From positions 186,001 through 250,000 of the forward strand of contig NZ_FTMZ01000004.1 in NCBI RefSeq assembly GCF_900156335.1: a DNA stretch of 64,000 bases, read 5' to 3'. Every line of letters starts with the position of its first letter. Position 1 is the stretch's first letter. Origin of the DNA: Sphaerotilus natans (GTDB taxonomy: Bacteria; Pseudomonadota; Gammaproteobacteria; Burkholderiales; Burkholderiaceae_C). Position numbers and translations under genes: made by a program. Below are positions 1-64,000 of this stretch, one piece after another. Under the pieces are notes generated by a model. The model did not search any database. It saw only the letters and a list, made by a program, of their open reading frames with translations, and was not told the origin of the DNA.

Positions 1-269
1 GCCACACGCCGCGCATTCGCGTGCAGGTGCGCAGCTTCGACTCGATGTGCCGCATGGTCGCCTGCGGCCTGGGCCTGGCCATCCTGCCCGAGGCCGCGGC
101 GGCGCTGTACGCGCAGGCCCTCGACCTGAAGGTGCAGCCGCTGCACGGCATGGCGGTCGAGCGCCAGCTGCTGCTGGCGATGCGCCGCCGCGCCGACCTC
201 TCGCCGTCGGCCGAGGCGCTGGTGGCGATGATCGAGGCGGCGCTGGGCGAGAGCACACGGTCGCCATGA
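1..269 (+). CDS. LysR-family transcriptional regulator, C-terminal part (5' end outside window)
   Basis: Open from the left edge of the window in frame 3 to a TGA at 267-269. The visible 88 or so residues resemble the end of a LysR substrate-binding domain. They include the stretch VACGLGLAILPE, which is typical of the 'G-x-G-I-x-x-L-P' strand/turn of that domain, followed by the closing amphipathic helix. The DNA-binding N-terminus lies outside the window, so the target and inducer cannot be inferred. Convergent with the phosphofructokinase gene. Confidence 0.75.
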   Translation, partial: HTPRIRVQVRSFDSMCRMVACGLGLAILPEAAAALYAQALDLKVQPLHGMAVERQLLLAMRRRADLSPSAEALVAMIEAALGESTRSP

Positions 270-291
270 GCCGATCTGGCCCCGGCAGATC

Positions 292-369
292 GTCATGCCC
301 GCGAAGGCGGGCACCCACGACGAGCCAAAGCCGGCGGCAGGCGTGGGTCCTCGCCTTCGCGAGGATGAC
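292..369. repeat. Inverted pair of 28-base palindromic intergenic repeats
   Basis: Unit 292-319 (GTCATGCCCGCG, then a GGGCACCCACG end) is followed by a second unit at 342-369 in the opposite orientation. Each unit is itself imperfectly palindromic around CCCGCGAAGGCGGG. Other units of the family occur at 6366-6476 and 54584-54611. The pair sits between the convergent LysR and pfk genes. The arrangement is like a REP/BIME element. Confidence 0.75.
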
Positions 370-387
370 GGCAGCGCGGCCAAGGCC

Positions 388-1449
388 TCAGCCGGCCTCT
401 CCCAGACTCACCCCGATCTCCCGCGCGCAGACCAGCAGCGGGTGATCCAGCGGCACGCGGCGGTTCTGACCCGCCACCGAGGCCAGCGGCACGCTGGCGA
501 GCTGACCGCCCTGGAGCGTGACCATCCGCCCGAACTGGCCCCGGCGCAGCAGGTGCGCGGCCTCGTTGCCGTACTGCGTCGCCAGCACCCGGTCGAAGGG
601 CGTGGGGCTGCCGCCGCGCTGCACATGGCCGAGCACGGTGGCGCGCACCTCGGCCTGGACCAGCGGCTGCAGCCGCTCGCGCAGAAGGTGCGCCACGCCG
701 CCCAGCCGGATCGGGTCGGGGCTGCCCGCCACCGTGCGCTCGACCGTCAGCGCGCCGCCGACCGGCTTGGCGCCCTCGGCGATGCAGATCAGCGTGGCGC
801 GGCGGCGCGCATGGCGCTCGCGGCAGACGGCGGCGATGCGCTCGACATCGAAGTCGATCTCCGGCAGCAGGATCACGTCGGCCGCGCCGGCCAGGCCCGC
901 CTCCAGCGCGATCCAGCCGGCGTAGCGGCCCATCGTCTCGACGATCATCACCCGGCCGTGGCTCTGGCCGGTGGTCTGGACGCGCTCGAGCGCCTCGGTC
1001 ACGGTGGCCACCGCGGTGTCGAAGCCGAAGCTGCGCTCGCAGCCGGCGATGTCGTTGTCGATGGTCTTGGGCACGCCCACCATCGGCACGCCGCCAACCT
1101 CGCCGAGCCGCGCCGCCATCGTCATCGTGCCGTCGCCGCCGATGGTCACCAGCGCGTCGAGCCCGAGCTCGTGCTGGTAGGCGACGACCTCGGCCGAGAC
1201 GTCGCGGCCGCGCCAGGCAAACGGGCTGGCGGTGTTGCTGGTGCCCAGGATGGTGCCGCCGGTGGCCAGAATGCCGCTGACCTCGTCCCAGCCCAGCGGG
1301 CGCACCCGGCGCTCGATCAGGCCGAGAAAGCCGTCCTCGATGCCAATCACCTCGGCGCCGCACTGGCGGATCAGCGACTTGGTGACGGCGCGGATGACCG
1401 CGTTCAGGCCGGGGCAGTCGCCGCCGCCGGTGAGCATGCCGATGCGCAT
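388..1449 (-). CDS. pfkA: 6-phosphofructokinase (PfkA family)
   Basis: 353 residues. Phosphorylates fructose 6-phosphate to fructose 1,6-bisphosphate in the cytoplasm (glycolysis). The N-terminus has the nucleotide loop MLTGGGDCPGLN. GGDGT is the phosphoryl-donor motif, and PKTIDNDI carries the catalytic TxD. In E. coli numbering, G at 104 (GGDG) predicts ATP as donor. K at the 124 position (PKTID, not PGTID) is the state seen in pyrophosphate-dependent and some eukaryotic ATP enzymes, so donor preference is not certain. The start is placed at the ATG before RIGMLTGG because upstream codons are not family-like. A weak GAGG precedes it. Divergent from mpl. Confidence 0.9.
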   Translation of the reverse strand: MRIGMLTGGGDCPGLNAVIRAVTKSLIRQCGAEVIGIEDGFLGLIERRVRPLGWDEVSGILATGGTILGTSNTASPFAWRGRDVSAEVVAYQHELGLDALVTIGGDGTMTMAARLGEVGGVPMVGVPKTIDNDIAGCERSFGFDTAVATVTEALERVQTTGQSHGRVMIVETMGRYAGWIALEAGLAGAADVILLPEIDFDVERIAAVCRERHARRRATLICIAEGAKPVGGALTVERTVAGSPDPIRLGGVAHLLRERLQPLVQAEVRATVLGHVQRGGSPTPFDRVLATQYGNEAAHLLRRGQFGRMVTLQGGQLASVPLASVAGQNRRVPLDHPLLVCAREIGVSLGEAG

Positions 1450-1573
1450 CAGAGGTACCTCTCGGTTTTCATTTCGGTCAAGCCACAGCCCCGGCAGATG
1501 CGGGGCCCGGAAGCTTGCCAGTCTAGGGGGACTCCGCTCGGCGGACCTTGAGCCGGATCCTAGAATCGCCGTC

Positions 1574-2956
1574 ATGCACATCCACATCCTCGGCATCTGC
1601 GGCACGTTCATGGGCGGCGTCGCGGCGCTGGCCCGCGAGGCCGGTCATCGCGTCACCGGCTGTGACGCCAACGTCTACCCGCCGATGAGCGACCAGCTGC
1701 GCGCGCTCGGCATCGACCTGATCGAGGGCTTCGCGCCCGAGCAGATGGCGCTGAAGCCCGACCTGTTCGTGGTCGGCAATGTCGTCAGCCGCGGCAACCC
1801 GCTGATGGAGGCCATCCTGGACGCCGGCCTGCCCTATGTCAGCGGACCGCAGTGGCTGGCCGAGAACGTGCTGGCCGGGCGGCATGTGCTGGCGGTGGCC
1901 GGCACGCACGGCAAGACGACCACCACCTCGATGCTGGCGTGGATCCTCGAGGCCGCCGGGCTGCAGCCGGGCTTCCTGGTCGGCGGCGTGCCGCAGAACT
2001 TCGGCGTGTCGGCGCGGCTGGGCCGCCTCGGGGCGACCGGCGAGCGCACGCCCTTCGTCATCGAGGCCGACGAGTACGACACCGCCTTCTTCGACAAGCG
2101 CAGCAAGTTCGTCCACTACCGCCCGCGCACCGCGATCCTGAACAACCTCGAGCACGACCACGCCGACATCTTCCCCGACCTGGCCGCCATCGAGACGCAG
2201 TTCCACCACCTGGTGCGCACCGTGCCGTCGCAGGGCCGGCTGGTGGTCAACATCCGCGAGGAGGCGCTCAAGCGGGTGCTGGCGCGCGGCTGCTGGAGCC
2301 CGGTGCAGCATTTCGGCGCCCGCAAGGAAGAGCCCGGCGCGCTGCGCGCCCGCGGCGAGCCGCATGCCTTCGACGTGCTGCGCGGCAGCCTGAAGGTCGG
2401 CCGCGTCGAGTGGAGCCTGCTGGGCGAGCACAACCAGCTCAACGCGCTGGCCGCCATCGCCGCGGCCGAGCATGTCGGCGTGGCGCCGGCGGTGGCCGCC
2501 GAGGCGCTGGGCCGCTTCGAGAACGTGCGCCGGCGCATGGAGCTGCGCGGCGAGGCCGGCGGCATCAAGGTCTACGACGACTTCGCCCACCATCCGACGG
2601 CGATCCGCACCACGGTGGACGGCCTGCGCCGGCGCGTCGGCGACCAGGCGCGCATCCTGGCCGTCTTCGAGCCGCGCTCCAACACGATGAAGCTCGGCAC
2701 GATGAAGTCGCAGCTGCCGTGGGCGCTGGAGGAGGCCGACCTGTCCTTCTGCCACAGCGGCGGCCTGGGCTGGGACGCGGCCGAGGCGCTCTCGCCGATG
2801 GGCAAGCAGGCGCGGGTCTACGGCTCGATCCCCGAGCTGGTGGATGCGGTGGTGCGGCTGTCGCGCCCCGGCGACCATGTGCTGTGCATGAGCAACAGCG
2901 GCTTCGGCGGCATCCACGCCAAGCTGCTGGACGCGCTGGCCGCGAAGAAGGCCTGA
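1574..2956 (+). CDS. mpl: UDP-N-acetylmuramate:L-alanyl-gamma-D-glutamyl-meso-diaminopimelate ligase
   Basis: 460 residues. Joins tripeptide recovered from peptidoglycan to UDP-MurNAc, feeding murein recycling in the cytoplasm. It begins MHIHILGICGTFMGG, the Mur-ligase Rossmann start that is characteristic of Mpl. The ATP loop is AGTHGKTTTT (about residues 111-120). The central domain has FVIEADEYDTAFFDKRSKF, and the C-terminal Mur domain has the DDFAHHPTAI motif. Length matches the family. First of a tight run: the yqiA-like gene begins 2 bases after the stop. Confidence 0.95.
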   Translation: MHIHILGICGTFMGGVAALAREAGHRVTGCDANVYPPMSDQLRALGIDLIEGFAPEQMALKPDLFVVGNVVSRGNPLMEAILDAGLPYVSGPQWLAENVLAGRHVLAVAGTHGKTTTTSMLAWILEAAGLQPGFLVGGVPQNFGVSARLGRLGATGERTPFVIEADEYDTAFFDKRSKFVHYRPRTAILNNLEHDHADIFPDLAAIETQFHHLVRTVPSQGRLVVNIREEALKRVLARGCWSPVQHFGARKEEPGALRARGEPHAFDVLRGSLKVGRVEWSLLGEHNQLNALAAIAAAEHVGVAPAVAAEALGRFENVRRRMELRGEAGGIKVYDDFAHHPTAIRTTVDGLRRRVGDQARILAVFEPRSNTMKLGTMKSQLPWALEEADLSFCHSGGLGWDAAEALSPMGKQARVYGSIPELVDAVVRLSRPGDHVLCMSNSGFGGIHAKLLDALAAKKA

Positions 2957-2958
2957 GC

Positions 2959-3609
2959 ATGACCGGCGCCGCGCGCCCTCCGACCACGCACCTGCTCTAC
3001 CTGCACGGCTTCCGCTCGTCGCCGCAGTCGATGAAGGCGGCCAAGATGGCGACCTGGGCGGCGACGCAGCCCGGACTCACCTGGTGGTGCCCGCAGCTGC
3101 CGCCCTCGCCGGCCGAGGCGATGGCCCTGGTGCGCGAAGGCACACGCGACTGGCCGGTCGACCGGCGCGCGGTGATGGGCAGCTCGCTGGGCGGCTTCTA
3201 CGCGGCCGCGCTGGCGGGCGACGGCGGCTGGCGCGCGGTGCTGATCAACCCGGCGGTGCACCCGGCGCGCGACCTGGCGAAGTACATCGGCGAGCAGACC
3301 GCCTGGCACGATCCGCAGACGCGCTTCTTCTTCCGCCCGGAATTCATCGCCGAGCTGGAGACGATCGACGCGGCCGCCCGCGCCGCTGCGGCCACGACGG
3401 CGCGCCGGATGCAGACCTGGGTCGCGCAGGGCGACGAGGTGCTGGACTGGCGCGAGATGGCCGCGCGCCACGCCGCCACCGAGCTGCATGTGCTCGAGGG
3501 CGGCGACCACGCGCTCAGCAGCTTCGATGATCACCGCGACGCGATGCTGCGCTTCCTGCGCCTGCCCCACGATTCCCACCCCCCTGCCGAAAGACACGCA
3601 TGCGACTGA
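2959..3609 (+). CDS. YqiA/YcfP-type alpha/beta-hydrolase (esterase)
   Basis: 216 residues. Small alpha/beta-hydrolase fold with the oxyanion segment [11 protein letters not shown] near the start, the nucleophile elbow [11 protein letters not shown] (G-x-S-x-G) and a terminal [12 protein letters not shown] that supplies the catalytic His. YqiA-family proteins hydrolyse short acyl esters in vitro, but the physiological substrate is unknown. Starts 2 bases after mpl and overlaps fabG by 10 bases, so the three are probably co-transcribed. Confidence 0.88.
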
Positions 3610-4340
3610 AGGACAAGGTCTCGATCATCACCGGCGCCGCCCAGGGCATCGGCCTGGCCACCGCGCTGAAGTTCGCCGCCGAGGGCGCGATCGTCATCGT
3701 CTGCGACATGAAGCCCGAGGCGGTGGACGCCGCGGTCGCACAGTGTCGCGAGGCCGGCGCGCAGGCGACAGGCTTTGCGGTCGACGTCACCGACCGCGCG
3801 GCGGTCGATGCGATGGTCGCCGCCGTCAAGGCGCAGTTCGGCCGCATCGACGTGCTGATCAACAACGCCGGCATCACCCGCGACGCGCGGCTGCAGAAGA
3901 TGACGCTCGAGCAGTTCGACGCGGTCATCGACGTCAACCTGCGCGCGGTCTTCCACTGCGCCCAGGCGGTGACGGACACGATGGTCGAGCAGGGTTCGGG
4001 CGTGATCCTGAACGCCAGCTCGGTCGTCGGCATCTACGGCAACTTCGGTCAGACCAACTATGCCGCCGCCAAGTTCGGCGTCATCGGCTTCACCAAGACC
4101 TGGAGCCGCGAGCTGGGGCCGAAGGGCATCCGCGTCAACGCGGTGGCCCCGGGCTTCATCGAGACACCGATCCTCTCGACCATTCCCGACAAGGTGATGG
4201 ACCAGATGCGCGCCGAGGTACCGCTGCGCCGCCTGGGCCGGCCGGAGGAGATCGCCAGCGTCTACGCCTTCCTCGCCAGCGACGATGCCAGCTATGTGAA
4301 TGGCGCGGTGCTGGAAGTGGCGGGCGGGCTGACGGTCTGA
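3600..4340 (+). CDS. fabG: 3-oxoacyl-ACP reductase (short-chain dehydrogenase, FabG type)
   Basis: 246 residues, the usual FabG length. NADPH-dependent reduction of 3-oxoacyl-ACP in fatty-acid synthesis is the family role. NAD(P) loop TGAAQGIG is at residues 12-19, NNAG follows, and the catalytic Ser (NASSVVG) and Tyr-x-x-x-Lys (YAAAK) are present. The closing [15 protein letters not shown] matches FabG. The gene is not in a fab cluster, so another 3-oxoacyl or acetoacetyl-CoA substrate is possible. ATG overlaps the end of the hydrolase gene. Confidence 0.88.
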
Positions 4341-4360
4341 GGCGCCCCCCCGCTCCGGGC

Positions 4361-6256
4361 TCAGGGCAGCACCACGCCCGCCTTCGTCGTCACCTTCTGG
4401 TGCGAGTAGTCCGCCGCCGCCGGCCGGGCGACCGTGCCCAGCGCGGTGACATGGTCGGCGAAGGTCTGGGTGTAGAGCAGATAGGTGTTGACGAACTTGC
4501 CCGCCGCGTAGATCGGCGCGAAGGTGGCGTAGCCGTCCTTGCCGCTGGCGACGAAGTCGTTGGTGACCAGCACATAGCTGCGGGCCGGATCGATCGCCGA
4601 CCAGGCGCCGGTGCTGCGGTTCTTCACCTCGACCTGGCTGAAGCGGCTGCCCTTGGGCTGGCTCAGGTCCAGCGTCCAGCGCAGGCCGGCCGCGTAGGGG
4701 TGCGAGCCGTTCGACTGCGCGCTGTCGAGGTGGTTGGCCACCCCGTCCTCCAGCGCCGCGACGATCTGCGCGCCGGTGACCTCCAGCTCGACCAGCACGT
4801 TGGTGAAGGGCAGCACGGTGAACGCGGTGTTCATCGTGATCGGGCCCGCGGCGATCGCGGTGCGCACGCCCCCGGCGTTCTGCAGCGCCATGTCGGCGCG
4901 CTTGCTCGCGCGCAGGAAGGCCTCGGCCACCACCTGCGCCGCATCGCTGCCGCGTGCCAGCGTGTTGGCGCTCTCGCAGCCGGCGACGCCGCCGGAGCGG
5001 TTGGTCGTCTCGCCCGGCACCCGCACCAGGCACAGCGCCTGGCTGGCGGTGCCGATGGTCCGGGCCTTCTGGGCATCCACCTGCGCGGTATAGCCGGCCA
5101 GCACGCCGGCGGCCACCGTGTCAGGCGCCGTCACCTGGATGCCAGCGTCGGTGGCCAGCCGGGCGCTCAGCGTCGCCTGGGTCGCGGCATCCACCGCGAC
5201 GAAGGTGCCGGCCGTGTTCTTGCGCTTGAAGCTGTCGCCGATCACCAGCGAGGCCTGGCCACCGCAGCTCGCCACCGCGCCGCGGGTGTCGAACTTGACA
5301 TTCATCAGGCCGAAGACCTTGCTGTATTCCCAGGCCTGGCCGATGCAGACCGTCTCGCCGGAGCGGTTCTGCACGACGGTCGGGTAGGCGCCCGAGCTGC
5401 TCAGGCCGAAGCGGGTGAAGTCGCCCAGCAGCGTGTGCGAATCCGCGCCGATGATCACGTCGACATCGCTCAGCGCCGCGGCCATCTTCTTGTCCGCCTC
5501 GTAGCCCTGGTGGGTCAGCAGCACGATGTGGCGCACGCCGCGGGCCTTGAGCTCGTCGATGTATTTCTGCGCGGTGGTGGTCTCGTCGAGGAACTGCGTC
5601 GTCGCCAGCGGGCGCGAGGAATTGGTCGTCTTGCCGGCGATGTCGATGCCGATGATGCCGACCTGCACGCCGTCGTAGGTCTTGATCAGGTAGGGCTGGT
5701 GCACCGGCGTGCCCGTCGGCGCCAGCGGCGAGCCGGTCGCCGGCACGACGTTGGCCGAGACGACCGTGGTGCCGCAGCCCCCGCCCAGCAGCTGGTCGAC
5801 GAAGGTCTTGAGCACGCCGTCGCCGTCGTCGAACTCGTGGTTGCCGTAGCCGACCGCGTCGAAGCAGACGGTGTTCATCATCTTCGCGTCGGCCTCGCCC
5901 TTGAAGAAGGTGTAGTACAGCGAGCCGGTCAGCGCATCGCCCGCATGCAGCTTCAGCAGGTTCTTCGTGCCGGCCTGCTGCTGCGCCTTGAACAGCGTCG
6001 TCAGCCGGGCAAAGCCGCCCAGGTCGACCTGCGTGGCCACGCCGTCGAGCGTCAGCTCGGTGCCGGCAAAAGCCTCCAGCTGCGAGTGGTGGTCGTTGAT
6101 GTGGGCGATGTTGAGCTCCAGCGCGGCATAGCTCGGCGCGGGCGCGACACTGCTGTCGCTATCATCGGTCGCGCAGGCGCCCAGCACGGCAGCGGCCATC
6201 AGCGCCAGCAGGGTCGGCCGGAAACGGCGGGCAGAGGTGGGACGCAGGCAGGGCAT
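4361..6256 (-). CDS. 5'-nucleotidase / metallophosphatase lipoprotein
   Basis: 631 residues. N-terminal hydrophobic segment ending in the lipobox LGAC (Cys28) suggests an outer-membrane or periplasmic lipoprotein. The metallophosphatase domain (about residues 45-330) opens with LNIAHINDHHSQLEAF and contains YGNHEFDDGD and LTHQGYEADK metal-site motifs. The 5'-nucleotidase C-terminal domain (about 380-590) has the substrate-binding VTNDFVASGKDGYATF. This is the UshA/NadN-type architecture, which hydrolyses extracytoplasmic nucleotides or UDP-sugars to scavenge phosphate or nucleosides. Convergent with fabG. Confidence 0.92.
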   Translation of the reverse strand: MPCLRPTSARRFRPTLLALMAAAVLGACATDDSDSSVAPAPSYAALELNIAHINDHHSQLEAFAGTELTLDGVATQVDLGGFARLTTLFKAQQQAGTKNLLKLHAGDALTGSLYYTFFKGEADAKMMNTVCFDAVGYGNHEFDDGDGVLKTFVDQLLGGGCGTTVVSANVVPATGSPLAPTGTPVHQPYLIKTYDGVQVGIIGIDIAGKTTNSSRPLATTQFLDETTTAQKYIDELKARGVRHIVLLTHQGYEADKKMAAALSDVDVIIGADSHTLLGDFTRFGLSSSGAYPTVVQNRSGETVCIGQAWEYSKVFGLMNVKFDTRGAVASCGGQASLVIGDSFKRKNTAGTFVAVDAATQATLSARLATDAGIQVTAPDTVAAGVLAGYTAQVDAQKARTIGTASQALCLVRVPGETTNRSGGVAGCESANTLARGSDAAQVVAEAFLRASKRADMALQNAGGVRTAIAAGPITMNTAFTVLPFTNVLVELEVTGAQIVAALEDGVANHLDSAQSNGSHPYAAGLRWTLDLSQPKGSRFSQVEVKNRSTGAWSAIDPARSYVLVTNDFVASGKDGYATFAPIYAAGKFVNTYLLYTQTFADHVTALGTVARPAAADYSHQKVTTKAGVVLP

Positions 6257-6365
6257 GGAGCGGCTCCGGGCGGATGTGAAGAAATGTCGCGATGCTGCGT
6301 GATGAGGGTGAACGGGTCATGACATGCAGAGGGCGTGCCGGGGTGGCCGGGGTGCGGGTGCCCTG

Positions 6366-6476
6366 CGTGGGCCCTCGCCTGCGCGAGGGTGACGGGGCGG
6401 GCGCGCGTGGGCCACGGCCTCCGCGAGGGTGACGGGCAAGCTTGCACCGTCATGCCCGCGCAGGCGGGCAGCCACG
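6366..6476. repeat. Three palindromic intergenic repeat units
   Basis: Units at 6366-6393 and 6406-6433 (CGTGGGCC...GAGGGTGAC) and, inverted, 6449-6476 (GTCATGCCCGCG...). They are the same 28-base family as at 292-369. They occupy most of the 256-base gap between the nucleotidase and the RNase gene, close to the start of both divergent genes. Confidence 0.72.
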
Positions 6477-6512
6477 CCGGGCGGGCTCGCCATCGGCGAC
6501 AATCCGGGCCCT

Positions 6513-8582
6513 ATGAATGCCCTCTTCGAAGACGCCGGGAAGTTCCTCGCCGGCCGCGTGTTGTCCGAGGCCGAGAGCTCGATGCAGGTCGAGCTGGACT
6601 CGGGCAAGCGTGTCAAGGTCAAGGCGGCCAACGTGCTGCTGAAGTTCGACAAGCCCGCGCCGGCGGTGCTGATCGCCGAGGGCCAGCGCCTGGCCGAGGA
6701 GATCGACCTGGACCTGGCCTGGGAATTTGCGCCCGAGGGCGAGTTCGGCTTCGCGGATCTGGCGCGCGACTACTTCGACGCCGGCGCCGGCCTGACGCAC
6801 CAGGCCGCGGCGCTGTTCCGCCTGTTCGGCGCGCCGCACTATTTCCGCCGCATGGGCCGCGGCCAGTTCCGCAAGGCGCCCGAGGACATCGTGAAGGCGG
6901 CCCTGCTCGCGATCGAGAAGAAGGCGCAGCTCGCCGCGCAGATCGAAGGCTGGGCGGCCGAGCTGGTCGCCGGCCAGTGCCCCCAGCCGGTGCGCGAGCA
7001 GCTCTACAAGATCCTGTTCAAGCCGGACAAGAACGCGCCGGAATACAAGGCGGTGGTCGACGCCGCGAAGAAGGCCCAGCGCGCGCCGCTGGACCTGCTG
7101 GTGGCCGCGGGCGCCATCGACAGCCCCTACCAGTTCCACTGGCGCCGCTTCCTGTTCGAGCAGTTCCCCAAGGGCACGAACTTCCCCGCCTCGCTGGTGG
7201 CCCCCGAGATCCGCGACGAGCTGCCGCTGGCGGCGGGCGTGCGCGCCTTCTCGATCGACGACTCGGCCACCACCGAGATCGACGACGCGCTCTCGGTGCA
7301 GGGCCTGGGCAGCGGCACCATCGTCTTCGGCGTGCACATCGCCGCGCCGGCGCTGGCGATCCAGCCGGACTCGGCCGTGGACAAGGTAGCGCGCGATCGC
7401 TTCTCCACCGTCTACATGCCGGGCTGGAAGCTGACCATGCTGCCCGACGAGGTGGTGCAGAGCTACACGCTGCAGGAGGGCCGCGACTGCCCGGCGGTGT
7501 CGCTCTACGTCACGATGGACGAGGCGACGCTGGCGGTGAAGTCCACCGAGACGAAGCTCGAACGCGTGCCCATCGTCGCCAACCTGCGCCATGACAAGCT
7601 CGACGCGGTGGTGACCGAGGCGGCGCTGAGCGGCGAGGCGCCCGCCGACTTCGACTTCGCGCCCGAGCTGGCCTTCGGCTGGCGCCTGGCCAAGCATCTG
7701 AAGGCCCAGCGCGAGGTGGTGCGCGGCAAGCCGGAGAACTTCAACCGGCCGGACTACAACTTCCGCCTCGTCGATGCCGACGGCCAGTCGCCGGTGGCGC
7801 CGCCCGAGGGCCGCGAGACGGTGCTCATCAGCGAGCGCCGCCGTGGCGCGCCGCTCGACACCATCGTCGCCGAGGCGATGATCCTGGCCAACAACACCTG
7901 GGGCGGCTGGCTGGCCGAGCTGGGCGTGCCGGGCATCTACCGCAGCCAGGCCAGCATGGCGCCGGGCGTGAAGGTGCGCATGTCGACCAAGGCGCTGCCG
8001 CACGCCGGCATGGGCGTGGCGCACTACACCTGGGCGACCTCGCCGCTGCGCCGCTATGTCGATCTGGTCAACCAGTGGCAGATCATCGCCTGCGCGCGCC
8101 ACGGTCGCACCGCGGCGCTGGCGGCGCACTTCAAGCCCAAGGACACCGCGCTGTTCGCGATCATCTCGGGCTTCGACGCGGCCTACTCGGCCTACAACGG
8201 CTTCCAGAACGGCATCGAGCGCTACTGGACGCTGCGCTGGCTGCAGCAGAACGGCGTGACCGAGCTCGACTGCGCCGCGATGAAGGACGGCCTGGTGCGC
8301 GCCGACACGCTGCCCCTGGTGCTGCGCGCGGTCGGCGCCGACGGCCTGCCGCGTGGCGCGCGGGTGCGGGTGCGCCTGGGCGAGCCGGACCTGCTGACGC
8401 TGGAGATCGGCGGCAGCGTCATCGCCCGCCTGGACGATCCGACCCGCGCGGACGACGACGCCGCGCTCGAGGACGAGGCCGAGGAAGGCGCCGAGGCCGC
8501 CGCCACTGGCCTGGCCCTGGCCATCGACGTGGCCGATGCCGACACGCCGGCCGCGGCCGACGGCGGCGCGCCGGCCGCCTGA
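6513..8582 (+). CDS. rnb: Ribonuclease II family (RNB-domain) exoribonuclease
   Basis: 689 residues. 3'-5' hydrolytic exoribonuclease for RNA decay in the cytoplasm. The RNB catalytic block [17 protein letters not shown] lies at about residues 246-262 and carries the clustered metal-binding aspartates. [23 protein letters not shown] is the family's conserved R-rich segment (here near 505-525). The C-terminus ends in an acidic Ala/Asp/Glu-rich tail. The start is the ATG before [10 protein letters not shown], because upstream codons derive from palindromic repeats. First gene of the rnb-tonB-aroE-mtgA group. Confidence 0.9.
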
Positions 8583-8623
8583 GCCCGGCCCCTTTGCCTC
8601 CTCCCCGCCTCCACGCCCCGCCG

Positions 8624-9508
8624 ATGCAGCGCCTCAAGCAACTCTCGAACCTCCAGATCGCCCTGCTGCTGTCGCTGGGCGTGCATGCCGCCCTGCTGAC
8701 GCTGCGGGTGGTCGATCCGGAAGCCTTCGACCGCATCCTGCAGGACACCTCGCTCGAGGTGGTGCTGGTCAACGCCAGCTCCGCCGAGGCGCCGACCCAG
8801 GCGCAGGTGATCGCGCAGCGCAACCTGGCCGGCGGGGGCGATGCCGAGCAGGGCCGGGCGACCTCGCCGCTGCCGCCGGCACCGGTCAATCAGGCGGGCG
8901 ATTCGCTCGAGGAAACGCAGCGCCAGATCGAGCAGATGCAGCTGCAGCAGATGCAGCTGCTGGCGCAGATGAAGCGCGAGCTCGCCCGTCTGGCCGCCAC
9001 CGACCCGGCTCGGCCTTCGGCGCAGGACAGTCCGGCCGCACGCGCCGAAGAGGAGCGCCGCCGCCAGCTGCTCGACCAGCTCGCGCAGATCGAGAAGCGC
9101 ATCAACGACGAGAACGCCCGCCCGCGCCGGCGCTATGTCAGCCCCTCGGCCCGCGAGGGCGTGCACGCGATCTACTACGACACGCTGCGCAGCCGCATCG
9201 AGGACATCGGCACGCGCAACTTTCCCGAGGACAAGGGCGTCAAGCTCTACGGCGAGCTGAGCATGCTGCTGGAGATCGACAGCCTGGGCCGCGTCGTCGA
9301 GGCCGAGATCATCCAGACCTCCGGCAATCGGCTGCTCGACCGCAAGGCGCAGTCGATCGTGCGCGGCGCCGGCCCCTACGGCCACTTCACGCCGCAGATG
9401 CGCGCGCAGTTCGACCGGCTGGTCTTTGTCTCGCGCTTCCGCTTCACCCGCGAGCAGGGCCTGCAGGCGACGGTCGAGGAAAACCAGAACGCGCCGCAGG
9501 GCCGCTGA
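8624..9508 (+). CDS. TonB-like energy transducer
   Basis: 294 residues. One N-terminal membrane helix ([18 protein letters not shown], about residues 9-26), then a Gln/Met-rich coiled-coil-like stretch ([18 protein letters not shown]) and a TonB C-terminal domain (about 180-285) with the [19 protein letters not shown] strand pattern. No exbB/exbD is next to it and there is no classical Pro-rich linker. It may work with a remote ExbBD or have an envelope role of its own. Lies 41 bases after rnb and 59 before aroE. Confidence 0.82.
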
Positions 9509-9567
9509 CGCGCCGCCCCTCGCCCGCGCCCTTCTTCATTCAGTCACTCTCACGCCCGCCTGCTGCC

Positions 9568-10413
9568 ATGGACCGCTATGTCGTGATCGGCCACCCGGTG
9601 GAGCACAGCCGCTCCCCCGCCATCCACGCCCGCTTCGCCGCCCTGACCGGCCAGACGCTGGTCTACGAGCGCCTGCTGGCCCCGCTGGACGACTTCGCCG
9701 GGACGGTGCGCGGCTTTGCTGCGGCCGGTGGGCGCGGCTGCAATGTCACCGTGCCGTTCAAGTTCGAGGCCTGGCAGCTGGCGGCGCGCCGCACGCCACG
9801 CGCCGAGCTGGCGCAGGCCGCCAACACGCTGCGCTTCGACGCCGAGGCCGACGGCGGCTGGTGGTGCGACAACACCGACGGCGCCGGCCTGGTGCGCGAC
9901 ATCACGGTGAACGCCGGTGTCGCGCTGGCCGGCCGGCGCGTGCTGCTGATCGGCGCCGGCGGTGCGGCCGCGGGCGTGCTCGGGCCGCTGATCGAGGCGC
10001 GGCCCGCCGGCATCGTCATCGCCAACCGCACCGCCGAGAAGGCCCAGGCGCTGGCGCTGCGCCATGCCGCGCTGGCGCGCGAGCACGGCGTGGCGCTGCA
10101 GATCGCGGCGCTGGAGGCGCCCGGCGAGGCCTTCGACGTGGTGATCAACGGCACCGCCTCCAGCCTGTCGGGCGCGGGCGTGCCGGTGCCGGCCGAGGTG
10201 CTGCGCCCGGGCGCGCTGGCGCTGGACATGATGTATGGCTCGGGCGCACGCGGCTTCCTGGCCTGGGCGAGCGCGCACGGCGCCACCGGCCGCGACGGCC
10301 TGGGCATGCTGGTCGAGCAGGCGGCGGAAGCCTTCCTGGCCTGGCGCGGCGTGCGGCCCGACACCGCGCCGGTGCTGGCCGAGCTGCGCGCGCTGGTCGA
10401 CGCACCGCGCTGA
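9568..10413 (+). CDS. aroE: Shikimate dehydrogenase (NADP+)
   Basis: 281 residues. Reduces 3-dehydroshikimate to shikimate for aromatic amino-acid synthesis. Substrate-binding motif [12 protein letters not shown] is near the start. NVTVPFK carries the catalytic Lys, [12 protein letters not shown] the Asp, and [13 protein letters not shown] and NRT are the NADPH site. DMMYG near the end is also a family signature. Start ATG ([10 protein letters not shown]) has the expected N-terminal strand. Confidence 0.95.
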
Positions 10414-10438
10414 AACAGCCCGCCCGGAGAGACCCGCG

Positions 10439-11254
10439 ATGTCGGACGCCCCTGTCGCGACGCTGTCCTGGCCGGCCCGGCTGGGCCGGCTGCTGGTGCT
10501 GGTGCTGCTCGCAGGCCTGGCGCTGCAGCTGTATTTCCTGCTGCGCATCGCGCTGATGACGGTGATCGATCCGGCCTCGACCACCTTCCAGCGCAGCGAG
10601 ATCTGGCGTCTGGCCACCACCCAGGGCAGCGTCGACTGGGCGCAGGACTGGCGCGACTACGAGGAACTGGGCCTGCCGATCGCGCGCGCGGTCATCGCCA
10701 GCGAGGATGCCGGCTTCGTCGAGCACAGCGGCGTAGAGTGGGACGCGATCGAGAAGGCCTGGGAGCGCAACCAGCGCGCCGAGGCGGTGGCCGAGCGCCG
10801 CAACGAGCAGCTCGAGCGGCGCCAGCAGCAGGCGCTGGCGCGCGGCCGGGCGCCGGCCGAGCCGCCGCCGCGGGTCGAACCCAAGGTGGTCGGCGGCTCG
10901 ACCATCACCCAGCAGCTGGCCAAGAACCTCTTCCTGTCGGGCGAGCGCACCGCAGCGCGCAAGGCGCAGGAATTTGTCATCACCTTCATGCTCGAGGCGC
11001 TGCTGAGCAAGCGGCGCATCCTCGAGATCTACCTGAACCATGTCGAGTGGGGCGAGGGCCTGTTCGGGGCGCAGGCCGCCGCGCGCCACTACTTCCGCAC
11101 CGATGCGCGCCGGCTCGGGGCGGTGCAGGCCGCGCGGCTGGCGGTCATGCTGCCCGCGCCCAAGCGCTTCGAGCGCCGGCCCGGCTCGGGCTATCTGACA
11201 AGCCGCGCCGGCACCATCGCCGCGCGCATGGGCGCGGTGCAGCCACCGCGCTGA
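10439..11254 (+). CDS. mtgA: Monofunctional biosynthetic peptidoglycan transglycosylase
   Basis: 271 residues. Polymerises lipid II into glycan strands at the inner-membrane periplasmic face (GT51). N-terminal membrane anchor at about residues 18-42. Catalytic motif IASEDAGFVEHSGVEW holds the first Glu, and GGSTITQQLAKNLFLSGERT and the LSKRRILEIYLNHVEWG motif follow. Compared with E. coli MtgA there is an extra Arg/Glu/Ala-rich stretch of about 30 residues between motifs 1 and 2 (around residues 115-145). Starts 25 bases after aroE, with GGAGAGA upstream. Confidence 0.94.
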   Translation: MSDAPVATLSWPARLGRLLVLVLLAGLALQLYFLLRIALMTVIDPASTTFQRSEIWRLATTQGSVDWAQDWRDYEELGLPIARAVIASEDAGFVEHSGVEWDAIEKAWERNQRAEAVAERRNEQLERRQQQALARGRAPAEPPPRVEPKVVGGSTITQQLAKNLFLSGERTAARKAQEFVITFMLEALLSKRRILEIYLNHVEWGEGLFGAQAAARHYFRTDARRLGAVQAARLAVMLPAPKRFERRPGSGYLTSRAGTIAARMGAVQPPR

Positions 11255-11281
11255 GTTCCCAACCCTGCGAGGATCGCCAGG

Positions 11282-11887
11282 ATGTCCACGCCACTGACTG
11301 CGGAGATCGCTGCCGCCGCCGCCCGCCTCGTCGTCGAGGAAGGACTGGAGTACGGCCCGGCCAAGCGCCGCGCCGCCCGCGACCTGGGCCGCGGCGCGCG
11401 CCAGACCGAGCTGCCCGGCAACGACGAGGTCGAGGACGCGGTGCGCGAGTACCTCGACATCTTCTGCGCCGACACCCAGCCGGAGGAGCTGCGCGCGCTG
11501 CGCGAGCTGGCCACCGTCTGGATGGAGCGCATGGCCGCCTTTCGCCCGCACCTGACCGGCGCGGTCTGGCGCGGCACCGCCACGCGGCTGTCGGCACTGC
11601 ACCTGGAGCTCTACTGCGACGACGGCAAGTCGGCCGAGATCGCACTGCTCGACCGCGGCGTCGACTTCGACATCGCCAGCACGCGCGGGCCGCAGGGGCG
11701 CGACATCGACGTGCTGTCGCTGGCCTCGCGCTGTCCCGCCTTGGGCGAGACGGTGACGGTGTTCCTCTCGGTGCTCGATCATGACGACCTGCGCGGCGCG
11801 CTGAAGGCGGACGCACGCGGCCTGACCCAGCGCGGCGACCTGGCGGCGCTGCGCAGGCTTCTGGACAAGCAGGCGGAGGAGGACTGA
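11282..11887 (+). CDS. Conserved hypothetical protein
   Basis: 201 residues, no motif I can assign to a characterised family. The N-terminal helix-rich segment (residues 1-75, Ala/Arg/Glu rich) has nucleic-acid-binding charge. The C-terminal part (about 90-175) looks like alternating strands and has several conserved-looking acidic residues. No signal peptide or membrane segment. Placed 27 bases after mtgA, and its TGA shares one base with the ATG of the TlpA gene, so it is likely translationally coupled to it. Confidence 0.8.
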   Translation: MSTPLTAEIAAAAARLVVEEGLEYGPAKRRAARDLGRGARQTELPGNDEVEDAVREYLDIFCADTQPEELRALRELATVWMERMAAFRPHLTGAVWRGTATRLSALHLELYCDDGKSAEIALLDRGVDFDIASTRGPQGRDIDVLSLASRCPALGETVTVFLSVLDHDDLRGALKADARGLTQRGDLAALRRLLDKQAEED

Positions 11888-12450
11888 TGCGACGCAGGAC
11901 CTGGATGATGCTGGCGGGCGGCACCGCGCTGGCCAGCGCGGGGGCCGGGCTCTGGTGGCGCTCGACCGCGCATGACGTGCCGGCGGCGGCGACCGCCCCG
12001 GCGGACGGCGCGGGCACGCTGTGGTCGATGCAGTTCGACCGGCCCGAAGGCGGCAGCCTGGCGCTGGCCGCGCTGCGCGGGCGCCCGCTGCTGATCAACT
12101 TCTGGGCCACCTGGTGCCCGCCCTGTGTCAAGGAAATGCCCGAGCTCGACGCCTTCGCCAAGGAGCAGGCTGCACTGGGGCCGTCCGGCTGGCAGGTGAT
12201 CGGCCTGGCGGTGGACGGCCCGACCCCGGTGCGCGAGTTCCTGGCCCGCACGCCGGTGAGCTTTCCGGTCGGTCTGGCCGGTTTCGGCGGCACCGAGCTG
12301 GCGCGCAGCCTGGGCAACGGCGGCGGCGGCCTGCCCTTCACCGTGGTGCTCGACGCACACGGCGAGGTGATCCATCGCAAGCTCGGCGCCACCGATCTGA
12401 AGGAAATGAAAGACTGGCGTCGTCAGGACGCATCGTCCCCCCGGTCCTGA
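11887..12450 (+). CDS. TlpA-family thiol:disulfide oxidoreductase
   Basis: 187 residues. Periplasmic membrane-anchored or exported thioredoxin-like reductase. The N-terminus has an Arg cluster plus hydrophobic helix (residues 7-22). The active site is FWATWCPPCVKEMPEL with Cys77 and Cys80. The later cis-Pro region GGGLPFTVVLD is present. Family members keep haem or envelope thiols reduced, for example in cytochrome c maturation. Overlaps the previous gene by 1 base. Confidence 0.9.
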   Translation: MRRRTWMMLAGGTALASAGAGLWWRSTAHDVPAAATAPADGAGTLWSMQFDRPEGGSLALAALRGRPLLINFWATWCPPCVKEMPELDAFAKEQAALGPSGWQVIGLAVDGPTPVREFLARTPVSFPVGLAGFGGTELARSLGNGGGGLPFTVVLDAHGEVIHRKLGATDLKEMKDWRRQDASSPRS

Positions 12451-12845
12451 GCCGGGAGATGGGCCCGACAGGTTTCCGAGCCATCGCCGCTCGTGGCATC
12501 ATCGCGCCCCCGCGCCATCCGGCCGGTTCCTGCCCGATCGCAAATTCGTTGCATCGCTGATCGACTTGAAACGAAAAGCGCGTAAAGTCGGGGCTTCCTC
12601 CAGAAACTCGCGGTATCCATGCATATCGGCAGCCTCCAGAGCTTCCCGTCGGTCCGTCCCGCGCATCCCCGCGGGATGAGGTCCGGCCTCAGCGATACCG
12701 CGCCGACCCGGGCCGGCCGACGGCCTTTCCACACGGACACGACCTGAACCGGCGCCTGCGCGCGCAGGCAGATCCGCCGCCCTGACGCGGCGCCTGCACG
12801 GTCTCCCGTCGTCCACCGCAACCCAAGAATCCCGGAGCCTCCTCC
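12451..12845. other. 395-base gap upstream of accB with palindromes, no gene
   Basis: No convincing ORF. Contains a hairpin CATCCC-CGC-GGGATG (12664-12678) and a perfect 16-base palindrome GCCTGCGCGCGCAGGC (12754-12769). I saw no confident -35/-10 pair. A long transcribed leader before accBC is known in E. coli, where AccB autoregulates the operon, so a regulatory leader is plausible here but is inference. Confidence 0.4.
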
Positions 12846-13307
12846 ATGGACCTTCGCAAGCTGAAGACCCTGATCGACCTGGTGTCGGAATCCAACGTCT
12901 CCGAACTCGAGATCACCGAAGCCGACGGCAAGGTGCGCATCGTCAAGCAGAGCCCGACCCAGGTCGTGGCGATGCCGGCGCCGGTCTATGCCAGCGCGCC
13001 CGCCCCGGCCGCGGCCGCAGGCGCTCCCGCTGCCGCGGCCCCCGCGGCGGCCCCGGCTGCCGCAGAGATCGCCGGCACGGTCGTCAAGTCGCCGATGGTC
13101 GGCACCTTCTACCGCGCCTCCAACCCCGGCGCCAAGCCGCTGGCCGATGTCGGCACCACGGTCAAGAAGGGCCAGGCGCTGTGCATCATCGAAGCGATGA
13201 AGATCATGAACGAGATCGAGTCCGAGTTCGACGGCACGATCACGAAGGTGCTGGCCGAGAACGGCCAGGCCATCGAGTACGGACAGCCGCTGTTCATCAT
13301 CGAATAA
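12846..13307 (+). CDS. accB: Acetyl-CoA carboxylase biotin carboxyl carrier protein
   Basis: 153 residues. Carries the biotin that shuttles carboxyl groups in the first committed step of fatty-acid synthesis. N-terminal [22 protein letters not shown] is the AccB dimer/interaction segment. An Ala/Pro linker follows (about residues 45-75), then the biotinyl domain with the [10 protein letters not shown] site (biotin Lys about residue 119). Lies 13 bases upstream of accC in the standard accBC order. Confidence 0.97.
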
Positions 13308-13320
13308 CAGGGCCTGCGCC

Positions 13321-14676
13321 ATGTTCAAGAAGATCCTGATCGCCAATCGCGGCGAGATCGCGCTGCGAATCCAGCGCGCCTGCCGCGAGATGGGCATCCA
13401 GGCGGTGATCGTCTATTCCGAGGCCGACCGCGACGCCAAGTACGTCAAGCTCGCCGACGAGGCGGTCTGCATCGGACCGCCGCCGTCGCAGAAGAGCTAT
13501 CTGCACATGCCGGCCATCATCTCGGCCGCGGAAGTGACCGACGCCGAGGCCATTCACCCCGGCTACGGCTTCCTGTCGGAGAACGCCGACTTCGCCGAGC
13601 GCGTCGAGAAGAGCGGCTTCGCCTTCATCGGCCCGCGCCCCGAGTCGATCCGCCTGATGGGCGACAAGGTCTCGGCCAAGGACGCGATGATCAAGGCCGG
13701 CGTGCCCACCGTGCCCGGCTCGGCCAGCTCGCTGCCGGATGATCCGAAGGAGATCATCCGCATGGCGCGCGAGATCGGCTATCCGGTCATCATCAAGGCC
13801 GCCGGCGGCGGCGGCGGTCGCGGCATGCGGGTGGTGCACAGCGAGTCGGCGCTGATCCACTCGGTCGAGACGACACGCGCCGAGGCCGGCTCGGCCTTCA
13901 ACAACCCGGCCGTATACATGGAGAAGTTCCTCGAGAACCCGCGCCATGTGGAGATCCAGGTGCTGGCCGACCAGCACGGCAACGCCGTCTGGCTGGGCGA
14001 GCGCGACTGCTCGATGCAGCGCCGCCACCAGAAGATCATCGAGGAGGCGCCGGCGCCGGGCATTCCGCGCAAGACCATCGAGAAGATCGGCGAGCGCTGC
14101 GCCGCCGCCTGCCGCAAGATCGGCTACCGCGGCGCGGGCACCTTCGAGTTCCTGTACGAGAACGGCGAGTTCTACTTCATCGAGATGAACACCCGCGTGC
14201 AGGTGGAGCATCCGGTGACCGAACTGATCACCGGCATCGACATCGTGCAGCAGCAGATCCGCATCGCCGCCGGCGAGCCGCTGCCCTTCACGCAGAAGCA
14301 GATCGGCCTGCGCGGTCACGCGATCGAGTGCCGCATCAACGCCGAGGATCCGTACAAGTTCATCCCGTCGCCGGGTCGCATCTCGGTGTGGCACCCGCCG
14401 GGCGGCCCGGGCGTGCGGGTGGACTCGCATGCCTACAGCAACTATGTGGTGCCGTCGAACTACGACTCGATGATCGGCAAGATCATCGTGCACGGCGACA
14501 CCCGCGAGCAGGCGATGGCGCGCATGCGCAGCGCGCTCAGCGAGATGCTGGTCGAAGGCATCAACACCAACATCCCGCTGCACCGCCAGCTGATGGCCGA
14601 TGCCGCCTTCATCGCCGGCGGCACCAACATCCACTACCTCGAAGGCTGGCTGGCCGCACGAAAGGCGGCACTGTGA
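13321..14676 (+). CDS. accC: Acetyl-CoA carboxylase biotin carboxylase subunit
   Basis: 451 residues. ATP-dependent carboxylation of biotin on AccB. N-terminal [15 protein letters not shown] is the pre-ATP-grasp domain signature. The Gly-rich ATP loop [12 protein letters not shown] lies near residue 160. [16 protein letters not shown] is the metal/bicarbonate-site motif, and the C-terminal domain is complete. Its TGA shares one base with the prmA ATG. Confidence 0.98.
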
Positions 14677-15605
14677 TGATCGAGCTGGTGCTGCTGGCCC
14701 GCGCCGACCAGGTCGATGCGCTGAGCGACGCGCTGACCGACGAGCTCGACGCCCTGGCCGTCACGGTCGAGGATGCCGATGCCGACACGCCCGACGAGGC
14801 GCCGATCTTCGGCGAGCCGGGCATGCCCGCGACGCTGTCGTCGCAGATCGGCGGCTGGCAGCGCTCGATCGTCAAGGCGCTGTTCACCGACGAGGATGCC
14901 GCCACCGAGGCCGCCACGCTGCTGCTGGCGCAGGACGACGACAGCGGCGCGACGCTGTTCGACGATCTGCACATTCACGGCCTGCAGCCGGTGGCCGACC
15001 AGGACTGGGTGCGCCTGACGCAGTCGCAGTTCGAGCCGGTGCTGATCACCTCGGACTTCTGGATCGTGCCGTCCTGGCACAAGGCGCCGGAAGGCGCAAC
15101 CCGCGTGATGCGGCTCGATCCGGGCCTGGCCTTCGGCACCGGCACGCATCCGACCACGCGCATGTGCCTGCGCTGGATCGCGCGCCACGCCGACCTGTCG
15201 GCGCCGTGGCCGCGGGTGCTGGACTACGGCTGCGGCTCAGGAATCCTGGCCATCGGCGCCGGGCTGCACGGCGCGACCGGCATCGACGCGGTCGACATCG
15301 ACCCCGCCGCGGTCGAGTCCAGCCGCGCCAATGCGGCGGCCAACGGCGTGAGCCTGAACCGGGTCGGCCTGCCCGACCAGGCCGAGGGCCTCTATCCGGT
15401 CGTGCTGGCCAACATCCTGGCCGCGCCGCTGAAGCTGCTGGCTCCGCTGCTGAGCCAGCATGTCGCGCCGGGTGGCTCGCTGGTGATGGCCGGCCTGCTC
15501 GAGCGCCAGATCGAGGATCTGCAGGCAGCCTATGCACCGTGGCTCGCGCTGGAAGTGGCAGATCGTGAAGAAGGCTGGGTCCTGCTGAGCGGCCGACGCC
15601 CCTGA
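14676..15605 (+). CDS. prmA: Ribosomal protein L11 methyltransferase
   Basis: 309 residues. SAM-dependent trimethylation of ribosomal protein L11. The N-terminal substrate-recognition domain holds the WIVPSWHKAP stretch. GLAFGTGTHPTTRMCL is the PrmA signature just before SAM motif I, LDYGCGSGILAIGA (about residue 182). NILAAPLKLLAPLL is motif IV (N-x-x-A/L-x-x-L). ATG overlaps the accC stop, the usual order in Burkholderiales. Confidence 0.95.
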   Translation: MIELVLLARADQVDALSDALTDELDALAVTVEDADADTPDEAPIFGEPGMPATLSSQIGGWQRSIVKALFTDEDAATEAATLLLAQDDDSGATLFDDLHIHGLQPVADQDWVRLTQSQFEPVLITSDFWIVPSWHKAPEGATRVMRLDPGLAFGTGTHPTTRMCLRWIARHADLSAPWPRVLDYGCGSGILAIGAGLHGATGIDAVDIDPAAVESSRANAAANGVSLNRVGLPDQAEGLYPVVLANILAAPLKLLAPLLSQHVAPGGSLVMAGLLERQIEDLQAAYAPWLALEVADREEGWVLLSGRRP

Positions 15606-15632
15606 TCCGGGGGCGGATGGCATGATCCGGTC

Positions 15633-17150
15633 ATGAGCCTGGCTACCTCCTGTCCCTCCTGTGGCACCGTCTTCCGCGTCCAGCAGGATCAGCTGAAGAC
15701 CTCCGAAGGCTGGGTCCGCTGCGGCCAGTGCCAGGAGGTCTTCAACGCGCTCGAAGGCCTGTTCGACCTGGACCGGCGCGAGACCTCGGGCAGCAGCAGC
15801 CGCCAGGCGCCCCCGGATCTGGCCCGCCCGACCGCCATTCCCGACCCGAACGATCCCGCCTGGGCCGAAACCCGGCCGGCGATGTTCTCGGGCCGTGACA
15901 GGAAAGCCCCCTCCACACCACCGCCTCCCCCTCTGCCGCCGCGGCACGCACCGGCCGCGCCGCAGGTGCGCATCAGCACCCGACAGATGGGCACCTGGGA
16001 TCCGACCGCGCAGGATTCCGGCCTGTCGATGGCCCCGACCCAGCCCGACACCGGCTCCTGGCGACTGCTGCGCGATCCCGATGATCCGGCCCGACCGCTC
16101 TCCGAGGCCGACGACAGCCTGCTGATGCCCGCGCCCCCGGAGCCCGAGCCGCGGGAGGATGCCGGCTATCCGGCCACCACGCTGGAATTCCGCTCCGAAG
16201 CCTTCAGCGCCTTCGCCAGTGCCCGTCTGGACCAGCATCAGGGGCAGCCGGACGTGGATCTGTCGCTGCCGATCCCTGCGGCACCCGCCGAACCGATGCC
16301 GCCTGTCGAAGCGGTCGCCCCCGTGGCGCCCAGCGAACCGGCGGGGCCGATGCCGACGGCACCACAGCCTGACGACAAGCCCGTGGCCGTGGCGGCCACC
16401 GTAGCGCCGCTGCCCGCCGAGTCTGCCGTCACGCCGGAGCCGGAGGCGGTGCCGCAGCCGGTCACGGAACCGGCCTCGAGCCCGCAGCCCTCGCCGGACC
16501 CATTCGAGAAGACCCTCGACCTGAGCGGCGAAGCGACGCCGCCCGCGCTGTCACGGCAGGGCGAGCAGGAAGAAGCGCAAGCCGCAGCAGCCACGACGGC
16601 GGCCATGCCGCTGCCGTCGCCGCCTGCGGTGCAAGTCGATCCGGAGCCGACGCTGGACTTCATTCGCCAGGCCAACAGCCAAGCACGCTGGCAGCGCCCC
16701 TGGGTGCGCGGCGCGCTGAGCGCCTCGGCGCTGCTGCTGGGGATCGGATTGCTGGCGCAGATTGGCACGCACTGGCGCGATCTGGCCGGAGCGCGCTGGC
16801 CCGTGCTGAGCCCGGTGCTCGAGGCGCTGTGCCAATGCCGGCTGCAGGCACCGCGGCAACTGGATGCGCTGGTGGTGGACAACACCACGCTGAAGCGACC
16901 TCAGGAGAGTGCCGGCTTCCAGCTTGGCGTGACGCTGCGCAACAAGGCGACGCACCCGATCGCCGCGCCGCACATCGAGCTGAGCCTGACCGACACGCGC
17001 GGTCAGGTGGTGCTGCGCCGGGTGCTGTCGCCCCAGGACTTCAGGCAGCCCGAGCGCCTGCAGGCCCAGACCGATGCGACCTGGCTGCTGGACTTCAGCA
17101 GCACCGACAGCCGCATCACCGGCTACACGCTCGCGGCCTTCTATCCCTGA
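15633..17150 (+). CDS. Zinc-ribbon / DUF3426 membrane protein
   Basis: 505 residues. N-terminal MJ0042-type zinc ribbon with Cys7-x-x-Cys10 and Cys30-x-x-Cys33. A long Pro/Ala/Glu-rich disordered stretch follows (about 50-345), then one membrane helix (about 360-380, SALLLGIGLLAQIG) and a C-terminal DUF3426 domain (about 385-500), predicted periplasmic. The function is not established. The fixed position after prmA suggests a link to envelope or translation housekeeping. Longer than many homologues because of the low-complexity linker. Confidence 0.85.
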   Translation: MSLATSCPSCGTVFRVQQDQLKTSEGWVRCGQCQEVFNALEGLFDLDRRETSGSSSRQAPPDLARPTAIPDPNDPAWAETRPAMFSGRDRKAPSTPPPPPLPPRHAPAAPQVRISTRQMGTWDPTAQDSGLSMAPTQPDTGSWRLLRDPDDPARPLSEADDSLLMPAPPEPEPREDAGYPATTLEFRSEAFSAFASARLDQHQGQPDVDLSLPIPAAPAEPMPPVEAVAPVAPSEPAGPMPTAPQPDDKPVAVAATVAPLPAESAVTPEPEAVPQPVTEPASSPQPSPDPFEKTLDLSGEATPPALSRQGEQEEAQAAAATTAAMPLPSPPAVQVDPEPTLDFIRQANSQARWQRPWVRGALSASALLLGIGLLAQIGTHWRDLAGARWPVLSPVLEALCQCRLQAPRQLDALVVDNTTLKRPQESAGFQLGVTLRNKATHPIAAPHIELSLTDTRGQVVLRRVLSPQDFRQPERLQAQTDATWLLDFSSTDSRITGYTLAAFYP

Positions 17151-17172
17151 TGGGCCAGGAACCCGGACGGGA

Positions 17173-17679
17173 TCAGGCGCGCGCCTGGGCCAGCAGCGTC
17201 GCGGCGTCACTGACCTCGAACTTGCCCGGGCCTTCGATGTTCAGCGTCTTGACCACGCCGTTGTCGACCAGCATCGAGTAGCGCTGCGAGCGCACGCCCA
17301 GGCCCTTGGCCGTCAGGTCGAGCACCAGATCGACCGCACGGGTGAAGTCGGCCGAACCGTCGGCCATCATGCGCACCTTGCCACCAGCGGCGTTCTCGCG
17401 GCCCCAGGCGCCCATCACGAAGGCGTCGTTGACCGACAGGCACCAGATCTCGTCGACACCGGCGGCCTTGAACGCCTCGGCAGCCTGCACATAGCCGGGC
17501 AGATGCTGGGCCGAGCAGGTCGGGGTGTAGGCACCGGGCAGCGCGAAGATCGCGATCTTCTTGCCGGCGCAGGCCTTGGCCACGTCGAAGGCGTTCGGTC
17601 CGAGCGAGCAGCCATTGCCCTCGACCTCGATGTATTCGTAGACGGTCGCGGACGGCAGGGTGTCACCGATCTTCAGCAT
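17173..17679 (-). CDS. Peroxiredoxin (Prx5 type)
   Basis: 168 residues. Thiol peroxidase reducing H2O2 or organic peroxides. Peroxidatic Cys55 is in FALPGAYTPTCS, the Prx5/AhpC-TSA pattern. Other Cys at 24 and 37. VNDAFVMGAWG and the closing VSDAATLLAQ match the subfamily. The start is taken as the ATG before LKIGD because a GGAG lies 9 bases upstream. An ATG three codons earlier (17688) is possible. Only 17 bases separate the start from the intrinsic terminator that ends the ribosomal cluster. Confidence 0.92.
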   Translation of the reverse strand: MLKIGDTLPSATVYEYIEVEGNGCSLGPNAFDVAKACAGKKIAIFALPGAYTPTCSAQHLPGYVQAAEAFKAAGVDEIWCLSVNDAFVMGAWGRENAAGGKVRMMADGSADFTRAVDLVLDLTAKGLGVRSQRYSMLVDNGVVKTLNIEGPGKFEVSDAATLLAQARA

Positions 17680-17696
17680 GATGGTCATCTCCAATG

Positions 17697-17734
17697 AAAA
17701 AAACCGGCCGCCAGTATCCCAGCGTGCCGGTTCT
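17697..17734 (-). terminator. Intrinsic terminator after rpsQ
   Basis: On the minus strand: AACCGGC, a 17-base loop, GCCGGTT and a run of seven T. With flanking A-T and G-T pairs the stem reaches about 10 bp. It follows rpsQ by about 70 bases, so it should end the S10-cluster transcript. It also lies within the immediate upstream region of the peroxiredoxin gene. Confidence 0.75.
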
Positions 17735-17803
17735 TGTGTTGACCGGAATCAAAAGACCCCGGAAAACATGCGATAACGATGGATCGCTACTGATCGCGAA
17801 AGA

Positions 17804-18076
17804 TCAGACCAGACGAGCCTTCTCGACCAGGCGGGTCACGACCCAGCTCTTGGTCTTGGAGATCGGACGGCCTTCGGCGATCTCGACCAGATCACCCATC
17901 TTGTAGTCGCCGTTTTCGTCGTGCGCATGGTACTTGCGCGAACGGGCGACGATCTTGCCGTACAGCTCGTGCTTGGCGCGACGCTCGACCAGGACGGTGA
18001 CCGTCTTGGCGCGCTTGTCGCTGACCACGCGGCCGACCAGGGTGCGCGTGTTCTTGGTGGCTTGGGCTTCGCTCAT
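17804..18076 (-). CDS. rpsQ: 30S ribosomal protein S17
   Basis: 90 residues. Primary 16S rRNA-binding protein of the small subunit. [21 protein letters not shown] and the [31 protein letters not shown] block are the S17 signature. Overlaps rpmC by 4 bases. Last gene of the cluster here; rplN, normally next, is absent. Confidence 0.98.
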
Positions 18077-18273
18077 TGCGCGGCCTCCTTCTTCTTCTCG
18101 GCCAGGATGGTCCGGGCGCGAGCGATGTCGCGGCGGGTCTTGCCGAGCAGGGTGTTGTTGGCCAGTTGCTGAGTGGCCTTCTGCATGCGCAGGCTGAAAT
18201 GGGCCTTCAGCAGATCGCTGATTTCCTTTTCGAGCGCAGCGACATCCTTGGCGCGGAGTTCAGATGCTTTCAT
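18073..18273 (-). CDS. rpmC: 50S ribosomal protein L29
   Basis: 66 residues. Binds 23S rRNA near the exit tunnel. [18 protein letters not shown] and the central ARTILAEKK helix are typical. Overlaps rpsQ by 4 bases, which implies coupling. Confidence 0.97.
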
Positions 18274-18288
18274 TCAATCTCTCCCGGC

Positions 18289-18705
18289 TCAGGAACCGAA
18301 CTGGCGGGTCACGAAGGTGGTGCTCAGCGGCAGCTTCGCGGCAGCCAGCGTGAACGCTTCGCGAGCCAGTGCTTCCGGCACGCCGTTGATCTCGTAGAGC
18401 ACCTTGCCCGGCTGGATCTCAGCGACGTAGTACTCCGGGTTGCCCTTGCCGTTACCCATACGCACTTCGGCCGGCTTCTGCGAGATCGGCTTGTCCGGGA
18501 AGATGCGGATGAAGATGCGGCCACCGCGCTTGATGTGGCGGCTGATGGCACGACGGGCGGCTTCGATCTGGCGAGCGGTGATGCGGCCACGCTCGGTGGC
18601 CTTCAGTCCGAACTCGCCGAACGACACCTGGGCGCCACGGGTGGCGACGCCGGTGTTGCGGCCCTTTTGTTCCTTGCGGAACTTGCGACGCGAAGGTTGC
18701 AACAT
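18289..18705 (-). CDS. rplP: 50S ribosomal protein L16
   Basis: 138 residues, normal length. Binds near the A site/peptidyl-transferase centre. [17 protein letters not shown] at the start and [20 protein letters not shown] in the middle are L16 signatures. Lies 15 bases upstream of rpmC. Confidence 0.98.
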
Positions 18706-18717
18706 TCCTTGTTCTCC

Positions 18718-19542
<825 letters not shown>

Positions 19543-19558
19543 GGTTCTCTTTCCTGCC

Positions 19559-19888
19559 TCAGTTGCCGACGGTCACGTAGATGTGAGCGGTGGGCTTGCT
19601 GATGCGGTTGCCACGGCCCTTGGCACGGGCGGTGAAGCGCTTCAGCGTGGCACCTTGCTCGACATAGATCGAGGTGACGCGCAGCTCGTCGATGTCCGCG
19701 CCATCGTTGTGCTCGGCGTTGGCGATCGCGCTTTCCAGCGCCTTCTTGATGATGCCGGCGGCCTTCTTCTGCGTGAACGTCAGGATGTTCAGCGCTTGGT
19801 CGACCTTCTTGCCACGGATCATGTCGGCCACCAGGCGACCCTTGTCGCAAGAGAGGCGCACGCCGCGGACGACTGCTTTCGTTTCCAT
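19559..19888 (-). CDS. rplV: 50S ribosomal protein L22
   Basis: 109 residues. Lines the peptide exit tunnel. [19 protein letters not shown] and the conserved [21 protein letters not shown]-terminal hairpin region are diagnostic. Starts 12 bases after rpsS. Confidence 0.98.
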
Positions 19889-19900
19889 CGTCAGGACTCC

Positions 19901-20176
19901 TTAGCGCTTGGCCTTCTTGTCCGCGGGGTGACCCTTGAACGTGCGGGTCAGTGCGAACTCGCCGAGCTTGTGGCCGACCATCTGGTCGGTCACGTACACG
20001 GGCACATGCTGGCGGCCGTTGTGCACGGCGATCGTGATGCCGATGAATTCCGGCAGGATCGTCGAACGACGCGACCAGGTCTTGACGGGCTTCTTGTCCT
20101 TCGTGGCGACCGCCTTCTCGACCTTGGCGAGCAGGTGATGGTCGACGAACGGACCCTTCTTCAGCGAACGAGACAT
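19901..20176 (-). CDS. rpsS: 30S ribosomal protein S19
   Basis: 91 residues. Forms a complex with S13 at the head of the small subunit. [15 protein letters not shown] and the [16 protein letters not shown] signature are present. Lies 13 bases after rplB. Confidence 0.98.
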
Positions 20177-20189
20177 GTCGTGCTACCCC

Positions 20190-21014
20190 TTATTTCTTGC
20201 GACGCGACACGATCATGTTCTGCGTGCGCTTGTTGTTGCGGGTACGGTAGCCCTTCGTCAGGGTGTTCCACGGCGAGACAGGTGCCTGGCCTTCGCCGGT
20301 GCGACCTTCACCACCACCGTGCGGGTGATCGACCGGGTTCATGGCGGTGCCGCGAACGGTCGGGCGGATGCCCTTCCAGCGGATCGCGCCGGCCTTGCCG
20401 TACTGACGCAGGTTGTGCTCTTCGTTCGACACGGCGCCGATGGTGGCGCGGCAGTCGATGTGGATCTTGCGGACTTCACCCGAGCGCAGGCGGACCTGGG
20501 CGTAGGTGCCTTCGCGAGCCATCAGCGTGACGCTGGCACCGGCCGAACGCGCGATCTGCGCGCCCTTGCCCGGCAGCATCTCGACGCAGTGGATGGTCGA
20601 GCCCACGGGGATATTGCGGATCGGCAGCGTGTTGCCGGCCTTGATCGGCGACTCGGCGCCGCTGATCACGGTCTGGCCCACTTCCAGGCCACGCGGCGCG
20701 ATGATGTACGAGCGCGCGCCGTCGGCGTAGCACACCAGAGCGATGTGCGCCGTGCGGTTCGGGTCGTACTCGATGCGCTCGACCTTCGCGGGGATGCCGT
20801 CCTTGTTGCGGACGAAATCGACCACGCGATAGTGGTGCTTGTGACCACCGCCCTTGTGACGGGTGGTGATGTGGCCGTTGTTGTTGCGGCCGGCGTTCTG
20901 CTTCTGCGGCTCCAGCAGCGAAGCTTCCGGCTTGCCCTTGTGGAGGTGCTTGTGCACCACCTTCACCACGGCACGGCGGCCAGGCGAAGTCGGTTTGACC
21001 TTGACGACAGCCAT
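20190..21014 (-). CDS. rplB: 50S ribosomal protein L2
   Basis: 274 residues, the usual length. Needed for subunit association and peptidyl-transferase function. Conserved [14 protein letters not shown] motif (His in the active-centre loop) is present. Overlaps rplW by 1 base. Confidence 0.99.
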
Positions 21015-21328
21015 TACGCGGCCTCCCCGGAGAAGTTGAGTTCCTGGCCTTCCTTCAGGGACACATAGGCCTTGCGCACGTTGTTGCGACGACCCGGACG
21101 GCCGCCGAAGCGCTTGGTCTTGCCCTTCTGGTTCAGCACCTGCACCGACGCGACCTGCACGCCGAACATCTGTTCGACAGCGGCCTTGATCTCGGGCTTG
21201 GTGGCGTCCTGGAGGACCTTGAACATCACCTGGTTGTGCTTCTCGGCGACGCTGGTGGCCTTTTCCGAGATGATCGGCGCGACGAGCACCTGGGCCAGAC
21301 GGCCTTCTTCGAACTTCAGTGCGCTCAT
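21014..21328 (-). CDS. rplW: 50S ribosomal protein L23
   Basis: 104 residues. Exit-tunnel protein that docks trigger factor and [23 protein letters not shown] and [18 protein letters not shown] fit L23. Overlaps rplD by 4 bases and rplB by 1 base. Confidence 0.98.
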
Positions 21329-21948
21329 GCGAACATCTCCTGCAGCTTGTCGATCGCGCCCTTGGTGACGACGACCTTCTTGTAGAAGACCAGCGACAGC
21401 GGATCAGCGTAACGCGGCTCGACGACCAGCACGTTGGCCAGGTTGCGGGCGGCCAGGAACAGGTTCTCGTCGACCTGGTCGGCGATGACCATGACGTGTT
21501 CCAGGTTCATCGCCTTCAGCTTGGCGGCCAGCAGCTTGGTCTTCGGCGCCTCGACCGACAGCGAGTCGATCACGACCAGACGGCCTTCGCGAGCCAGCTG
21601 CGAGAAGATGGCGGCCATGCCGGCGCGGTACATCTTCTTGTTGATCTTGTGCGAGAAGTTCTCGTCCGGGCTGTTCGGGAAGATGCGACCGCCCCCGCGC
21701 CACAGCGGCGACGAGGTCATGCCGGCGCGAGCGCGGCCGGTGCCCTTCTGGCGGAACGGCTTCTTGGTCGAGTGGTGAACCTGCTCGCGGTCCTTCTGGG
21801 CGCGGGTGCCTTGGCGGGCATTGGCCTGGTAGGCGACGACGATCTGGTGGATCAGCGACTCGTTGTAGTCACGTGCGAACACGGCGTCAGCGGCCTCGAC
21901 CTTCGACGCGGCCTGACCCTGCTCGTTCAGGAGTTCCAGCTGTGCCAT
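21325..21948 (-). CDS. rplD: 50S ribosomal protein L4
   Basis: 207 residues. Structural protein; in gammaproteobacteria L4 also autoregulates the S10 operon, but nothing in this leader proves that here. Motifs [20 protein letters not shown] and [19 protein letters not shown] are L4 signatures. Overlaps the rplC stop by 1 base. Confidence 0.98.
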
Positions 21949-22619
21949 CAGTTGGCTCCCTTCTTGACCTTGACCTTCACGGCCGGGCGGACGGTGACGA
22001 AGCCACCCTTGGCACCCGGAACAGCGCCCTTGACCAGCAGCAGCTGGCGAGCCTCGTCGACGCGAACGACGTCGAGGTTCTGGGTCGTGACGGTCTCGTC
22101 GCCCATGTGGCCGGTCATCTTCTTGCCCGGGAACACGCGACCCGGATCCTGCGCCATCGAGATGGAGCCCGGGACGTTGTGCGAACGGCTGTTGCCGTGC
22201 GAAGCGCGCTGCGAACCGAAGTTGTGGCGCTTGATCGTGCCGGCGAAGCCCTTGCCGATCGAGGTGCCCTGCACGTCGACCAGCTGGCCAGCGGCGAACA
22301 GCGTGGCCGACAGCGAGGCGCCAGCCTTGTATTCAGCGGCGACTTCCGGCGTGACGCGGAACTCTTCCAGCAGCTCGGCGCCTTCGACACCGGCCTTGGC
22401 CAGGTGACCGGCTTCCGGCTTGTTGACGCGCGAACCCTTACGGGTACCAAACGCCACTTGCAGGGCGGTGTAGCCGTCGGTTTCCACGGTTTTGACCTGG
22501 GCAACGCGGTTGTTGGACACGTCCAGCACGGTCACGGGCACGGTGTCACCGTCGTCCGTGAAGATGCGCATCATGCCCACCTTGCGGCCCAGCAACCCGA
22601 GGCGATTGCTAAGACTCAT
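21948..22619 (-). CDS. rplC: 50S ribosomal protein L3
   Basis: 223 residues. Early-assembly 23S rRNA-binding protein. [17 protein letters not shown] and the [20 protein letters not shown] region with the [15 protein letters not shown] loop are diagnostic. It is the first gene of this cluster; rpsJ, which usually precedes rplC, is not between it and the divergent speD. Confidence 0.98.
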
Positions 22620-22760
22620 GGTTCTTCTCCAATAACCCGACAGCGATTGGCCGGGCTGACCTGTCTGGCTGCACGCGCAAGGTTTGCTTCCTCAGAAGGC
22701 AGACCCGCTCGCGCAACGGCGAAATGGGGCGCAGGAATCCCAACACCCGAAAAGCTCGCG

Positions 22761-22789
22761 AGTATCGCACAGACACCCCGGACCCGCAA
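22761..22789 (-). promoter_or_regulatory. Candidate promoter of the rplC-led ribosomal cluster
   Basis: Minus-strand TTGCGG (22784-22789), a 17-base spacer and GATACT (22761-22766), preceded by TGC as an extended -10. It lies about 140 bases upstream of rplC, leaving a leader of about 130 bases. -35 is only 3/6 and -10 4/6, so this is tentative. Confidence 0.45.
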
Positions 22790-22825
22790 GGCATGTGTAT
22801 GCTAGTCGCATGACGGACCCGCACC

Positions 22826-23221
22826 ATGGACGGACTTCACCTCTGCGCCGAGTGGCATGACTGCGCCGCAACAGTGCTGCTGCACGATCGCGACGCGCTG
22901 CGCGAGGCCGGTGTCCGCGCTGCGCGCGAGGCGGGCCTGAGCGTCGTCGGCGAGGTCTTCCACGCCTTTCCCGAGCCCGGCGGGGTGACCGGCGTCGTGC
23001 TGCTGGCCGAGTCGCACCTGGCGCTGCACACCTGGCCGGAGCTGGCGGCGGTGACGCTCGACGTCTATGTCTGCAACCGCTCGGGCGACCACTCGGCGCA
23101 GGCGCGCCAGGTTCTGGAGGCGCTGCGGCCCCTGCTGCGCCCCGCCCGCGTCGAGGAGCGCGAGATCACCCGCGGTGCGCTCGGTCCGCCGTGCGCCGAC
23201 CCGCCAGCGTCCCCAGCGTGA
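22826..23221 (+). CDS. speD: S-adenosylmethionine decarboxylase proenzyme (bacterial SpeD)
   Basis: 131 residues. Self-cleaves to form a pyruvoyl cofactor and makes decarboxylated SAM, the aminopropyl donor for spermidine. LLAESHLALHTWPE contains the cleavage Ser63, His68 follows, and the catalytic Cys83 is in VYVCNRSGD. These positions match the short class-1B enzyme of Thermotoga. The 3' end overlaps the convergent amine-oxidase gene by 56 bases, and an aminopropyltransferase-like gene lies just beyond, so polyamine chemistry is local. Confidence 0.93.
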   Translation: MDGLHLCAEWHDCAATVLLHDRDALREAGVRAAREAGLSVVGEVFHAFPEPGGVTGVVLLAESHLALHTWPELAAVTLDVYVCNRSGDHSAQARQVLEALRPLLRPARVEEREITRGALGPPCADPPASPA

Positions 23222-24797
23222 AGGCTTCCTCGAAGACCGAATAGCCCGCCAGATCGGCATGGGCCAGCGCGACGCGGCCCGCCAGCCGGGTCAGCGCCCG
23301 GTGCGCCGGCGCCGAGCGCGTGCCCGGCAGCGGAATGCGCATCGCATGGCCGTGGCGCGCCAGCTCGATGCGGCGCAGCCGGGGCGGCAGGTCCGGATGC
23401 AGCGGCAGCAGATCGGCCAGCACCCGCTGCGCCCAGGGGCGCCAGTCCGCGCCCTGCAGCGCCGGCCGCTCGGCCGGGGACAGCGGCAGGTAGGCGGTCA
23501 GCACCGTCGGGCCGGCGTGCGGCCGTGTCGACTGATGCATCGCGTCGACATAGCCGAGCAAGGCGGTGCCGAAGGCGACGCTGTCCCAGGCGGACGACAC
23601 GCCGACACGCGCGAGCAGCGGCGCATCGAGATGCAGATTCGCCACCAGCCAAGGCGCGTGGCGCGCCTGCGCGGCCGTCTGGCGCAGCGCCTCAGGTGCG
23701 TCAGGCCACAGCCGCGCCGCCACATGCAGCGGCAGCGCCAGCACCACCCGCCCGGCCTGCCAGGCCTCGACGCGATCGGCGCGTGCATCCCAGGCCAGCA
23801 CCTGCACGCCCCCGCGCCCCTCGTCCAGCCGCAGCGCGACCCGCCCGGCGTGCAGCCGCCCGGCCGCGAAGGGCGCTGCCAGCCGCCGCGCCAGCCAGGC
23901 GTTGCCCTCGGGCCAAGTCAGCACCGGCTCGCGCTCGGCCTCGGCGTCGCCGGGGGCGTGGAAGCCGTGGCGGCTGGCGAAATAGTGCAGTCCGGCCCAG
24001 GCCGAGACGGTCGCGGCATCGGCGCCGTAGTCGTCGCGGCACGCGTAGTCGAGGTACCAGCGCAGCCGCGGCTCGTCCAGCCCGTGCGCGTCCAGCCAGG
24101 CGGCGAAGGTCTGCGCCTCCAGCGCCGCGTGGGCGGGCGTCCACGGCGTGCGCAGCGCCGGCATCGAGAAGCCGATCTGCCGCTGCGCCTCGGCGACGAG
24201 GCGGGAAAAGGCGCGGTACTGCGCCAGCAGGCGGCTGCCGGGCTCGGCCGGCGGCAGGAGGCCCTCATGCCATTCGCCGTCGATGAAGAGCCGCTCCTGC
24301 GGCGCGTGGCACAGGTGACGCTCGTCCCAGTGCCAGCGGCCGTGGGCGACGCGCGCCAGGCCGAAGTCCTGCAGCAGCTCGCGCACCTCGGCCGCCGCCT
24401 CGCCCGGCACCGGCAGGTAATGCGCGCCCAGCGGGCAGTCGAAGCCCGCCAGCCGATGGCCGCGCGAATGGCCGCCGGCCTCGTCCTCCAGCTCGATCAG
24501 GTGCACGTCGTCGACGCCGGCGCGATCGAGCGCACGCGCGGCCGCCAGCCCGGCGATGCCCGCACCCACCACCAGCACCGCTGCGCGGCGCGTGACCGCC
24601 GGCGCCGGCAGCGCGCCCGACTTGGTGCCGCCGAGCTCGCGCAGCCGGTGGCCGCGCGCGGCCGCGTCCGCGCCGATCCAGCCGCCGTCCAGCGCCGGCA
24701 GCGCGGCGTCGCAGCCGGCCAGACCCGATCCGGTCATGGCGGCCGTGGCCGCCAGCCCGGCCAGCACCTCGCGGCGCCTCAATGCGGCGCCCCCCAC
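23166..24797 (-). CDS. FAD-dependent amine oxidase-like protein, exported
   Basis: 543 residues. N-terminal RRREVLAGLAATAA followed by LAGC (Cys29) looks like a Tat signal with a lipobox. The dinucleotide fold [17 protein letters not shown] (about residues 74-90) ends at the acidic residue of IELEDEAGGHSRGH, as in flavin amine oxidases/NAD(P)-binding-like proteins. Start is GTG here; a TTG five codons downstream overlapping the previous stop is an alternative. It overlaps the aminopropyltransferase gene by 19 bases, so a polyamine or modified-polyamine substrate is plausible, but not shown. Confidence 0.82.
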   Translation of the reverse strand: MGGAALRRREVLAGLAATAAMTGSGLAGCDAALPALDGGWIGADAAARGHRLRELGGTKSGALPAPAVTRRAAVLVVGAGIAGLAAARALDRAGVDDVHLIELEDEAGGHSRGHRLAGFDCPLGAHYLPVPGEAAAEVRELLQDFGLARVAHGRWHWDERHLCHAPQERLFIDGEWHEGLLPPAEPGSRLLAQYRAFSRLVAEAQRQIGFSMPALRTPWTPAHAALEAQTFAAWLDAHGLDEPRLRWYLDYACRDDYGADAATVSAWAGLHYFASRHGFHAPGDAEAEREPVLTWPEGNAWLARRLAAPFAAGRLHAGRVALRLDEGRGGVQVLAWDARADRVEAWQAGRVVLALPLHVAARLWPDAPEALRQTAAQARHAPWLVANLHLDAPLLARVGVSSAWDSVAFGTALLGYVDAMHQSTRPHAGPTVLTAYLPLSPAERPALQGADWRPWAQRVLADLLPLHPDLPPRLRRIELARHGHAMRIPLPGTRSAPAHRALTRLAGRVALAHADLAGYSVFEEAFTLGTLAGRRTADRAHRG

Positions 24798-26365
24798 TCC
24801 TGCTCGAAGAGCCGCACCAGGCGCTGATCGGACAGGCGGTTCGGCGCCTCCTCGGTGCGCGCCATGTCGGGCGGGAAATGGCGCAGCGTGGCCATCACCT
24901 CAGGGGTCAGGAAGCGCAGTCCCGCCGGCAGCGCCGTCGGCGCCCGCCACGGCCGCCGGCCGGCGACGATGAAGCCCCACTCGCCGAAGCTCGGCACCAG
25001 CGCGTGGTAGGGCATGGTCGTCAGGCCGACCGCCTCCAGCGTCGCCGCCACCGTCCAGAAGCTGCGCCGCGCCACCAGCGGCGAGGTGGTCTGCACCGCC
25101 AGGAAGCCGCCCGCGGCCAGATGCTGATCGACGATGGCGTAGAAGCTGGTCGAGTAGAGCTTGCCGAGCGCGAAGTTGCTCGGATCGGGAAAGTCGATGA
25201 TGACCACGTCCCAGACCGCCGCCACGTCGCGCTGCGTCTCCAGCCAGGTGAAGGCGTCGGCATTGACCACCGTGACCTTCGGCGAGCGCAGCGCCCCGGC
25301 GTTGAGGGCGACCAGCCGCGACTCGGCCGAGAACAGCCGCGTCATCTGCGCATCCAGCTCGACCAGCGTGACCTGCTCGACCGAGGGATATTTCAGGATC
25401 TCGCGCACCGCCAGGCCGTCGCCGCCGCCCAGCACCAGCACCCGGCGCGGCGCACCGTGCGCGGCCATCGCCGGATGCACCAGCGCCTCGTGGTAGCGGT
25501 ACTCGTCGCGCTCGTGGAACTGCAGGTTGCCGTTGAGGAAGAGCCGGATGCCGGCGCGCCCGCCGGTCACGACGATGCGCTGGTAGTCGCTCGACGCGGC
25601 GTGCAGGATGCGGTCGCCGTAGAAGCGGTCCTCGGCCCAGGCGGTCAGCCGCTCCGAGCCAGCCAGTGCCAGCAGCAGCAGCCCGATCACGCCGGCGCAG
25701 GCCAGCGCCAGCAGCCGCACCCGACGCAGCTCGCCCCGGAACAGCCACAGCGCCCACACCGCCACGCCCGCGTTCATCAGCCCGAACACCAGCCCGGTGC
25801 GGATCAGCCCCAGGTGCGGCACCAGCAGCAACGGAAACGCCAGCGCCACCGCCAGCGCGCCCAGATAGTCGAAGGTCAGCACCTGCGACACCAGATCCTT
25901 CAGCGCATAGCGCTGGCTGAACTGGCGCTTGAGGATGCGCATCACCAGCGGAATCTCCAGCCCGACCAGCGCACCCACCAGCAGCACCAGCGCATACAAG
26001 AGCGTGCGAAAGGCGGTGTCGGCGCCGCTCGGCAGCAGGTTGTGCGCGACGAAGAGCCCGGCCGGCAGCAGCCCGCCCACCAGCCCGACCAGCAGCTCGA
26101 CGCCCAGGAACTGCGCCACCAGCTGGCGCTCGACGAAGCGGCTCAGCCACGAGCCGATCCCCATCGCGAACAGATAGGCGCCGATGACGGTGGAGAACTG
26201 CAGCACCGAGTCGCCAAGCAGGTAGCTCGCCAGCGCCCCCGCCGCCAGCTCGTAGATCAGCCCGCAGGCGGCGATCAGGAAGACCGAGGCCAGCAGCGTG
26301 ACCTCGGCGGGCGAGATGCGCGCGTCGGCACCCGCCGCGGCGCGGGCGTCGGCCGGAGCGCTCAC
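24779..26365 (-). CDS. Membrane-embedded polyamine aminopropyltransferase (spermidine synthase-like)
   Basis: 528 residues. About the first 230 residues form seven or so membrane helices (for example VTLLASVFLIAACGLIYELAA). Then comes a soluble spermidine-synthase fold with VLVLGGGDGLAVREIL (about 306-321), VELDAQ, and DVVIIDFPDPSNFALGKLYS carrying the catalytic Asp. Predicted to transfer an aminopropyl group from decarboxylated SAM (SpeD lies nearby) at the membrane face. GTG start overlaps the DUF350 stop by 4 bases (GTGA). The upstream in-frame extension has no family resemblance. Confidence 0.88.
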   Translation of the reverse strand: MSAPADARAAAGADARISPAEVTLLASVFLIAACGLIYELAAGALASYLLGDSVLQFSTVIGAYLFAMGIGSWLSRFVERQLVAQFLGVELLVGLVGGLLPAGLFVAHNLLPSGADTAFRTLLYALVLLVGALVGLEIPLVMRILKRQFSQRYALKDLVSQVLTFDYLGALAVALAFPLLLVPHLGLIRTGLVFGLMNAGVAVWALWLFRGELRRVRLLALACAGVIGLLLLALAGSERLTAWAEDRFYGDRILHAASSDYQRIVVTGGRAGIRLFLNGNLQFHERDEYRYHEALVHPAMAAHGAPRRVLVLGGGDGLAVREILKYPSVEQVTLVELDAQMTRLFSAESRLVALNAGALRSPKVTVVNADAFTWLETQRDVAAVWDVVIIDFPDPSNFALGKLYSTSFYAIVDQHLAAGGFLAVQTTSPLVARRSFWTVAATLEAVGLTTMPYHALVPSFGEWGFIVAGRRPWRAPTALPAGLRFLTPEVMATLRHFPPDMARTEEAPNRLSDQRLVRLFEQEWGAPH

Positions 26366-26577
26366 CCGTGAATGGCCGCCGCCACGATCTGCCCGATCGC
26401 GATGAACATCGCGCCGACGACGATCGCCAGCGCCAGGTTCTTGTGCTCGACGATCTCCTCCCAGAGCTTGTAAGGCGTGAGCTTGTCGATGACGATGAAG
26501 CTGATCCACAGCACCGCCACGCCGATGACGGCGTAGAGGATGGAGCCGAGGATCACGGCGGGCTTGAGCATCTCCAT
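26362..26577 (-). CDS. DUF350 small membrane protein
   Basis: 71 residues, two membrane helices (about 7-29 and 48-68) separated by the polar segment DKLTPYKLWEEIVEHKN. This is the DUF350/YjfL architecture. Function unproven; family members occur beside PspA-type, DUF4178 and spermidine-synthase-like genes. Coupled to the aminopropyltransferase by a 4-base overlap. Confidence 0.88.
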   Translation of the reverse strand: MEMLKPAVILGSILYAVIGVAVLWISFIVIDKLTPYKLWEEIVEHKNLALAIVVGAMFIAIGQIVAAAIHG

Positions 26578-26596
26578 GGGGACTCTCCGGTTGAGC

Positions 26597-28231
26597 TTAC
26601 TTGTGGCCGCCGCCGCCCCCGCCGCCGCTGCCCCACGATCCGCCGTAGGCGCCGCTGCCGGACGAGGTGCGCTGGCGCGCCAGGCATTGCTGGTATTCGG
26701 CGCTGGCCGGGCCGAAGGTGCTGCGGATCTCGTCGCAGCGATCCTCGCTGCAGCGCGCGATCAGCAGCACGACGAACAGGATCAGCAGGATCAGGATGAT
26801 GACACCGGCGCAGCCCAGGCCGCGGCCCTTGGCACCTGCCGCCACCGGCGCGGCATCGCGCCTGAGGGCCGCCCCGGCCTGCGCGTCCAGTCCGAAGGCG
26901 GCGGCCACCGCGCTGGCCTCCAGCGTCTCGCCGGCCGACCAGGTGACCTCGCCGCCGCCCGCGCCCGGGGTCTGCTCGCGGCTCAGGCGCTTGCGCCGGC
27001 TCGGTCCCTCGCCTTCGTAGTCGGTGACCTCGACCGGCTCGTCGCGGCGGATGCGCCAGTAGAACTCGCCGATCACATGGACCGTCTTGGCGCGGTAGCG
27101 CCAGCGCTGGCGCAGGCGCGCGCCGGCCCAGGTGGCCCGGTCGCCCTGCACCACCGGCACGCCGGTGAGCGGCCGCACCCAGCTCCAGCCCTCCTCGGTG
27201 TCGACCAGGAAGACGAAGCCCTCGGTCGGGTGGTAGAGCAGGTATTCGCGCCAGAAGGTCTGCTCGTCGTCGCTGCCCGGCGCGGGCAGGTCGCAGCGCT
27301 CCAGGTAGCCGACCACCTGCCAGGGCAGCGGCTGCGGCGCGCCCAGCGCCAGCGTGCCGACCGTGCCCAGCGGGATCTGCGGCTCGATGACCGCGTTCTG
27401 CGCAAAATGCGCCAGATCGGCGCCGACGCCCTGCGAGACATCGACCACCGCGCGGCACTGGCCGCAGCTGACCGACTGCGTGCTGTCCAGCCGGATCTCC
27501 AGCGAGGCGCCGCAGCTCGGGCATTCGATGCTGCGGCCCGCCAGCGTCTTCTCGCTGCCCAGGTCGCGCAGGCCGGCGAGCTGCAGCTCGGCCAGCCGCA
27601 CCGCGCGGCCGACCGACCACTGCGGCCGCGCCGGCTCGGCGTAGTCGAGCGTGCCGACCTCGTCCTGGGCGTTGCGCAGGTCGGCGATGACGAACTCGCG
27701 GTCGGCCGGCGCGCCGGCAGGCTGCGGCGGGCGCGGCAGCTCGCCCTCGGCCGCGTGCACCTGCGCCTGCACCACCGAGGCGACCTCCCAGCTGCGGCCG
27801 TCGATCAGCGCCTTCTGGCCGGGGAACAGCGTGCCGGCCTGCGGCACGCGGTCGTCGAGCGGCCGGTCCAGCGCCAGCACATGCGCGCCGTTGTCCTCCG
27901 ACAGCCAGGCGCTGCGCAGCCCCGAGGCGGCGTCGCCGGCATCGAACAGCGCATGCCACTCGGTCCAGCGGCCGTCGGCATAGGCGTACTGCACGCGCCC
28001 GACCAGCGTGAAGGCCGCGCCCTGCCAGCGCCCCGTGACGCCGAGCTGCAGCGGCGAGTGGTCGTCGAACAGCTCGGCGCTCTGGCCGATGCGGCGCAGC
28101 GCCTCGCCCTCGCGCACCAGCGTCGAGCGGCAGTGGCCGCACACCGCGCTGGCCGAGGCCGCCGAGCGGAACTCGACCGGCGCGCCGCAGTTCGGGCAGG
28201 CCGCGCGGTAGGTGCGGTAGGTCTCGGCCAC
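26597..28231 (-). CDS. DUF4178 protein with two zinc ribbons
   Basis: 544 residues. Two zinc ribbons: CPNCG...CGHC at residues 12-34 and CPSCG...CGQC at about 234-255. Each is followed by a beta-rich DUF4178-like region (RIGQSAELFDDHSPLQLG and its second copy), so the protein is probably an internal duplication. A single membrane helix follows near the end (GVIILILLILFVVLLIA, about 480-496) and a Gly/Ser tail ending GGGGGGGHK. GTG start lies 1 base after the SPFH gene stop. Molecular function unknown; likely a membrane-tethered scaffold. Confidence 0.85.
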   Translation of the reverse strand: MAETYRTYRAACPNCGAPVEFRSAASASAVCGHCRSTLVREGEALRRIGQSAELFDDHSPLQLGVTGRWQGAAFTLVGRVQYAYADGRWTEWHALFDAGDAASGLRSAWLSEDNGAHVLALDRPLDDRVPQAGTLFPGQKALIDGRSWEVASVVQAQVHAAEGELPRPPQPAGAPADREFVIADLRNAQDEVGTLDYAEPARPQWSVGRAVRLAELQLAGLRDLGSEKTLAGRSIECPSCGASLEIRLDSTQSVSCGQCRAVVDVSQGVGADLAHFAQNAVIEPQIPLGTVGTLALGAPQPLPWQVVGYLERCDLPAPGSDDEQTFWREYLLYHPTEGFVFLVDTEEGWSWVRPLTGVPVVQGDRATWAGARLRQRWRYRAKTVHVIGEFYWRIRRDEPVEVTDYEGEGPSRRKRLSREQTPGAGGGEVTWSAGETLEASAVAAAFGLDAQAGAALRRDAAPVAAGAKGRGLGCAGVIILILLILFVVLLIARCSEDRCDEIRSTFGPASAEYQQCLARQRTSSGSGAYGGSWGSGGGGGGGHK

Positions 28232-28232
28232 C

Positions 28233-29273
28233 TCAGACCAGCTTCTTCAGCAACTCGGTCTTCTTGGCGGTGAACTCCTCGTCGGTGAGGATGCCCCGGG
28301 CCTTCAGGTCGGCGAGCTTTTCCAGCGTGGCCATGATCTCGTCGGGCTGGAGCGCCGCGACCGGCGCGGCCGCAGGCGCCGCAGCGGCGGGCGCCGGCTG
28401 CAGGCCCTGCTGCATCGCCTGCGCCATCGTCTGGCCCAGCGCCATGCCCGCGCCGAGCCCCATCGCGTCGCCGGCGATGCCGCTGCCCTGGCCGGCGTTC
28501 TCGGCGAACTTCGGGAGCGCCTGCGCGGCCTGGTACTGCATGAACTGGCCAATGTTCTGGCCGATCATGCCCATGCCGATCTTCTGGTCGAGAATCTTCT
28601 GCAGCTCCTCCGGCAGCGAGACGTTCTGCAGCGTCACCGTCTCCAGCGCCAGGCCCAGGCGGGCGAACTCCGGCGCCGCCGCCGCCTTGAGCTGCGCGGC
28701 GAACTCGACCTGGTTGGCCGCCAGATCCAGGAAGGGGATGCCCGACTGCGCCACCGCGTCCGACAGGTGCTGCAGCAGGAAGCCGCGCAGCTGGCCGTCG
28801 ATCTCGGCGGCGGTATAGCGCTCGCGCGTGCCGGAGACTTCTTTCATGAAGGCGCGCGGATCGACCAGCCGCCAGGCGAAGTTGCCGAAGGCGCGCAGCC
28901 GCACCGCGCCGAAGTCCTTGTCGCGGATCGTCACCGGCTGCTGCGTGCCCCAGCGCTGGTCGACCTGCTGGCGGGTGCTGAAGAAATAGACATCGCTCTT
29001 GAAGGGCGAGGCGAAGAGCTTGTCCCAGTTCTTGAGGTTGGTCAGCAGCGGCAGCGTCTGCGTCGTCAGCCGGTGCAGGCCGGGGCCGAAGACATCGGCC
29101 ACCTGGCCCTCGTTGACGAAGACCGCCATCTGCGACTCGCGCACCGTGAGCGAGGCACCGTTCTGGATCTCATTGTCGGCCATCGGGAAGCGCCAGGCCA
29201 GCGTGCCGTCGCCGGCCTCGGTCCACTCCAGGACATCGATGAACTGCTTGCGGATGAAATCGAACAGCGACAT
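28233..29273 (-). CDS. SPFH/Band-7 protein with C-terminal SHOCT domain (YdjI-like)
   Basis: 346 residues. Opens MSLFDFIRKQFIDVLEW, typical of the 'virion core protein/YdjI' SPFH group. The SPFH domain spans about residues 30-240 (QMAVFVNEGQVADVFGPG, PVTIRDKDFGAVRLRAFG). An Ala/Pro linker leads to a SHOCT domain (LEKLADLKARGILTDEEF, about 313-343). No membrane helix, so cytosolic or peripheral. First gene of the minus-strand run; an imperfect -10 (TATGAT) lies at 29320-29325. Family members bind membrane assemblies; the role here is inferred as a scaffold. Confidence 0.88.
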   Translation of the reverse strand: MSLFDFIRKQFIDVLEWTEAGDGTLAWRFPMADNEIQNGASLTVRESQMAVFVNEGQVADVFGPGLHRLTTQTLPLLTNLKNWDKLFASPFKSDVYFFSTRQQVDQRWGTQQPVTIRDKDFGAVRLRAFGNFAWRLVDPRAFMKEVSGTRERYTAAEIDGQLRGFLLQHLSDAVAQSGIPFLDLAANQVEFAAQLKAAAAPEFARLGLALETVTLQNVSLPEELQKILDQKIGMGMIGQNIGQFMQYQAAQALPKFAENAGQGSGIAGDAMGLGAGMALGQTMAQAMQQGLQPAPAAAAPAAAPVAALQPDEIMATLEKLADLKARGILTDEEFTAKKTELLKKLV

Positions 29274-29368
29274 GGCGCACTCCGGACGAACAGGGGAAGG
29301 GGCAGAGACCCTGATCAGGATCATACGCAGCCGACAGGAAATTCATCGTCCGCGACCGGCCGACACGC

Positions 29369-29374
29369 TATAAA
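29369..29374 (+). promoter_or_regulatory. Candidate -10 element before the first DUF898 gene
   Basis: TATAAA lies 37 bases before the ATG at 29411. The -35 region is weak (TCGTCC at 17 bases). The second DUF898 gene has the same TATAAAG at 31682-31688 in a similar position, which adds some weight. Confidence 0.35.
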
Positions 29375-29410
29375 GTGAAAAACCTGAGCTGCTCAGGGAG
29401 GGAGTGATCC

Positions 29411-30544
29411 ATGACGGAACCGGACCTCGGCCAGTCTTCGCGCGTGCTGCCGCTGCGCTTCACCGCCTCGGGCAGCGAGTACTTCCGCATCTGGGTGGTC
29501 AACCTGCTGCTGACCGTGATGACGCTGGGGCTCTATCTGCCCTTCGCCCGAGCCCGGCAGCTGCGCTACTTCCACGAGAACACGCTGATCGACGGCGCGC
29601 CGCTGGCCTTTCACGGCGACCCGTGGAAGATGCTGCGCGGCTACCTGATCATCGGTGCGGCCCTGCTGGTCTATCTGGTGGGGAGCCAGTTCGCGCCGCT
29701 GCTGGCGGTCGGCGCCGCCCTGCTGGGCATGCTGGCCTGGCCCTGGCTGCTGTGCTCGGCGCTGCGCTTCCGGCTCGGCCAGACCAGCTGGCGCGGGCTG
29801 CGCTTCGGCTTCATCGGCACGGTCGCCGAAGCCTACCGGGTCTTCCTGCCGCTGATCGTGCTGCTGGGCACGGTGCTGGCGCTGAGCCCGGTGCTGGCAC
29901 CCGATGTCACGCCGGAGGGCGAGGCCGCCGCCCCGCCGATCTGGCTGATCGGCCTGTTCCTGGCGGCGATGCTCGGCCTCTATGCCTGCGGCCCCTGGAT
30001 CCTGCTGCGGCTGATGCGCTACCGCTTCGACCACTTCACCTTCGCCGGCGAGCAGAGCCGGCTGGAGGGCGTGCGGGTGCGCGATCTCTGGAAGCTCGGC
30101 GCCAAGTCGATGCTGCTGATGATGGCCGCCGGCCTGGGCGTGGCGCTGGTCAGCATGGCGGTGGCGATGGTGCTGCCGCCGGCCATGTTCGTGCTCGGGC
30201 CGCTGGCCTACCTGGCGCTGGTCACGCTGATGATGGCCTACTCCGGCGCGCGGATGCAGAACCTGTTCTGGAACCACGCACGCAGCGCGCATCTGAGCTT
30301 CGCCAGCCAGCTCTCGTTCAGCGCGCTGTGGGGCCTGCTGCTGAAGAACGCGGTGCTGACCGGCCTGACGCTGGGCCTGTACTGGCCGTTCGCCGCGGTG
30401 GCTGCCGCACGCATGAAGCTCGAGGCGATGTCGGTCACCACCGACTGCCCGGTCGAGCATTTCCTCGGCACGTCGACACGCCGCGATCCGAGCGCCATCG
30501 GCGAGGCCGCCGACGACCTGCTGGGGATCGATGTCGCCTTCTGA
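29411..30544 (+). CDS. DUF898 (YjgN-family) membrane protein, copy 1
   Basis: 377 residues with about six to eight membrane helices. Two internally similar halves each end in a motif like TLGLYLPFARARQLRYF / TLGLYWPFAAVAAARMK, the YjgN/DUF898 signature. Begins with LRFTASGSEYFRIWVVN. Function unknown. Overlaps the M48 peptidase gene by 14 bases, so the two are translationally linked. GGAGGGAG lies upstream of the ATG. Confidence 0.9.
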   Translation: MTEPDLGQSSRVLPLRFTASGSEYFRIWVVNLLLTVMTLGLYLPFARARQLRYFHENTLIDGAPLAFHGDPWKMLRGYLIIGAALLVYLVGSQFAPLLAVGAALLGMLAWPWLLCSALRFRLGQTSWRGLRFGFIGTVAEAYRVFLPLIVLLGTVLALSPVLAPDVTPEGEAAAPPIWLIGLFLAAMLGLYACGPWILLRLMRYRFDHFTFAGEQSRLEGVRVRDLWKLGAKSMLLMMAAGLGVALVSMAVAMVLPPAMFVLGPLAYLALVTLMMAYSGARMQNLFWNHARSAHLSFASQLSFSALWGLLLKNAVLTGLTLGLYWPFAAVAAARMKLEAMSVTTDCPVEHFLGTSTRRDPSAIGEAADDLLGIDVAF

Positions 30545-31613
30545 GCGCCCGCTGGCCGCGCCGGTCGCGCATTTCGACGGCCGCAGCGCGGCCGCCCGGG
30601 CGGTCCGCCTGGTGCTGGTCCCGGCGCCGGACGGCCTGCGCCTGCGCATTCTCGACAGCAGCAGCGGCCAGCTCGTCGCCGAGCATGCCGCCGACCGCCT
30701 GGACTGGCCCGAACACCAGCGCCACGGCCCGCGGCTGCTGCATCTGCCCGACGGCGGCCAGCTGCACTGCCACCAGGGCGCCGTGTGGGACCGGTGGGCG
30801 CTGCAGCGTCCGGGCGGCCGCCCCTGGGTCGAACGGCTGCAGCAGAGCTGGCGCGCCACCGCCCTGGCGCTGCTGGCCTGCGTGCTGGCGCTCGGGCTGA
30901 TCCACGCGCTGGGTCTGCCGCTGCTGGCGCGCGGCGTGCTGGTGCTGGTGCCGGCATCGGTCGATGCCTCGATCGGCCAGGCGACGCTGGCCGAGATCGA
31001 GCAGCACTGGTGCGAGCCCAGCCACCTGCCGGACACCACCGCGCAGCGGCTCGGCGAGGCGCTGGCCCGGGCGCAGCAGCAGCGCGCCGATCAGGGCGGG
31101 CCGGCGCCCGTTCCGGTGCAGGTGCGGCTGTGCCGCAGCCGCGAGCAGGCCGAGCTCGGCCCGAACGCGCTGGCCCTGCCCGGCGGCACGATCCTGGTGA
31201 CCGATGCGCTGGTCGAGCTGCTGCACGACCGCGAGGATGTGCTGCTGGGCGTGCTCGCGCACGAGGCCGGCCACGTTCGCCATCGCCACGGCATGCGGCT
31301 GCTGGTGCAGGCCACGCTGCTGGGCGCGGCCGGCAGCGTGCTCTTCGGCGACTTCGGCAGCCTGGTCGGCCAGATTCCGCTGCTGCTGGGCCAGCTGGCC
31401 TACTCGCGCGAGGCCGAGCGCGAGGCCGACGACGAGGCCATCGTGCTGCTGCGCGCCGCCGGCCTGTCGCCGGCCGTCATGGTGACGCTGTTCGAGCGCC
31501 TGGCCGGCCCGGACGGCACCGGCCGCGACAACGCGCCGCCGATCGCGCTGGCCAGCCATCCGGCCGATGCCGAGCGCATCGCCCGCTTCCAGCAGGCCGC
31601 GGAGGCCCGCTGA
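30531..31613 (+). CDS. M48-family metallopeptidase (active-site intact)
   Basis: 360 residues. The N-terminal region (1-105) is a small beta-rich domain. A membrane helix follows (about 110-130), then an M48 peptidase domain with zinc motif HEAGH at residues 244-248 and a third ligand in EREADDEA near residue 298. ALPGGTILVTDALVE is the M48 edge strand. A second hydrophobic segment follows the zinc helix. Expected to clip membrane or periplasmic substrates, perhaps the DUF898 partner or misfolded envelope proteins (inference). Confidence 0.9.
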   Translation: MSPSERPLAAPVAHFDGRSAAARAVRLVLVPAPDGLRLRILDSSSGQLVAEHAADRLDWPEHQRHGPRLLHLPDGGQLHCHQGAVWDRWALQRPGGRPWVERLQQSWRATALALLACVLALGLIHALGLPLLARGVLVLVPASVDASIGQATLAEIEQHWCEPSHLPDTTAQRLGEALARAQQQRADQGGPAPVPVQVRLCRSREQAELGPNALALPGGTILVTDALVELLHDREDVLLGVLAHEAGHVRHRHGMRLLVQATLLGAAGSVLFGDFGSLVGQIPLLLGQLAYSREAEREADDEAIVLLRAAGLSPAVMVTLFERLAGPDGTGRDNAPPIALASHPADAERIARFQQAAEAR

Positions 31614-31681
31614 CACGCGCCCGCAGACGCTTTTCGACGCCCCAGCCTCCAGGTTCCCGCCAGACCCGCTGCGGATTTGTT

Positions 31682-31687
31682 TATAAA
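31682..31687 (+). promoter_or_regulatory. Candidate -10 element before the second DUF898 gene
   Basis: TATAAA 33 bases before the ATG at 31720, mirroring the first DUF898 gene. No good -35 hexamer was found at 16-18 bases. Confidence 0.3.
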
Positions 31688-31719
31688 GCGGCCCGGCACC
31701 GTCGGGGGGGCCTGCGCAC

Positions 31720-32823
31720 ATGACCAACACATCCGATCCAGACCAGCACCACACGGGCACCGGGCAGACGCTGCCGATCCGCTTCACCGCCTCCGGGCGG
31801 GACTATGCCCGGCTGTGGCTGCGCAACCTGGGCCTGACGCTGATCACGCTCGGGCTCTACCTGCCTTTCGCACGGGCGCACCGGCTGCGCTTCTTTCGCC
31901 AGCACACCCAGGTCGATGGCGAGGCGCTCGACTTCGACGGCGATGGCCGCGAGATGCTGCGCCCTCACCTGCTGCTGTGCGCGGTGCTGCTGCTCTACAT
32001 CCTGATCGCCCATGAGATGCCGCTGGGCGCAGCGCTGCTGCTGCTGGGCGCGCTGCCGTTCTGGCCGACGCTGATGCTGCGCTCGCTGCGCTGGCGGCTG
32101 GCGCACACGCGCTGGCGCGGCCGGCGCCTGGCCTTTCACGGCGATGCGGCCGGCGCGCGAGCGGTCTTCCTGCCCGCAGCCGCGCCGCTGGCGGTGCTGC
32201 TGATCGGTCAGGCCCTGCTGGCCGGACCACAGGCCGAATTCGATGACGGCGGCGGCTGGCTGATGCCCGCGCTGGTCAGCCTGGCGCTGCTGGCGCTGCT
32301 GGCGCTGCTGCCCTGGCTGCATGCCCGGCTCAGCCGCTATCGCCACGCGAATTTCGGCCTGAACGCAGACGCAGGCGCGGGCGCGGGTACAGGCCCGGCC
32401 GCGCAGGCCGAGCGCACCGGGCTCGACGCGAGCGTGGAGCCGCGCCATTTCTACCGTCTGCATGGCGGCGTGCTGGCCGGGCTGGCCGGGGCGCTGCTGA
32501 TCAACCTGCTGTTCGCGACCTGGATCGACACCCTGCTGGCTGCCGCACCGGTGCTCACAGGCCTGCTGCTGGACATGACGCTGCTGCTGGCGCTGCGCGC
32601 CTGGCTGGTCGCCGGCACCCAGGCACTGCTGTGGAACCACACCCGCAGCGCGCACTACCGCTTCGCCTGCCACCTGCCACTGTCACGCCTTCTGCTGCTG
32701 TCGCTGAAGAACCTGCTGCTGTGCGTGCTGACGCTGGGGCTGTACTGGCCGCATGCGGTGGTCGCCACCACCCGGCTGCGGCTGGAGTCGATCACCCTGA
32801 GCCGCCTGCCTGGGACGAATTGA
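31720..32823 (+). CDS. DUF898 (YjgN-family) membrane protein, copy 2
   Basis: 367 residues. Clear paralogue of the protein at 29411-30544: IRFTASGRDYARLWLRN, TLGLYLPFARAHRLRFF and, at the end, TLGLYWPHAVVATTRLRLE align directly. About eight hydrophobic segments. A Gly/Ala/Thr-rich loop (about residues 216-230) is specific to this copy. It begins about 106 bases after the M48 gene and carries its own M48-like partner downstream. Confidence 0.9.
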   Translation: MTNTSDPDQHHTGTGQTLPIRFTASGRDYARLWLRNLGLTLITLGLYLPFARAHRLRFFRQHTQVDGEALDFDGDGREMLRPHLLLCAVLLLYILIAHEMPLGAALLLLGALPFWPTLMLRSLRWRLAHTRWRGRRLAFHGDAAGARAVFLPAAAPLAVLLIGQALLAGPQAEFDDGGGWLMPALVSLALLALLALLPWLHARLSRYRHANFGLNADAGAGAGTGPAAQAERTGLDASVEPRHFYRLHGGVLAGLAGALLINLLFATWIDTLLAAAPVLTGLLLDMTLLLALRAWLVAGTQALLWNHTRSAHYRFACHLPLSRLLLLSLKNLLLCVLTLGLYWPHAVVATTRLRLESITLSRLPGTN

Positions 32824-32918
32824 AACAATCCATCCACCCTCCTGGGGACTGCCAGCGCGCCCTGCGGCGGCTAGAGTGATGTCGATGATGGCGGTCTTCC
32901 ATCGACAGGGAGAACAGG

Positions 32919-35335
<2,417 letters not shown>

Positions 35336-35358
35336 CCCCCGGCCGCTGGAGTCCCGCG

Positions 35359-36183
35359 ATGACCTTCACCGACCAGCTCGCCCGCGCCACGCAGCTCAAC
35401 CAGTCCCTGCTGTGCGTCGGCCTCGACCCGGAGCCCTCGAAGTTTCCCGGCGCCTGGGCCGGCGACGCCTCGAGGATCTTCGACTTCTGCGCCGCCATCG
35501 TCGACGCGACGAAGGACCTGGTCTGCGCCTTCAAGCCGCAGATCGCCTACTTCGCCGCGCACCGCGCCGAGGACCAGCTCGAGCGCCTGATGGCGCACAT
35601 GAAGGCGGTCGCCCCGGAGGTGCCGGTCATCCTGGACGCCAAGCGCGGCGACATCGGCTCGACGGCCGAGCAGTACGCCCGCGAGGCCTTCGTGCGCTTC
35701 CAGGCCGATGCGGTGACGCTCTCGCCCTTCATGGGCCGCGACACGATCGACCCCTTCCTGGCCTACGCCGACAAGGGCGTGATCCTGCTGTGCCGCACCT
35801 CCAACCCCGGCGGCAACGACTGGCAGATGCAGCGCCTGTCCGACGTGCCAGGCCAGCCGCGGCTGTTCGAGCACCTGGCGCACCTGGCGCAGACCGAGTG
35901 GAACCGCACCGGCCAGATCGGCCTGGTGGTGGGCGCCACCTTCCCCGCCGAGATCGCGCGAGTGCGCGAGATCGCGCCGACGCTGCCGCTGCTGATCCCG
36001 GGCGTGGGCGCACAGGGCGGCGACGCCGAGGCGACGGTGAAGGCCGGCCTGACCGCGCAGGGCACCATCGTCGTCAACAGCTCGCGCGCGGTGCTCTACG
36101 CCAGCCGCGGCGAGGACTTCGCCGAAGCGGCGCGCCGCGTGGCGATGGCCACCCGCGACCAGCTCAACGCCGCGCGGGCCTGA
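35359..36183 (+). CDS. pyrF: Orotidine 5'-phosphate decarboxylase
   Basis: 274 residues, the longer type-2 form. Converts OMP to UMP. The catalytic [15 protein letters not shown] segment supplies the Lys/Asp pair. [12 protein letters not shown] near the N-terminus and [16 protein letters not shown] near the C-terminus fit the family. Possibly co-transcribed with purB. Confidence 0.95.
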
Positions 36184-36245
36184 AGCGGAGCACGGCGCCC
36201 GGGGTGACGATAATCGGCGGCGATGCCTTTGCTGGAGCCGCTGCC

Positions 36246-38063
36246 GTGACCCTGACGCGACGTGATCTGCTGGCCGGTGCCGCCGCCGGCGCCGGACTGA
36301 CCGGCACCCCGGACTGGCTGCACGCCGCCCCGGCTCGCCCCGATGGCGCCAGCGCCGGCGGCGCGCCGAAGGTGCTGCGCTACGCCTTCCCGGCCGCCGA
36401 GACCGGCTTCGATCCAGTCCAGCTCAGCGATGTCTACTCGCTGACCGTCACCGCGCATGTCTTCGAGTCCCCGCTGGACTACGACCCGCTGGCGCGGCCC
36501 TTCCTGATCCGGCCCGGCACCGCGCTGGCCCTGCCCGAGATCGCCGACGACCACCGCAGCTTCACCTTGCGGCTGCGCCCGGGCATCCTGTTCCACGACG
36601 ATCCGGCCTTCAAGGGCCGTGCCCGCGAGCTGGTCGCCGAGGACTACATCTACACGATCAAGCGCTTCTACGACCCGGCGACCAAGAGCCCCGGCCACAG
36701 CTCGCTGGAGGAGCAGGGCATCATCGGCCTGCGCGAGCTGCGCGAGGCCGCGCTGAAGTCGAAGCAGCCCTTCGACTACGACCGCCCGGTCGAGGGCCTG
36801 ACCGCGATCGACCGCCACACGCTGCGCATCCGCCTGCGCGAGCCGCGCCCGCGCTTCCTCTACACCCTCACCGGCCTGCCGGCGATGGCGCGCGAGGTGG
36901 TCGAGGCCTATGGCGACAAGATCATGGAGCACCCGGTCGGCACCGGGCCGTTCCGGCTGGCCGAGTGGCGGCGCAGCTCGAAGATCGTCATGGAGCGCTT
37001 CACCGGCTACCGCGATGTGCGCTACGACGCCCAGCCCAACGCCGACGACGCCGAGGGCCAGGCGCTGCTGGCGCGCTTCAAGGGCCGGCGCCTGCCGATG
37101 ATCGACCGCGTCGAGATCGCCATCATCGAGGAGGCGCAGCCGCGCTGGCTGGCCTTCCTCAACGGCGAGCAGGACCTGCTGGAGCGGGTGCCGGCCGACT
37201 ACATCCCGCAGGCGCTGGTCAAGGGCGAGCTGGCGCCCCATCTGGCCAAGAAGGGCATCCGCCACAGCCGGGTCGCCGCCAGCGACGTCACGCTGACCGT
37301 CTTCAACATGGAAGACCCGGTGGTCGGCGGCCTGGCGCCGGAGCAGGTGGCGCTGCGCCGCGCGATCTGCCTCGGGCTGGACATTCCGCGCGAGATCCGC
37401 CTGGGCCGGCGCGGCGAGGCCATTGCTGCCCAGGCCGGCATCACGCCGGGCACCTACGGCTTCGACCCGCTGCTGCGCACCGAGCAGGGCCGCTTCGAGC
37501 CGGCACGCGCGCGCGCGCTGCTCGACACCTGGGGCTGGCGCGACCGCGACGGCGACGGCTGGCGCGAGCGCCCCGACGGCTCGAAGCTCACGCTGGTGAT
37601 GCTGTCGCAGTCCGACCAGACCAGCCGCCAGCTCGACGAGATCTACAAGAAGAACATGGACGCGCTGGGCCTGCGGGTCGAGCTGAAGGTCGGCCAGTGG
37701 AGCGAGAACCTCAAGTCCACCCGCTCGGGCAAGTTCATGATGTGGCGGGTGGGCTCGTCGGCGGGCTCGCCCGACGGCCAGGGCGCGCTCGAGCGCGGCT
37801 ACAGCCCGTCCGTGGGCAAGGGCAATCTCGCCCGCTTCGTGCTGCCCGCCTTCGACCGGGCCTACGACCGCCTGACCGCGCTGCCCGACGGCCCCGAGCG
37901 GCTCGAGGCCTTCCGCGAGGCCAACCGGCTGATGCTGGCCTACGCGCCCTACCGCTACCACGTTCACCGCATGGTCACCGACCTGATGCACCGCCAGGTC
38001 ATCGGCTACCGGCGTCCGCCTTTCTGGCTGAACTGGTGGAGCACGGTGGACATCGACGCCTGA
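36246..38063 (+). CDS. Extracytoplasmic solute-binding protein, family 5 (peptide/oligopeptide type)
   Basis: 605 residues. GTG start gives TLTRRDLLAGAAAGAGL, a twin-arginine signal ending near ALA/AAPA at about residue 30. The SBP_bac_5 body (KVLRYAFPAAETGFDPVQLSD to the end) has the HPVGTGPFRL motif and the repeated DRDGDGWRERPDG stretch typical of family-5 binding proteins. No permease or ATPase gene is adjacent, so the transporter is elsewhere or the protein acts alone. Ligand unknown. Confidence 0.87.
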   Translation: MTLTRRDLLAGAAAGAGLTGTPDWLHAAPARPDGASAGGAPKVLRYAFPAAETGFDPVQLSDVYSLTVTAHVFESPLDYDPLARPFLIRPGTALALPEIADDHRSFTLRLRPGILFHDDPAFKGRARELVAEDYIYTIKRFYDPATKSPGHSSLEEQGIIGLRELREAALKSKQPFDYDRPVEGLTAIDRHTLRIRLREPRPRFLYTLTGLPAMAREVVEAYGDKIMEHPVGTGPFRLAEWRRSSKIVMERFTGYRDVRYDAQPNADDAEGQALLARFKGRRLPMIDRVEIAIIEEAQPRWLAFLNGEQDLLERVPADYIPQALVKGELAPHLAKKGIRHSRVAASDVTLTVFNMEDPVVGGLAPEQVALRRAICLGLDIPREIRLGRRGEAIAAQAGITPGTYGFDPLLRTEQGRFEPARARALLDTWGWRDRDGDGWRERPDGSKLTLVMLSQSDQTSRQLDEIYKKNMDALGLRVELKVGQWSENLKSTRSGKFMMWRVGSSAGSPDGQGALERGYSPSVGKGNLARFVLPAFDRAYDRLTALPDGPERLEAFREANRLMLAYAPYRYHVHRMVTDLMHRQVIGYRRPPFWLNWWSTVDIDA

Positions 38064-38157
38064 CAGCCCGCCGACACCGCAGCGCAAAACCGGGTCGTTC
38101 CAGGCGTTTCTGATAAAAAGTTGGCAAATTCAACCCACATCAGGACAGGACCCGACC

Positions 38158-40233
38158 ATGGCGCTTCCCGAGGCCCGGATCACCGCGTTTCTCCACTGGC
38201 TGGCGCTGGAGCGACGACGACATTTCGACGATTACGACGATCTCTGGCAATGGTCGGTCAATGACCCGGAAGGTTTCTGGGGCGCGCTGTGGGACTGGTT
38301 CGACATCGAGTCGCCGGTCGCGCCGGTGGTGGCGCTGGCCGATGGCCGGGTGCCGGGCGCGGTCTGGTTTCCGGGCACGCAGGTCAACTACGCGCGCCAG
38401 GTCTTCCGCCATGCCGACGAGGCGCACGGCGCCGACCTGCCCGCCATCCTGTTCCGCAACGAGATGCTGCAGGCGGCCGGGCGCACGCTGCGGGTGAGCT
38501 GGCCGGAGCTGCGCCGCGAGGTGGCCTCGCTGGCGGTGGCGCTGCGCGGCATGGGCGTCGGGCGCAATGACCGCGTCGCCGCCTACCTGCCCAGCACGCC
38601 GCAGACGGTGGTGGCCTTCCTGGCCTGCGCCAGCCTCGGCGCGATCTGGTCGATCTGCTCGCCCGACATGGGTGTCGGTGCGGTGCTCGACCGCTTCCGC
38701 CAGATCGAGCCCAAGGTGCTGATCGGCTGCGACGGCAGCACCTGGGGCGGGCGCGACCATGACCGCCGCCCGCTGCTGCACATGCTGCTGGACGGCCTGC
38801 CCTCGATCGAGCACATGATCCTGTGGCCCTGCCTGGACCGCGACGCCGAGCCCGACGAGTTCGCCGCCCCCGGCCGGCGCGCCTGGGACCTGCGCCCGCT
38901 GCTGGCCGGCAACCCGTGGAACTTCGAGCCGGAGTGGCTGCCCTTCGACCATCCGCTGTGGATCGTCTACTCGAGCGGCACCAGCGGCCTGCCCAAGCCC
39001 ATCGTGCACGGCCACGGCGGCGTGATGCTCGAGCACCTCAAGCTCAACGTGCTGCACAACAACCTCGGGGCCAGCGTCGACACCGGCGATGTCTTCCACT
39101 GGACCACCTCCAGCGGCTGGGTGATGTGGAACCTGCAGGTCGGCGCGCTGCTGGGCGGCACCACCATCGCGCTGCATGACGGCCACCCGGCCGGCCGCAG
39201 CGACGCGCCCGACTGGAGCCTGCCGTGGCGCTTTGCCGCCGAGACCGGCGTGACCCACTTCGGCGCCGGCGCCTCGGTGCTGACCGCGATGTCGCGCTCC
39301 GGCCTGGAGCCGGCCCGGGTGGCCGACCTGTCGGCGCTGCGCGCGGTCGGCTCGACCGGCTCGCCGCTGCCGGCCGAGGTCCATGCCTGGCTGCAGCAGC
39401 AGCTGCCGGCGGTCGACGGCCGGCCGATCTGGGTCAGCTCGATCGCCGGCGGCACCGACTTCGCCGGCGCCTTCGTCGCCGGCCTGCCGACGCTGGACAA
39501 CCCGCCCGGCGAGATCCAGTGCCGCTGCCTGGGCGCCGCGGTCGAGGCCTGGGGGCCGCCGCGCGAGGACGGCCGCGGCGACAGCCTGATCGGCGAGGTC
39601 GGCGAGCTGGTCTGCACCCGGCCGATGCCCTCGATGCCGCTCTACTTCTGGAAGGACGAGGGCGACCGCCGGCTGATCGAGAGCTACTTCAGCACCTATC
39701 CCGGCCGTGACGGCATCGGCGCAGTCTGGCGCCACGGCGACTGGATCCGGCTGGTGCCGCATCCGCAGGAGGGCCGCACCGGCGCGGTCATTCTCGGCCG
39801 CAGCGACGCGACGCTGAACCGCCGCGGCGTGCGCCTGGGCAGCACCGAGATCTACCGGGTGGTCGAGGCCCTGCCCGGCGTGGCCGACAGCCTGGTCGTC
39901 GACCTGCACCGCGAGGGCGACCCCGACGGCGAGATCGTGCTGCTGGTGGTGCCGATGCCCGGCGTGATGCTCGACGAGCCGCTGAAAGAGCGCATCCGCG
40001 CGCAGATCGCCGCCCAGGTCTCGCCGCACCATCTGCCCGACCGCATCCTGGCCGCGCCGGCGGTGCCGCGCACCCTCTCCGGCAAGAAGATGGAGCTGCC
40101 GGTGCGCCGCATGCTGCAGGGCGAGCCGGCCGCGGCGGTGATGAACCGCGATGCGGTCGAGCCGCAGGGCATCGTCGAATGGCTCGAGGGCCTGGCGGCG
40201 CAGTCGCTCGTGGCCGATCCTGTATCCATCTGA
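38158..40233 (+). CDS. aacS: Acetoacetyl-CoA synthetase
   Basis: 691 residues. ATP-dependent activation of acetoacetate. AMP-binding motif YSSGTSGLPKPIVHGHGG lies near residues 270-287, and TSSGWVMWNLQVGALL and GGTDFAGAFV follow. The C-terminal hinge and catalytic Lys are in RTLSGKKMELPVRR. The N-terminal block with WFPGTQVNYARQVF is the acetoacetyl-CoA rather than acetyl-CoA synthetase pattern. Would feed ketone-body or PHB-derived acetoacetate into metabolism. Confidence 0.9.
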   Translation: MALPEARITAFLHWLALERRRHFDDYDDLWQWSVNDPEGFWGALWDWFDIESPVAPVVALADGRVPGAVWFPGTQVNYARQVFRHADEAHGADLPAILFRNEMLQAAGRTLRVSWPELRREVASLAVALRGMGVGRNDRVAAYLPSTPQTVVAFLACASLGAIWSICSPDMGVGAVLDRFRQIEPKVLIGCDGSTWGGRDHDRRPLLHMLLDGLPSIEHMILWPCLDRDAEPDEFAAPGRRAWDLRPLLAGNPWNFEPEWLPFDHPLWIVYSSGTSGLPKPIVHGHGGVMLEHLKLNVLHNNLGASVDTGDVFHWTTSSGWVMWNLQVGALLGGTTIALHDGHPAGRSDAPDWSLPWRFAAETGVTHFGAGASVLTAMSRSGLEPARVADLSALRAVGSTGSPLPAEVHAWLQQQLPAVDGRPIWVSSIAGGTDFAGAFVAGLPTLDNPPGEIQCRCLGAAVEAWGPPREDGRGDSLIGEVGELVCTRPMPSMPLYFWKDEGDRRLIESYFSTYPGRDGIGAVWRHGDWIRLVPHPQEGRTGAVILGRSDATLNRRGVRLGSTEIYRVVEALPGVADSLVVDLHREGDPDGEIVLLVVPMPGVMLDEPLKERIRAQIAAQVSPHHLPDRILAAPAVPRTLSGKKMELPVRRMLQGEPAAAVMNRDAVEPQGIVEWLEGLAAQSLVADPVSI

Positions 40234-40446
40234 GGCAATCCCGTTACCAGGCGCATCGAAACAGCCAGCAAATGAAACAATCGCCGCGCCCACGAAATCG
40301 CGGTGCAAAGGGGCATGTGCCTGGGCATATGTCACGCTTTCATCCGAAAGAGGGTGAAAAAGCGCCGGAATGACCGGGTCTGGCAAAACCGATCATTTCC
40401 AGATCTGGTTACGCCCGCGCGGACGGCCCATGCGCCAATCACGGCC

Positions 40447-40998
40447 ATGCCCAGCCGTAGCCCCCGTCATGTCCTGCACCGCACCGCCAGCCGCATGCGC
40501 CGCGCGGTGCGTCTGGTGCGCCGCCGGCCGGGCTCGGTGGCCACGATGCTGATGCTGATGGGCGGCTCGCTGCTGAGCGGCGAGACGCTGGCCCAGCCCA
40601 AGGGCGCAAACGCCCAGGGCAGCAGCGGCGTCACCGGCGAGACCCGGCTGGGCCGCCAGGTGCGGGTCCGCTACACCGAGCCGGTGCAGCCGCGCAGCGG
40701 CTGGAACGGCCAGATCGCCAGCTTCGGCGCGCCGCAGGCGGCCTCGGGCCGCACGCCGGCGCGGCTGCGCGGCAGCACCATCGCCGAATTGCCGATCACC
40801 GCGCGCACCCGCGCCTACGGTCGCATCGAAACCGAAATGAAGACCCGCCGCGACGAGCCGGGCCGTGCGCTGCAGGTCGGCGCCGGTGCCGGCCTGAACT
40901 GGCAGGTCTCGAACCAGACCCAGCTGCAGGTCGAGGTGGGCACCGCGCCCGGCCAGAACCGTGCACAGGTGAGCGTCATGCTGCAGTTGCAGCTCTGA
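40447..40998 (+). CDS. Exported protein of unknown function
   Basis: 183 residues. Very basic N-terminus (five or more Arg), a hydrophobic segment TMLMLMGGSLLSGETLAQP and an ALA-like cleavage site near residue 50. The mature part has TRLGRQVRVRYTEP and a C-terminal run of alternating hydrophobic residues (LNWQVSNQTQLQVEVG ... SVMLQLQL) that looks like beta strands, possibly an outer-membrane or surface beta domain. Not recognised. The start is the ATG at MPSRSPRH; the upstream in-frame part is not protein-like. Confidence 0.6.
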   Translation: MPSRSPRHVLHRTASRMRRAVRLVRRRPGSVATMLMLMGGSLLSGETLAQPKGANAQGSSGVTGETRLGRQVRVRYTEPVQPRSGWNGQIASFGAPQAASGRTPARLRGSTIAELPITARTRAYGRIETEMKTRRDEPGRALQVGAGAGLNWQVSNQTQLQVEVGTAPGQNRAQVSVMLQLQL

Positions 40999-41016
40999 GA
41001 CGCCGATAAGGAACCC

Positions 41017-41047
41017 GTGCGGCCTGCCCCCGGCGGGCAGGTCGCAC
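41017..41047 (+). other. Strong hairpin 18 bases after the exported protein gene
   Basis: 13-bp stem (GTGCGGCCTGCCC with GGGCAGGTCGCAC, one G-U pair) and a 5-base loop. No T-run follows, so it is not a standard intrinsic terminator. First of three structures in this gap. Confidence 0.6.
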
Positions 41048-41052
41048 CGGGG

Positions 41053-41160
41053 ATGGCGCTGTTGGAATCTGTCGAGATTCCTTCGCCATGGGGCCGAGGT
41101 GCAGAGAGCGCCAGAATCGGACCCCCGGTCGATCCGGATCCGGAGACGGATTCCAACAGC
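41053..41160 (+). other. Mutually exclusive hairpin region
   Basis: Local fold: ATGGCG (41053-41058) with CGCCAT (41084-41089), and inside it GGAATC (41064-41069) with GATTCC (41076-41081). Alternative fold: 41058-41073 pairs with 41145-41160 over 16 positions with one mismatch. The two folds share bases 41058-41073 and cannot coexist. Confidence 0.5.
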
Positions 41161-41214
41161 CTCCTCGTCATTGCCGGCCTGCGTGTCATCCCGCTGTCAC
41201 GCCGACATCACCCC

Positions 41215-41247
41215 GGGACCGCATACTCTGCGGTCCCTTGTCGTTTT
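41215..41247 (+). terminator. Terminator-like hairpin just before sixA
   Basis: GGGACCGCA, loop TACTC, TGCGGTCCC, then TTGTCGTTTT: a perfect 9-bp stem and a T-rich tail. It ends 12 bases before the SixA GTG start, so it may terminate an upstream transcript or act as an attenuator. Confidence 0.55.
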
Positions 41248-41259
41248 CGGACCGGCCCC

Positions 41260-41751
41260 GTGATCCAGCAGATCTTCTTCCTTCGCCACGCCACTGCCGA
41301 AGACCGGCTGCTGGCCCCCGTCGATGCCGACCGTGCGCTCATCGACAAGGGCCACCGCCAGACCCGCGCGGTGGCGCGCTTCTGCCAGCGCCAGACGCTG
41401 CTGCCGGCGCGGCTGCTGTGCAGTCCGCTGGTGCGCGCGCTGGAGACCGCGGTGCAGTTCTGCGACGAGCTGCCCGACTGCCCGCGCCCGCAGGTGGTCG
41501 ACTGGCTGAAGATCGACACGCCCACCGTGCAGGCGCTGGCCGGCCTGCGCGACCAGCTCGCCACCACCGACGGCCCGCTGTGGCTGGTCGGCCATGAGCC
41601 GGACCTGTCGCTGCTGATCAGCCGGCTGCTGGGCAGCGAGCAGCCGATCGTGCGCATCAAGAAAGCCTCGCTCACCTGCCTGGAGCTGGAGCCGACCAGC
41701 AGCGCGCCGGGGCGGCTGCTGTGGTCGATTCCGTGTGCGCTGATGGGCTGA
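41260..41751 (+). CDS. sixA: Phosphohistidine phosphatase SixA-like
   Basis: 163 residues. Small histidine-phosphatase fold: IFFLRHATAED supplies the phospho-accepting His, SPLVRALETA the second Arg, and WLVGHEPDLSLL the second His. Family members dephosphorylate His-phosphorylated proteins such as ArcB or NPr in E. coli. GTG start chosen because the fold begins right there. The ORF upstream crosses the structured intergenic region. Confidence 0.85.
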   Translation: MIQQIFFLRHATAEDRLLAPVDADRALIDKGHRQTRAVARFCQRQTLLPARLLCSPLVRALETAVQFCDELPDCPRPQVVDWLKIDTPTVQALAGLRDQLATTDGPLWLVGHEPDLSLLISRLLGSEQPIVRIKKASLTCLELEPTSSAPGRLLWSIPCALMG

Positions 41752-41770
41752 GCGGGCTGATGGGCTGAGC
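41739..41770. repeat. Short tandem duplication at the sixA 3' end
   Basis: A 17-base unit beginning GCTGATGGGCTGAGC (41739-41755) is repeated at 41756-41770. It places a second copy of the sixA stop context just after the gene. Confidence 0.6.
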
Positions 41771-41782
41771 TCGGGACCCGCC

Positions 41783-43957
41783 TCAGGAGCAGGCCGCCGT
41801 CTTTACCGTCAGCGCCGGGCTGGCGGCCGAGACCTGGCCGGCCAGGTCGCGCGCGCGCAGCGTCAGCGTGTAGCTGGTGTTGCAGCTCAGGCCGGTGAGC
41901 TGGCGCGAGGTGCCGGGCAGCCCGCCGCCCAGCAGCGTCGAGCCGCTGTAGAGGTCGTGGCCGACCACGCCGACATTGTCCCGGCCGGCGCTCCAGCTCA
42001 AGGTCATGCTGTTGCGAGTGATGGCGCTGGCCGTCAGCTTGGCCGGCGCGGTGGGCGCCTGGGTGTCGGCGGTGCCCATCAGCCGTGCCAGCAGCTGCAC
42101 ATAGGCGGCCTGGTAATAGATCGCCGGCTCGGTGACTTCCCAGGAATTTTCCGGCCAGCCGGTGTTCCAGTCCTTGTAGGCCTTCTGCGGCGGCTGGCTG
42201 GCCAGGCCGGCGACGCTGCCGGTGTAGGTGGTGTTCGGGCCGCCGGCCAGATAGCCCGGCGCCGGGCCGCGCGCCGAGGTCTTGGTGCTGTCCCAGACGG
42301 TGCCGTGCGCAAACCAGGTGTGATAGATCTCGCTGAGCGAGGATTCGGCGCCCGCCGAGGCCATGTTCGACAGCATCACCAGCCCGAGCGGATTGGCGCC
42401 GTGCAGCCAGTGCAGATGCTGCTCGGCGATGCGGCGGTAGAGCGCGGCGCTGGCGGTGTTGATGCCGAAAGCCTCGAAGTCGAGGTTGATCAGGCCGGCA
42501 TTCGAGCGGGTCATGTTGTGACCCCAGTTGAACTCGGCGTCGGCCAGATGGGCGCGGTAGAGATCGGTGCCGTTGGCGCCGCCGTTGAAGTCGGTCAGCG
42601 AGATGACGCCGTTCTGCCAGGACTTCTGGCTGCGCAGATTGGAGGCGACGCTGGCCGACACGCCCGGCTGGCCGGCGTGGCGCAGCAGCGCGACCTGCAT
42701 CGGCGCCCAGTACGGACCCCACCACCAGAGGCTGTAGGGCCGCACCCGGGCGTAGTTCGCCTCGACATGGAGACGGTACTCGGCCTTGCCGGTGGCCTCG
42801 TGCAGCGCGATGGCCGCCAGCACCGAGGACTCGAGCTGGCCCTGCGCGTCGACATCGGCGTCGCCGGCCTTGATGTCGCCGTCGTCGCAGGCGGTCTGGA
42901 AGACGGTGAAGCCGTTCGTGGTGACCTTCGCGCGGGCCCAGGCGGCCTCGGCGCGGGCCAGCAGGTCGGCCGCGCCCGCCGCCTGCGACGCAAAGCCACG
43001 GTAGACGACATGGGCCGCACCGAACATCGCCGCGCCGGCCAGCGTTGCCGAGGTGCATTCGGGCAGGTAGTAGCGCGGGCGCGCATCGGCGCTCGGCGGC
43101 GAGATGTCGGTGTAGTTGTCGACGCCGACCTTCAGGAACAGGCCGTGCGTGCCGCTGGCGTCCTGCATGCGGCGCAGGAAGTCGAGCTCCCACTTCAGCT
43201 CGTCGAGCAGGTCAGGCAGGCCGTTGCCGGACTCCGGGATGCCGAAGTCGTCGCGGAACACCGCCGGGCTCATGCGGTAGGCGTCGAGCAGCTGCAGCAC
43301 CGCCGACTGCGCGAAGGTCACGTACTTGTTGGTGTCGCCGGCGTCCATCCAGCCGCCAGAGAGATCGCGCGCGGTCGCCGCGCTGCCCTTGGCCCAGCGG
43401 CTGGTGGCCGAGCGGTCCTGGCCCGGGCGCTCGTAGGCGGCGGCGTCCGACCAGCGGGCGTCCACGTAGGGCGCGACCTTCGCGTGGTTCAGGCGCTGGT
43501 GATAGAACATGCGCACCGCCTGGCGCAGCACCGGCGCGTAGACCGCACTGCCGATCTCGAAGCGGCCCGAGCCGACCTGGCGCGCGCTGTCCCAGACATA
43601 GTAGGCGCCGGCGGTGGTCAGCGCCGAGAAGTCGTAGTGCCAGCCGCGATCGCCGGACTGCGCGTGCGTGGCGCCGCTCTTCCAGGGCTGCAGCGTGCCG
43701 GTGTGCACGACGACATCGTCGGCCCAGCGGCGGATCTGGTACTGGCCGCTGCCGATGCCGGGCGCGAAGGCCTCGGCGGCATTGAAGCCGGCCTGCGGGT
43801 CGACGACGACCGCCACCTTCTGCATCGCCGGCAGATAGCCGAACTGGTCGACCTTGAGCCACGGCACGGTGGCCGAAGGCACGGCCAGCGCCGCACCGGC
43901 GCCCAGCAGCAACGACAGGCCGACGCCTGCGCGCAGCCGCAGGAACATGGTGTTCAT
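41783..43957 (-). CDS. Secreted glycoside hydrolase family 9 protein with Fn3 domain
   Basis: 724 residues. Signal peptide about 1-25. N-terminal Ig-like cellulase domain (VPWLKVDQFGYLP, about 28-120). GH9 (alpha/alpha)6 domain (about 125-625) with GGWMDAGDTNKYVTF (catalytic-base Asp near 204), GPAPGYLAGGPN, and ENSWEVTEPAIYYQ with the acid Glu near 607. C-terminal fibronectin type III domain (about 632-724). Predicted endo-glucanase acting on beta-1,4-glucan outside the cell. GGGGGAA lies upstream of the ATG. No other glycanase nearby. Confidence 0.9.
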   Translation of the reverse strand: MNTMFLRLRAGVGLSLLLGAGAALAVPSATVPWLKVDQFGYLPAMQKVAVVVDPQAGFNAAEAFAPGIGSGQYQIRRWADDVVVHTGTLQPWKSGATHAQSGDRGWHYDFSALTTAGAYYVWDSARQVGSGRFEIGSAVYAPVLRQAVRMFYHQRLNHAKVAPYVDARWSDAAAYERPGQDRSATSRWAKGSAATARDLSGGWMDAGDTNKYVTFAQSAVLQLLDAYRMSPAVFRDDFGIPESGNGLPDLLDELKWELDFLRRMQDASGTHGLFLKVGVDNYTDISPPSADARPRYYLPECTSATLAGAAMFGAAHVVYRGFASQAAGAADLLARAEAAWARAKVTTNGFTVFQTACDDGDIKAGDADVDAQGQLESSVLAAIALHEATGKAEYRLHVEANYARVRPYSLWWWGPYWAPMQVALLRHAGQPGVSASVASNLRSQKSWQNGVISLTDFNGGANGTDLYRAHLADAEFNWGHNMTRSNAGLINLDFEAFGINTASAALYRRIAEQHLHWLHGANPLGLVMLSNMASAGAESSLSEIYHTWFAHGTVWDSTKTSARGPAPGYLAGGPNTTYTGSVAGLASQPPQKAYKDWNTGWPENSWEVTEPAIYYQAAYVQLLARLMGTADTQAPTAPAKLTASAITRNSMTLSWSAGRDNVGVVGHDLYSGSTLLGGGLPGTSRQLTGLSCNTSYTLTLRARDLAGQVSAASPALTVKTAACS

Positions 43958-44154
43958 GAGATTCCCCCGAAGATGGCCCGCGCACCTGTTCACGGCAGCC
44001 GGGCGGCATTGTGCAGCGGATTGCGTTTTTTTCACTTGAGGATGATCACCATCAACCCGGGGGTACGGCGCCGACGCGCAGAGACCCGGCCCCGCCCTGC
44101 GGTACGGGGCGTCCCTAGAATGTCCCGTTTCGCCCGTCAGAGAGACCTCCCGCG

Positions 44155-47100
44155 ATGTCCGGCCTGATCCGTATCCGTGGTGCGCGCCAGCACAACCTGA
44201 AGAACCTCGACCTCGACATCCGCACGGGTGAGCTGACGGTGGTGACCGGCCCGAGCGGCTCGGGCAAGTCCTCGCTGGTCTTCGACACGCTCTACGCCGA
44301 GGGCCAGCGCCGCTACGTCGAGACCTTCAGCGCCTACGCGCGCCAGTTCCTCGACCGCATGGACCGCCCGGCGGTGGACGCGGTCGAAGGCGTGCCGCCG
44401 GCCATCGCCATCGACCAGACCAACCCGGTGCGCACCAGCCGCTCCACGGTCGGCACGATGACGGAGATCAACGACCACCTGAAGCTGCTGTTCGCCCGCG
44501 CCGCGCGCCTGTTCGACCAGGACAGCGCCCGCCCGGTGCGCGAGGACGACCCGCAGAGCATCTGGGCCGACCTGAAGGCGCGCAGCGAGGCCGCAGGCGG
44601 TCCGCGCCTGGTCGTCACCTTCCCCGTCGAGCTGCCCGGCTCGGTCACGCCCGAGGAGATCGCGCAGTGGCTGGCGGCCAGCGGCTACACGCGCGTGCAG
44701 GCCGAGCGCGAGGTCGCCACGCCGACCGGGCCGCGCAAGGTGCTCGACGTGGTGGCCGACCGCTTCCGCTTCTCGACCACCGAGAAAGGCCGCGTCATCG
44801 AGGCGCTGGAGGCGGCGCTCAAGCGCGGCAGCGGCCGCTGCAATGTCTACGCCGGCGCGGACGAGGCGCAGCAGATCTGGCGCTACAGCCAGGGCCTGCA
44901 CTGCCCCGAGTCCGACCGCCGCTACGGCCACCCGCAGCCGGCGATGTTCTCGTTCAACTCGGCCTATGGCGCCTGCGAGAGCTGCCGCGGCTTCGGCCGG
45001 GTGATCGGCGTGGACTTCGGCCTGGTGATCCCGGACGGGCGCAAGACGCTGCGCGGCGGCGCGGTCAAGCCGCTGCAGACGCCGGCCTGGGCCGAGTGCC
45101 AGAACGACCTGATGCGCTGCGCCGGCGACGCCGGCATCCCGCGCGACACCGCCTGGAACCAGATGAGCCCGGCGCAGCAGGCCTGGGTCATCGACGGCGC
45201 GCCGGACTGGAACGGCGACTGGAAGACGCACTGGTACGGCCTGCGCCGCTTCTTCGAGTACCTGGAGAGCAAGACCTACAAGATGCACATCCGCGTGCTC
45301 TTGTCGAAGTACCGCAGCTACACGCCCTGCGGCGCCTGCGGCGGCGCGCGGCTGAAGCTGGAATCGCTGCTGTGGCGCCTGGGCGAGCAGGCCGAGGCCG
45401 ACGCGGTGCTGGCGCCCGCGAAGCGCTTCCTGCCCGTCGGCGCGGCCTGGACGCGCGAGCAGCTGGAAAGCCTGCCCGGCCTGAGCCTGCACGACCTGAT
45501 GCTGATGCCGATCGCGCGCCTGCGGCAGTTCTTCGACACGCTCGCCCTGCCCTCGCAGCTGCTCGACGAGGCGCTCGAGCTGCTGCTGGACGAGATCCGC
45601 ACCCGGCTGAAGTACCTCTGCGACGTCGGCCTGGGCTACCTCACGCTGGACCGGCAGAGCCGCACGCTCTCCGGCGGCGAGGTGCAGCGCATCAACCTGA
45701 CCACCGCGCTGGGCACCAGCCTGGTCAACACGCTGTTCGTGCTGGACGAGCCCTCCATCGGCCTGCACCCGCGCGACATGGACCGCATCAACCAGGCGAT
45801 GGCGCGGCTGCGCGACGCCGGCAACACGCTGGTCGTGGTCGAGCACGACCCGGCGGTGATGCTGGCGGCCGACCGCATCATCGACCTCGGCCCCGGCCCC
45901 GGCACCCAGGGCGGGCGCATCGTCTTCGACGGCACGCCCGACGAGCTCAAGGGCGCCGAGACGCTGACCGGCGCCTACCTCGGCGCACGGCGCACCATCG
46001 GCCTGGGCCTGACGCGGCCGGTGCTCGACAGCACGCCGCGCCTCGTCCTGGAGGGCGTGCGCCAGCACAACCTGAAGAACCTCACGGTCGAGTTCCCGCT
46101 GCAGCGCCTGGTCTGCGTGACCGGCGTGAGCGGCTCGGGCAAGTCGACGCTGATCCAGGACGTGCTGGCGCCGGCGCTGGCGCGCCACTTCGGCCAGGCG
46201 ACCGAATCGCCCGGCGCGCACGACCGCCTGCTCGGCGCCGACGCGCTGAGCGACGCGGTCTTCGTCGACCAGAGCCCGATCGGCAAGACCGCGCGCTCCA
46301 ACCCGGCCAGCTACGTCGGCGCCTTCGACGCGGTGCGCGAGCTGTTCGCCGCGCTGCCCGAGGCGCAGCAGCGCGGCTACGGCGCCGGCATGTTCAGCTT
46401 CAACGCCGGCGACGGCCGCTGCCCGACCTGCGGTGGCTCGGGCTTCGAGCACGTCGAGATGCAGTTCCTGTCGGACGTCTACCTGCGCTGCCCGGACTGC
46501 GACGGCACGCGCTACCGCGCCGAGATCCGCGAGGTGCAGATCACCCGGCTGGGCAAGGCGATGTCGATCGCCGACGTGCTGGAGCTGACGGTGGCCGACG
46601 CGGTGCGGCTGTTCGCCGACGACCGCGAGGTGGTGCGCGCGCTACAGCCACTGGCCGATGTCGGGCTGGACTACGTCAAGCTCGGCCAGCCGGTGCCCAC
46701 GCTCTCCGGCGGCGAGGCGCAGCGCCTGAAGCTGGCCGGCTTCCTGGCCGAGGCGGCCAAGAACGCCACCGCCAGCAAGCAGAAGGTCGCGCGCAAGGGC
46801 ACGCTCTTCCTGTTCGACGAGCCGACCACCGGCCTGCACTTCGACGACATCGCCAAGCTGATGCGGGCCTTCCGCAAGCTGCTCGAGGCCGGCCACAGCC
46901 TGCTGGTGATCGAGCACAACCTGGATGTCGTGCGCGCCAGCGACTGGATCGTCGACCTGGGCCCGGACGGCGGCGACGCCGGCGGCGAGCTGGTGGCCGA
47001 GGGCACGCCGGCCGACCTGCGCGCGCACGCCAGCAGCCACACCGGCCGGGCGCTGCGCGAGTACGAAGGCCAGCTCGGCCAGCCCACCGCGCTGGTGGCC

Positions 47101-49884
47101 GAGGAAGGCACGCCGCTGCAGACGCTGGCCAAGGCACGCCGCGACCGCGCGCGCGCCCAGGCCGCGCCGAGCAACGCCATCCAGATCGTCAACGCGCGCG
47201 AGCACAACCTCAAGGGCCTGTCGGTCGACATCCCGCGCGGCAAGTTCAGCGTCATCACCGGCGTGTCGGGATCGGGCAAGTCGACGCTGGCCTTCGACAT
47301 CCTGTTCAACGAGGGCCAGCGCCGCTATCTGGAAAGCCTGAACGCCTACGCGCGCTCGATCGTGCAGCCCGCCGGCCGCCCGGAGGTGGATGCGGTGTGG
47401 GGCATTCCGCCCACCGTCGCCATCGAGCAGCGCCTGTCGCGCGGCGGCAGGAAGAGCACGGTGGCCACCACCACCGAGGTCTGGCATTTCCTGCGCCTGC
47501 TCTACGTCAAGCTCGGGGTGCAGTACTGCCCGGCCTGCAGCGACTTCCACGCGCCGCCCGACACCTGGGTGGCGGTGCGGCCGCAGACGCCGGAATCCAT
47601 CGCCTCGCAGCTGCTGAAGGAGCACCGCGGCCAGCACATCGGGCTGCTGGCGCCGCTGGTCATCGGCCGCAAGGGCCTCTACACCGACCTGGCGAAATGG
47701 GCCAAGGGCAAGGGCTACACGCAGCTGCGCGTCGACGGCGAGTTCCTGCCGACCGACAAGTGGCCCAAGCTCGACCGCTACAAGGAGCACACGCTGGAGC
47801 TGCCGGTGGCCAGCCTGCGGGTCGATGTGGACAACGAGGCCGAGCTGCGCCGCGCGCTGGCCGAGGCGCTGGAGCACGGCAAGGGCGTGCTGCACCTGAT
47901 GACGCCGCTGAAGTCCGCCGGCACCAGCGCCAAGGCGCTGGCGGCATCGCTGGAGGCGGGCTTCCTGTCGAGCGCCTTCCGCAGCAAGGCCAAGGTCTTC
48001 TCGACCAAGCGCGCCTGCCCGCAATGCGCCACCAGCTACCCCGAGCTGGACCCGCGCATGTTCAGCTACAACAGCAAGCACGGCTGGTGCCCGGACTGCG
48101 TCGGCACCGGCCTGGCGCTCACCCGCGAGCAGCGCCAGGCGCTCGACGACAGCGCGCAGGACGACGACAAGGGCCGCGAGAAGACCTTTGCCGAGCCCGA
48201 GGTCGAGGGCCTGGAGGACCGGCCCTGCGGCACCTGCGGCGGCGCGCGGCTCAATCCGGTGTCGCGCGCGGTGCGCTTCCGCGAGGCCTCGATCGCCGAG
48301 GTGGCGGCCCGGTCGGTCGATGACGCCCGGCGCTGGCTCGACAGCCACAAGCTCGACGGCCGCGAGGCCGCGATCGCGCGCGACGTGGCGGTGGAGATCC
48401 GCAGCCGGCTGGCCTTTCTCGGCCAGGTCGGGCTGGGCTATCTGACGCTGGACCGGGCTGCGCCCACGCTCTCCGGCGGCGAGGCGCAGCGCATCCGGCT
48501 GGCCGCGCAGCTCGGCAGCAACCTGCAGGGCGTGTGCTACGTGCTCGACGAGCCGACCATCGGCCTGCACCCGCGCGACAACCGCATCCTGCTCGACGCG
48601 CTGCACCAGCTCGGGCGCAGCGGCAACACGCTGGTGGTGGTCGAGCATGACGAGGACACCATCCGCCGCGCCGACCACATCATCGACATCGGCCCCGGCG
48701 CCGGCAAGCGCGGCGGCCGCGTGATCGCCCAGGGCACGGCCGACGAGCTCAAGGCCAACGCCGACTCGCTGACCGGCCGCTTCCTGAACGCGCCGCTGAA
48801 GCACCCGACCCGCCCGCGCCGGCCGGTCGACGCCGAGACGCCGGCGCTCTCGCTGCGCGGCGCGACGCTGCACAACCTGCAGGGCGTGGACGTGGAGGTG
48901 CCGCTGGCGCGGCTGGTGGCGGTGACGGGCGTGTCGGGCTCGGGCAAGTCGACGCTGGCGCGCGACGTGCTGCTGCGCAACGTGCAGGCCGTCGTGACGC
49001 ACAAGGCGGCCGGAAAGAAGGCCGGCGAGCGCCCGGCCTGGGTCGGCTGCGTCGGGCTGGAGGGCTGGAGCAACGTCGACCGCGTGCTCGAGGTCGATCA
49101 GACGCCGATCGGCAAGACGCCGCGCTCGTGCCCGGCGACCTACATCGGCTTCTGGGACACCATCCGCAAGCTGTTTGCCGAGACGCTGGAGGCCAAGGCG
49201 CGCGGCTACGCCGCCGGGCGCTTCAGCTTCAACACCGGCGACGGCCGCTGCCCGGCCTGCGAGGGCCAGGGGCTACGCACCATCGAGATGGCCTTCCTGC
49301 CCGACGTGAAGGTGCCGTGCGACCAGTGCTTCGGCGCGCGCTTCAACCCCGAGACGCTGGCCGTCACCTGGCGCGGCAAGAGCATCGGCGACGTGCTGCA
49401 GATGGAGGTGGACGAGGCGGTGGAGTTCTTCGCCTCGATGCCGAGCATCGCGCACCCGCTCAGGCTGCTGCAGGACGTCGGCCTGGGCTACCTGACGCTG
49501 GGCCAGCCCAGCCCGACGCTCTCCGGCGGCGAGGCGCAGCGCATCAAGCTCGTCACCGAGCTGAGCAAGGTCCGCGACGACGTCACCCGCCGCGGCCAGA
49601 AGGCGCCGCACACGCTCTACGTGCTCGACGAGCCGACGGTCGGCCTGCACATGGCCGACGTGGAGAAGCTCATCCGCGTGCTGCACCGCCTGGTGGACGC
49701 CGGCCACAGCGTCGTCGTCATCGAGCACGACCTCGACGTCATCGCCGAGGCCGACTGGATCATCGACCTGGGGCCGGACGGCGGCTCAGGCGGCGGGCGG
49801 GTGGTGGTGGCCGGCACGCCGGAGGCGGTGGTGAAGAGCCGGAGCCACACGGGGGTGGCGTTGAAGGCGGTGCTGAGGCGGTGA
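44155..49884 (+). CDS. uvrA: Double-length UvrA (tandem excinuclease ABC subunit A)
   Basis: 1909 residues, twice the usual 940. Four ABC ATPase modules: Walker A at about residues 32-40, 655, 1036 and 1592; four LSGGE(V/A)QR signatures; Walker [34 protein letters not shown] and [11 protein letters not shown]. Each half also has the C-terminal zinc module ([13 protein letters not shown]..., [13 protein letters not shown]...). In the first half the first zinc module is damaged (HCPES instead of CPxC, with CESC kept). The second half has CPQC and CPDC. Damage recognition in nucleotide-excision repair is the family role. A standard-size uvrA may exist elsewhere. Confidence 0.9.
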
Positions 49885-49891
49885 GTTCTCA

Positions 49892-49920
49892 TTGAGCAGA
49901 CAATGCAATTGCATTACCAT
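49892..49920 (+). promoter_or_regulatory. prlF promoter containing a palindromic operator
   Basis: TTGAGC (49892-49897), a 17-base spacer and TACCAT (49915-49920). The perfect 14-base palindrome AATGCAATTGCATT (49902-49915) fills the spacer, where an AbrB-type antitoxin would block polymerase. Lies 33 bases before the prlF ATG. Confidence 0.6.
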
Positions 49921-49952
49921 GCGGAATACCCCAAGCCTGACTGGAGTCCGCG

Positions 49953-50282
49953 ATGCCCATCACGCTCGAAGCCGAATCCACCCTCACCGACCGCTACCAG
50001 ACCACCGTGCCGGAAAGCGTGCGCCGCACCCTCAAGCTGGGCAAGCGCGACAAGCTCCATTACACGATCCGCGCCAATGGCGAAGTCGTGCTGACGCGCG
50101 CGACCGGCGCAGAGGGTGATGACCCGGCGCTGGGCGCCTTCCTGGGTTTCCTGGCTGCCGACATCAGCCGCCACCCGGAGCGCCTGCAAGGCATCGACGC
50201 CGATCTGGTGGCGCGCATCCAGTCGCTGACCGAGGGCGTCGAGGTCGATCTGGATGCCCCGCTGTCGGCGGACGATGAATGA
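49953..50282 (+). CDS. prlF: PrlF (SohA)-type antitoxin
   Basis: 109 residues (E. coli PrlF 111). The N-terminal SpoVT/AbrB swapped-hairpin fold STLTDRYQTTVPESVRRTL...LGKRDKLHYTI binds DNA. The acidic C-terminus (DLDAPLSADDE) is the likely toxin-neutralising part. Antitoxin of the YhaV ribonuclease and repressor of the pair. ATGA overlap (4 bases) with the toxin gene. Confidence 0.9.
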   Translation: MPITLEAESTLTDRYQTTVPESVRRTLKLGKRDKLHYTIRANGEVVLTRATGAEGDDPALGAFLGFLAADISRHPERLQGIDADLVARIQSLTEGVEVDLDAPLSADDE

Positions 50283-50749
50283 GCGGTCACCGGACTTCCC
50301 CACCCTTGCAGATCCATGGTTGGGCGGTGTTCGCCCACCCACTGTTTCTGGCCCAGCTGGACATGCTGACCGCGCAGGTGGAAGCTCTGCGGCAGAAAGA
50401 TCCCACCGGTTACCTGAAGAAGAACGCCACCAAGCGACTGGCGGCGATCCGGCAACTGGCCTTCGAGGTCATCCCGCAAGACCCGACACGGCCGGAGTAC
50501 CGCCAGGGCAACACCTTGGGCGACCAGCACCGGCACTGGTTCCGGGCCAAGTTCTTCCAGCAGTACCGGCTGTTCTTCCGCTACCACGCGACCGCCAAGG
50601 TGATCGTGCTCGCGTGGGTCAACGACGAGGACACCAAGCGCGCCTACGAGAGCAGCGACGACGCCTACCGGGTGTTCCGCAAGATGCTGGACAGCGGGCA
50701 TCCGCCGGATGACTGGGAGACGTTGCTGGCGCAGGCACAGGCGGGGTAG
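50279..50749 (+). CDS. yhaV: YhaV-type ribonuclease toxin
   Basis: 156 residues (E. coli YhaV 154). RelE-superfamily mRNA interferase. IHGWAVFAHPLFLAQLDML, AIRQLAFEVIPQDPTRPEYRQG and the basic RHWFRAKFFQQYRLFFRY core are YhaV signatures. AWVNDEDTKRAYESSDDAYRVF follows. Complete and apparently functional. Translationally coupled to prlF. Confidence 0.92.
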   Translation: MSGHRTSPPLQIHGWAVFAHPLFLAQLDMLTAQVEALRQKDPTGYLKKNATKRLAAIRQLAFEVIPQDPTRPEYRQGNTLGDQHRHWFRAKFFQQYRLFFRYHATAKVIVLAWVNDEDTKRAYESSDDAYRVFRKMLDSGHPPDDWETLLAQAQAG

Positions 50750-50818
50750 ATCTACCGTCTACAGCACTGTTTTCAGGGCTGGAGCGGGCGGGGGACGGCC
50801 TCAGCCGCGGTCAGCGCA

Positions 50819-51271
50819 TCAGATCGCCTCGGCCTTGCGCGGCCGTCCGCCCTTGCGCCCGTTCTCCCGCGACGCCTGCGCCTTGGCCTCGGTGCGCCGG
50901 CTGCCGTTGCGCACGGCGATCACCGTCGCCGCCAGGTCCATCAGCGGCTGGCTGGCCGACACCAGCCCCGCGATGGAGACGTGCAGATCCCGCGCCTCCA
51001 GGCACAGCGCCGTGCCGCCATAGCCGATCGCCAGCCCCTCCAGGTCGGCAACGCCCAGCGCCGACAGCTCGGGGTAGTTCTTCGCCGGCAGCAGCACCGC
51101 GCTCTGGTCCGCAAAGCCGATCAGCAGGGACTGGTACGCCGGCAGGTACGCCACCGACAGCGCGTGCAAGCCCGGATGGCGCCGCTGGCGCCCTCGGGCG
51201 GTCGCCTTCGCCAGCACCGAAGCGGTCACGGGTTCGTCGAATCGGTCCTGGGCCTTGATCACCGTCGTCAT
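50819..51271 (-). CDS. DUF2442-like protein
   Basis: 150 residues. A beta-rich N-terminal domain (HALSVAYLPAYQSLLIGFAD, about 35-90) resembles DUF2442, and the C-terminus has a basic AT-hook-like ENGRKGGRPRKA. DUF2442 genes often pair with DUF4160 genes in TA-like modules; no DUF4160 partner is here. Its ATG overlaps the end of the decayed upstream ORF by 4 bases. Confidence 0.65.
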   Translation of the reverse strand: MTTVIKAQDRFDEPVTASVLAKATARGRQRRHPGLHALSVAYLPAYQSLLIGFADQSAVLLPAKNYPELSALGVADLEGLAIGYGGTALCLEARDLHVSIAGLVSASQPLMDLAATVIAVRNGSRRTEAKAQASRENGRKGGRPRKAEAI

Positions 51272-51718
51272 AGCTCGATCTCCACCGGGCCGGAAGCACC
51301 GGCCAGTTGCAACACGGTCTTGTACGCCTGCGCATCAAAATGGCTCGACTGGATTGCGAGCGCACCAAGCCGCCGCTCCCTGGGACTCACCACCGTCTGC
51401 GTGTTCGGATCCCAGCACTGGTTTTCCAGGCAAAGGGTCTGGCGACTGATCCACCAGAGTTCCCTGGCTCGCCGCAGATGCGCCGGCTGCCGAATCACCT
51501 GCCGCAAGTCCTCCAGCACTGACACGTTCGGCTCATTCTCGGCCGGCGTGACATCCTTGGCCCAGACAGACTGCATCGGGCAGTTGCGGGACCTCGGTGT
51601 AGTCGAGTTACTCGTTCGGCATCGCGGCCACGGTGATCAGCTGGACCTTATGCGCGTCGGTAATCGTCGGGTAGTGGCTCAAGTTCGTCCCGAAGCGCTG
51701 CCAATTCAGATAATTATT
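51268..51718 (-). pseudogene. Decayed gene upstream of the DUF2442 gene
   Basis: The intact 102-codon ORF (51268-51576) looks like the 3' part of a larger gene. Further upstream the same gene reads on in another frame (NLSHYPTITDAHKVQLITV...), with an in-frame TAA after AAMPNE and a TCTG tandem duplication (near 51568) that shifts frame. Removing one TCTG restores a continuous reading DAVWAKDV. The 5' end stops at the AT-rich boundary near 51706. Product not recognised; the AAMPNE-LDYTEVP stretch recalls BrnA/DUF4415-type antitoxins, weakly. Confidence 0.55.
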
Positions 51719-51720
51719 TG

Positions 51721-53472
51721 TCAATCATCCTCTTCATCAAAATCAGATTGCGCTGAAGCATTTGATTTATCCAGAGAGTCCCCCAAAACCAATCCAAGCC
51801 TTTCTATCATCAGCTTTGCACGCCTCTCAAGAAAAACACCTACACGCACAGGCTCCAGCAGCGAATAAAACCCCTCTAAATCATCATCAACAGGGATGCA
51901 CGCATTTCGCATAATATCAATTTTTGCTGCAAGCATGCCATTCTTTTCAGCCTCTTTGATCAGCTTCTTCAGATAATCAACAGGAGGCCTATCACTCAAA
52001 TTTCGATTTGTGACGCGAGAAACTAGCATTCTATTAGAAACAGAATCCAGCAACTTACGCGGAATACCATCTCGCTTTGCCATTGCCGCCGGAAATATGT
52101 GATGATCCTCTACATCGTCTGGATCAAGCGCCTCTTCTGTCCATAGATCATTACCTCCTTTCCACCGAATGATGGATAATATTGCCTGATATCTGGCATC
52201 AGTTTTACCAAGCCGCAGTAACTCAGCTTCAGAAATCATGATCTTTGGTATTTCAGGAACAACACCCTCCATCAACCATTTATGCAAAGCAGCCACCGCC
52301 TGCCCTATTTTATAATTTGAGGCTTGCCTAGCACCTTTTTGAAGAGAGTTAGCATAATACCATCTTTGAAGTATTACACCATACCCTGGATTTTGCGTCC
52401 TCCATGAATCAGAAATATTATGCAGAAAATAAGCAAGCGGCACCAATAGGGCATCATTAGATAAAATACCAGGCACAGCACCCAGATTTTCAACCCATCT
52501 CAATGCCTTAGCCAGAGCATCGGCACACTCATCCCATTTATCAGATATTTCTTGCTTGGTGAGATTTAGCAGCGTACTACGGGTAGGCTCAACATATGAC
52601 TTTCCTTCATAACCAGAAACAATGGCAACAATTTGCAGAACACGCTCCCCCTCGGCTCCAAATCTTTCCAAAATATCATATTTTTGCTTACTTTGCTGCC
52701 AAAGATCATGAAGATCTGGCTTGGGGAAAAATCGGGCGACCGCAAGATCAAATGTAGTAAGACGTGTTCCAGTAGAATTAATAGTTTCAAAAATTCTACA
52801 TATGGCCTCTGTTGAGTCACGGCGATCAACAACAACAAGAGGCAATTGATAATTTCTCATAGTCTCAAAAACACGGTTGACTTTTGCAACCGCTTTTCTC
52901 TGGGCAGACCTATCCCCTTTCAAAGGATCATAGTGAGATTCAAAATATTCTTGCACGAGAACCATGCACCTTTCATCATCTTCAATGGCATCGCTTCTTA
53001 TGTAGCGAGAAGAAAGTCTTTTACCTACATCACGACGCACAACCCAAGCAGATGCATTTTTATCACCCGACTCCATTTCAAGCATTTTATCTAGATCAAA
53101 ATAGTAGACGCTATCTCTAGCGGCCTGCAAAAAAACTCGAACCAGCGATGTCAACCTCTGTTGACCATCCAGCACATAGTAAAAAGCAGGCAAAAACGTC
53201 GCTTCAATAGAATCATCAGAAACACTATTCTCCGAATTCTCCGAATTCCCAATAATTGCCTCAATTGGTCGCGCAGACAAAAATGGATCCTTAGGATCAG
53301 TTTCCCGCAAAAGCAACAATGATCCGATTGGATAGTTTCTTGATATGGAATCAACAAGCAATTTTACTTGCGCATGATTCCAAACAAATGGTCGCTGAAA
53401 CCGGGGAACAACAAAAGAACCGCGTCGAGCCTCAACTAAGAACTGCAGCAGGCTATATGTAACAGTACGCAT
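51721..53472 (-). CDS. DUF262-HNH protein (GmrSD-like), AT-rich
   Basis: 583 residues. N-terminal DUF262 domain (VPRFQRPFVWNHAQVKLLVD, then the catalytic-type motif LDGQQRLTSL near residue 102). C-terminal HNH-type motif DVEDHHIFPAAMAK (about 453-466) with NRMLVSRVTNRNLSDR after it. This is the architecture of GmrSD-type modification-dependent restriction enzymes. Base composition is about 40% GC against 70% around, and AAA/ATT codons are frequent, so it is probably a recent import. No clear Shine-Dalgarno. Follows the Mrr-like gene by 58 bases on the same strand. Confidence 0.85.
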   Translation of the reverse strand: MRTVTYSLLQFLVEARRGSFVVPRFQRPFVWNHAQVKLLVDSISRNYPIGSLLLLRETDPKDPFLSARPIEAIIGNSENSENSVSDDSIEATFLPAFYYVLDGQQRLTSLVRVFLQAARDSVYYFDLDKMLEMESGDKNASAWVVRRDVGKRLSSRYIRSDAIEDDERCMVLVQEYFESHYDPLKGDRSAQRKAVAKVNRVFETMRNYQLPLVVVDRRDSTEAICRIFETINSTGTRLTTFDLAVARFFPKPDLHDLWQQSKQKYDILERFGAEGERVLQIVAIVSGYEGKSYVEPTRSTLLNLTKQEISDKWDECADALAKALRWVENLGAVPGILSNDALLVPLAYFLHNISDSWRTQNPGYGVILQRWYYANSLQKGARQASNYKIGQAVAALHKWLMEGVVPEIPKIMISEAELLRLGKTDARYQAILSIIRWKGGNDLWTEEALDPDDVEDHHIFPAAMAKRDGIPRKLLDSVSNRMLVSRVTNRNLSDRPPVDYLKKLIKEAEKNGMLAAKIDIMRNACIPVDDDLEGFYSLLEPVRVGVFLERRAKLMIERLGLVLGDSLDKSNASAQSDFDEEDD

Positions 53473-53530
53473 TGGAGGTTTTTCAATAAATTAATAGCAA
53501 ATTACACGGCGGCAAATGACTGTGTATCCA

Positions 53531-54367
53531 TCAACCGGGCAGAGCAATCTGCCCCGCCGATTGCGCAAACTGCAGCGCCTGCGCGGTGTAGCCCGACGTG
53601 GTGATGAAGACGCCTTTCTTGGCCCGCTGCCCCGCCAGGGCGCCGTAGAACGCCTGGATCTCGGGCCGCCCGACCGTGCCTTGCCAGCGCTTGGCCTGCA
53701 CGTAGACCTTTTCCAGACCGAGCCAGTCCAGCGAAATGATCCCGTCGATGCCCGCGTCGCCCGAGCCGCCCACGCGCTGCAGGTCGGAGCGGTTGGCGCC
53801 GTAGCCCATGCGGTGCAGCAGGTCGAGCACCAGGGTTTCGAAGAAGGCCGGCGTCACGGTGGCCAGCGTGTCGAGCAGTTCGGCCACGACCGCGCGGCGG
53901 ATTTCCTCCAGCGCCAGGCCGAGCCGCTCTTCCGGGCTGGCGATCGGCTGCGGCGGCACGCCGGCCGCCTCCTCCGGGCCGGCATCGGGCGCCACGGGTC
54001 GCAGGCGCTGCACGTCGAGATGCACCATCGCCAGCGTGCCGAGCTGCTCGGGCGTCAGCGGCGCCGGGTGCTCGGCCACGAAACGCCGGCCGGCCTCGGT
54101 CAGTTGCCACCAGCCGCGCCGCGGGCTGTCCGACAGCCCGGCGCGCTTGAGCCGGTCATGCGCCCAGCCGGCGCGGTTCTTGTAGATGAGCTGCGCGCCG
54201 CTCGACAGCAGCTGCTGGCGCGCTGCGGCGTCCAGCTCGAGCGCATCGGCCGCGGCCTCGTGCGCCTCGCGGGCGGGTGCGCCCTCGGGCCGGCTGGCGA
54301 GAAAGCGCAGCAGCGGCTCGATGAAGCGGTCGTAGGTCGGCAGCGTGGCCGGTGTTGTCGTCGTCAA
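53531..54367 (-). CDS. Mrr-type restriction endonuclease, C-terminus apparently truncated
   Basis: 278 residues. N-terminal winged-helix (Mrr_N, about 1-100, RRGWWQLTEAGRRFV) and C-terminal PD-(D/E)xK domain with GGSGDAGIDGII (about 198-209) and YVQAKRW (Q-x-K). Cleaves methylated DNA in known Mrr. It ends at ALPG*, whereas Mrr proteins normally continue with an LIDG-L-LM helix. A different frame continues VDGYTVICRRV, so a small indel near 53533-53540 and the import of the AT-rich gene may have broken it. TTG start, supported by GGGAGAG 7 bases upstream. Confidence 0.8.
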   Translation of the reverse strand: MTTTTPATLPTYDRFIEPLLRFLASRPEGAPAREAHEAAADALELDAAARQQLLSSGAQLIYKNRAGWAHDRLKRAGLSDSPRRGWWQLTEAGRRFVAEHPAPLTPEQLGTLAMVHLDVQRLRPVAPDAGPEEAAGVPPQPIASPEERLGLALEEIRRAVVAELLDTLATVTPAFFETLVLDLLHRMGYGANRSDLQRVGGSGDAGIDGIISLDWLGLEKVYVQAKRWQGTVGRPEIQAFYGALAGQRAKKGVFITTSGYTAQALQFAQSAGQIALPG

Positions 54368-54691
54368 GCCGCATCTCTCCCTGCTGGTGCAGTCGTGTCC
54401 ATTCCCACGGCGTCTTTGTGCGTCAGCCGCAGCGCATCCAGGGCGCGGGCTGCGGGATTCTTCGATCCCGGTGAAGGATCCAGTCTAGGCAGCGGGAAGG
54501 CGCGCGGGAGCGTGTGTCACGGCCTGAAGTGAGAAATAAGCGGGGATTTCCGGGGTTGTTTTCCCGGAGAGGGTGGCGGCGGGGGTGGGTGCCCGCCTGC
54601 GCGGGCATGACGGGGCACGAGGCGCTGGCAGAGCAGCACAAGAGGGCGCGAACGGGCATCATCCGCGCGCGCCCCTCTCAGCCAATGAGGG
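54368..54691. other. Gap with one palindromic repeat unit
   Basis: 324 bases between the Mrr-type gene and the lipoprotein operon end. One 28-base repeat unit at 54584-54611. No gene seen. Confidence 0.6.
54584..54611. repeat. Palindromic intergenic repeat unit
   Basis: GGTGGGTGCCCGCC...GCATGAC, the same family as at 292-369 and 6366-6476, differing at the first base. Single copy here. Confidence 0.7.
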
Positions 54692-55360
54692 TCAAGGCTG
54701 GACTTGCCACGCCTTGGGCGAGCGCGGACCGGGCAGGATGCCGTTGTAGCGGGGAGCGCCCAAGGCACGGTCGGTCGCGATGCCCGAATAGTCAAAGGCG
54801 ACATCGGCAGCCGTACCCACCACCTGCTGGACAACCGCAGCAATCAGCAGCCCCGCCAGGCCCCCCTGACTCTGCTGATTGTTCTCGGCAGACGTGGCCT
54901 GTGCCTTGCCTTCCCACAGCAGCGCCCCGCTGCGCAGATCGACGATCTTGGCCTCGATCTCGACGCGAGTCTCGCTGGTGATCAGGTAATAGCTGGTCCC
55001 GTATTTCGGGATCTTGATCAGCACGGCAGCATCCGCACCGAAGAACTCCCGCAGCTTCTCCGCCGGAATATTGTGAGCCTCCGCAGGAGAACCCACACCA
55101 TTCTGTCGGAAGGTCTCGTTCACGAGTGCCGCCGGCAGAACGTAATATCCCGCCTCGGACAACGGCTTCGTGGTCTGGGCCCAGACCGAAGAAGACCCCT
55201 TCACTTCGGGAGATTCATTGATGGGCGGCAGCACCAGCAGCGATGTCGGCTTCGCCTTCATGAAGCCCGAATAATCGTAGGGCGGTGCCTTGGTGGCACA
55301 GCCAGTGCTCAGGGCCACCAAGGAAACCAGCGACAGGATTCGCAGTCCACGAGACATCAT
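54692..55360 (-). CDS. GNA1162-family (DUF799) lipoprotein
   Basis: 222 residues. Signal with lipobox STGC (Cys21). The body contains PTSLLVLPPINESPEVKG and YYVLPAALVNETFRQNG, typical of the GNA1162 family, which has a TolB-N-like/anticodon-fold domain. Surface or outer-membrane role unknown. Third gene of the CsgG-like/DUF4810/DUF799 operon; ATGA overlap with the DUF4810 gene. Confidence 0.9.
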   Translation of the reverse strand: MMSRGLRILSLVSLVALSTGCATKAPPYDYSGFMKAKPTSLLVLPPINESPEVKGSSSVWAQTTKPLSEAGYYVLPAALVNETFRQNGVGSPAEAHNIPAEKLREFFGADAAVLIKIPKYGTSYYLITSETRVEIEAKIVDLRSGALLWEGKAQATSAENNQQSQGGLAGLLIAAVVQQVVGTAADVAFDYSGIATDRALGAPRYNGILPGPRSPKAWQVQP

Positions 55361-55749
55361 CGCACACCTCCGGACAGCACCGTCTGGCCCGCCTCAGGCC
55401 CGTCCAGGCGCCGCAGCAGCCTCTTCATGAATGCCGATGATTCAGGAAACACGGCCATCTCCTCCTCCCAGAGCGCCTTGGCACGATCCGGACTGCCAGA
55501 ATTCAGATAAAGCATGCCCAGATGCGCGCGAAAACCCGGGGGCAAAGCTGCACCTTTTTCCCGCGCCTTGCGGGAATGCCCCTCCAGGGTGTCGATCTGC
55601 TTGCCCAGATCCGCACCGTCGCCGAGCAGAAAATCGTACTGCTGACGGGGAAACTTTTCCCACATGTACAACGGAGGATTCTGCTGTGCACAGCCTGACA
55701 GAATGAGGGCGGCCAAGACGCCCGTCACGACCGCTGGAATCCTGCGCAT
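55357..55749 (-). CDS. DUF4810 lipoprotein
   Basis: 130 residues. Lipobox LSGC. PPLYMWEKFPRQQYDFL is the DUF4810 start, then a TPR-like helical part (HLGMLYLNSGSPDRAKALWEEE). Likely a small outer-membrane lipoprotein of the same assembly. The start ATG shares one base with the CsgG-like stop. Confidence 0.88.
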   Translation of the reverse strand: MRRIPAVVTGVLAALILSGCAQQNPPLYMWEKFPRQQYDFLLGDGADLGKQIDTLEGHSRKAREKGAALPPGFRAHLGMLYLNSGSPDRAKALWEEEMAVFPESSAFMKRLLRRLDGPEAGQTVLSGGVR

Positions 55750-56417
55750 CAGCGACCCCACCGGCCAGCATCCTTGCCGGCCACCAGATTGTTCACAGCC
55801 TCGCGCATGGCGAGATCCAGAACCTTGCCATTCAGGGTCGAGTCATAGCCGGCCGTGCCCCCAAAACCGAGCACTTCGCGGTTAGACAGCTCGTACTCTC
55901 CTGCGCCCTGAGCGGAATACACCACCTCGGAGGTCGCCGCACGGATGACATTCAAGGTGATCTTGGCATACGCGATCTGCTTCTTGCCGCGCCCCAGAAC
56001 GCCAAACAGCTGATGGTCGCCAACTTCCTTGCGCCCGAACTCGGAAATGTCACCGACCACAAGGAAGCTCGCGCCCTTGATATTCTGTCCACCGCCCTGG
56101 AACTTGACCTCCTGCGCCGCCTCCGCCAGGCTGTCCCGATCCATCACGGAAAACCGCTGCGATTGCTGGAGATGGGAAATGAGCGTCGTCTTGGCCTGTC
56201 CGCCCAGGCGATCGACCCCATCCGAGAACACGCCGCGCATGTAGCTCGACTTGTTGTCGAACTTGCCGACGACCAGCGAGGTCCGCTCGCCCGAGAAGAC
56301 ACCGGCAGATCCATCGACCTTCTCGATCTTCAGGGATTTCGAGCTCTCGGTTGCAGCACACCCTGCAAGCAGAACCACGGACAGCACACCCAGCGAAGCA
56401 GATCGTCGATTGATCAT
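55749..56417 (-). CDS. CsgG/HfaB-family lipoprotein
   Basis: 222 residues. Lipobox LAGC (Cys20). The core TSLVVGKFDNKSSYMRGVFSDGVDRLGGQAKTTL and FSVMDRDSLAEAAQEVKFQ is the CsgG/HfaB pattern; curli secretion channels are the best-known members. No curli subunit genes are near, so a general envelope or secretion-related role is more likely. First of three lipoprotein genes. ATG at INRRSASLG. Confidence 0.88.
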   Translation of the reverse strand: MINRRSASLGVLSVVLLAGCAATESSKSLKIEKVDGSAGVFSGERTSLVVGKFDNKSSYMRGVFSDGVDRLGGQAKTTLISHLQQSQRFSVMDRDSLAEAAQEVKFQGGGQNIKGASFLVVGDISEFGRKEVGDHQLFGVLGRGKKQIAYAKITLNVIRAATSEVVYSAQGAGEYELSNREVLGFGGTAGYDSTLNGKVLDLAMREAVNNLVAGKDAGRWGR

Positions 56418-56808
56418 GAGAAAAACTCCAGAAATTGATTCAAGCGTCCCGTACGTCCGGAAGACGGGCACACGCAGCTCTCCGCGATCGATTCACAGCG
56501 CACGACACCCGCCGCCGCGGAGCAGGGCCGCAGGCATCGCAAGCTCGCCAGGATCGGGTACACGCAGACGCAGACGTGCGCGAACGGACGAACGGGTGCA
56601 CCGGGTCGTGATGAACAGACCGGCCACACGCATGCCCATGCCGACGGGGTGCCGGCATGTCCTCCCTGATGAACTCGTTTTTTCTGGAATCAGCGATCGA
56701 GCTTATTCACGCGATAGCCGAACGTAAACATTCTTGAAGAATCCGCCCCGCAAATGCAGGGCAACAATGCACGAATGCTTCACTTTCATCAGATCGGGAG
56801 ATGCGGCC
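56418..56808. other. Gap, nothing recognised
   Basis: 391 bases between the lipoprotein operon start and the anti-sigma gene end. No convincing ORF, repeat or terminator. The lipoprotein operon promoter must lie in its left part. Confidence 0.6.
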
Positions 56809-57555
56809 TCACCCCTCAAGCTGCACCGCCCGCCCGATGTACAGGATCGGCCCGGTCGGGCGGTCGATCGGCGAGCCGCCCTCGGGCTCGAGGGTGATCT
56901 CGAAGAGCTGCTCGGCGCGCAGGTCGGGCAGGCGTTCGAGCGGCAGCTCGATGACGCCGCCGGCATCCGTGGTGCGCACCAGGCCCAGGGAGCTGGGGCC
57001 GGCGGCGCCGGGGGCCTTGGTCCAGAACTGCAGCGTGCGGCCCGGCGGCGGCGCCTGGGGCGGCGCGACCGGGCGCAGCCGCAGCCGGCCCTGCCCCGCC
57101 GCGTCGACCCGCACCTCGACCACCCAGCCATTGCCGCCACCCTGCGGCGCCTGCAGCACCGCGACGAACTGTTGCTGCTGCGCAGCCGGCGGCGCCATCA
57201 GCTGCGGCACCAGGCCTGAGCCCAGCAGCACGCAGCCGGCCAGCGCCAGCCCGCTGAGCGACTGCCACAGGCCCAGGCGCGGCCACCAGGGCGGCGTCGC
57301 GGCCGGGGCACGGACGGCCGCGGCCGGCGACAGCCGCGCCTCGATGCGCCGCCACAGCCCGGCCGAGGGCTCGGCCGGCGCCACCCGGGCGCTCAGCGCC
57401 AGGAAGCGGTCCTGCCAGTGCGCGACCTCGGCGCGCAGCGCGGCGTCCCCGCCGAGCGCGCGCTCGAAGGCCTCGCGCTCGTCCGGCGCCAGCGTGCCCA
57501 GCACGTATTCGCCGGCGGCGGCGCTGCGATCCTCGGGGGTCTGAAGGTTCAGCAT
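56809..57555 (-). CDS. Anti-sigma factor, RskA type
   Basis: 248 residues. Cytosolic N-terminal zinc-less anti-sigma helical region (EYVLGTLAPDEREAFERAL), a membrane helix at about 105-125 (SLSGLALAGCVLLGSGLVP), and a periplasmic RskA-C domain (about 130-248) with LQFWTKAPGAAGPSSLG and LFEITLEPEGGSP. Sequesters the ECF sigma factor encoded just upstream. Overlaps it by 7 bases. Confidence 0.9.
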   Translation of the reverse strand: MLNLQTPEDRSAAAGEYVLGTLAPDEREAFERALGGDAALRAEVAHWQDRFLALSARVAPAEPSAGLWRRIEARLSPAAAVRAPAATPPWWPRLGLWQSLSGLALAGCVLLGSGLVPQLMAPPAAQQQQFVAVLQAPQGGGNGWVVEVRVDAAGQGRLRLRPVAPPQAPPPGRTLQFWTKAPGAAGPSSLGLVRTTDAGGVIELPLERLPDLRAEQLFEITLEPEGGSPIDRPTGPILYIGRAVQLEG

Positions 57556-58127
57556 GGGGACAGGCACTCCCTCAGCGCCAGCAGGCTGCGGCGGATCCAC
57601 GACTTGACCGACCCGATCGGCGAACCCAGCCGGGTGGCGATCTGCTCGTGGGTGTAGCCATCGACATAGGCGTGCACGACGCAGGCGCGCGGGCGCTCTT
57701 CCAGCCGGTCGAGACAGCGCTCGAGGCCGGCGGTGTCTAGGCCGCGGTCGTCGCCGTCGGGCGCGGTGGCGGACTGCAGGCGGTCCGACAGGCCGGCCAG
57801 ATCCTCCGGATCGACCGCGACCGTCTCGACGCCCCGGCCGCCGCGCACCGCGCGCAGCGCCTGGTGGCGCACCACGGTGTAGATCCAGCCCCGGCCGGAG
57901 CCCAGCGCCGCATCGAAGGTGGCGGCGCGCTGCCAGACCTGCAGGAAGGCGTCCTGCAGCACGTCCTCGGCCAGCGCGTCGTCGCGCACGATGCGCCGCA
58001 CCACGCCGAGCAGCCAGCGGCCCTCGTGCTCGTAGAGCATGCGCAGCGCGAAGCGCTCGCCGCGGGCGCAGGCCTGCAGCGCGGCGTCATGGTCGAGGGT
58101 CAGGGCGGCGGCGGAGGCAGGGGGCAA
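57549..58127 (-). CDS. ECF sigma factor (SigK-like)
   Basis: 192 residues. Sigma region 2 (MLYEHEGRWLLGVVRRIVRD...AEDVLQDAFLQVWQRAATFD) and region 4 (LEERPRACVVHAYVDGYTHEQIATRLGSPIGSVKSWIRRSL). Controlled by the RskA-type protein. The start is placed at TTG because AAAGGA lies 6 bases upstream and no ATG/GTG occurs in the family-like region; confidence in the exact start is low. Confidence 0.88.
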   Translation of the reverse strand: MPPASAAALTLDHDAALQACARGERFALRMLYEHEGRWLLGVVRRIVRDDALAEDVLQDAFLQVWQRAATFDAALGSGRGWIYTVVRHQALRAVRGGRGVETVAVDPEDLAGLSDRLQSATAPDGDDRGLDTAGLERCLDRLEERPRACVVHAYVDGYTHEQIATRLGSPIGSVKSWIRRSLLALRECLSPC

Positions 58128-58239
58128 GGGCAGTCCTTTCGATCTCGGCAGCGGCGTCGGACCATTCTGCGAGAGGGGACGACCCAGGACACCGGGCCAC
58201 GGCAGCCAGCCGTCAGCCGCCAGGGGGCATTCGCCCGGC

Positions 58240-58842
58240 TCAGGCGCCCGGCTTCCAGAAGATGTAGTCGGCCTGGTACTGCACCACCTGGCGCTGGCCG
58301 GTCTGGCCTTCGCCGCAGGCCAGCGCCGGCGCCACGCCGCCACGGGTGGCAAGACGCTGGATGTAGCTCACGCCCTCCAGCACGCCGCGACCGGTGGCCG
58401 GATTGGCCTTGACGAGCTGCAGCGGGATGTTGCCGGCCGCGGCGGGCACCAGCCCGACCTGCGTGCCGGTCAGCGCCGAGCCATCGTCCGAGGCCCAGGT
58501 GGCCGGCGGGCCGAAGTAGCGGCCCAGCTTCATGCCGCTGCGGCTGCGCAGCTCGGCGTCCGGCCCGACGAAGACCCACTCGAACGCGCCCGGCGTGCCG
58601 GCCTTGGCCCGGCATTCATAGGTGATCTGGCCGACGCCGACGGTTTCCCAGGCGACGCGGTGGCCGGCGGGCACCTGCACCGGCGTCGGCAGCGCAGCCT
58701 GCGAGGTGGCAGTCATCGCGGAGGTCGTGCTGGCGCCCATCGGCATGGAGGTCGACGAGCAGGCGGCCAGGCCGGCGCTCAGCAGCACAGCGGCGGCAAA
58801 GGCGAGGCGGCGGGCATCGGCAGGGTGACGGTGGGTGTTCAT
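58240..58842 (-). CDS. DUF3455 lipoprotein
   Basis: 200 residues. Lipobox LAAC (Cys28). DUF3455 body with VAWETVGVGQITYECRAK and WVFVGPDAELRSRSGMKLGRYFGPPATW. Unknown function. Lies 112 bases upstream of the ECF sigma gene in the same direction; may be a regulon member or part of the operon. Confidence 0.85.
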   Translation of the reverse strand: MNTHRHPADARRLAFAAAVLLSAGLAACSSTSMPMGASTTSAMTATSQAALPTPVQVPAGHRVAWETVGVGQITYECRAKAGTPGAFEWVFVGPDAELRSRSGMKLGRYFGPPATWASDDGSALTGTQVGLVPAAAGNIPLQLVKANPATGRGVLEGVSYIQRLATRGGVAPALACGEGQTGQRQVVQYQADYIFWKPGA

Positions 58843-59105
58843 GGCAGGGCTCCCGGAGCTGAGTGGATGGATCGGAGAGCCGTCGGCGCCAGGCTGGCGA
58901 CGATCGTCTCTTCTTCCACTAGCCAGGCCGACACCGGACGGATGCAGCCGGAGGCGATGCAGATGCAACAACATGTATCGAATTCCGCGATCCACCTCAG
59001 GGGAACCCGATGGTGCCCGGCCGCGCATCGTCCTAGCATCGACGCACGCACCGCCGGCTCGCACGGGGCGGCCGGTCGGTCTGTCGTCCGAAGGAGGTCT
59101 GCACC

Positions 59106-59903
59106 ATGGATCATGTCGCACATGTCACCGGTCACCTTCCGCGCCGCGCCCGTCAGGCGGCCGACGCGCCCGAGGTCCGCCGGGTCACGGTCACCCAGCC
59201 GCTGCGATGGCTGAAACGAGGCTGGGAAGATCTGGCGCATCACCCGGCCGCCAGCCTGGGCGGCGGCCTGGCGGTCGCCGCGATGGGCGCGGCGCTGATC
59301 GTCGCCGGCCGGCATCTGCCGCACCTGGCGCCGACGCTGGTCGGCGGCTTCCTGCTGCTGGCGCCGCTGGTGGCCCTGCCCTTTCATGCGCTGTCGCGCC
59401 AGCGGCTGGCCGGGGCGCGGCCCGATCTGGGCGAGGCGCTGGCCGATGGCTGGCGCAACGCCGGCTCGCTCGGACTGTTCGGGCTGGTGCTGGCGATCGC
59501 CTTCCTGCTGTGGGAGCGGGTCGGGGCGGTGAGCTTCGCGCTGCTGTACGGCGGCCTGGTGCCGGACCTGTCGAACCTGCTGGTCGACGTGCTGCTGTCG
59601 GGCCGCTACACCGCGCTGGCCGTGGCCTTCGTCGGCATCGGCGCGCTGTTCGCGGCGGCGGTCTTTGTGGTCGGGGTGGTCTCGGTGCCGATGCTGCTCG
59701 ACCGCGAGGACGGCGACCTGATCAGCGCGATCGCCACCAGCGTGCGTGCCTGTCGCGCCAGCCCGGCAGCGATGCTGCTGTGGGCAGCGTTGATCGTCAC
59801 GCTGATGGCGGTCGGCTATGCGACCGCGCTGCTCGGGCTGATCGTGATCTTCCCGCTGCTCGGCCACGCGAGCTGGCACGCCTACCGCGACATGGTCGAG
59901 TAG
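59106..59903 (+). CDS. DUF2189 membrane protein
   Basis: 265 residues. Five or six membrane helices (for example ASLGGGLAVAAMGAALIVAG, AFVGIGALFAAAVFVVGVVS). The VTQPLRWLKRGWEDLAHHP start and FPLLGHASWHAYRDMV end match DUF2189. Function unknown. Divergent from the DUF3455 gene across a 263-base region. Confidence 0.88.
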   Translation: MDHVAHVTGHLPRRARQAADAPEVRRVTVTQPLRWLKRGWEDLAHHPAASLGGGLAVAAMGAALIVAGRHLPHLAPTLVGGFLLLAPLVALPFHALSRQRLAGARPDLGEALADGWRNAGSLGLFGLVLAIAFLLWERVGAVSFALLYGGLVPDLSNLLVDVLLSGRYTALAVAFVGIGALFAAAVFVVGVVSVPMLLDREDGDLISAIATSVRACRASPAAMLLWAALIVTLMAVGYATALLGLIVIFPLLGHASWHAYRDMVE

Positions 59904-59919
59904 GCGGGCCGCGTCGGCC

Positions 59920-60624
59920 TCAGGTCAGTGCGGTGCGCGAGTAGCGCAGCAGGCGCCCGCGGTAGGGCAGGCCGTCGGCCTCGGGCGTGCGCAGCGCGGT
60001 CTCGTGCAGCACGAAGCCCAGGCCGCTCATCCGGCGGGTGAAGGCCGGCCGGTTGCCCCGGTCGGGATCGACGATCAGCACCTCGGCATCCGGCTCCGCA
60101 TGGCGCTCGACGAAGCGGGCCAGATGGCCCTGCTCGTCGCGCTCATACAGCACGTCGCTGCCCATGATGACGTCGAAGCGGCCCTGCACCGGTGCGGCGT
60201 CGGCCGGATGGGCCACGGCCGGCACGCCCGCCTGCCCTGCCCAGTCGCCACGCCGATAGACCAGCGGGGCGAGTGCGTTCAGGTTCAGGTTGTCGTGCAG
60301 GAAATCCGGGGCCAGCGGATGGGCATCGGAGGCGGTCACGTCGATGCCACGCCGGTGGCAGACCAGGCTGGCCAGCGCCAGCCCGCAGCCGACCTCGAGA
60401 ATGCGCTCACCCGCCTTGAGCGGCCGGGTCGCCATGTGGGCCGCCAGCTGCAGGCCCGAAGGCCAGAGCATGCCGAACAGCGGCCAGGTGGCCGAGGAGA
60501 ACCCCGCGGCCTCGGCCCGGCCGTCGGGATCGGCGTACTGCTGGCGATCCAGCAGCGACCGGATCAGCAGGCTGTCGGCGCCACGGATGGCGACCTGCTG
60601 CTGCCGGGTCTGGTAGCCGGGCAT
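59920..60624 (-). CDS. SAM-dependent methyltransferase (lysine methyltransferase-like)
   Basis: 234 residues. Class I fold: WPSGLQLAAHM, motif I ILEVGCGLALASLVCH, motif II VTASDAHP, motif IV FDVIMGSDVLYERDE. The D-V-L-Y(E) pattern and W-x-x-G-x-x-L-A prelude resemble the METTL21/FAM86-like protein lysine methyltransferases. Substrate unknown. Confidence 0.85.
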   Translation of the reverse strand: MPGYQTRQQQVAIRGADSLLIRSLLDRQQYADPDGRAEAAGFSSATWPLFGMLWPSGLQLAAHMATRPLKAGERILEVGCGLALASLVCHRRGIDVTASDAHPLAPDFLHDNLNLNALAPLVYRRGDWAGQAGVPAVAHPADAAPVQGRFDVIMGSDVLYERDEQGHLARFVERHAEPDAEVLIVDPDRGNRPAFTRRMSGLGFVLHETALRTPEADGLPYRGRLLRYSRTALT

Positions 60625-60648
60625 CCGGAGCGCTTTCGCGCCGCCGGA

Positions 60649-60963
60649 TCAGTAGCTGCGACGGTTGCCGCCGCCGAAGCCGCCACCACCGTAGCCGCCG
60701 CCAGCCGGGCGGTCTTCACGGGGACGGGCGGCATTGACCACCAGGGCGCGGCCGCCGAAAGACTGGCCGTGCATGCCGGAGATGGCGCTGCGCGCATCTT
60801 CACCGGAAGCCATCTCGACAAAGGCGAAGCCCTTGGACCGACCGGTTTCGCGGTCGGTCATGACCTTGGCGGAGGCGACTTCGCCGAAGCGGGCGAAATG
60901 CTCGCGCAGATCTTCGTCGCGCATCGTGTAGGGCAGATTGCCGACGTAGAGCTTGTTGTCCAT
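60649..60963 (-). CDS. RNA-binding protein with RRM domain
   Basis: 104 residues. One RRM: RNP2 KLYVGNLPY and RNP1 KGFAFVEM. Gly-rich C-terminal tail (GGGYGGGGFGGGN). Such small RRM proteins are cold-responsive RNA chaperones in other bacteria. Start ATG at MDNKLYV. Confidence 0.93.
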   Translation of the reverse strand: MDNKLYVGNLPYTMRDEDLREHFARFGEVASAKVMTDRETGRSKGFAFVEMASGEDARSAISGMHGQSFGGRALVVNAARPREDRPAGGGYGGGGFGGGNRRSY

Positions 60964-61064
60964 GATGGACCTTTCCAGAAATGCCGCGGAATGTGACGTG
61001 CCTGCCGCAGGTGCCAGGCGATCCGGGCCCGCCACCGGCGCCAGCCGGCGGTCAGCCCCGTGAA

Positions 61065-61328
61065 TCAGAAGCGCCGACGCGGAGCGGACGGCGCGCCACC
61101 CGAGCGGGGCTCGAGGTGACGGAAGGTGATGCGACCCTTGTTCAGGTCGTAGGGCGACAGCTCGAGCGAGACCTTGTCACCCGCCAGGATGCGGATGTGG
61201 TGCTTGCGCATCTTGCCGCCGGTGTAGGCGATGAGGCTGTGCCCGTTCTCGAGCTTCACGCGGAAACGCGAGTCGGGCAGCACTTCCTCGACCTCGCCGC
61301 GCATTTCGATGAGTTCTTCCTTGGCCAT
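61065..61328 (-). CDS. infA: Translation initiation factor IF-1 with C-terminal extension
   Basis: 87 residues against 72 in E. coli. S1-like OB fold: [23 protein letters not shown] and [26 protein letters not shown]. The tail [14 protein letters not shown] is an extra basic segment. Such second, longer IF-1 copies are found in Burkholderiales; another infA may exist in the genome. GAAT and AGG-like sequence precede the ATG. Confidence 0.93.
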
Positions 61329-61368
61329 GAGCAGAATTCCTGTGCAGTGGCGCCCCGTCCTGAATCGT

Positions 61369-61575
61369 TCAGGCCGGCAGCGCGGGTTGGTGGAGGTACC
61401 CCAGGCCCTGATCCAGCGCGTACTGCGCGGCGGCCTCGGATGAAGGGAACAGCGGGATGAAGCGGTAGACCCGATCATGGGTCCCCTCGCCACGGCCGCT
61501 GCGAATGGAGAGCGACGCGGCATACCGACCGCAGTCGGTACGTCGGGTGGTGGAGGACAGGATGAACCTGCCCAC
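61369..61575 (-). CDS. Small hypothetical protein
   Basis: 68 residues from a GTG start, or longer. [41 protein letters not shown] has a compact alpha/beta pattern seen in small Burkholderiales proteins near cold-shock genes. No good ribosome binding site was found and the start is uncertain (the frame is open to 61863). Confidence 0.45.
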
Positions 61576-61914
61576 GGTGCGAATGTCAGGAGAAGAAGGA
61601 ATCAAGGAACCGGCGCCGCAGCAAGGGCTGCCAGCGCGAGACTGCCTGGAACGGTCGGCAGGACTGCCCGACGAGGGCAGATCAATGTCCCGAGTCACGC
61701 CACCCCTGCCGCAACAGCCACAGGAGTCGGGATCGATGTACCAGACGGAGCTTGCCTGGAATGGCGGGCCAGTCACGAACCGGACCGACCTTGCCGAGGA
61801 CGCGATGCCCCGAGGGGCATGGAGTGCGACGAAATGCTGCTGAGGTAAGCGAAACGGCAGCAATTCCGCCGCACTATAGCACGACTCGTGCCGCCCTGGC
61901 AGATCGGCCGACGA
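61576..61914. other. Gap before ychF end, nothing firm
   Basis: 339 bases. Frames stay open on both strands, but the translations are Ser/Pro/Arg-rich and not protein-like. No repeats or terminators recognised. Confidence 0.5.
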
Positions 61915-63009
61915 TCAGACGTTGAACAGGAAGTTCATCACGTCGCCGTCCTTGACGACGTACTCCTTGCCTTCGGCGCGCATCTTGCCGGCATCCTTGG
62001 CGCCCTGCTCGCCGCCGAACTGGATGAAATCCTCGTAGGCGATGGTCTGGGCGCGGATGAAGCCGCGCTCGAAGTCGCCGTGAATGACGCCGGCGGCCTG
62101 CGGCGCGGTGTCGCCGACGCGGATGGTCCAGGCGCGCACTTCCTTCACGCCCGCGGTGAAGTAGGTCTGCAGGCCCAGCAGGCGGAAGCCGGCGCGGATC
62201 AGGCGATTCAGGCCCGGCTCGTCCTGACCCATCTCGGCCAGGAACATCGCGCGGTCCTCGTCGTCCATTTCCGACAGATCGGCCTCGGTCTTGGCGCAGA
62301 TCGCCACCACCGGCGCCTTCTGGGCCTCGGCGTAGGCCTTCAGGCGGTCGAGCAGCGGATTGTTCTCGAAGCCGTCTTCCGACACGTTGCCGACGAACAT
62401 CGCCGGCTTGGCGGTGATCAGGCACAGCGGCTTGAGGATGAGGCGCTCTTCCTTGCTGAAGTCGATCGAGCGCACCGGCTGCGCCTGGTCCAGCGCGGCC
62501 TGGCACTTCTCGAGCACCTTCACCAGCGCGGCGGCTTCCTTGTCGTTGCCCGAGCGCGCGGCCTTGAGCGAGCGCTGCAGCGTCTTCTCGACCGTGCCCA
62601 GGTCGGCCAGGCACAGCTCGGTCTGGATGACCTCGATGTCGGCGATCGGGTCGACGCGGCCGGCAACGTGGATGACGTTGTCGTCCTCGAAGCAGCGCAC
62701 CACGTTCACGATCGCGTCGGTCTCGCGGATGTGGCTCAGGAACTGGTTGCCCAGGCCCTCGCCCTTGGACGCGCCCGCCACCAGACCGGCGATGTCGACG
62801 AACTCGACGATGGCCGGCAGGATGCGCTCGGGCTTGACGATCGCGGCCAGGCCGTTCAGGCGCGGATCAGGCACCTCGACCACGCCGACATTGGGCTCGA
62901 TGGTGCAGAACGGATAGTTCTCGGCGGCGATGCCGGCCTTGGTCAGGGCGTTGAAGAGGGTGGACTTGCCGACGTTGGGCAGACCGACGATGCCGCACTT
63001 GAGGCTCAT
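61915..63009 (-). CDS. ychF: GTP/ATP-binding ribosome-associated protein YchF
   Basis: 364 residues. Obg-related ATPase. P-loop [24 protein letters not shown] (G3), and NVSEDG-type altered G4, then the helical and TGS domains ([18 protein letters not shown]). The start at [17 protein letters not shown] is certain. Upstream in-frame codons belong to the gap. Confidence 0.96.
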
Positions 63010-63080
63010 GGTGGAAATCTCTTGAAGGGGGCACGGCCGGGCCGCGCAAAAGGATGCGCGATTGTAGAGGCGCGGTCCGC

Positions 63081-63995
63081 TCAGAAACGCACCGTGCCGC
63101 GCCCGCCCTGCCCCACCGCCAGCCGCCGCCCGACGCCCTCGACGATGACCGCGTTCATGCCGAAGCTGATCGCGCCGCCGACGCGCGGATCGGCCCGGTA
63201 GCCCGCCAGCGTGTCGCCGGGCTCCTGGCCGGGCACGGCGGTGTCGGGGTCGATGTTCGGGATCGGGCAGCGCGGGCAGGGCTTGACCAGGCGCAGCACC
63301 ACCGGGCCGTCGGGCGTGGCGATGTGCAGCGCGTCGAGGTGGTCCTCGGCATGCGCGTCCAGGCCGGACAGCACCAGATTGGGGCGGAAGCGCTGCATCG
63401 TCACCGCCGGCTGCCCGCGTGCGGCCAGGCGGCGGTTGAGCTCGTCGAGCGCCGCCTGCGACACCACCAGGACGGGATAGCCGTCGGAGAAGGCATTCTC
63501 GGCTTCGATCTCGCCGGTCCACTTGCGGCTGGAGAGCCGGCGCTGGCCGGCCTCGAAGCGCACCGCCCGCACCGGCTCGCCCAGGCATTGGCTGAACCAG
63601 CGCGCCGCGCCCGGACCGGCCGAGCGCGCCGCGACCTCGTCATCCCAGACCCGCACCCGCAGCCGCTCGCCCAGCGGCTCGGCCGGCAGCGTCAGTGGCG
63701 CGAGGCCCGGCGCCTGCACCTGCAGGCTGCCGTCGGCCGCGACCACCGGGCGGATCAGCGCCATGCGCGGGTGTTCGCGCTGCGAGACGAACTCGCCGTC
63801 CGCGTCGACCAGCATCCACTCGCGGTCGCCGGCCAGACCGGTGGCGGCCAGCCGAGCCTCGGGCACGCTCAGGCCTGCGCAGGACTTGACCGGATGCAGG
63901 TGCAGCGCGGCCACGGTGAAGGCGCTGCTGCCGTCATCAGCGCCATCGTCAGCGCCGTCGGCATCGAAGGGGGCGGAGGTGTCGGGGAAAGGCAT
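63081..63995 (-). CDS. MOSC-domain molybdenum-cofactor protein (YcbX-like)
   Basis: 304 residues. N-terminal beta-barrel ([23 protein letters not shown]) and MOSC domain with the Moco-binding Cys in [17 protein letters not shown]. Unlike E. coli YcbX it has no C-terminal 2Fe-2S ferredoxin domain. Predicted to detoxify N-hydroxylated compounds with a separate electron donor. Complete: ATG at the extreme right end of the window. Confidence 0.9.
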
Positions 63996-64000
63996 TGTCG

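Follow-up and report, generated by a model that had tools for sequence, protein, structure and literature searches.

Do six adjacent genes of Sphaerotilus natans form one functional module and, if so, what would it make? The genes lie in a 64,000-nucleotide stretch of contig NZ_FTMZ01000004.1 (the whole stretch analysed, hereafter the window), and a sequence-only reading had described them as a polyamine-linked unit that makes decarboxylated S-adenosylmethionine (dcSAM) for a membrane aminopropyltransferase (hereafter PAPT), together with a scaffold.

Gene layout and conservation of the set

The six-gene set is present at positions 22826-29273 of the window, as judged from the open reading frames in the letters and from Pfam and NCBIfam matches:

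22826..23221, plus strand: speD, class 1b S-adenosylmethionine decarboxylase, 131 aa (AdoMet_dc 96.7 bits; Ser63/His68/Cys83, Pro71)
23166..24797, minus strand: FAD-dependent oxidoreductase of the Amino_oxidase superfamily, 543 aa (Amino_oxidase 63.3 bits; twin-arginine and lipobox)
24779..26365, minus strand: PAPT, seven-segment N-terminal membrane part and SpeE-like domain, 528 aa, GTG start (Spermine_synth 116.8 bits)
26362..26577, minus strand: half-length DUF350 protein, 71 aa, two hydrophobic helices (DUF350 54.6 bits)
26597..28231, minus strand: two-DUF4178 protein, 544 aa, two CxxC zinc-ribbon-like stretches (DUF4178 90.9 bits, two stretches)
28233..29273, minus strand: SPFH (Band_7_1) protein with C-terminal SHOCT, 346 aa (Band_7_1 264.2 bits, SHOCT 37.1 bits)

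The five minus-strand genes had been described as overlapping or at most 20 bases apart, and the measured spacing agrees: 1 base separates the SPFH and DUF4178 genes and 19 bases the DUF4178 and DUF350 genes, DUF350 and PAPT overlap by 4 bases with the GTG start within GTGA, and the PAPT and FAD genes overlap by 19 bases. speD is convergent with the FAD gene, whose 3' end it overlaps by 56 bases.

Across 46 well-flanked loci from other genomes, partners accompany PAPT in 26 (SpeD) up to 43 cases (DUF4178, DUF350), where two weaker FAD matches ('pao?') were left out and where DUF4178 is undercounted, as the neighbourhood profile misses proteins of PspA-type loci found by Pfam, and so is PspA (10 against 11 by genome search). 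Among the best 80 of 559 loci, which lean to near relatives and include many metagenome bins named from titles, the named loci with the set span Burkholderiales to Acidobacteriota and Leptospiraceae; the order of the genes varies between phyla while the set is maintained. The families are hence linked well beyond close relatives, so that the lack of wider co-occurrence, named in the sequence-only reading as a refuting finding, was not encountered, and chance clustering was ruled out because linkage is kept in distant phyla despite the altered gene order. In a comparison unmatched for kinship, DUF4178 was found in 18/28 genomes with PAPT and 0/28 hand-picked genomes without it, DUF350 in 27/28 and 8/28, and SpeD at 77 bits or more, a line drawn after the scores were seen, in 21/28 and 2/28. 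The PAPT-negative genomes were chosen from 221 (2 from the same family, 6 from the same order and 20 from the same class), and the PAPT-positive genomes span wider.

Some Burkholderiales loci have unrelated genes between DUF350 and PAPT, and speD is often located elsewhere, both of which would fit genes linked by shared regional ancestry alone and lacking a joint function; this is very improbable, given that the set is kept across phyla despite differing gene order and that the association is seen in distant genomes. The inserted genes that were scanned (DNA methylase, Schlafen/AlbA, type III restriction helicase, TonB receptor) are unrelated and were rejected as module parts. Of the 23 PAPT genomes with a PF02675 SpeD, 10 encode it on a different contig or no closer than 24 kb to PAPT; the remaining five PAPT genomes are without it, and two of those five have a class 2 enzyme.

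Supply of dcSAM and the PAPT catalytic domain

SpeD, the sole PF02675 match in its genome, passes NCBIfam model TIGR03330 (89.9 bits, cut-off 75.65), and the residues predicted for it, Ser63, His68 and Cys83, are all present in that numbering. The proline that sets class 1b AdoMet decarboxylase apart from SpeD-derived arginine decarboxylases is kept and was read as Pro71, which we infer to be the conserved proline of the published Fig. 8. A neofunctionalised ornithine or arginine decarboxylase is not favoured, since the TIGR03330 equivalog is passed and Pro71 retained. By family and residues, SpeD would decarboxylate SAM in the cytosol.

PAPT passes NCBIfam NF002956 with 673.8 bits (cut-off 472), stays below the TIGR00417 speE cut-off (140.3 against 249.55 bits) and falls slightly short of NF037959, 'fused MFS/spermidine synthase' (37.1 against 40 bits). 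In an alignment of 28 membrane PAPT and 20 soluble SpeE sequences, 11 catalytic/dcSAM positions are identical throughout; the ten of these that were rechecked in a 108-row PAPT alignment (Q262, Y291, H292, G313, G315, D316, D338, D370, D391 and D394) are kept in 108/108 rows. An inactive PAPT site, which the sequence-only reading had named as a finding that would speak against it, was thus not encountered at this level, the catalytic/dcSAM residues being intact. Such invariance of catalytic aspartates and dcSAM motif, together with the frequent company of a dcSAM-making enzyme, argues against a domain that merely senses dcSAM or polyamine and signals through SPFH, DUF350 and DUF4178 with no chemical product; although a passage of Ravi et al. 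2024 (PMC11237479) was counted in its favour, we regard such a sensor as improbable.

The acceptor side of the site differs. Phe460 is found in 108/108 PAPT rows where 20/20 soluble SpeE have Tyr, Pro393 in 108/108 where 19/20 have Thr, and position 402 is Lys or Arg in 107/108. PAPT therefore appears to combine a conserved catalytic and dcSAM side with an acceptor side unlike that of the 20 soluble SpeE. A published paper states that the bacterial homologues play no part in spermidine or spermine synthesis; this statement and the unusual acceptor side make it probable that 'polyamine' misnames the class of product. A literature search on aminopropylated lipids or membrane proteins, covering titles and the start of abstracts, showed nothing relevant among the 12 listed of 31 papers.

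We weighed whether PAPT could instead be a cytosol-facing, membrane-tethered enzyme whose product, spermidine or an aminopropylated diamine, is a free polyamine made near the membrane, with the FAD protein degrading exported polyamine. The SpeE fold by sequence, the full catalytic set and the NCBIfam name of PAPT, polyamine aminopropyltransferase, are in line with this, and the genome has two AAT-fold basic amino acid decarboxylases that could be the source of a diamine acceptor, a point against an envelope model. The statement on bacterial homologues, the residues Phe460 and Pro393 in every row, the unreached speE cut-off and a charge pattern that places the domain outside (see below) all run counter to it, and we hold free polyamine production to be unlikely. 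A PF02784 gene considered as ornithine decarboxylase passes a diaminopimelate decarboxylase model instead and was set aside. A second PF01564 protein of the same genome passes the Pfam cut-off (30.5 against 22.9 bits) but fails those of NCBIfam (PRK04457, 162.1 against 304) and has GLGAAAL at the position of GGGDG in PAPT; it might be an alternative user of dcSAM.

Predicted topology and partner proteins

From the N-terminus through loop 6-7 of PAPT, K+R per residue is 0.11, 0.01, 0.23, 0.08, 0.19, 0.04 and 0.33, per-residue figures being preferred because the inside loops are longer in total than the outside loops. K+R is higher inside than outside in 108/108 PAPT rows, of which those from related genomes are not independent. 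Cysteine is missing from 24/28 membrane-PAPT cores and from 0/20 soluble SpeE cores, and amounts to 0.10 per 100 aa in the C-domain of PAPT against 0.93 in its membrane part; the SPFH proteins, predicted to be cytosolic, are likewise cysteine-poor (0.33%), which counts against the cysteine argument. Segment TM2, missed by two Kyte-Doolittle runs, was positioned manually; on a second hydropathy scale TM5 is the weakest segment. Were TM2 absent, the N-terminus would lie outside and the C-domain would still be outside by the charge rule, because loops 4-5 and 6-7 remain inside. With topology taken from hydropathy and charge, the charge pattern and near-absent cysteine suggest a PAPT active site on the periplasmic side, that is, at the outer face of the inner membrane, so that the transfer earlier placed 'at the membrane' may be given a side.

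We know of no route or exporter that takes dcSAM to the periplasm, which counts against a periplasmic active site. With SpeD and dcSAM cytosolic, membrane segments counted by hydropathy only and TM2 missed in two runs, the catalytic domain could be cytosolic and aminopropylate a non-polyamine acceptor, e.g. a lipid or membrane protein approached from inside. This arrangement requires the positive loop 6-7 (K+R 3.07 on average) to be outside, or TM7 not to cross, and leaves the cysteine avoidance unexplained; we consider it doubtful.

The FAD protein carries a twin-arginine motif and lipobox (RRREVLAGLA...LAGC). Of 75 aligned FAD proteins, at least 95% of those with residues at these positions have the twin arginine, and a lipobox is frequent in the Tat-type FAD proteins of the set. 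Such a protein should be periplasmic too, as had been proposed for the 'amine oxidase', a label that holds for the superfamily only: in the 75 proteins no column more than 80% filled reaches 30% Lys, hence the Lys300-type lysine of polyamine and monoamine oxidases was not found. According to a published survey, conservation of Lys300 is strict in Clades I-IV as well as in the archaeal, diatom and stramenopile clades, while MAO and PuO have this lysine too; its Table 1 contains one archaeal Val at this position, and the bacterial SpdH clade stands outside that table. Likeness to spermidine dehydrogenase consisted of an N-terminal match in one profile search, and neither a profile of the N-terminal part (best 60 of 169) nor a single-member query gave a match.

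The DUF350 match covers profile positions 6-66 of 133, about half a domain, and the DUF4178 protein has a C-terminal transmembrane helix (residues 474-492) by hydropathy. By the same means no transmembrane segment was found in the SPFH-SHOCT protein; among 20 aligned SPFH proteins of the module one has a transmembrane-like segment and five, from Acidobacteriota and Gemmatimonadota, end in a zinc ribbon.

The noted absence of PspA holds genome-wide, with no PF04012 match, and the recurrence of such gene sets beside PspA, noted in the sequence-only reading, is in print in Ravi et al. 2024 (PMC11237479) and was also observed here, 11/28 sampled PAPT genomes having a pspA at most about 6 kb away from PAPT. 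SPFH is linked to PAPT in seven sampled genomes, two of which carry pspA elsewhere. On a quickly built PAPT tree that gave a long-branch warning (28 + 24 of 108 PAPT), the SPFH/PspA label switches once over 34 labelled rows (branch 99.8), the 18/52 rows with neither label being omitted and L034 being labelled SPFH though its SPFH gene is about 12 kb off; 200 label shuffles gave a mean of 9.4 changes and a minimum of 6. Neither scaffold was detected in 12/27 sampled loci and in 23 of the best 80 of 559 loci.

Proposed role and comparison with known systems

Of the original proposal, a linked module is supported in which dcSAM is made for an aminopropyltransferase at the membrane, together with a scaffold; polyamine as product class is probably wrong, and the oxidase label holds for the superfamily. 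We propose, with a probability of about 0.5, that the genes form a unit dedicated to envelope aminopropylation, the acceptor of which is probably no polyamine. SpeD would make dcSAM in the cytosol, and PAPT, its catalytic domain left on the periplasmic face by the membrane part as charge pattern and cysteine avoidance suggest, would place the aminopropyl group on the acceptor. Acidic residues in the predicted membrane segments (E90, E137, D166) may, speculatively, allow that part to hand on cationic dcSAM, or else the acceptor, to the active site, and the Tat-type FAD protein would then act in the periplasm, oxidising the product or what it is broken down to. SPFH-SHOCT would sit at the cytosolic face, held by integral partners, probably DUF4178, DUF350 and PAPT (compare YdjI), and may fill the place of PspA in related operons, an exchange seen on the tree. 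The likely purpose would be the tuning of envelope charge or stability under stress.

A more specific and more tentative version, to which we give slightly less than even odds, extends to the whole PAPT family: an extracytoplasmic aminopropyltransferase in which a seven-helix half-transporter moves dcSAM (or the acceptor), the SpeE-like domain modifies an anionic envelope component (e.g. a phospholipid or lipid A headgroup) and the Tat flavoprotein trims or oxidises the product. If true, SAM-derived aminopropyl chemistry would extend beyond the cytoplasm. A periplasmic catalytic domain would explain the export signal of the partner flavoprotein and shift the search for acceptors to lipids of the outer leaflet, lipopolysaccharide, peptidoglycan and exported proteins. 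Many bacteria have an AdoMet decarboxylase together with a membrane-fused spermidine-synthase-like protein that is said not to make spermidine.

The module is already described in kind and is not an undescribed one; added here beyond the literature are the acceptor-side differences of PAPT, the pointers to a periplasmic site and the single SPFH/PspA exchange on the tree. Li et al. in 2019 reportedly described a cluster of AdoMetDC, a membrane-SpdSyn fusion and DUF350. That cluster shares with the present locus the AdoMetDC gene, a SpdSyn-like domain on a multi-helix membrane part and the DUF350 neighbour, beyond which the locus has DUF4178, SPFH-SHOCT and the Tat-type FAD protein; by the published statement on bacterial homologues, which is later than that of Li et al., it likewise does not serve spermidine synthesis. 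A PF13421 match is present in Bacillus subtilis, and we take it to be YdjI. In the pspA-ydjGHI operon (PMC8581546), YdjI is an anchorless SPFH protein kept at the membrane by integral partners; it is like the SPFH protein here in its Band_7_1 family and lack of an anchor, but it recruits PspA and carries a zinc finger at its C-terminus, where we find SHOCT in a PspA-free genome.

Ravi et al. 2024 (PMC11237479) describe PSP-linked operons, among them a group 2 with CesT/Tir-PspA, a 7TM-SpeE fusion, DUF350, DUF4178 and a lipoprotein, and a variant with band-7-2TM-SHOCT, AdoMetDC and polyamine oxidase in which PspA is missing; no statement on the membrane side of the SpeE domain was found in the passages searched. 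The present locus has in common with these 7TM-SpeE, DUF350, DUF4178, AdoMetDC, the FAD 'polyamine oxidase', band-7 with SHOCT and the lack of PspA. The published band-7 variant is listed under an ATP-grasp group, whereas Pfam found no ATP-grasp (glutathionylspermidine synthetase-like) domain in the six genes or in the four proteins past the SPFH gene; the variant has two TM between band-7 and SHOCT, unlike the SPFH protein here by hydropathy, and its 'polyamine oxidase' corresponds to an FAD protein here without the polyamine-oxidase lysine. With soluble SpeE (e.g. PDB 1uir), finally, PAPT shares its sequence family and catalytic/dcSAM residues, and it differs in having a membrane part, an altered acceptor side and almost no cysteine.

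Conservation and layout of the gene set

Six genes were assigned in the window.

Genes of the module (coordinates, strand, product, models matched)
22826-23221, plus, speD (AdoMet decarboxylase), Pfam and NCBIfam
23166-24797, minus, FAD protein, Pfam and NCBIfam
24779-26365, minus, PAPT (membrane aminopropyltransferase), Pfam and NCBIfam
26362-26577, minus, DUF350 protein, Pfam
26597-28231, minus, DUF4178 protein, Pfam and NCBIfam
28233-29273, minus, SPFH-SHOCT protein, Pfam

The minus-strand genes overlap or are spaced by at most 19 bases which, together with the six assignments, bears out the gene set and close spacing proposed by the sequence-only reading. The DUF350 and SPFH proteins had no NCBIfam match at E 0.01. 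At its 3' end the FAD gene shares 56 bases with speD, which begins 206 bases away from the divergently oriented rplC. A search of 22400-29700 gave no sigma-70-like promoter, and the one terminator-like site there (29397-29383, minus strand; shuffle mean 1.9) precedes the SPFH gene directly.

The genes of the S10 ribosomal operon are split between contigs. In the window the operon begins with rplC, with speD divergent upstream of it (region 21948-22826); rpsJ lies on another contig (C40:475-759) behind an apparent tuf end (by eye), and a LysR-like gene comes next, on the opposite strand. No rplC was found in 107 other PAPT loci. Two tandem DUF898 and DUF7092 gene pairs occupy 29411-33824 (plus strand), the first DUF7092 protein with an M48 peptidase domain and the second without a Pfam M48 match.

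PAPT was surveyed by means of model NF002956 in 249 genomes of the phylum, 28 of which exceeded the cut-off, that of S. natans included; 28 genomes without PAPT were picked by hand for comparison. DUF4178 was found in 18 PAPT genomes (17 above cut-off) versus none without PAPT, DUF350 in 27 versus eight, and SpeD in 23 versus 17 at any score or 21 versus two from 77 bits upwards, a threshold set after the scores were seen. Fisher p values, which ignore kinship, were 1.2e-7, 1.3e-7 and 2.9e-7 for DUF4178, DUF350 and SpeD at 77 bits or more, respectively. PF02675 SpeD was absent from five PAPT genomes, two of which (G216 and G162, same class) contain a class 2 (eukaryote-type) AdoMet decarboxylase elsewhere in the genome.

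A wider set was obtained by a scan of genome contigs, from which the best 80 of 559 relatives were taken. By record title these span Burkholderiales, Rhodocyclales, Gallionellaceae, Acidobacteria, Gemmatimonadetes, Nitrospinota and Leptospiraceae. Among the 46 of them with at least 7 kb of flank on each side of PAPT, partners were found nearby as follows: FAD 41, SPFH 40, DUF4178 43, DUF350 43 and SpeD 26. In the best 80, partners share the strand of PAPT in 67/67 (FAD), 65/67 (DUF350), 68/70 (DUF4178), 54/57 (SPFH) and 16/37 (SpeD) cases. Several loci from Acidobacteria and Gemmatimonadetes (e.g. L123, L125, L131, L134, L138) show the single-strand order SPFH-SpeD-DUF4178-DUF350-PAPT-FAD, whereas Ralstonia and Duganella (L135, L136) have two divergent halves, hence the gene set is retained despite its changed order. 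Linkage of the module is strong, and the families occur together beyond close relatives, in loci as far as Leptospiraceae, against the refuting outcome set by the sequence-only reading. The loosest member is speD: 10 of the 23 sampled PAPT genomes that have a PF02675 SpeD carry it on a different contig or at a distance of 24 kb or more from PAPT.

In two genomes of the family of S. natans (G082, G196) the sole PF02675 SpeD adjoins a soluble SpeE domain away from the PAPT locus; the open frames of the two domains are equal in length (448 and 451 aa), so that they are probably a single fused protein. Some Burkholderiales loci (L096, 3699-10001; L082, 7853-9946) have unrelated genes inserted between DUF350 and PAPT: DNA methylase, Schlafen/AlbA and type III restriction helicase; TonB receptor.

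Topology and active site of PAPT

Seven membrane segments were placed in PAPT, as the sequence-only reading had it and as reported by Ravi et al. 2024 (PMC11237479). TM2 was uncalled in two Kyte-Doolittle runs; on a biological scale the top 19-mers of TM2 have a mean of 2.3, the other segments range from 0.7 to 3.5, and the C-terminal domain's most membrane-like 19-mer stands at 9.1. At least one Lys/Arg is present in the N-terminus and in each of loops 2-3, 4-5 and 6-7 in 27 or 28 of the 28 rows (mean Lys+Arg 3.07, 2.25, 1.89 and 3.07), with few in loops 1-2, 3-4 and 5-6 (0.32, 0.57 and 0.07). The former group exceeds the latter in 108/108 PAPT (8.9 v 1.1), and Lys+Arg per residue from the N-terminus through loop 6-7 is 0.11, 0.01, 0.23, 0.08, 0.19, 0.04 and 0.33. 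By the positive-inside rule loop 6-7 would be inside, so that the SpeE domain after TM7 is predicted to lie outside, at the periplasmic side. Omitting TM2 reverses the predicted side of the N-terminus and leaves that of the C-terminal domain unchanged.

Cysteine avoidance is common among exported domains. The SpeE core is cysteine-free in 24/28 membrane PAPT versus 0/20 soluble SpeE (mean 0.14 v 3.35). Over 108 PAPT, the membrane part has 0.93 cysteines per 100 residues; the C-terminal domain has 0.10, and none at all in 79 of the 108. This scarcity falls short of proof, since the predicted-cytosolic SPFH proteins are also cysteine-poor. E137 and D166 occur in all 108 PAPT, E90 in 106.

A 49-PAPT profile matched solved polyamine aminopropyltransferases, best 1uir (E 3.6e-46). 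In an alignment of 28 membrane PAPT and 20 soluble SpeE of the phylum the catalytic and dcSAM (decarboxylated SAM) core is intact in both, and all 108 PAPT collected agree at ten core positions, which at sequence level argues against an inactive site. The acceptor side differs: position 278 is Asn in 24/28 PAPT versus Asp in 20/20 soluble SpeE, 393 Pro in 28/28 versus Thr in 19/20, 460 Phe in 28/28 versus Tyr in 20/20, and 402 Lys/Arg in 27/28 versus Ala, Val, Gly or Ser in 18/20. Over 108 PAPT the counts are Phe460 108, Pro393 108, Lys/Arg402 107 and Asn278 103. In SpeE this Tyr at 460 faces the attacking amine. These differences favour an acceptor other than that of soluble SpeE, perhaps an anionic one.

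Supply of dcSAM and the FAD protein

The S. natans genome has one PF02675 SpeD and, besides PAPT, one PF01564 match above the Pfam cut-off (30.5 v 22.9). This second protein is PRK04457-like, under that model's cut-off (162.1 v 304), with GLGAAAL at the site of PAPT's GGGDG. Given the single SpeD and this divergent protein, PAPT is the best candidate user of dcSAM, perhaps not the sole one. Two AAT-fold basic amino acid decarboxylases are present, below every NCBIfam cut-off listed. In the work of Li et al. 2019, AdoMet decarboxylases are reportedly active and the membrane-spermidine synthase fusion is said to make no spermidine.

The FAD protein had been read as a Tat/lipobox protein that perhaps oxidises amines in the periplasm. 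Its export signals are upheld: among 75 sequences, twin arginines occur in at least 95% of rows filled at that site, and a simple pattern finds a lipobox in 49, of which 46 have RR or KR shortly upstream. A profile of the family finds putrescine oxidase (E 3.1e-13) and MAO-B. The Lys300-type lysine did not appear, no column filled in more than 80% of the 75 rows reaching 30% lysine. Lys300 is reported to be strictly conserved in the tabulated polyamine oxidase clades, one archaeal Val excepted, and present in MAO and PuO; the bacterial SpdH clade lies outside that table, so the FAD protein may yet act on an amine. Outside the SPFH clade, loci carry different partners that likewise look extracytoplasmic, from protein clusters c9 (lipobox in 6/6) and c5 (hydrophobic stretch near the N-terminus in 6/7, by eye).

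Scaffold proteins and known systems

By script labels, SPFH and PspA occur together at none of 107 loci (27 sampled and the best 80 of 559), and neither occurs at 12/27 sampled and 23/80 named loci. The absence of PspA, noted previously for the window, extends to the whole S. natans genome; of seven genomes with PAPT-linked SPFH, five lack PspA and two have it elsewhere. On a PAPT tree of 52 sequences, of which 34 bear a scaffold label, a single change between SPFH and PspA is counted (branch 99.8; 200 shuffles, mean 9.4, minimum 6). The FAD gene accompanies 20/23 labelled SPFH loci versus 0/11 PspA loci.

The DUF4178 protein has one transmembrane segment near its C-terminus in 34/35 rows, and the charge around it (0.94 before, 1.51 after) is compatible with either side. 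Its tail behind this helix (residues 493-544) has three cysteines in 18/35 homologues, which, if periplasmic, might form disulfides.

SPFH proteins lack a transmembrane segment in 19/20 rows. In this they resemble B. subtilis YdjI, an anchorless SPFH protein that depends on integral partners for its place at the membrane and itself recruits PspA (PMC8581546), unlike the module of the PspA-less S. natans. By this analogy the SPFH protein may have a YdjI-like scaffold role without PspA. In L124, L125, L129, L131 and L132 (Acidobacteria, Gemmatimonadetes) its C-terminal end is an apparent zinc ribbon (two CxxC) in place of SHOCT, so this part seems interchangeable; YdjI is reported with a zinc ribbon-type end (PMC8581546).

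Within the literature library covered, a search on DUF4178, or on DUF350, DUF4178 and spermidine synthase, returned Ravi et al. 2024 (PMC11237479) as the sole paper, in which Li et al. 2019 is cited. It describes operons that combine PspA with a 7TM-SpeE fusion, DUF350, DUF4178 and a lipoprotein, as well as a PspA-less variant with a band-7-2TM-SHOCT protein, AdoMetDC and polyamine oxidase; the module therefore belongs to a kind already described. To this our main addition is evidence, predictive and from sequence comparison, for a transferase that would act on the periplasmic face and use an acceptor different from putrescine.
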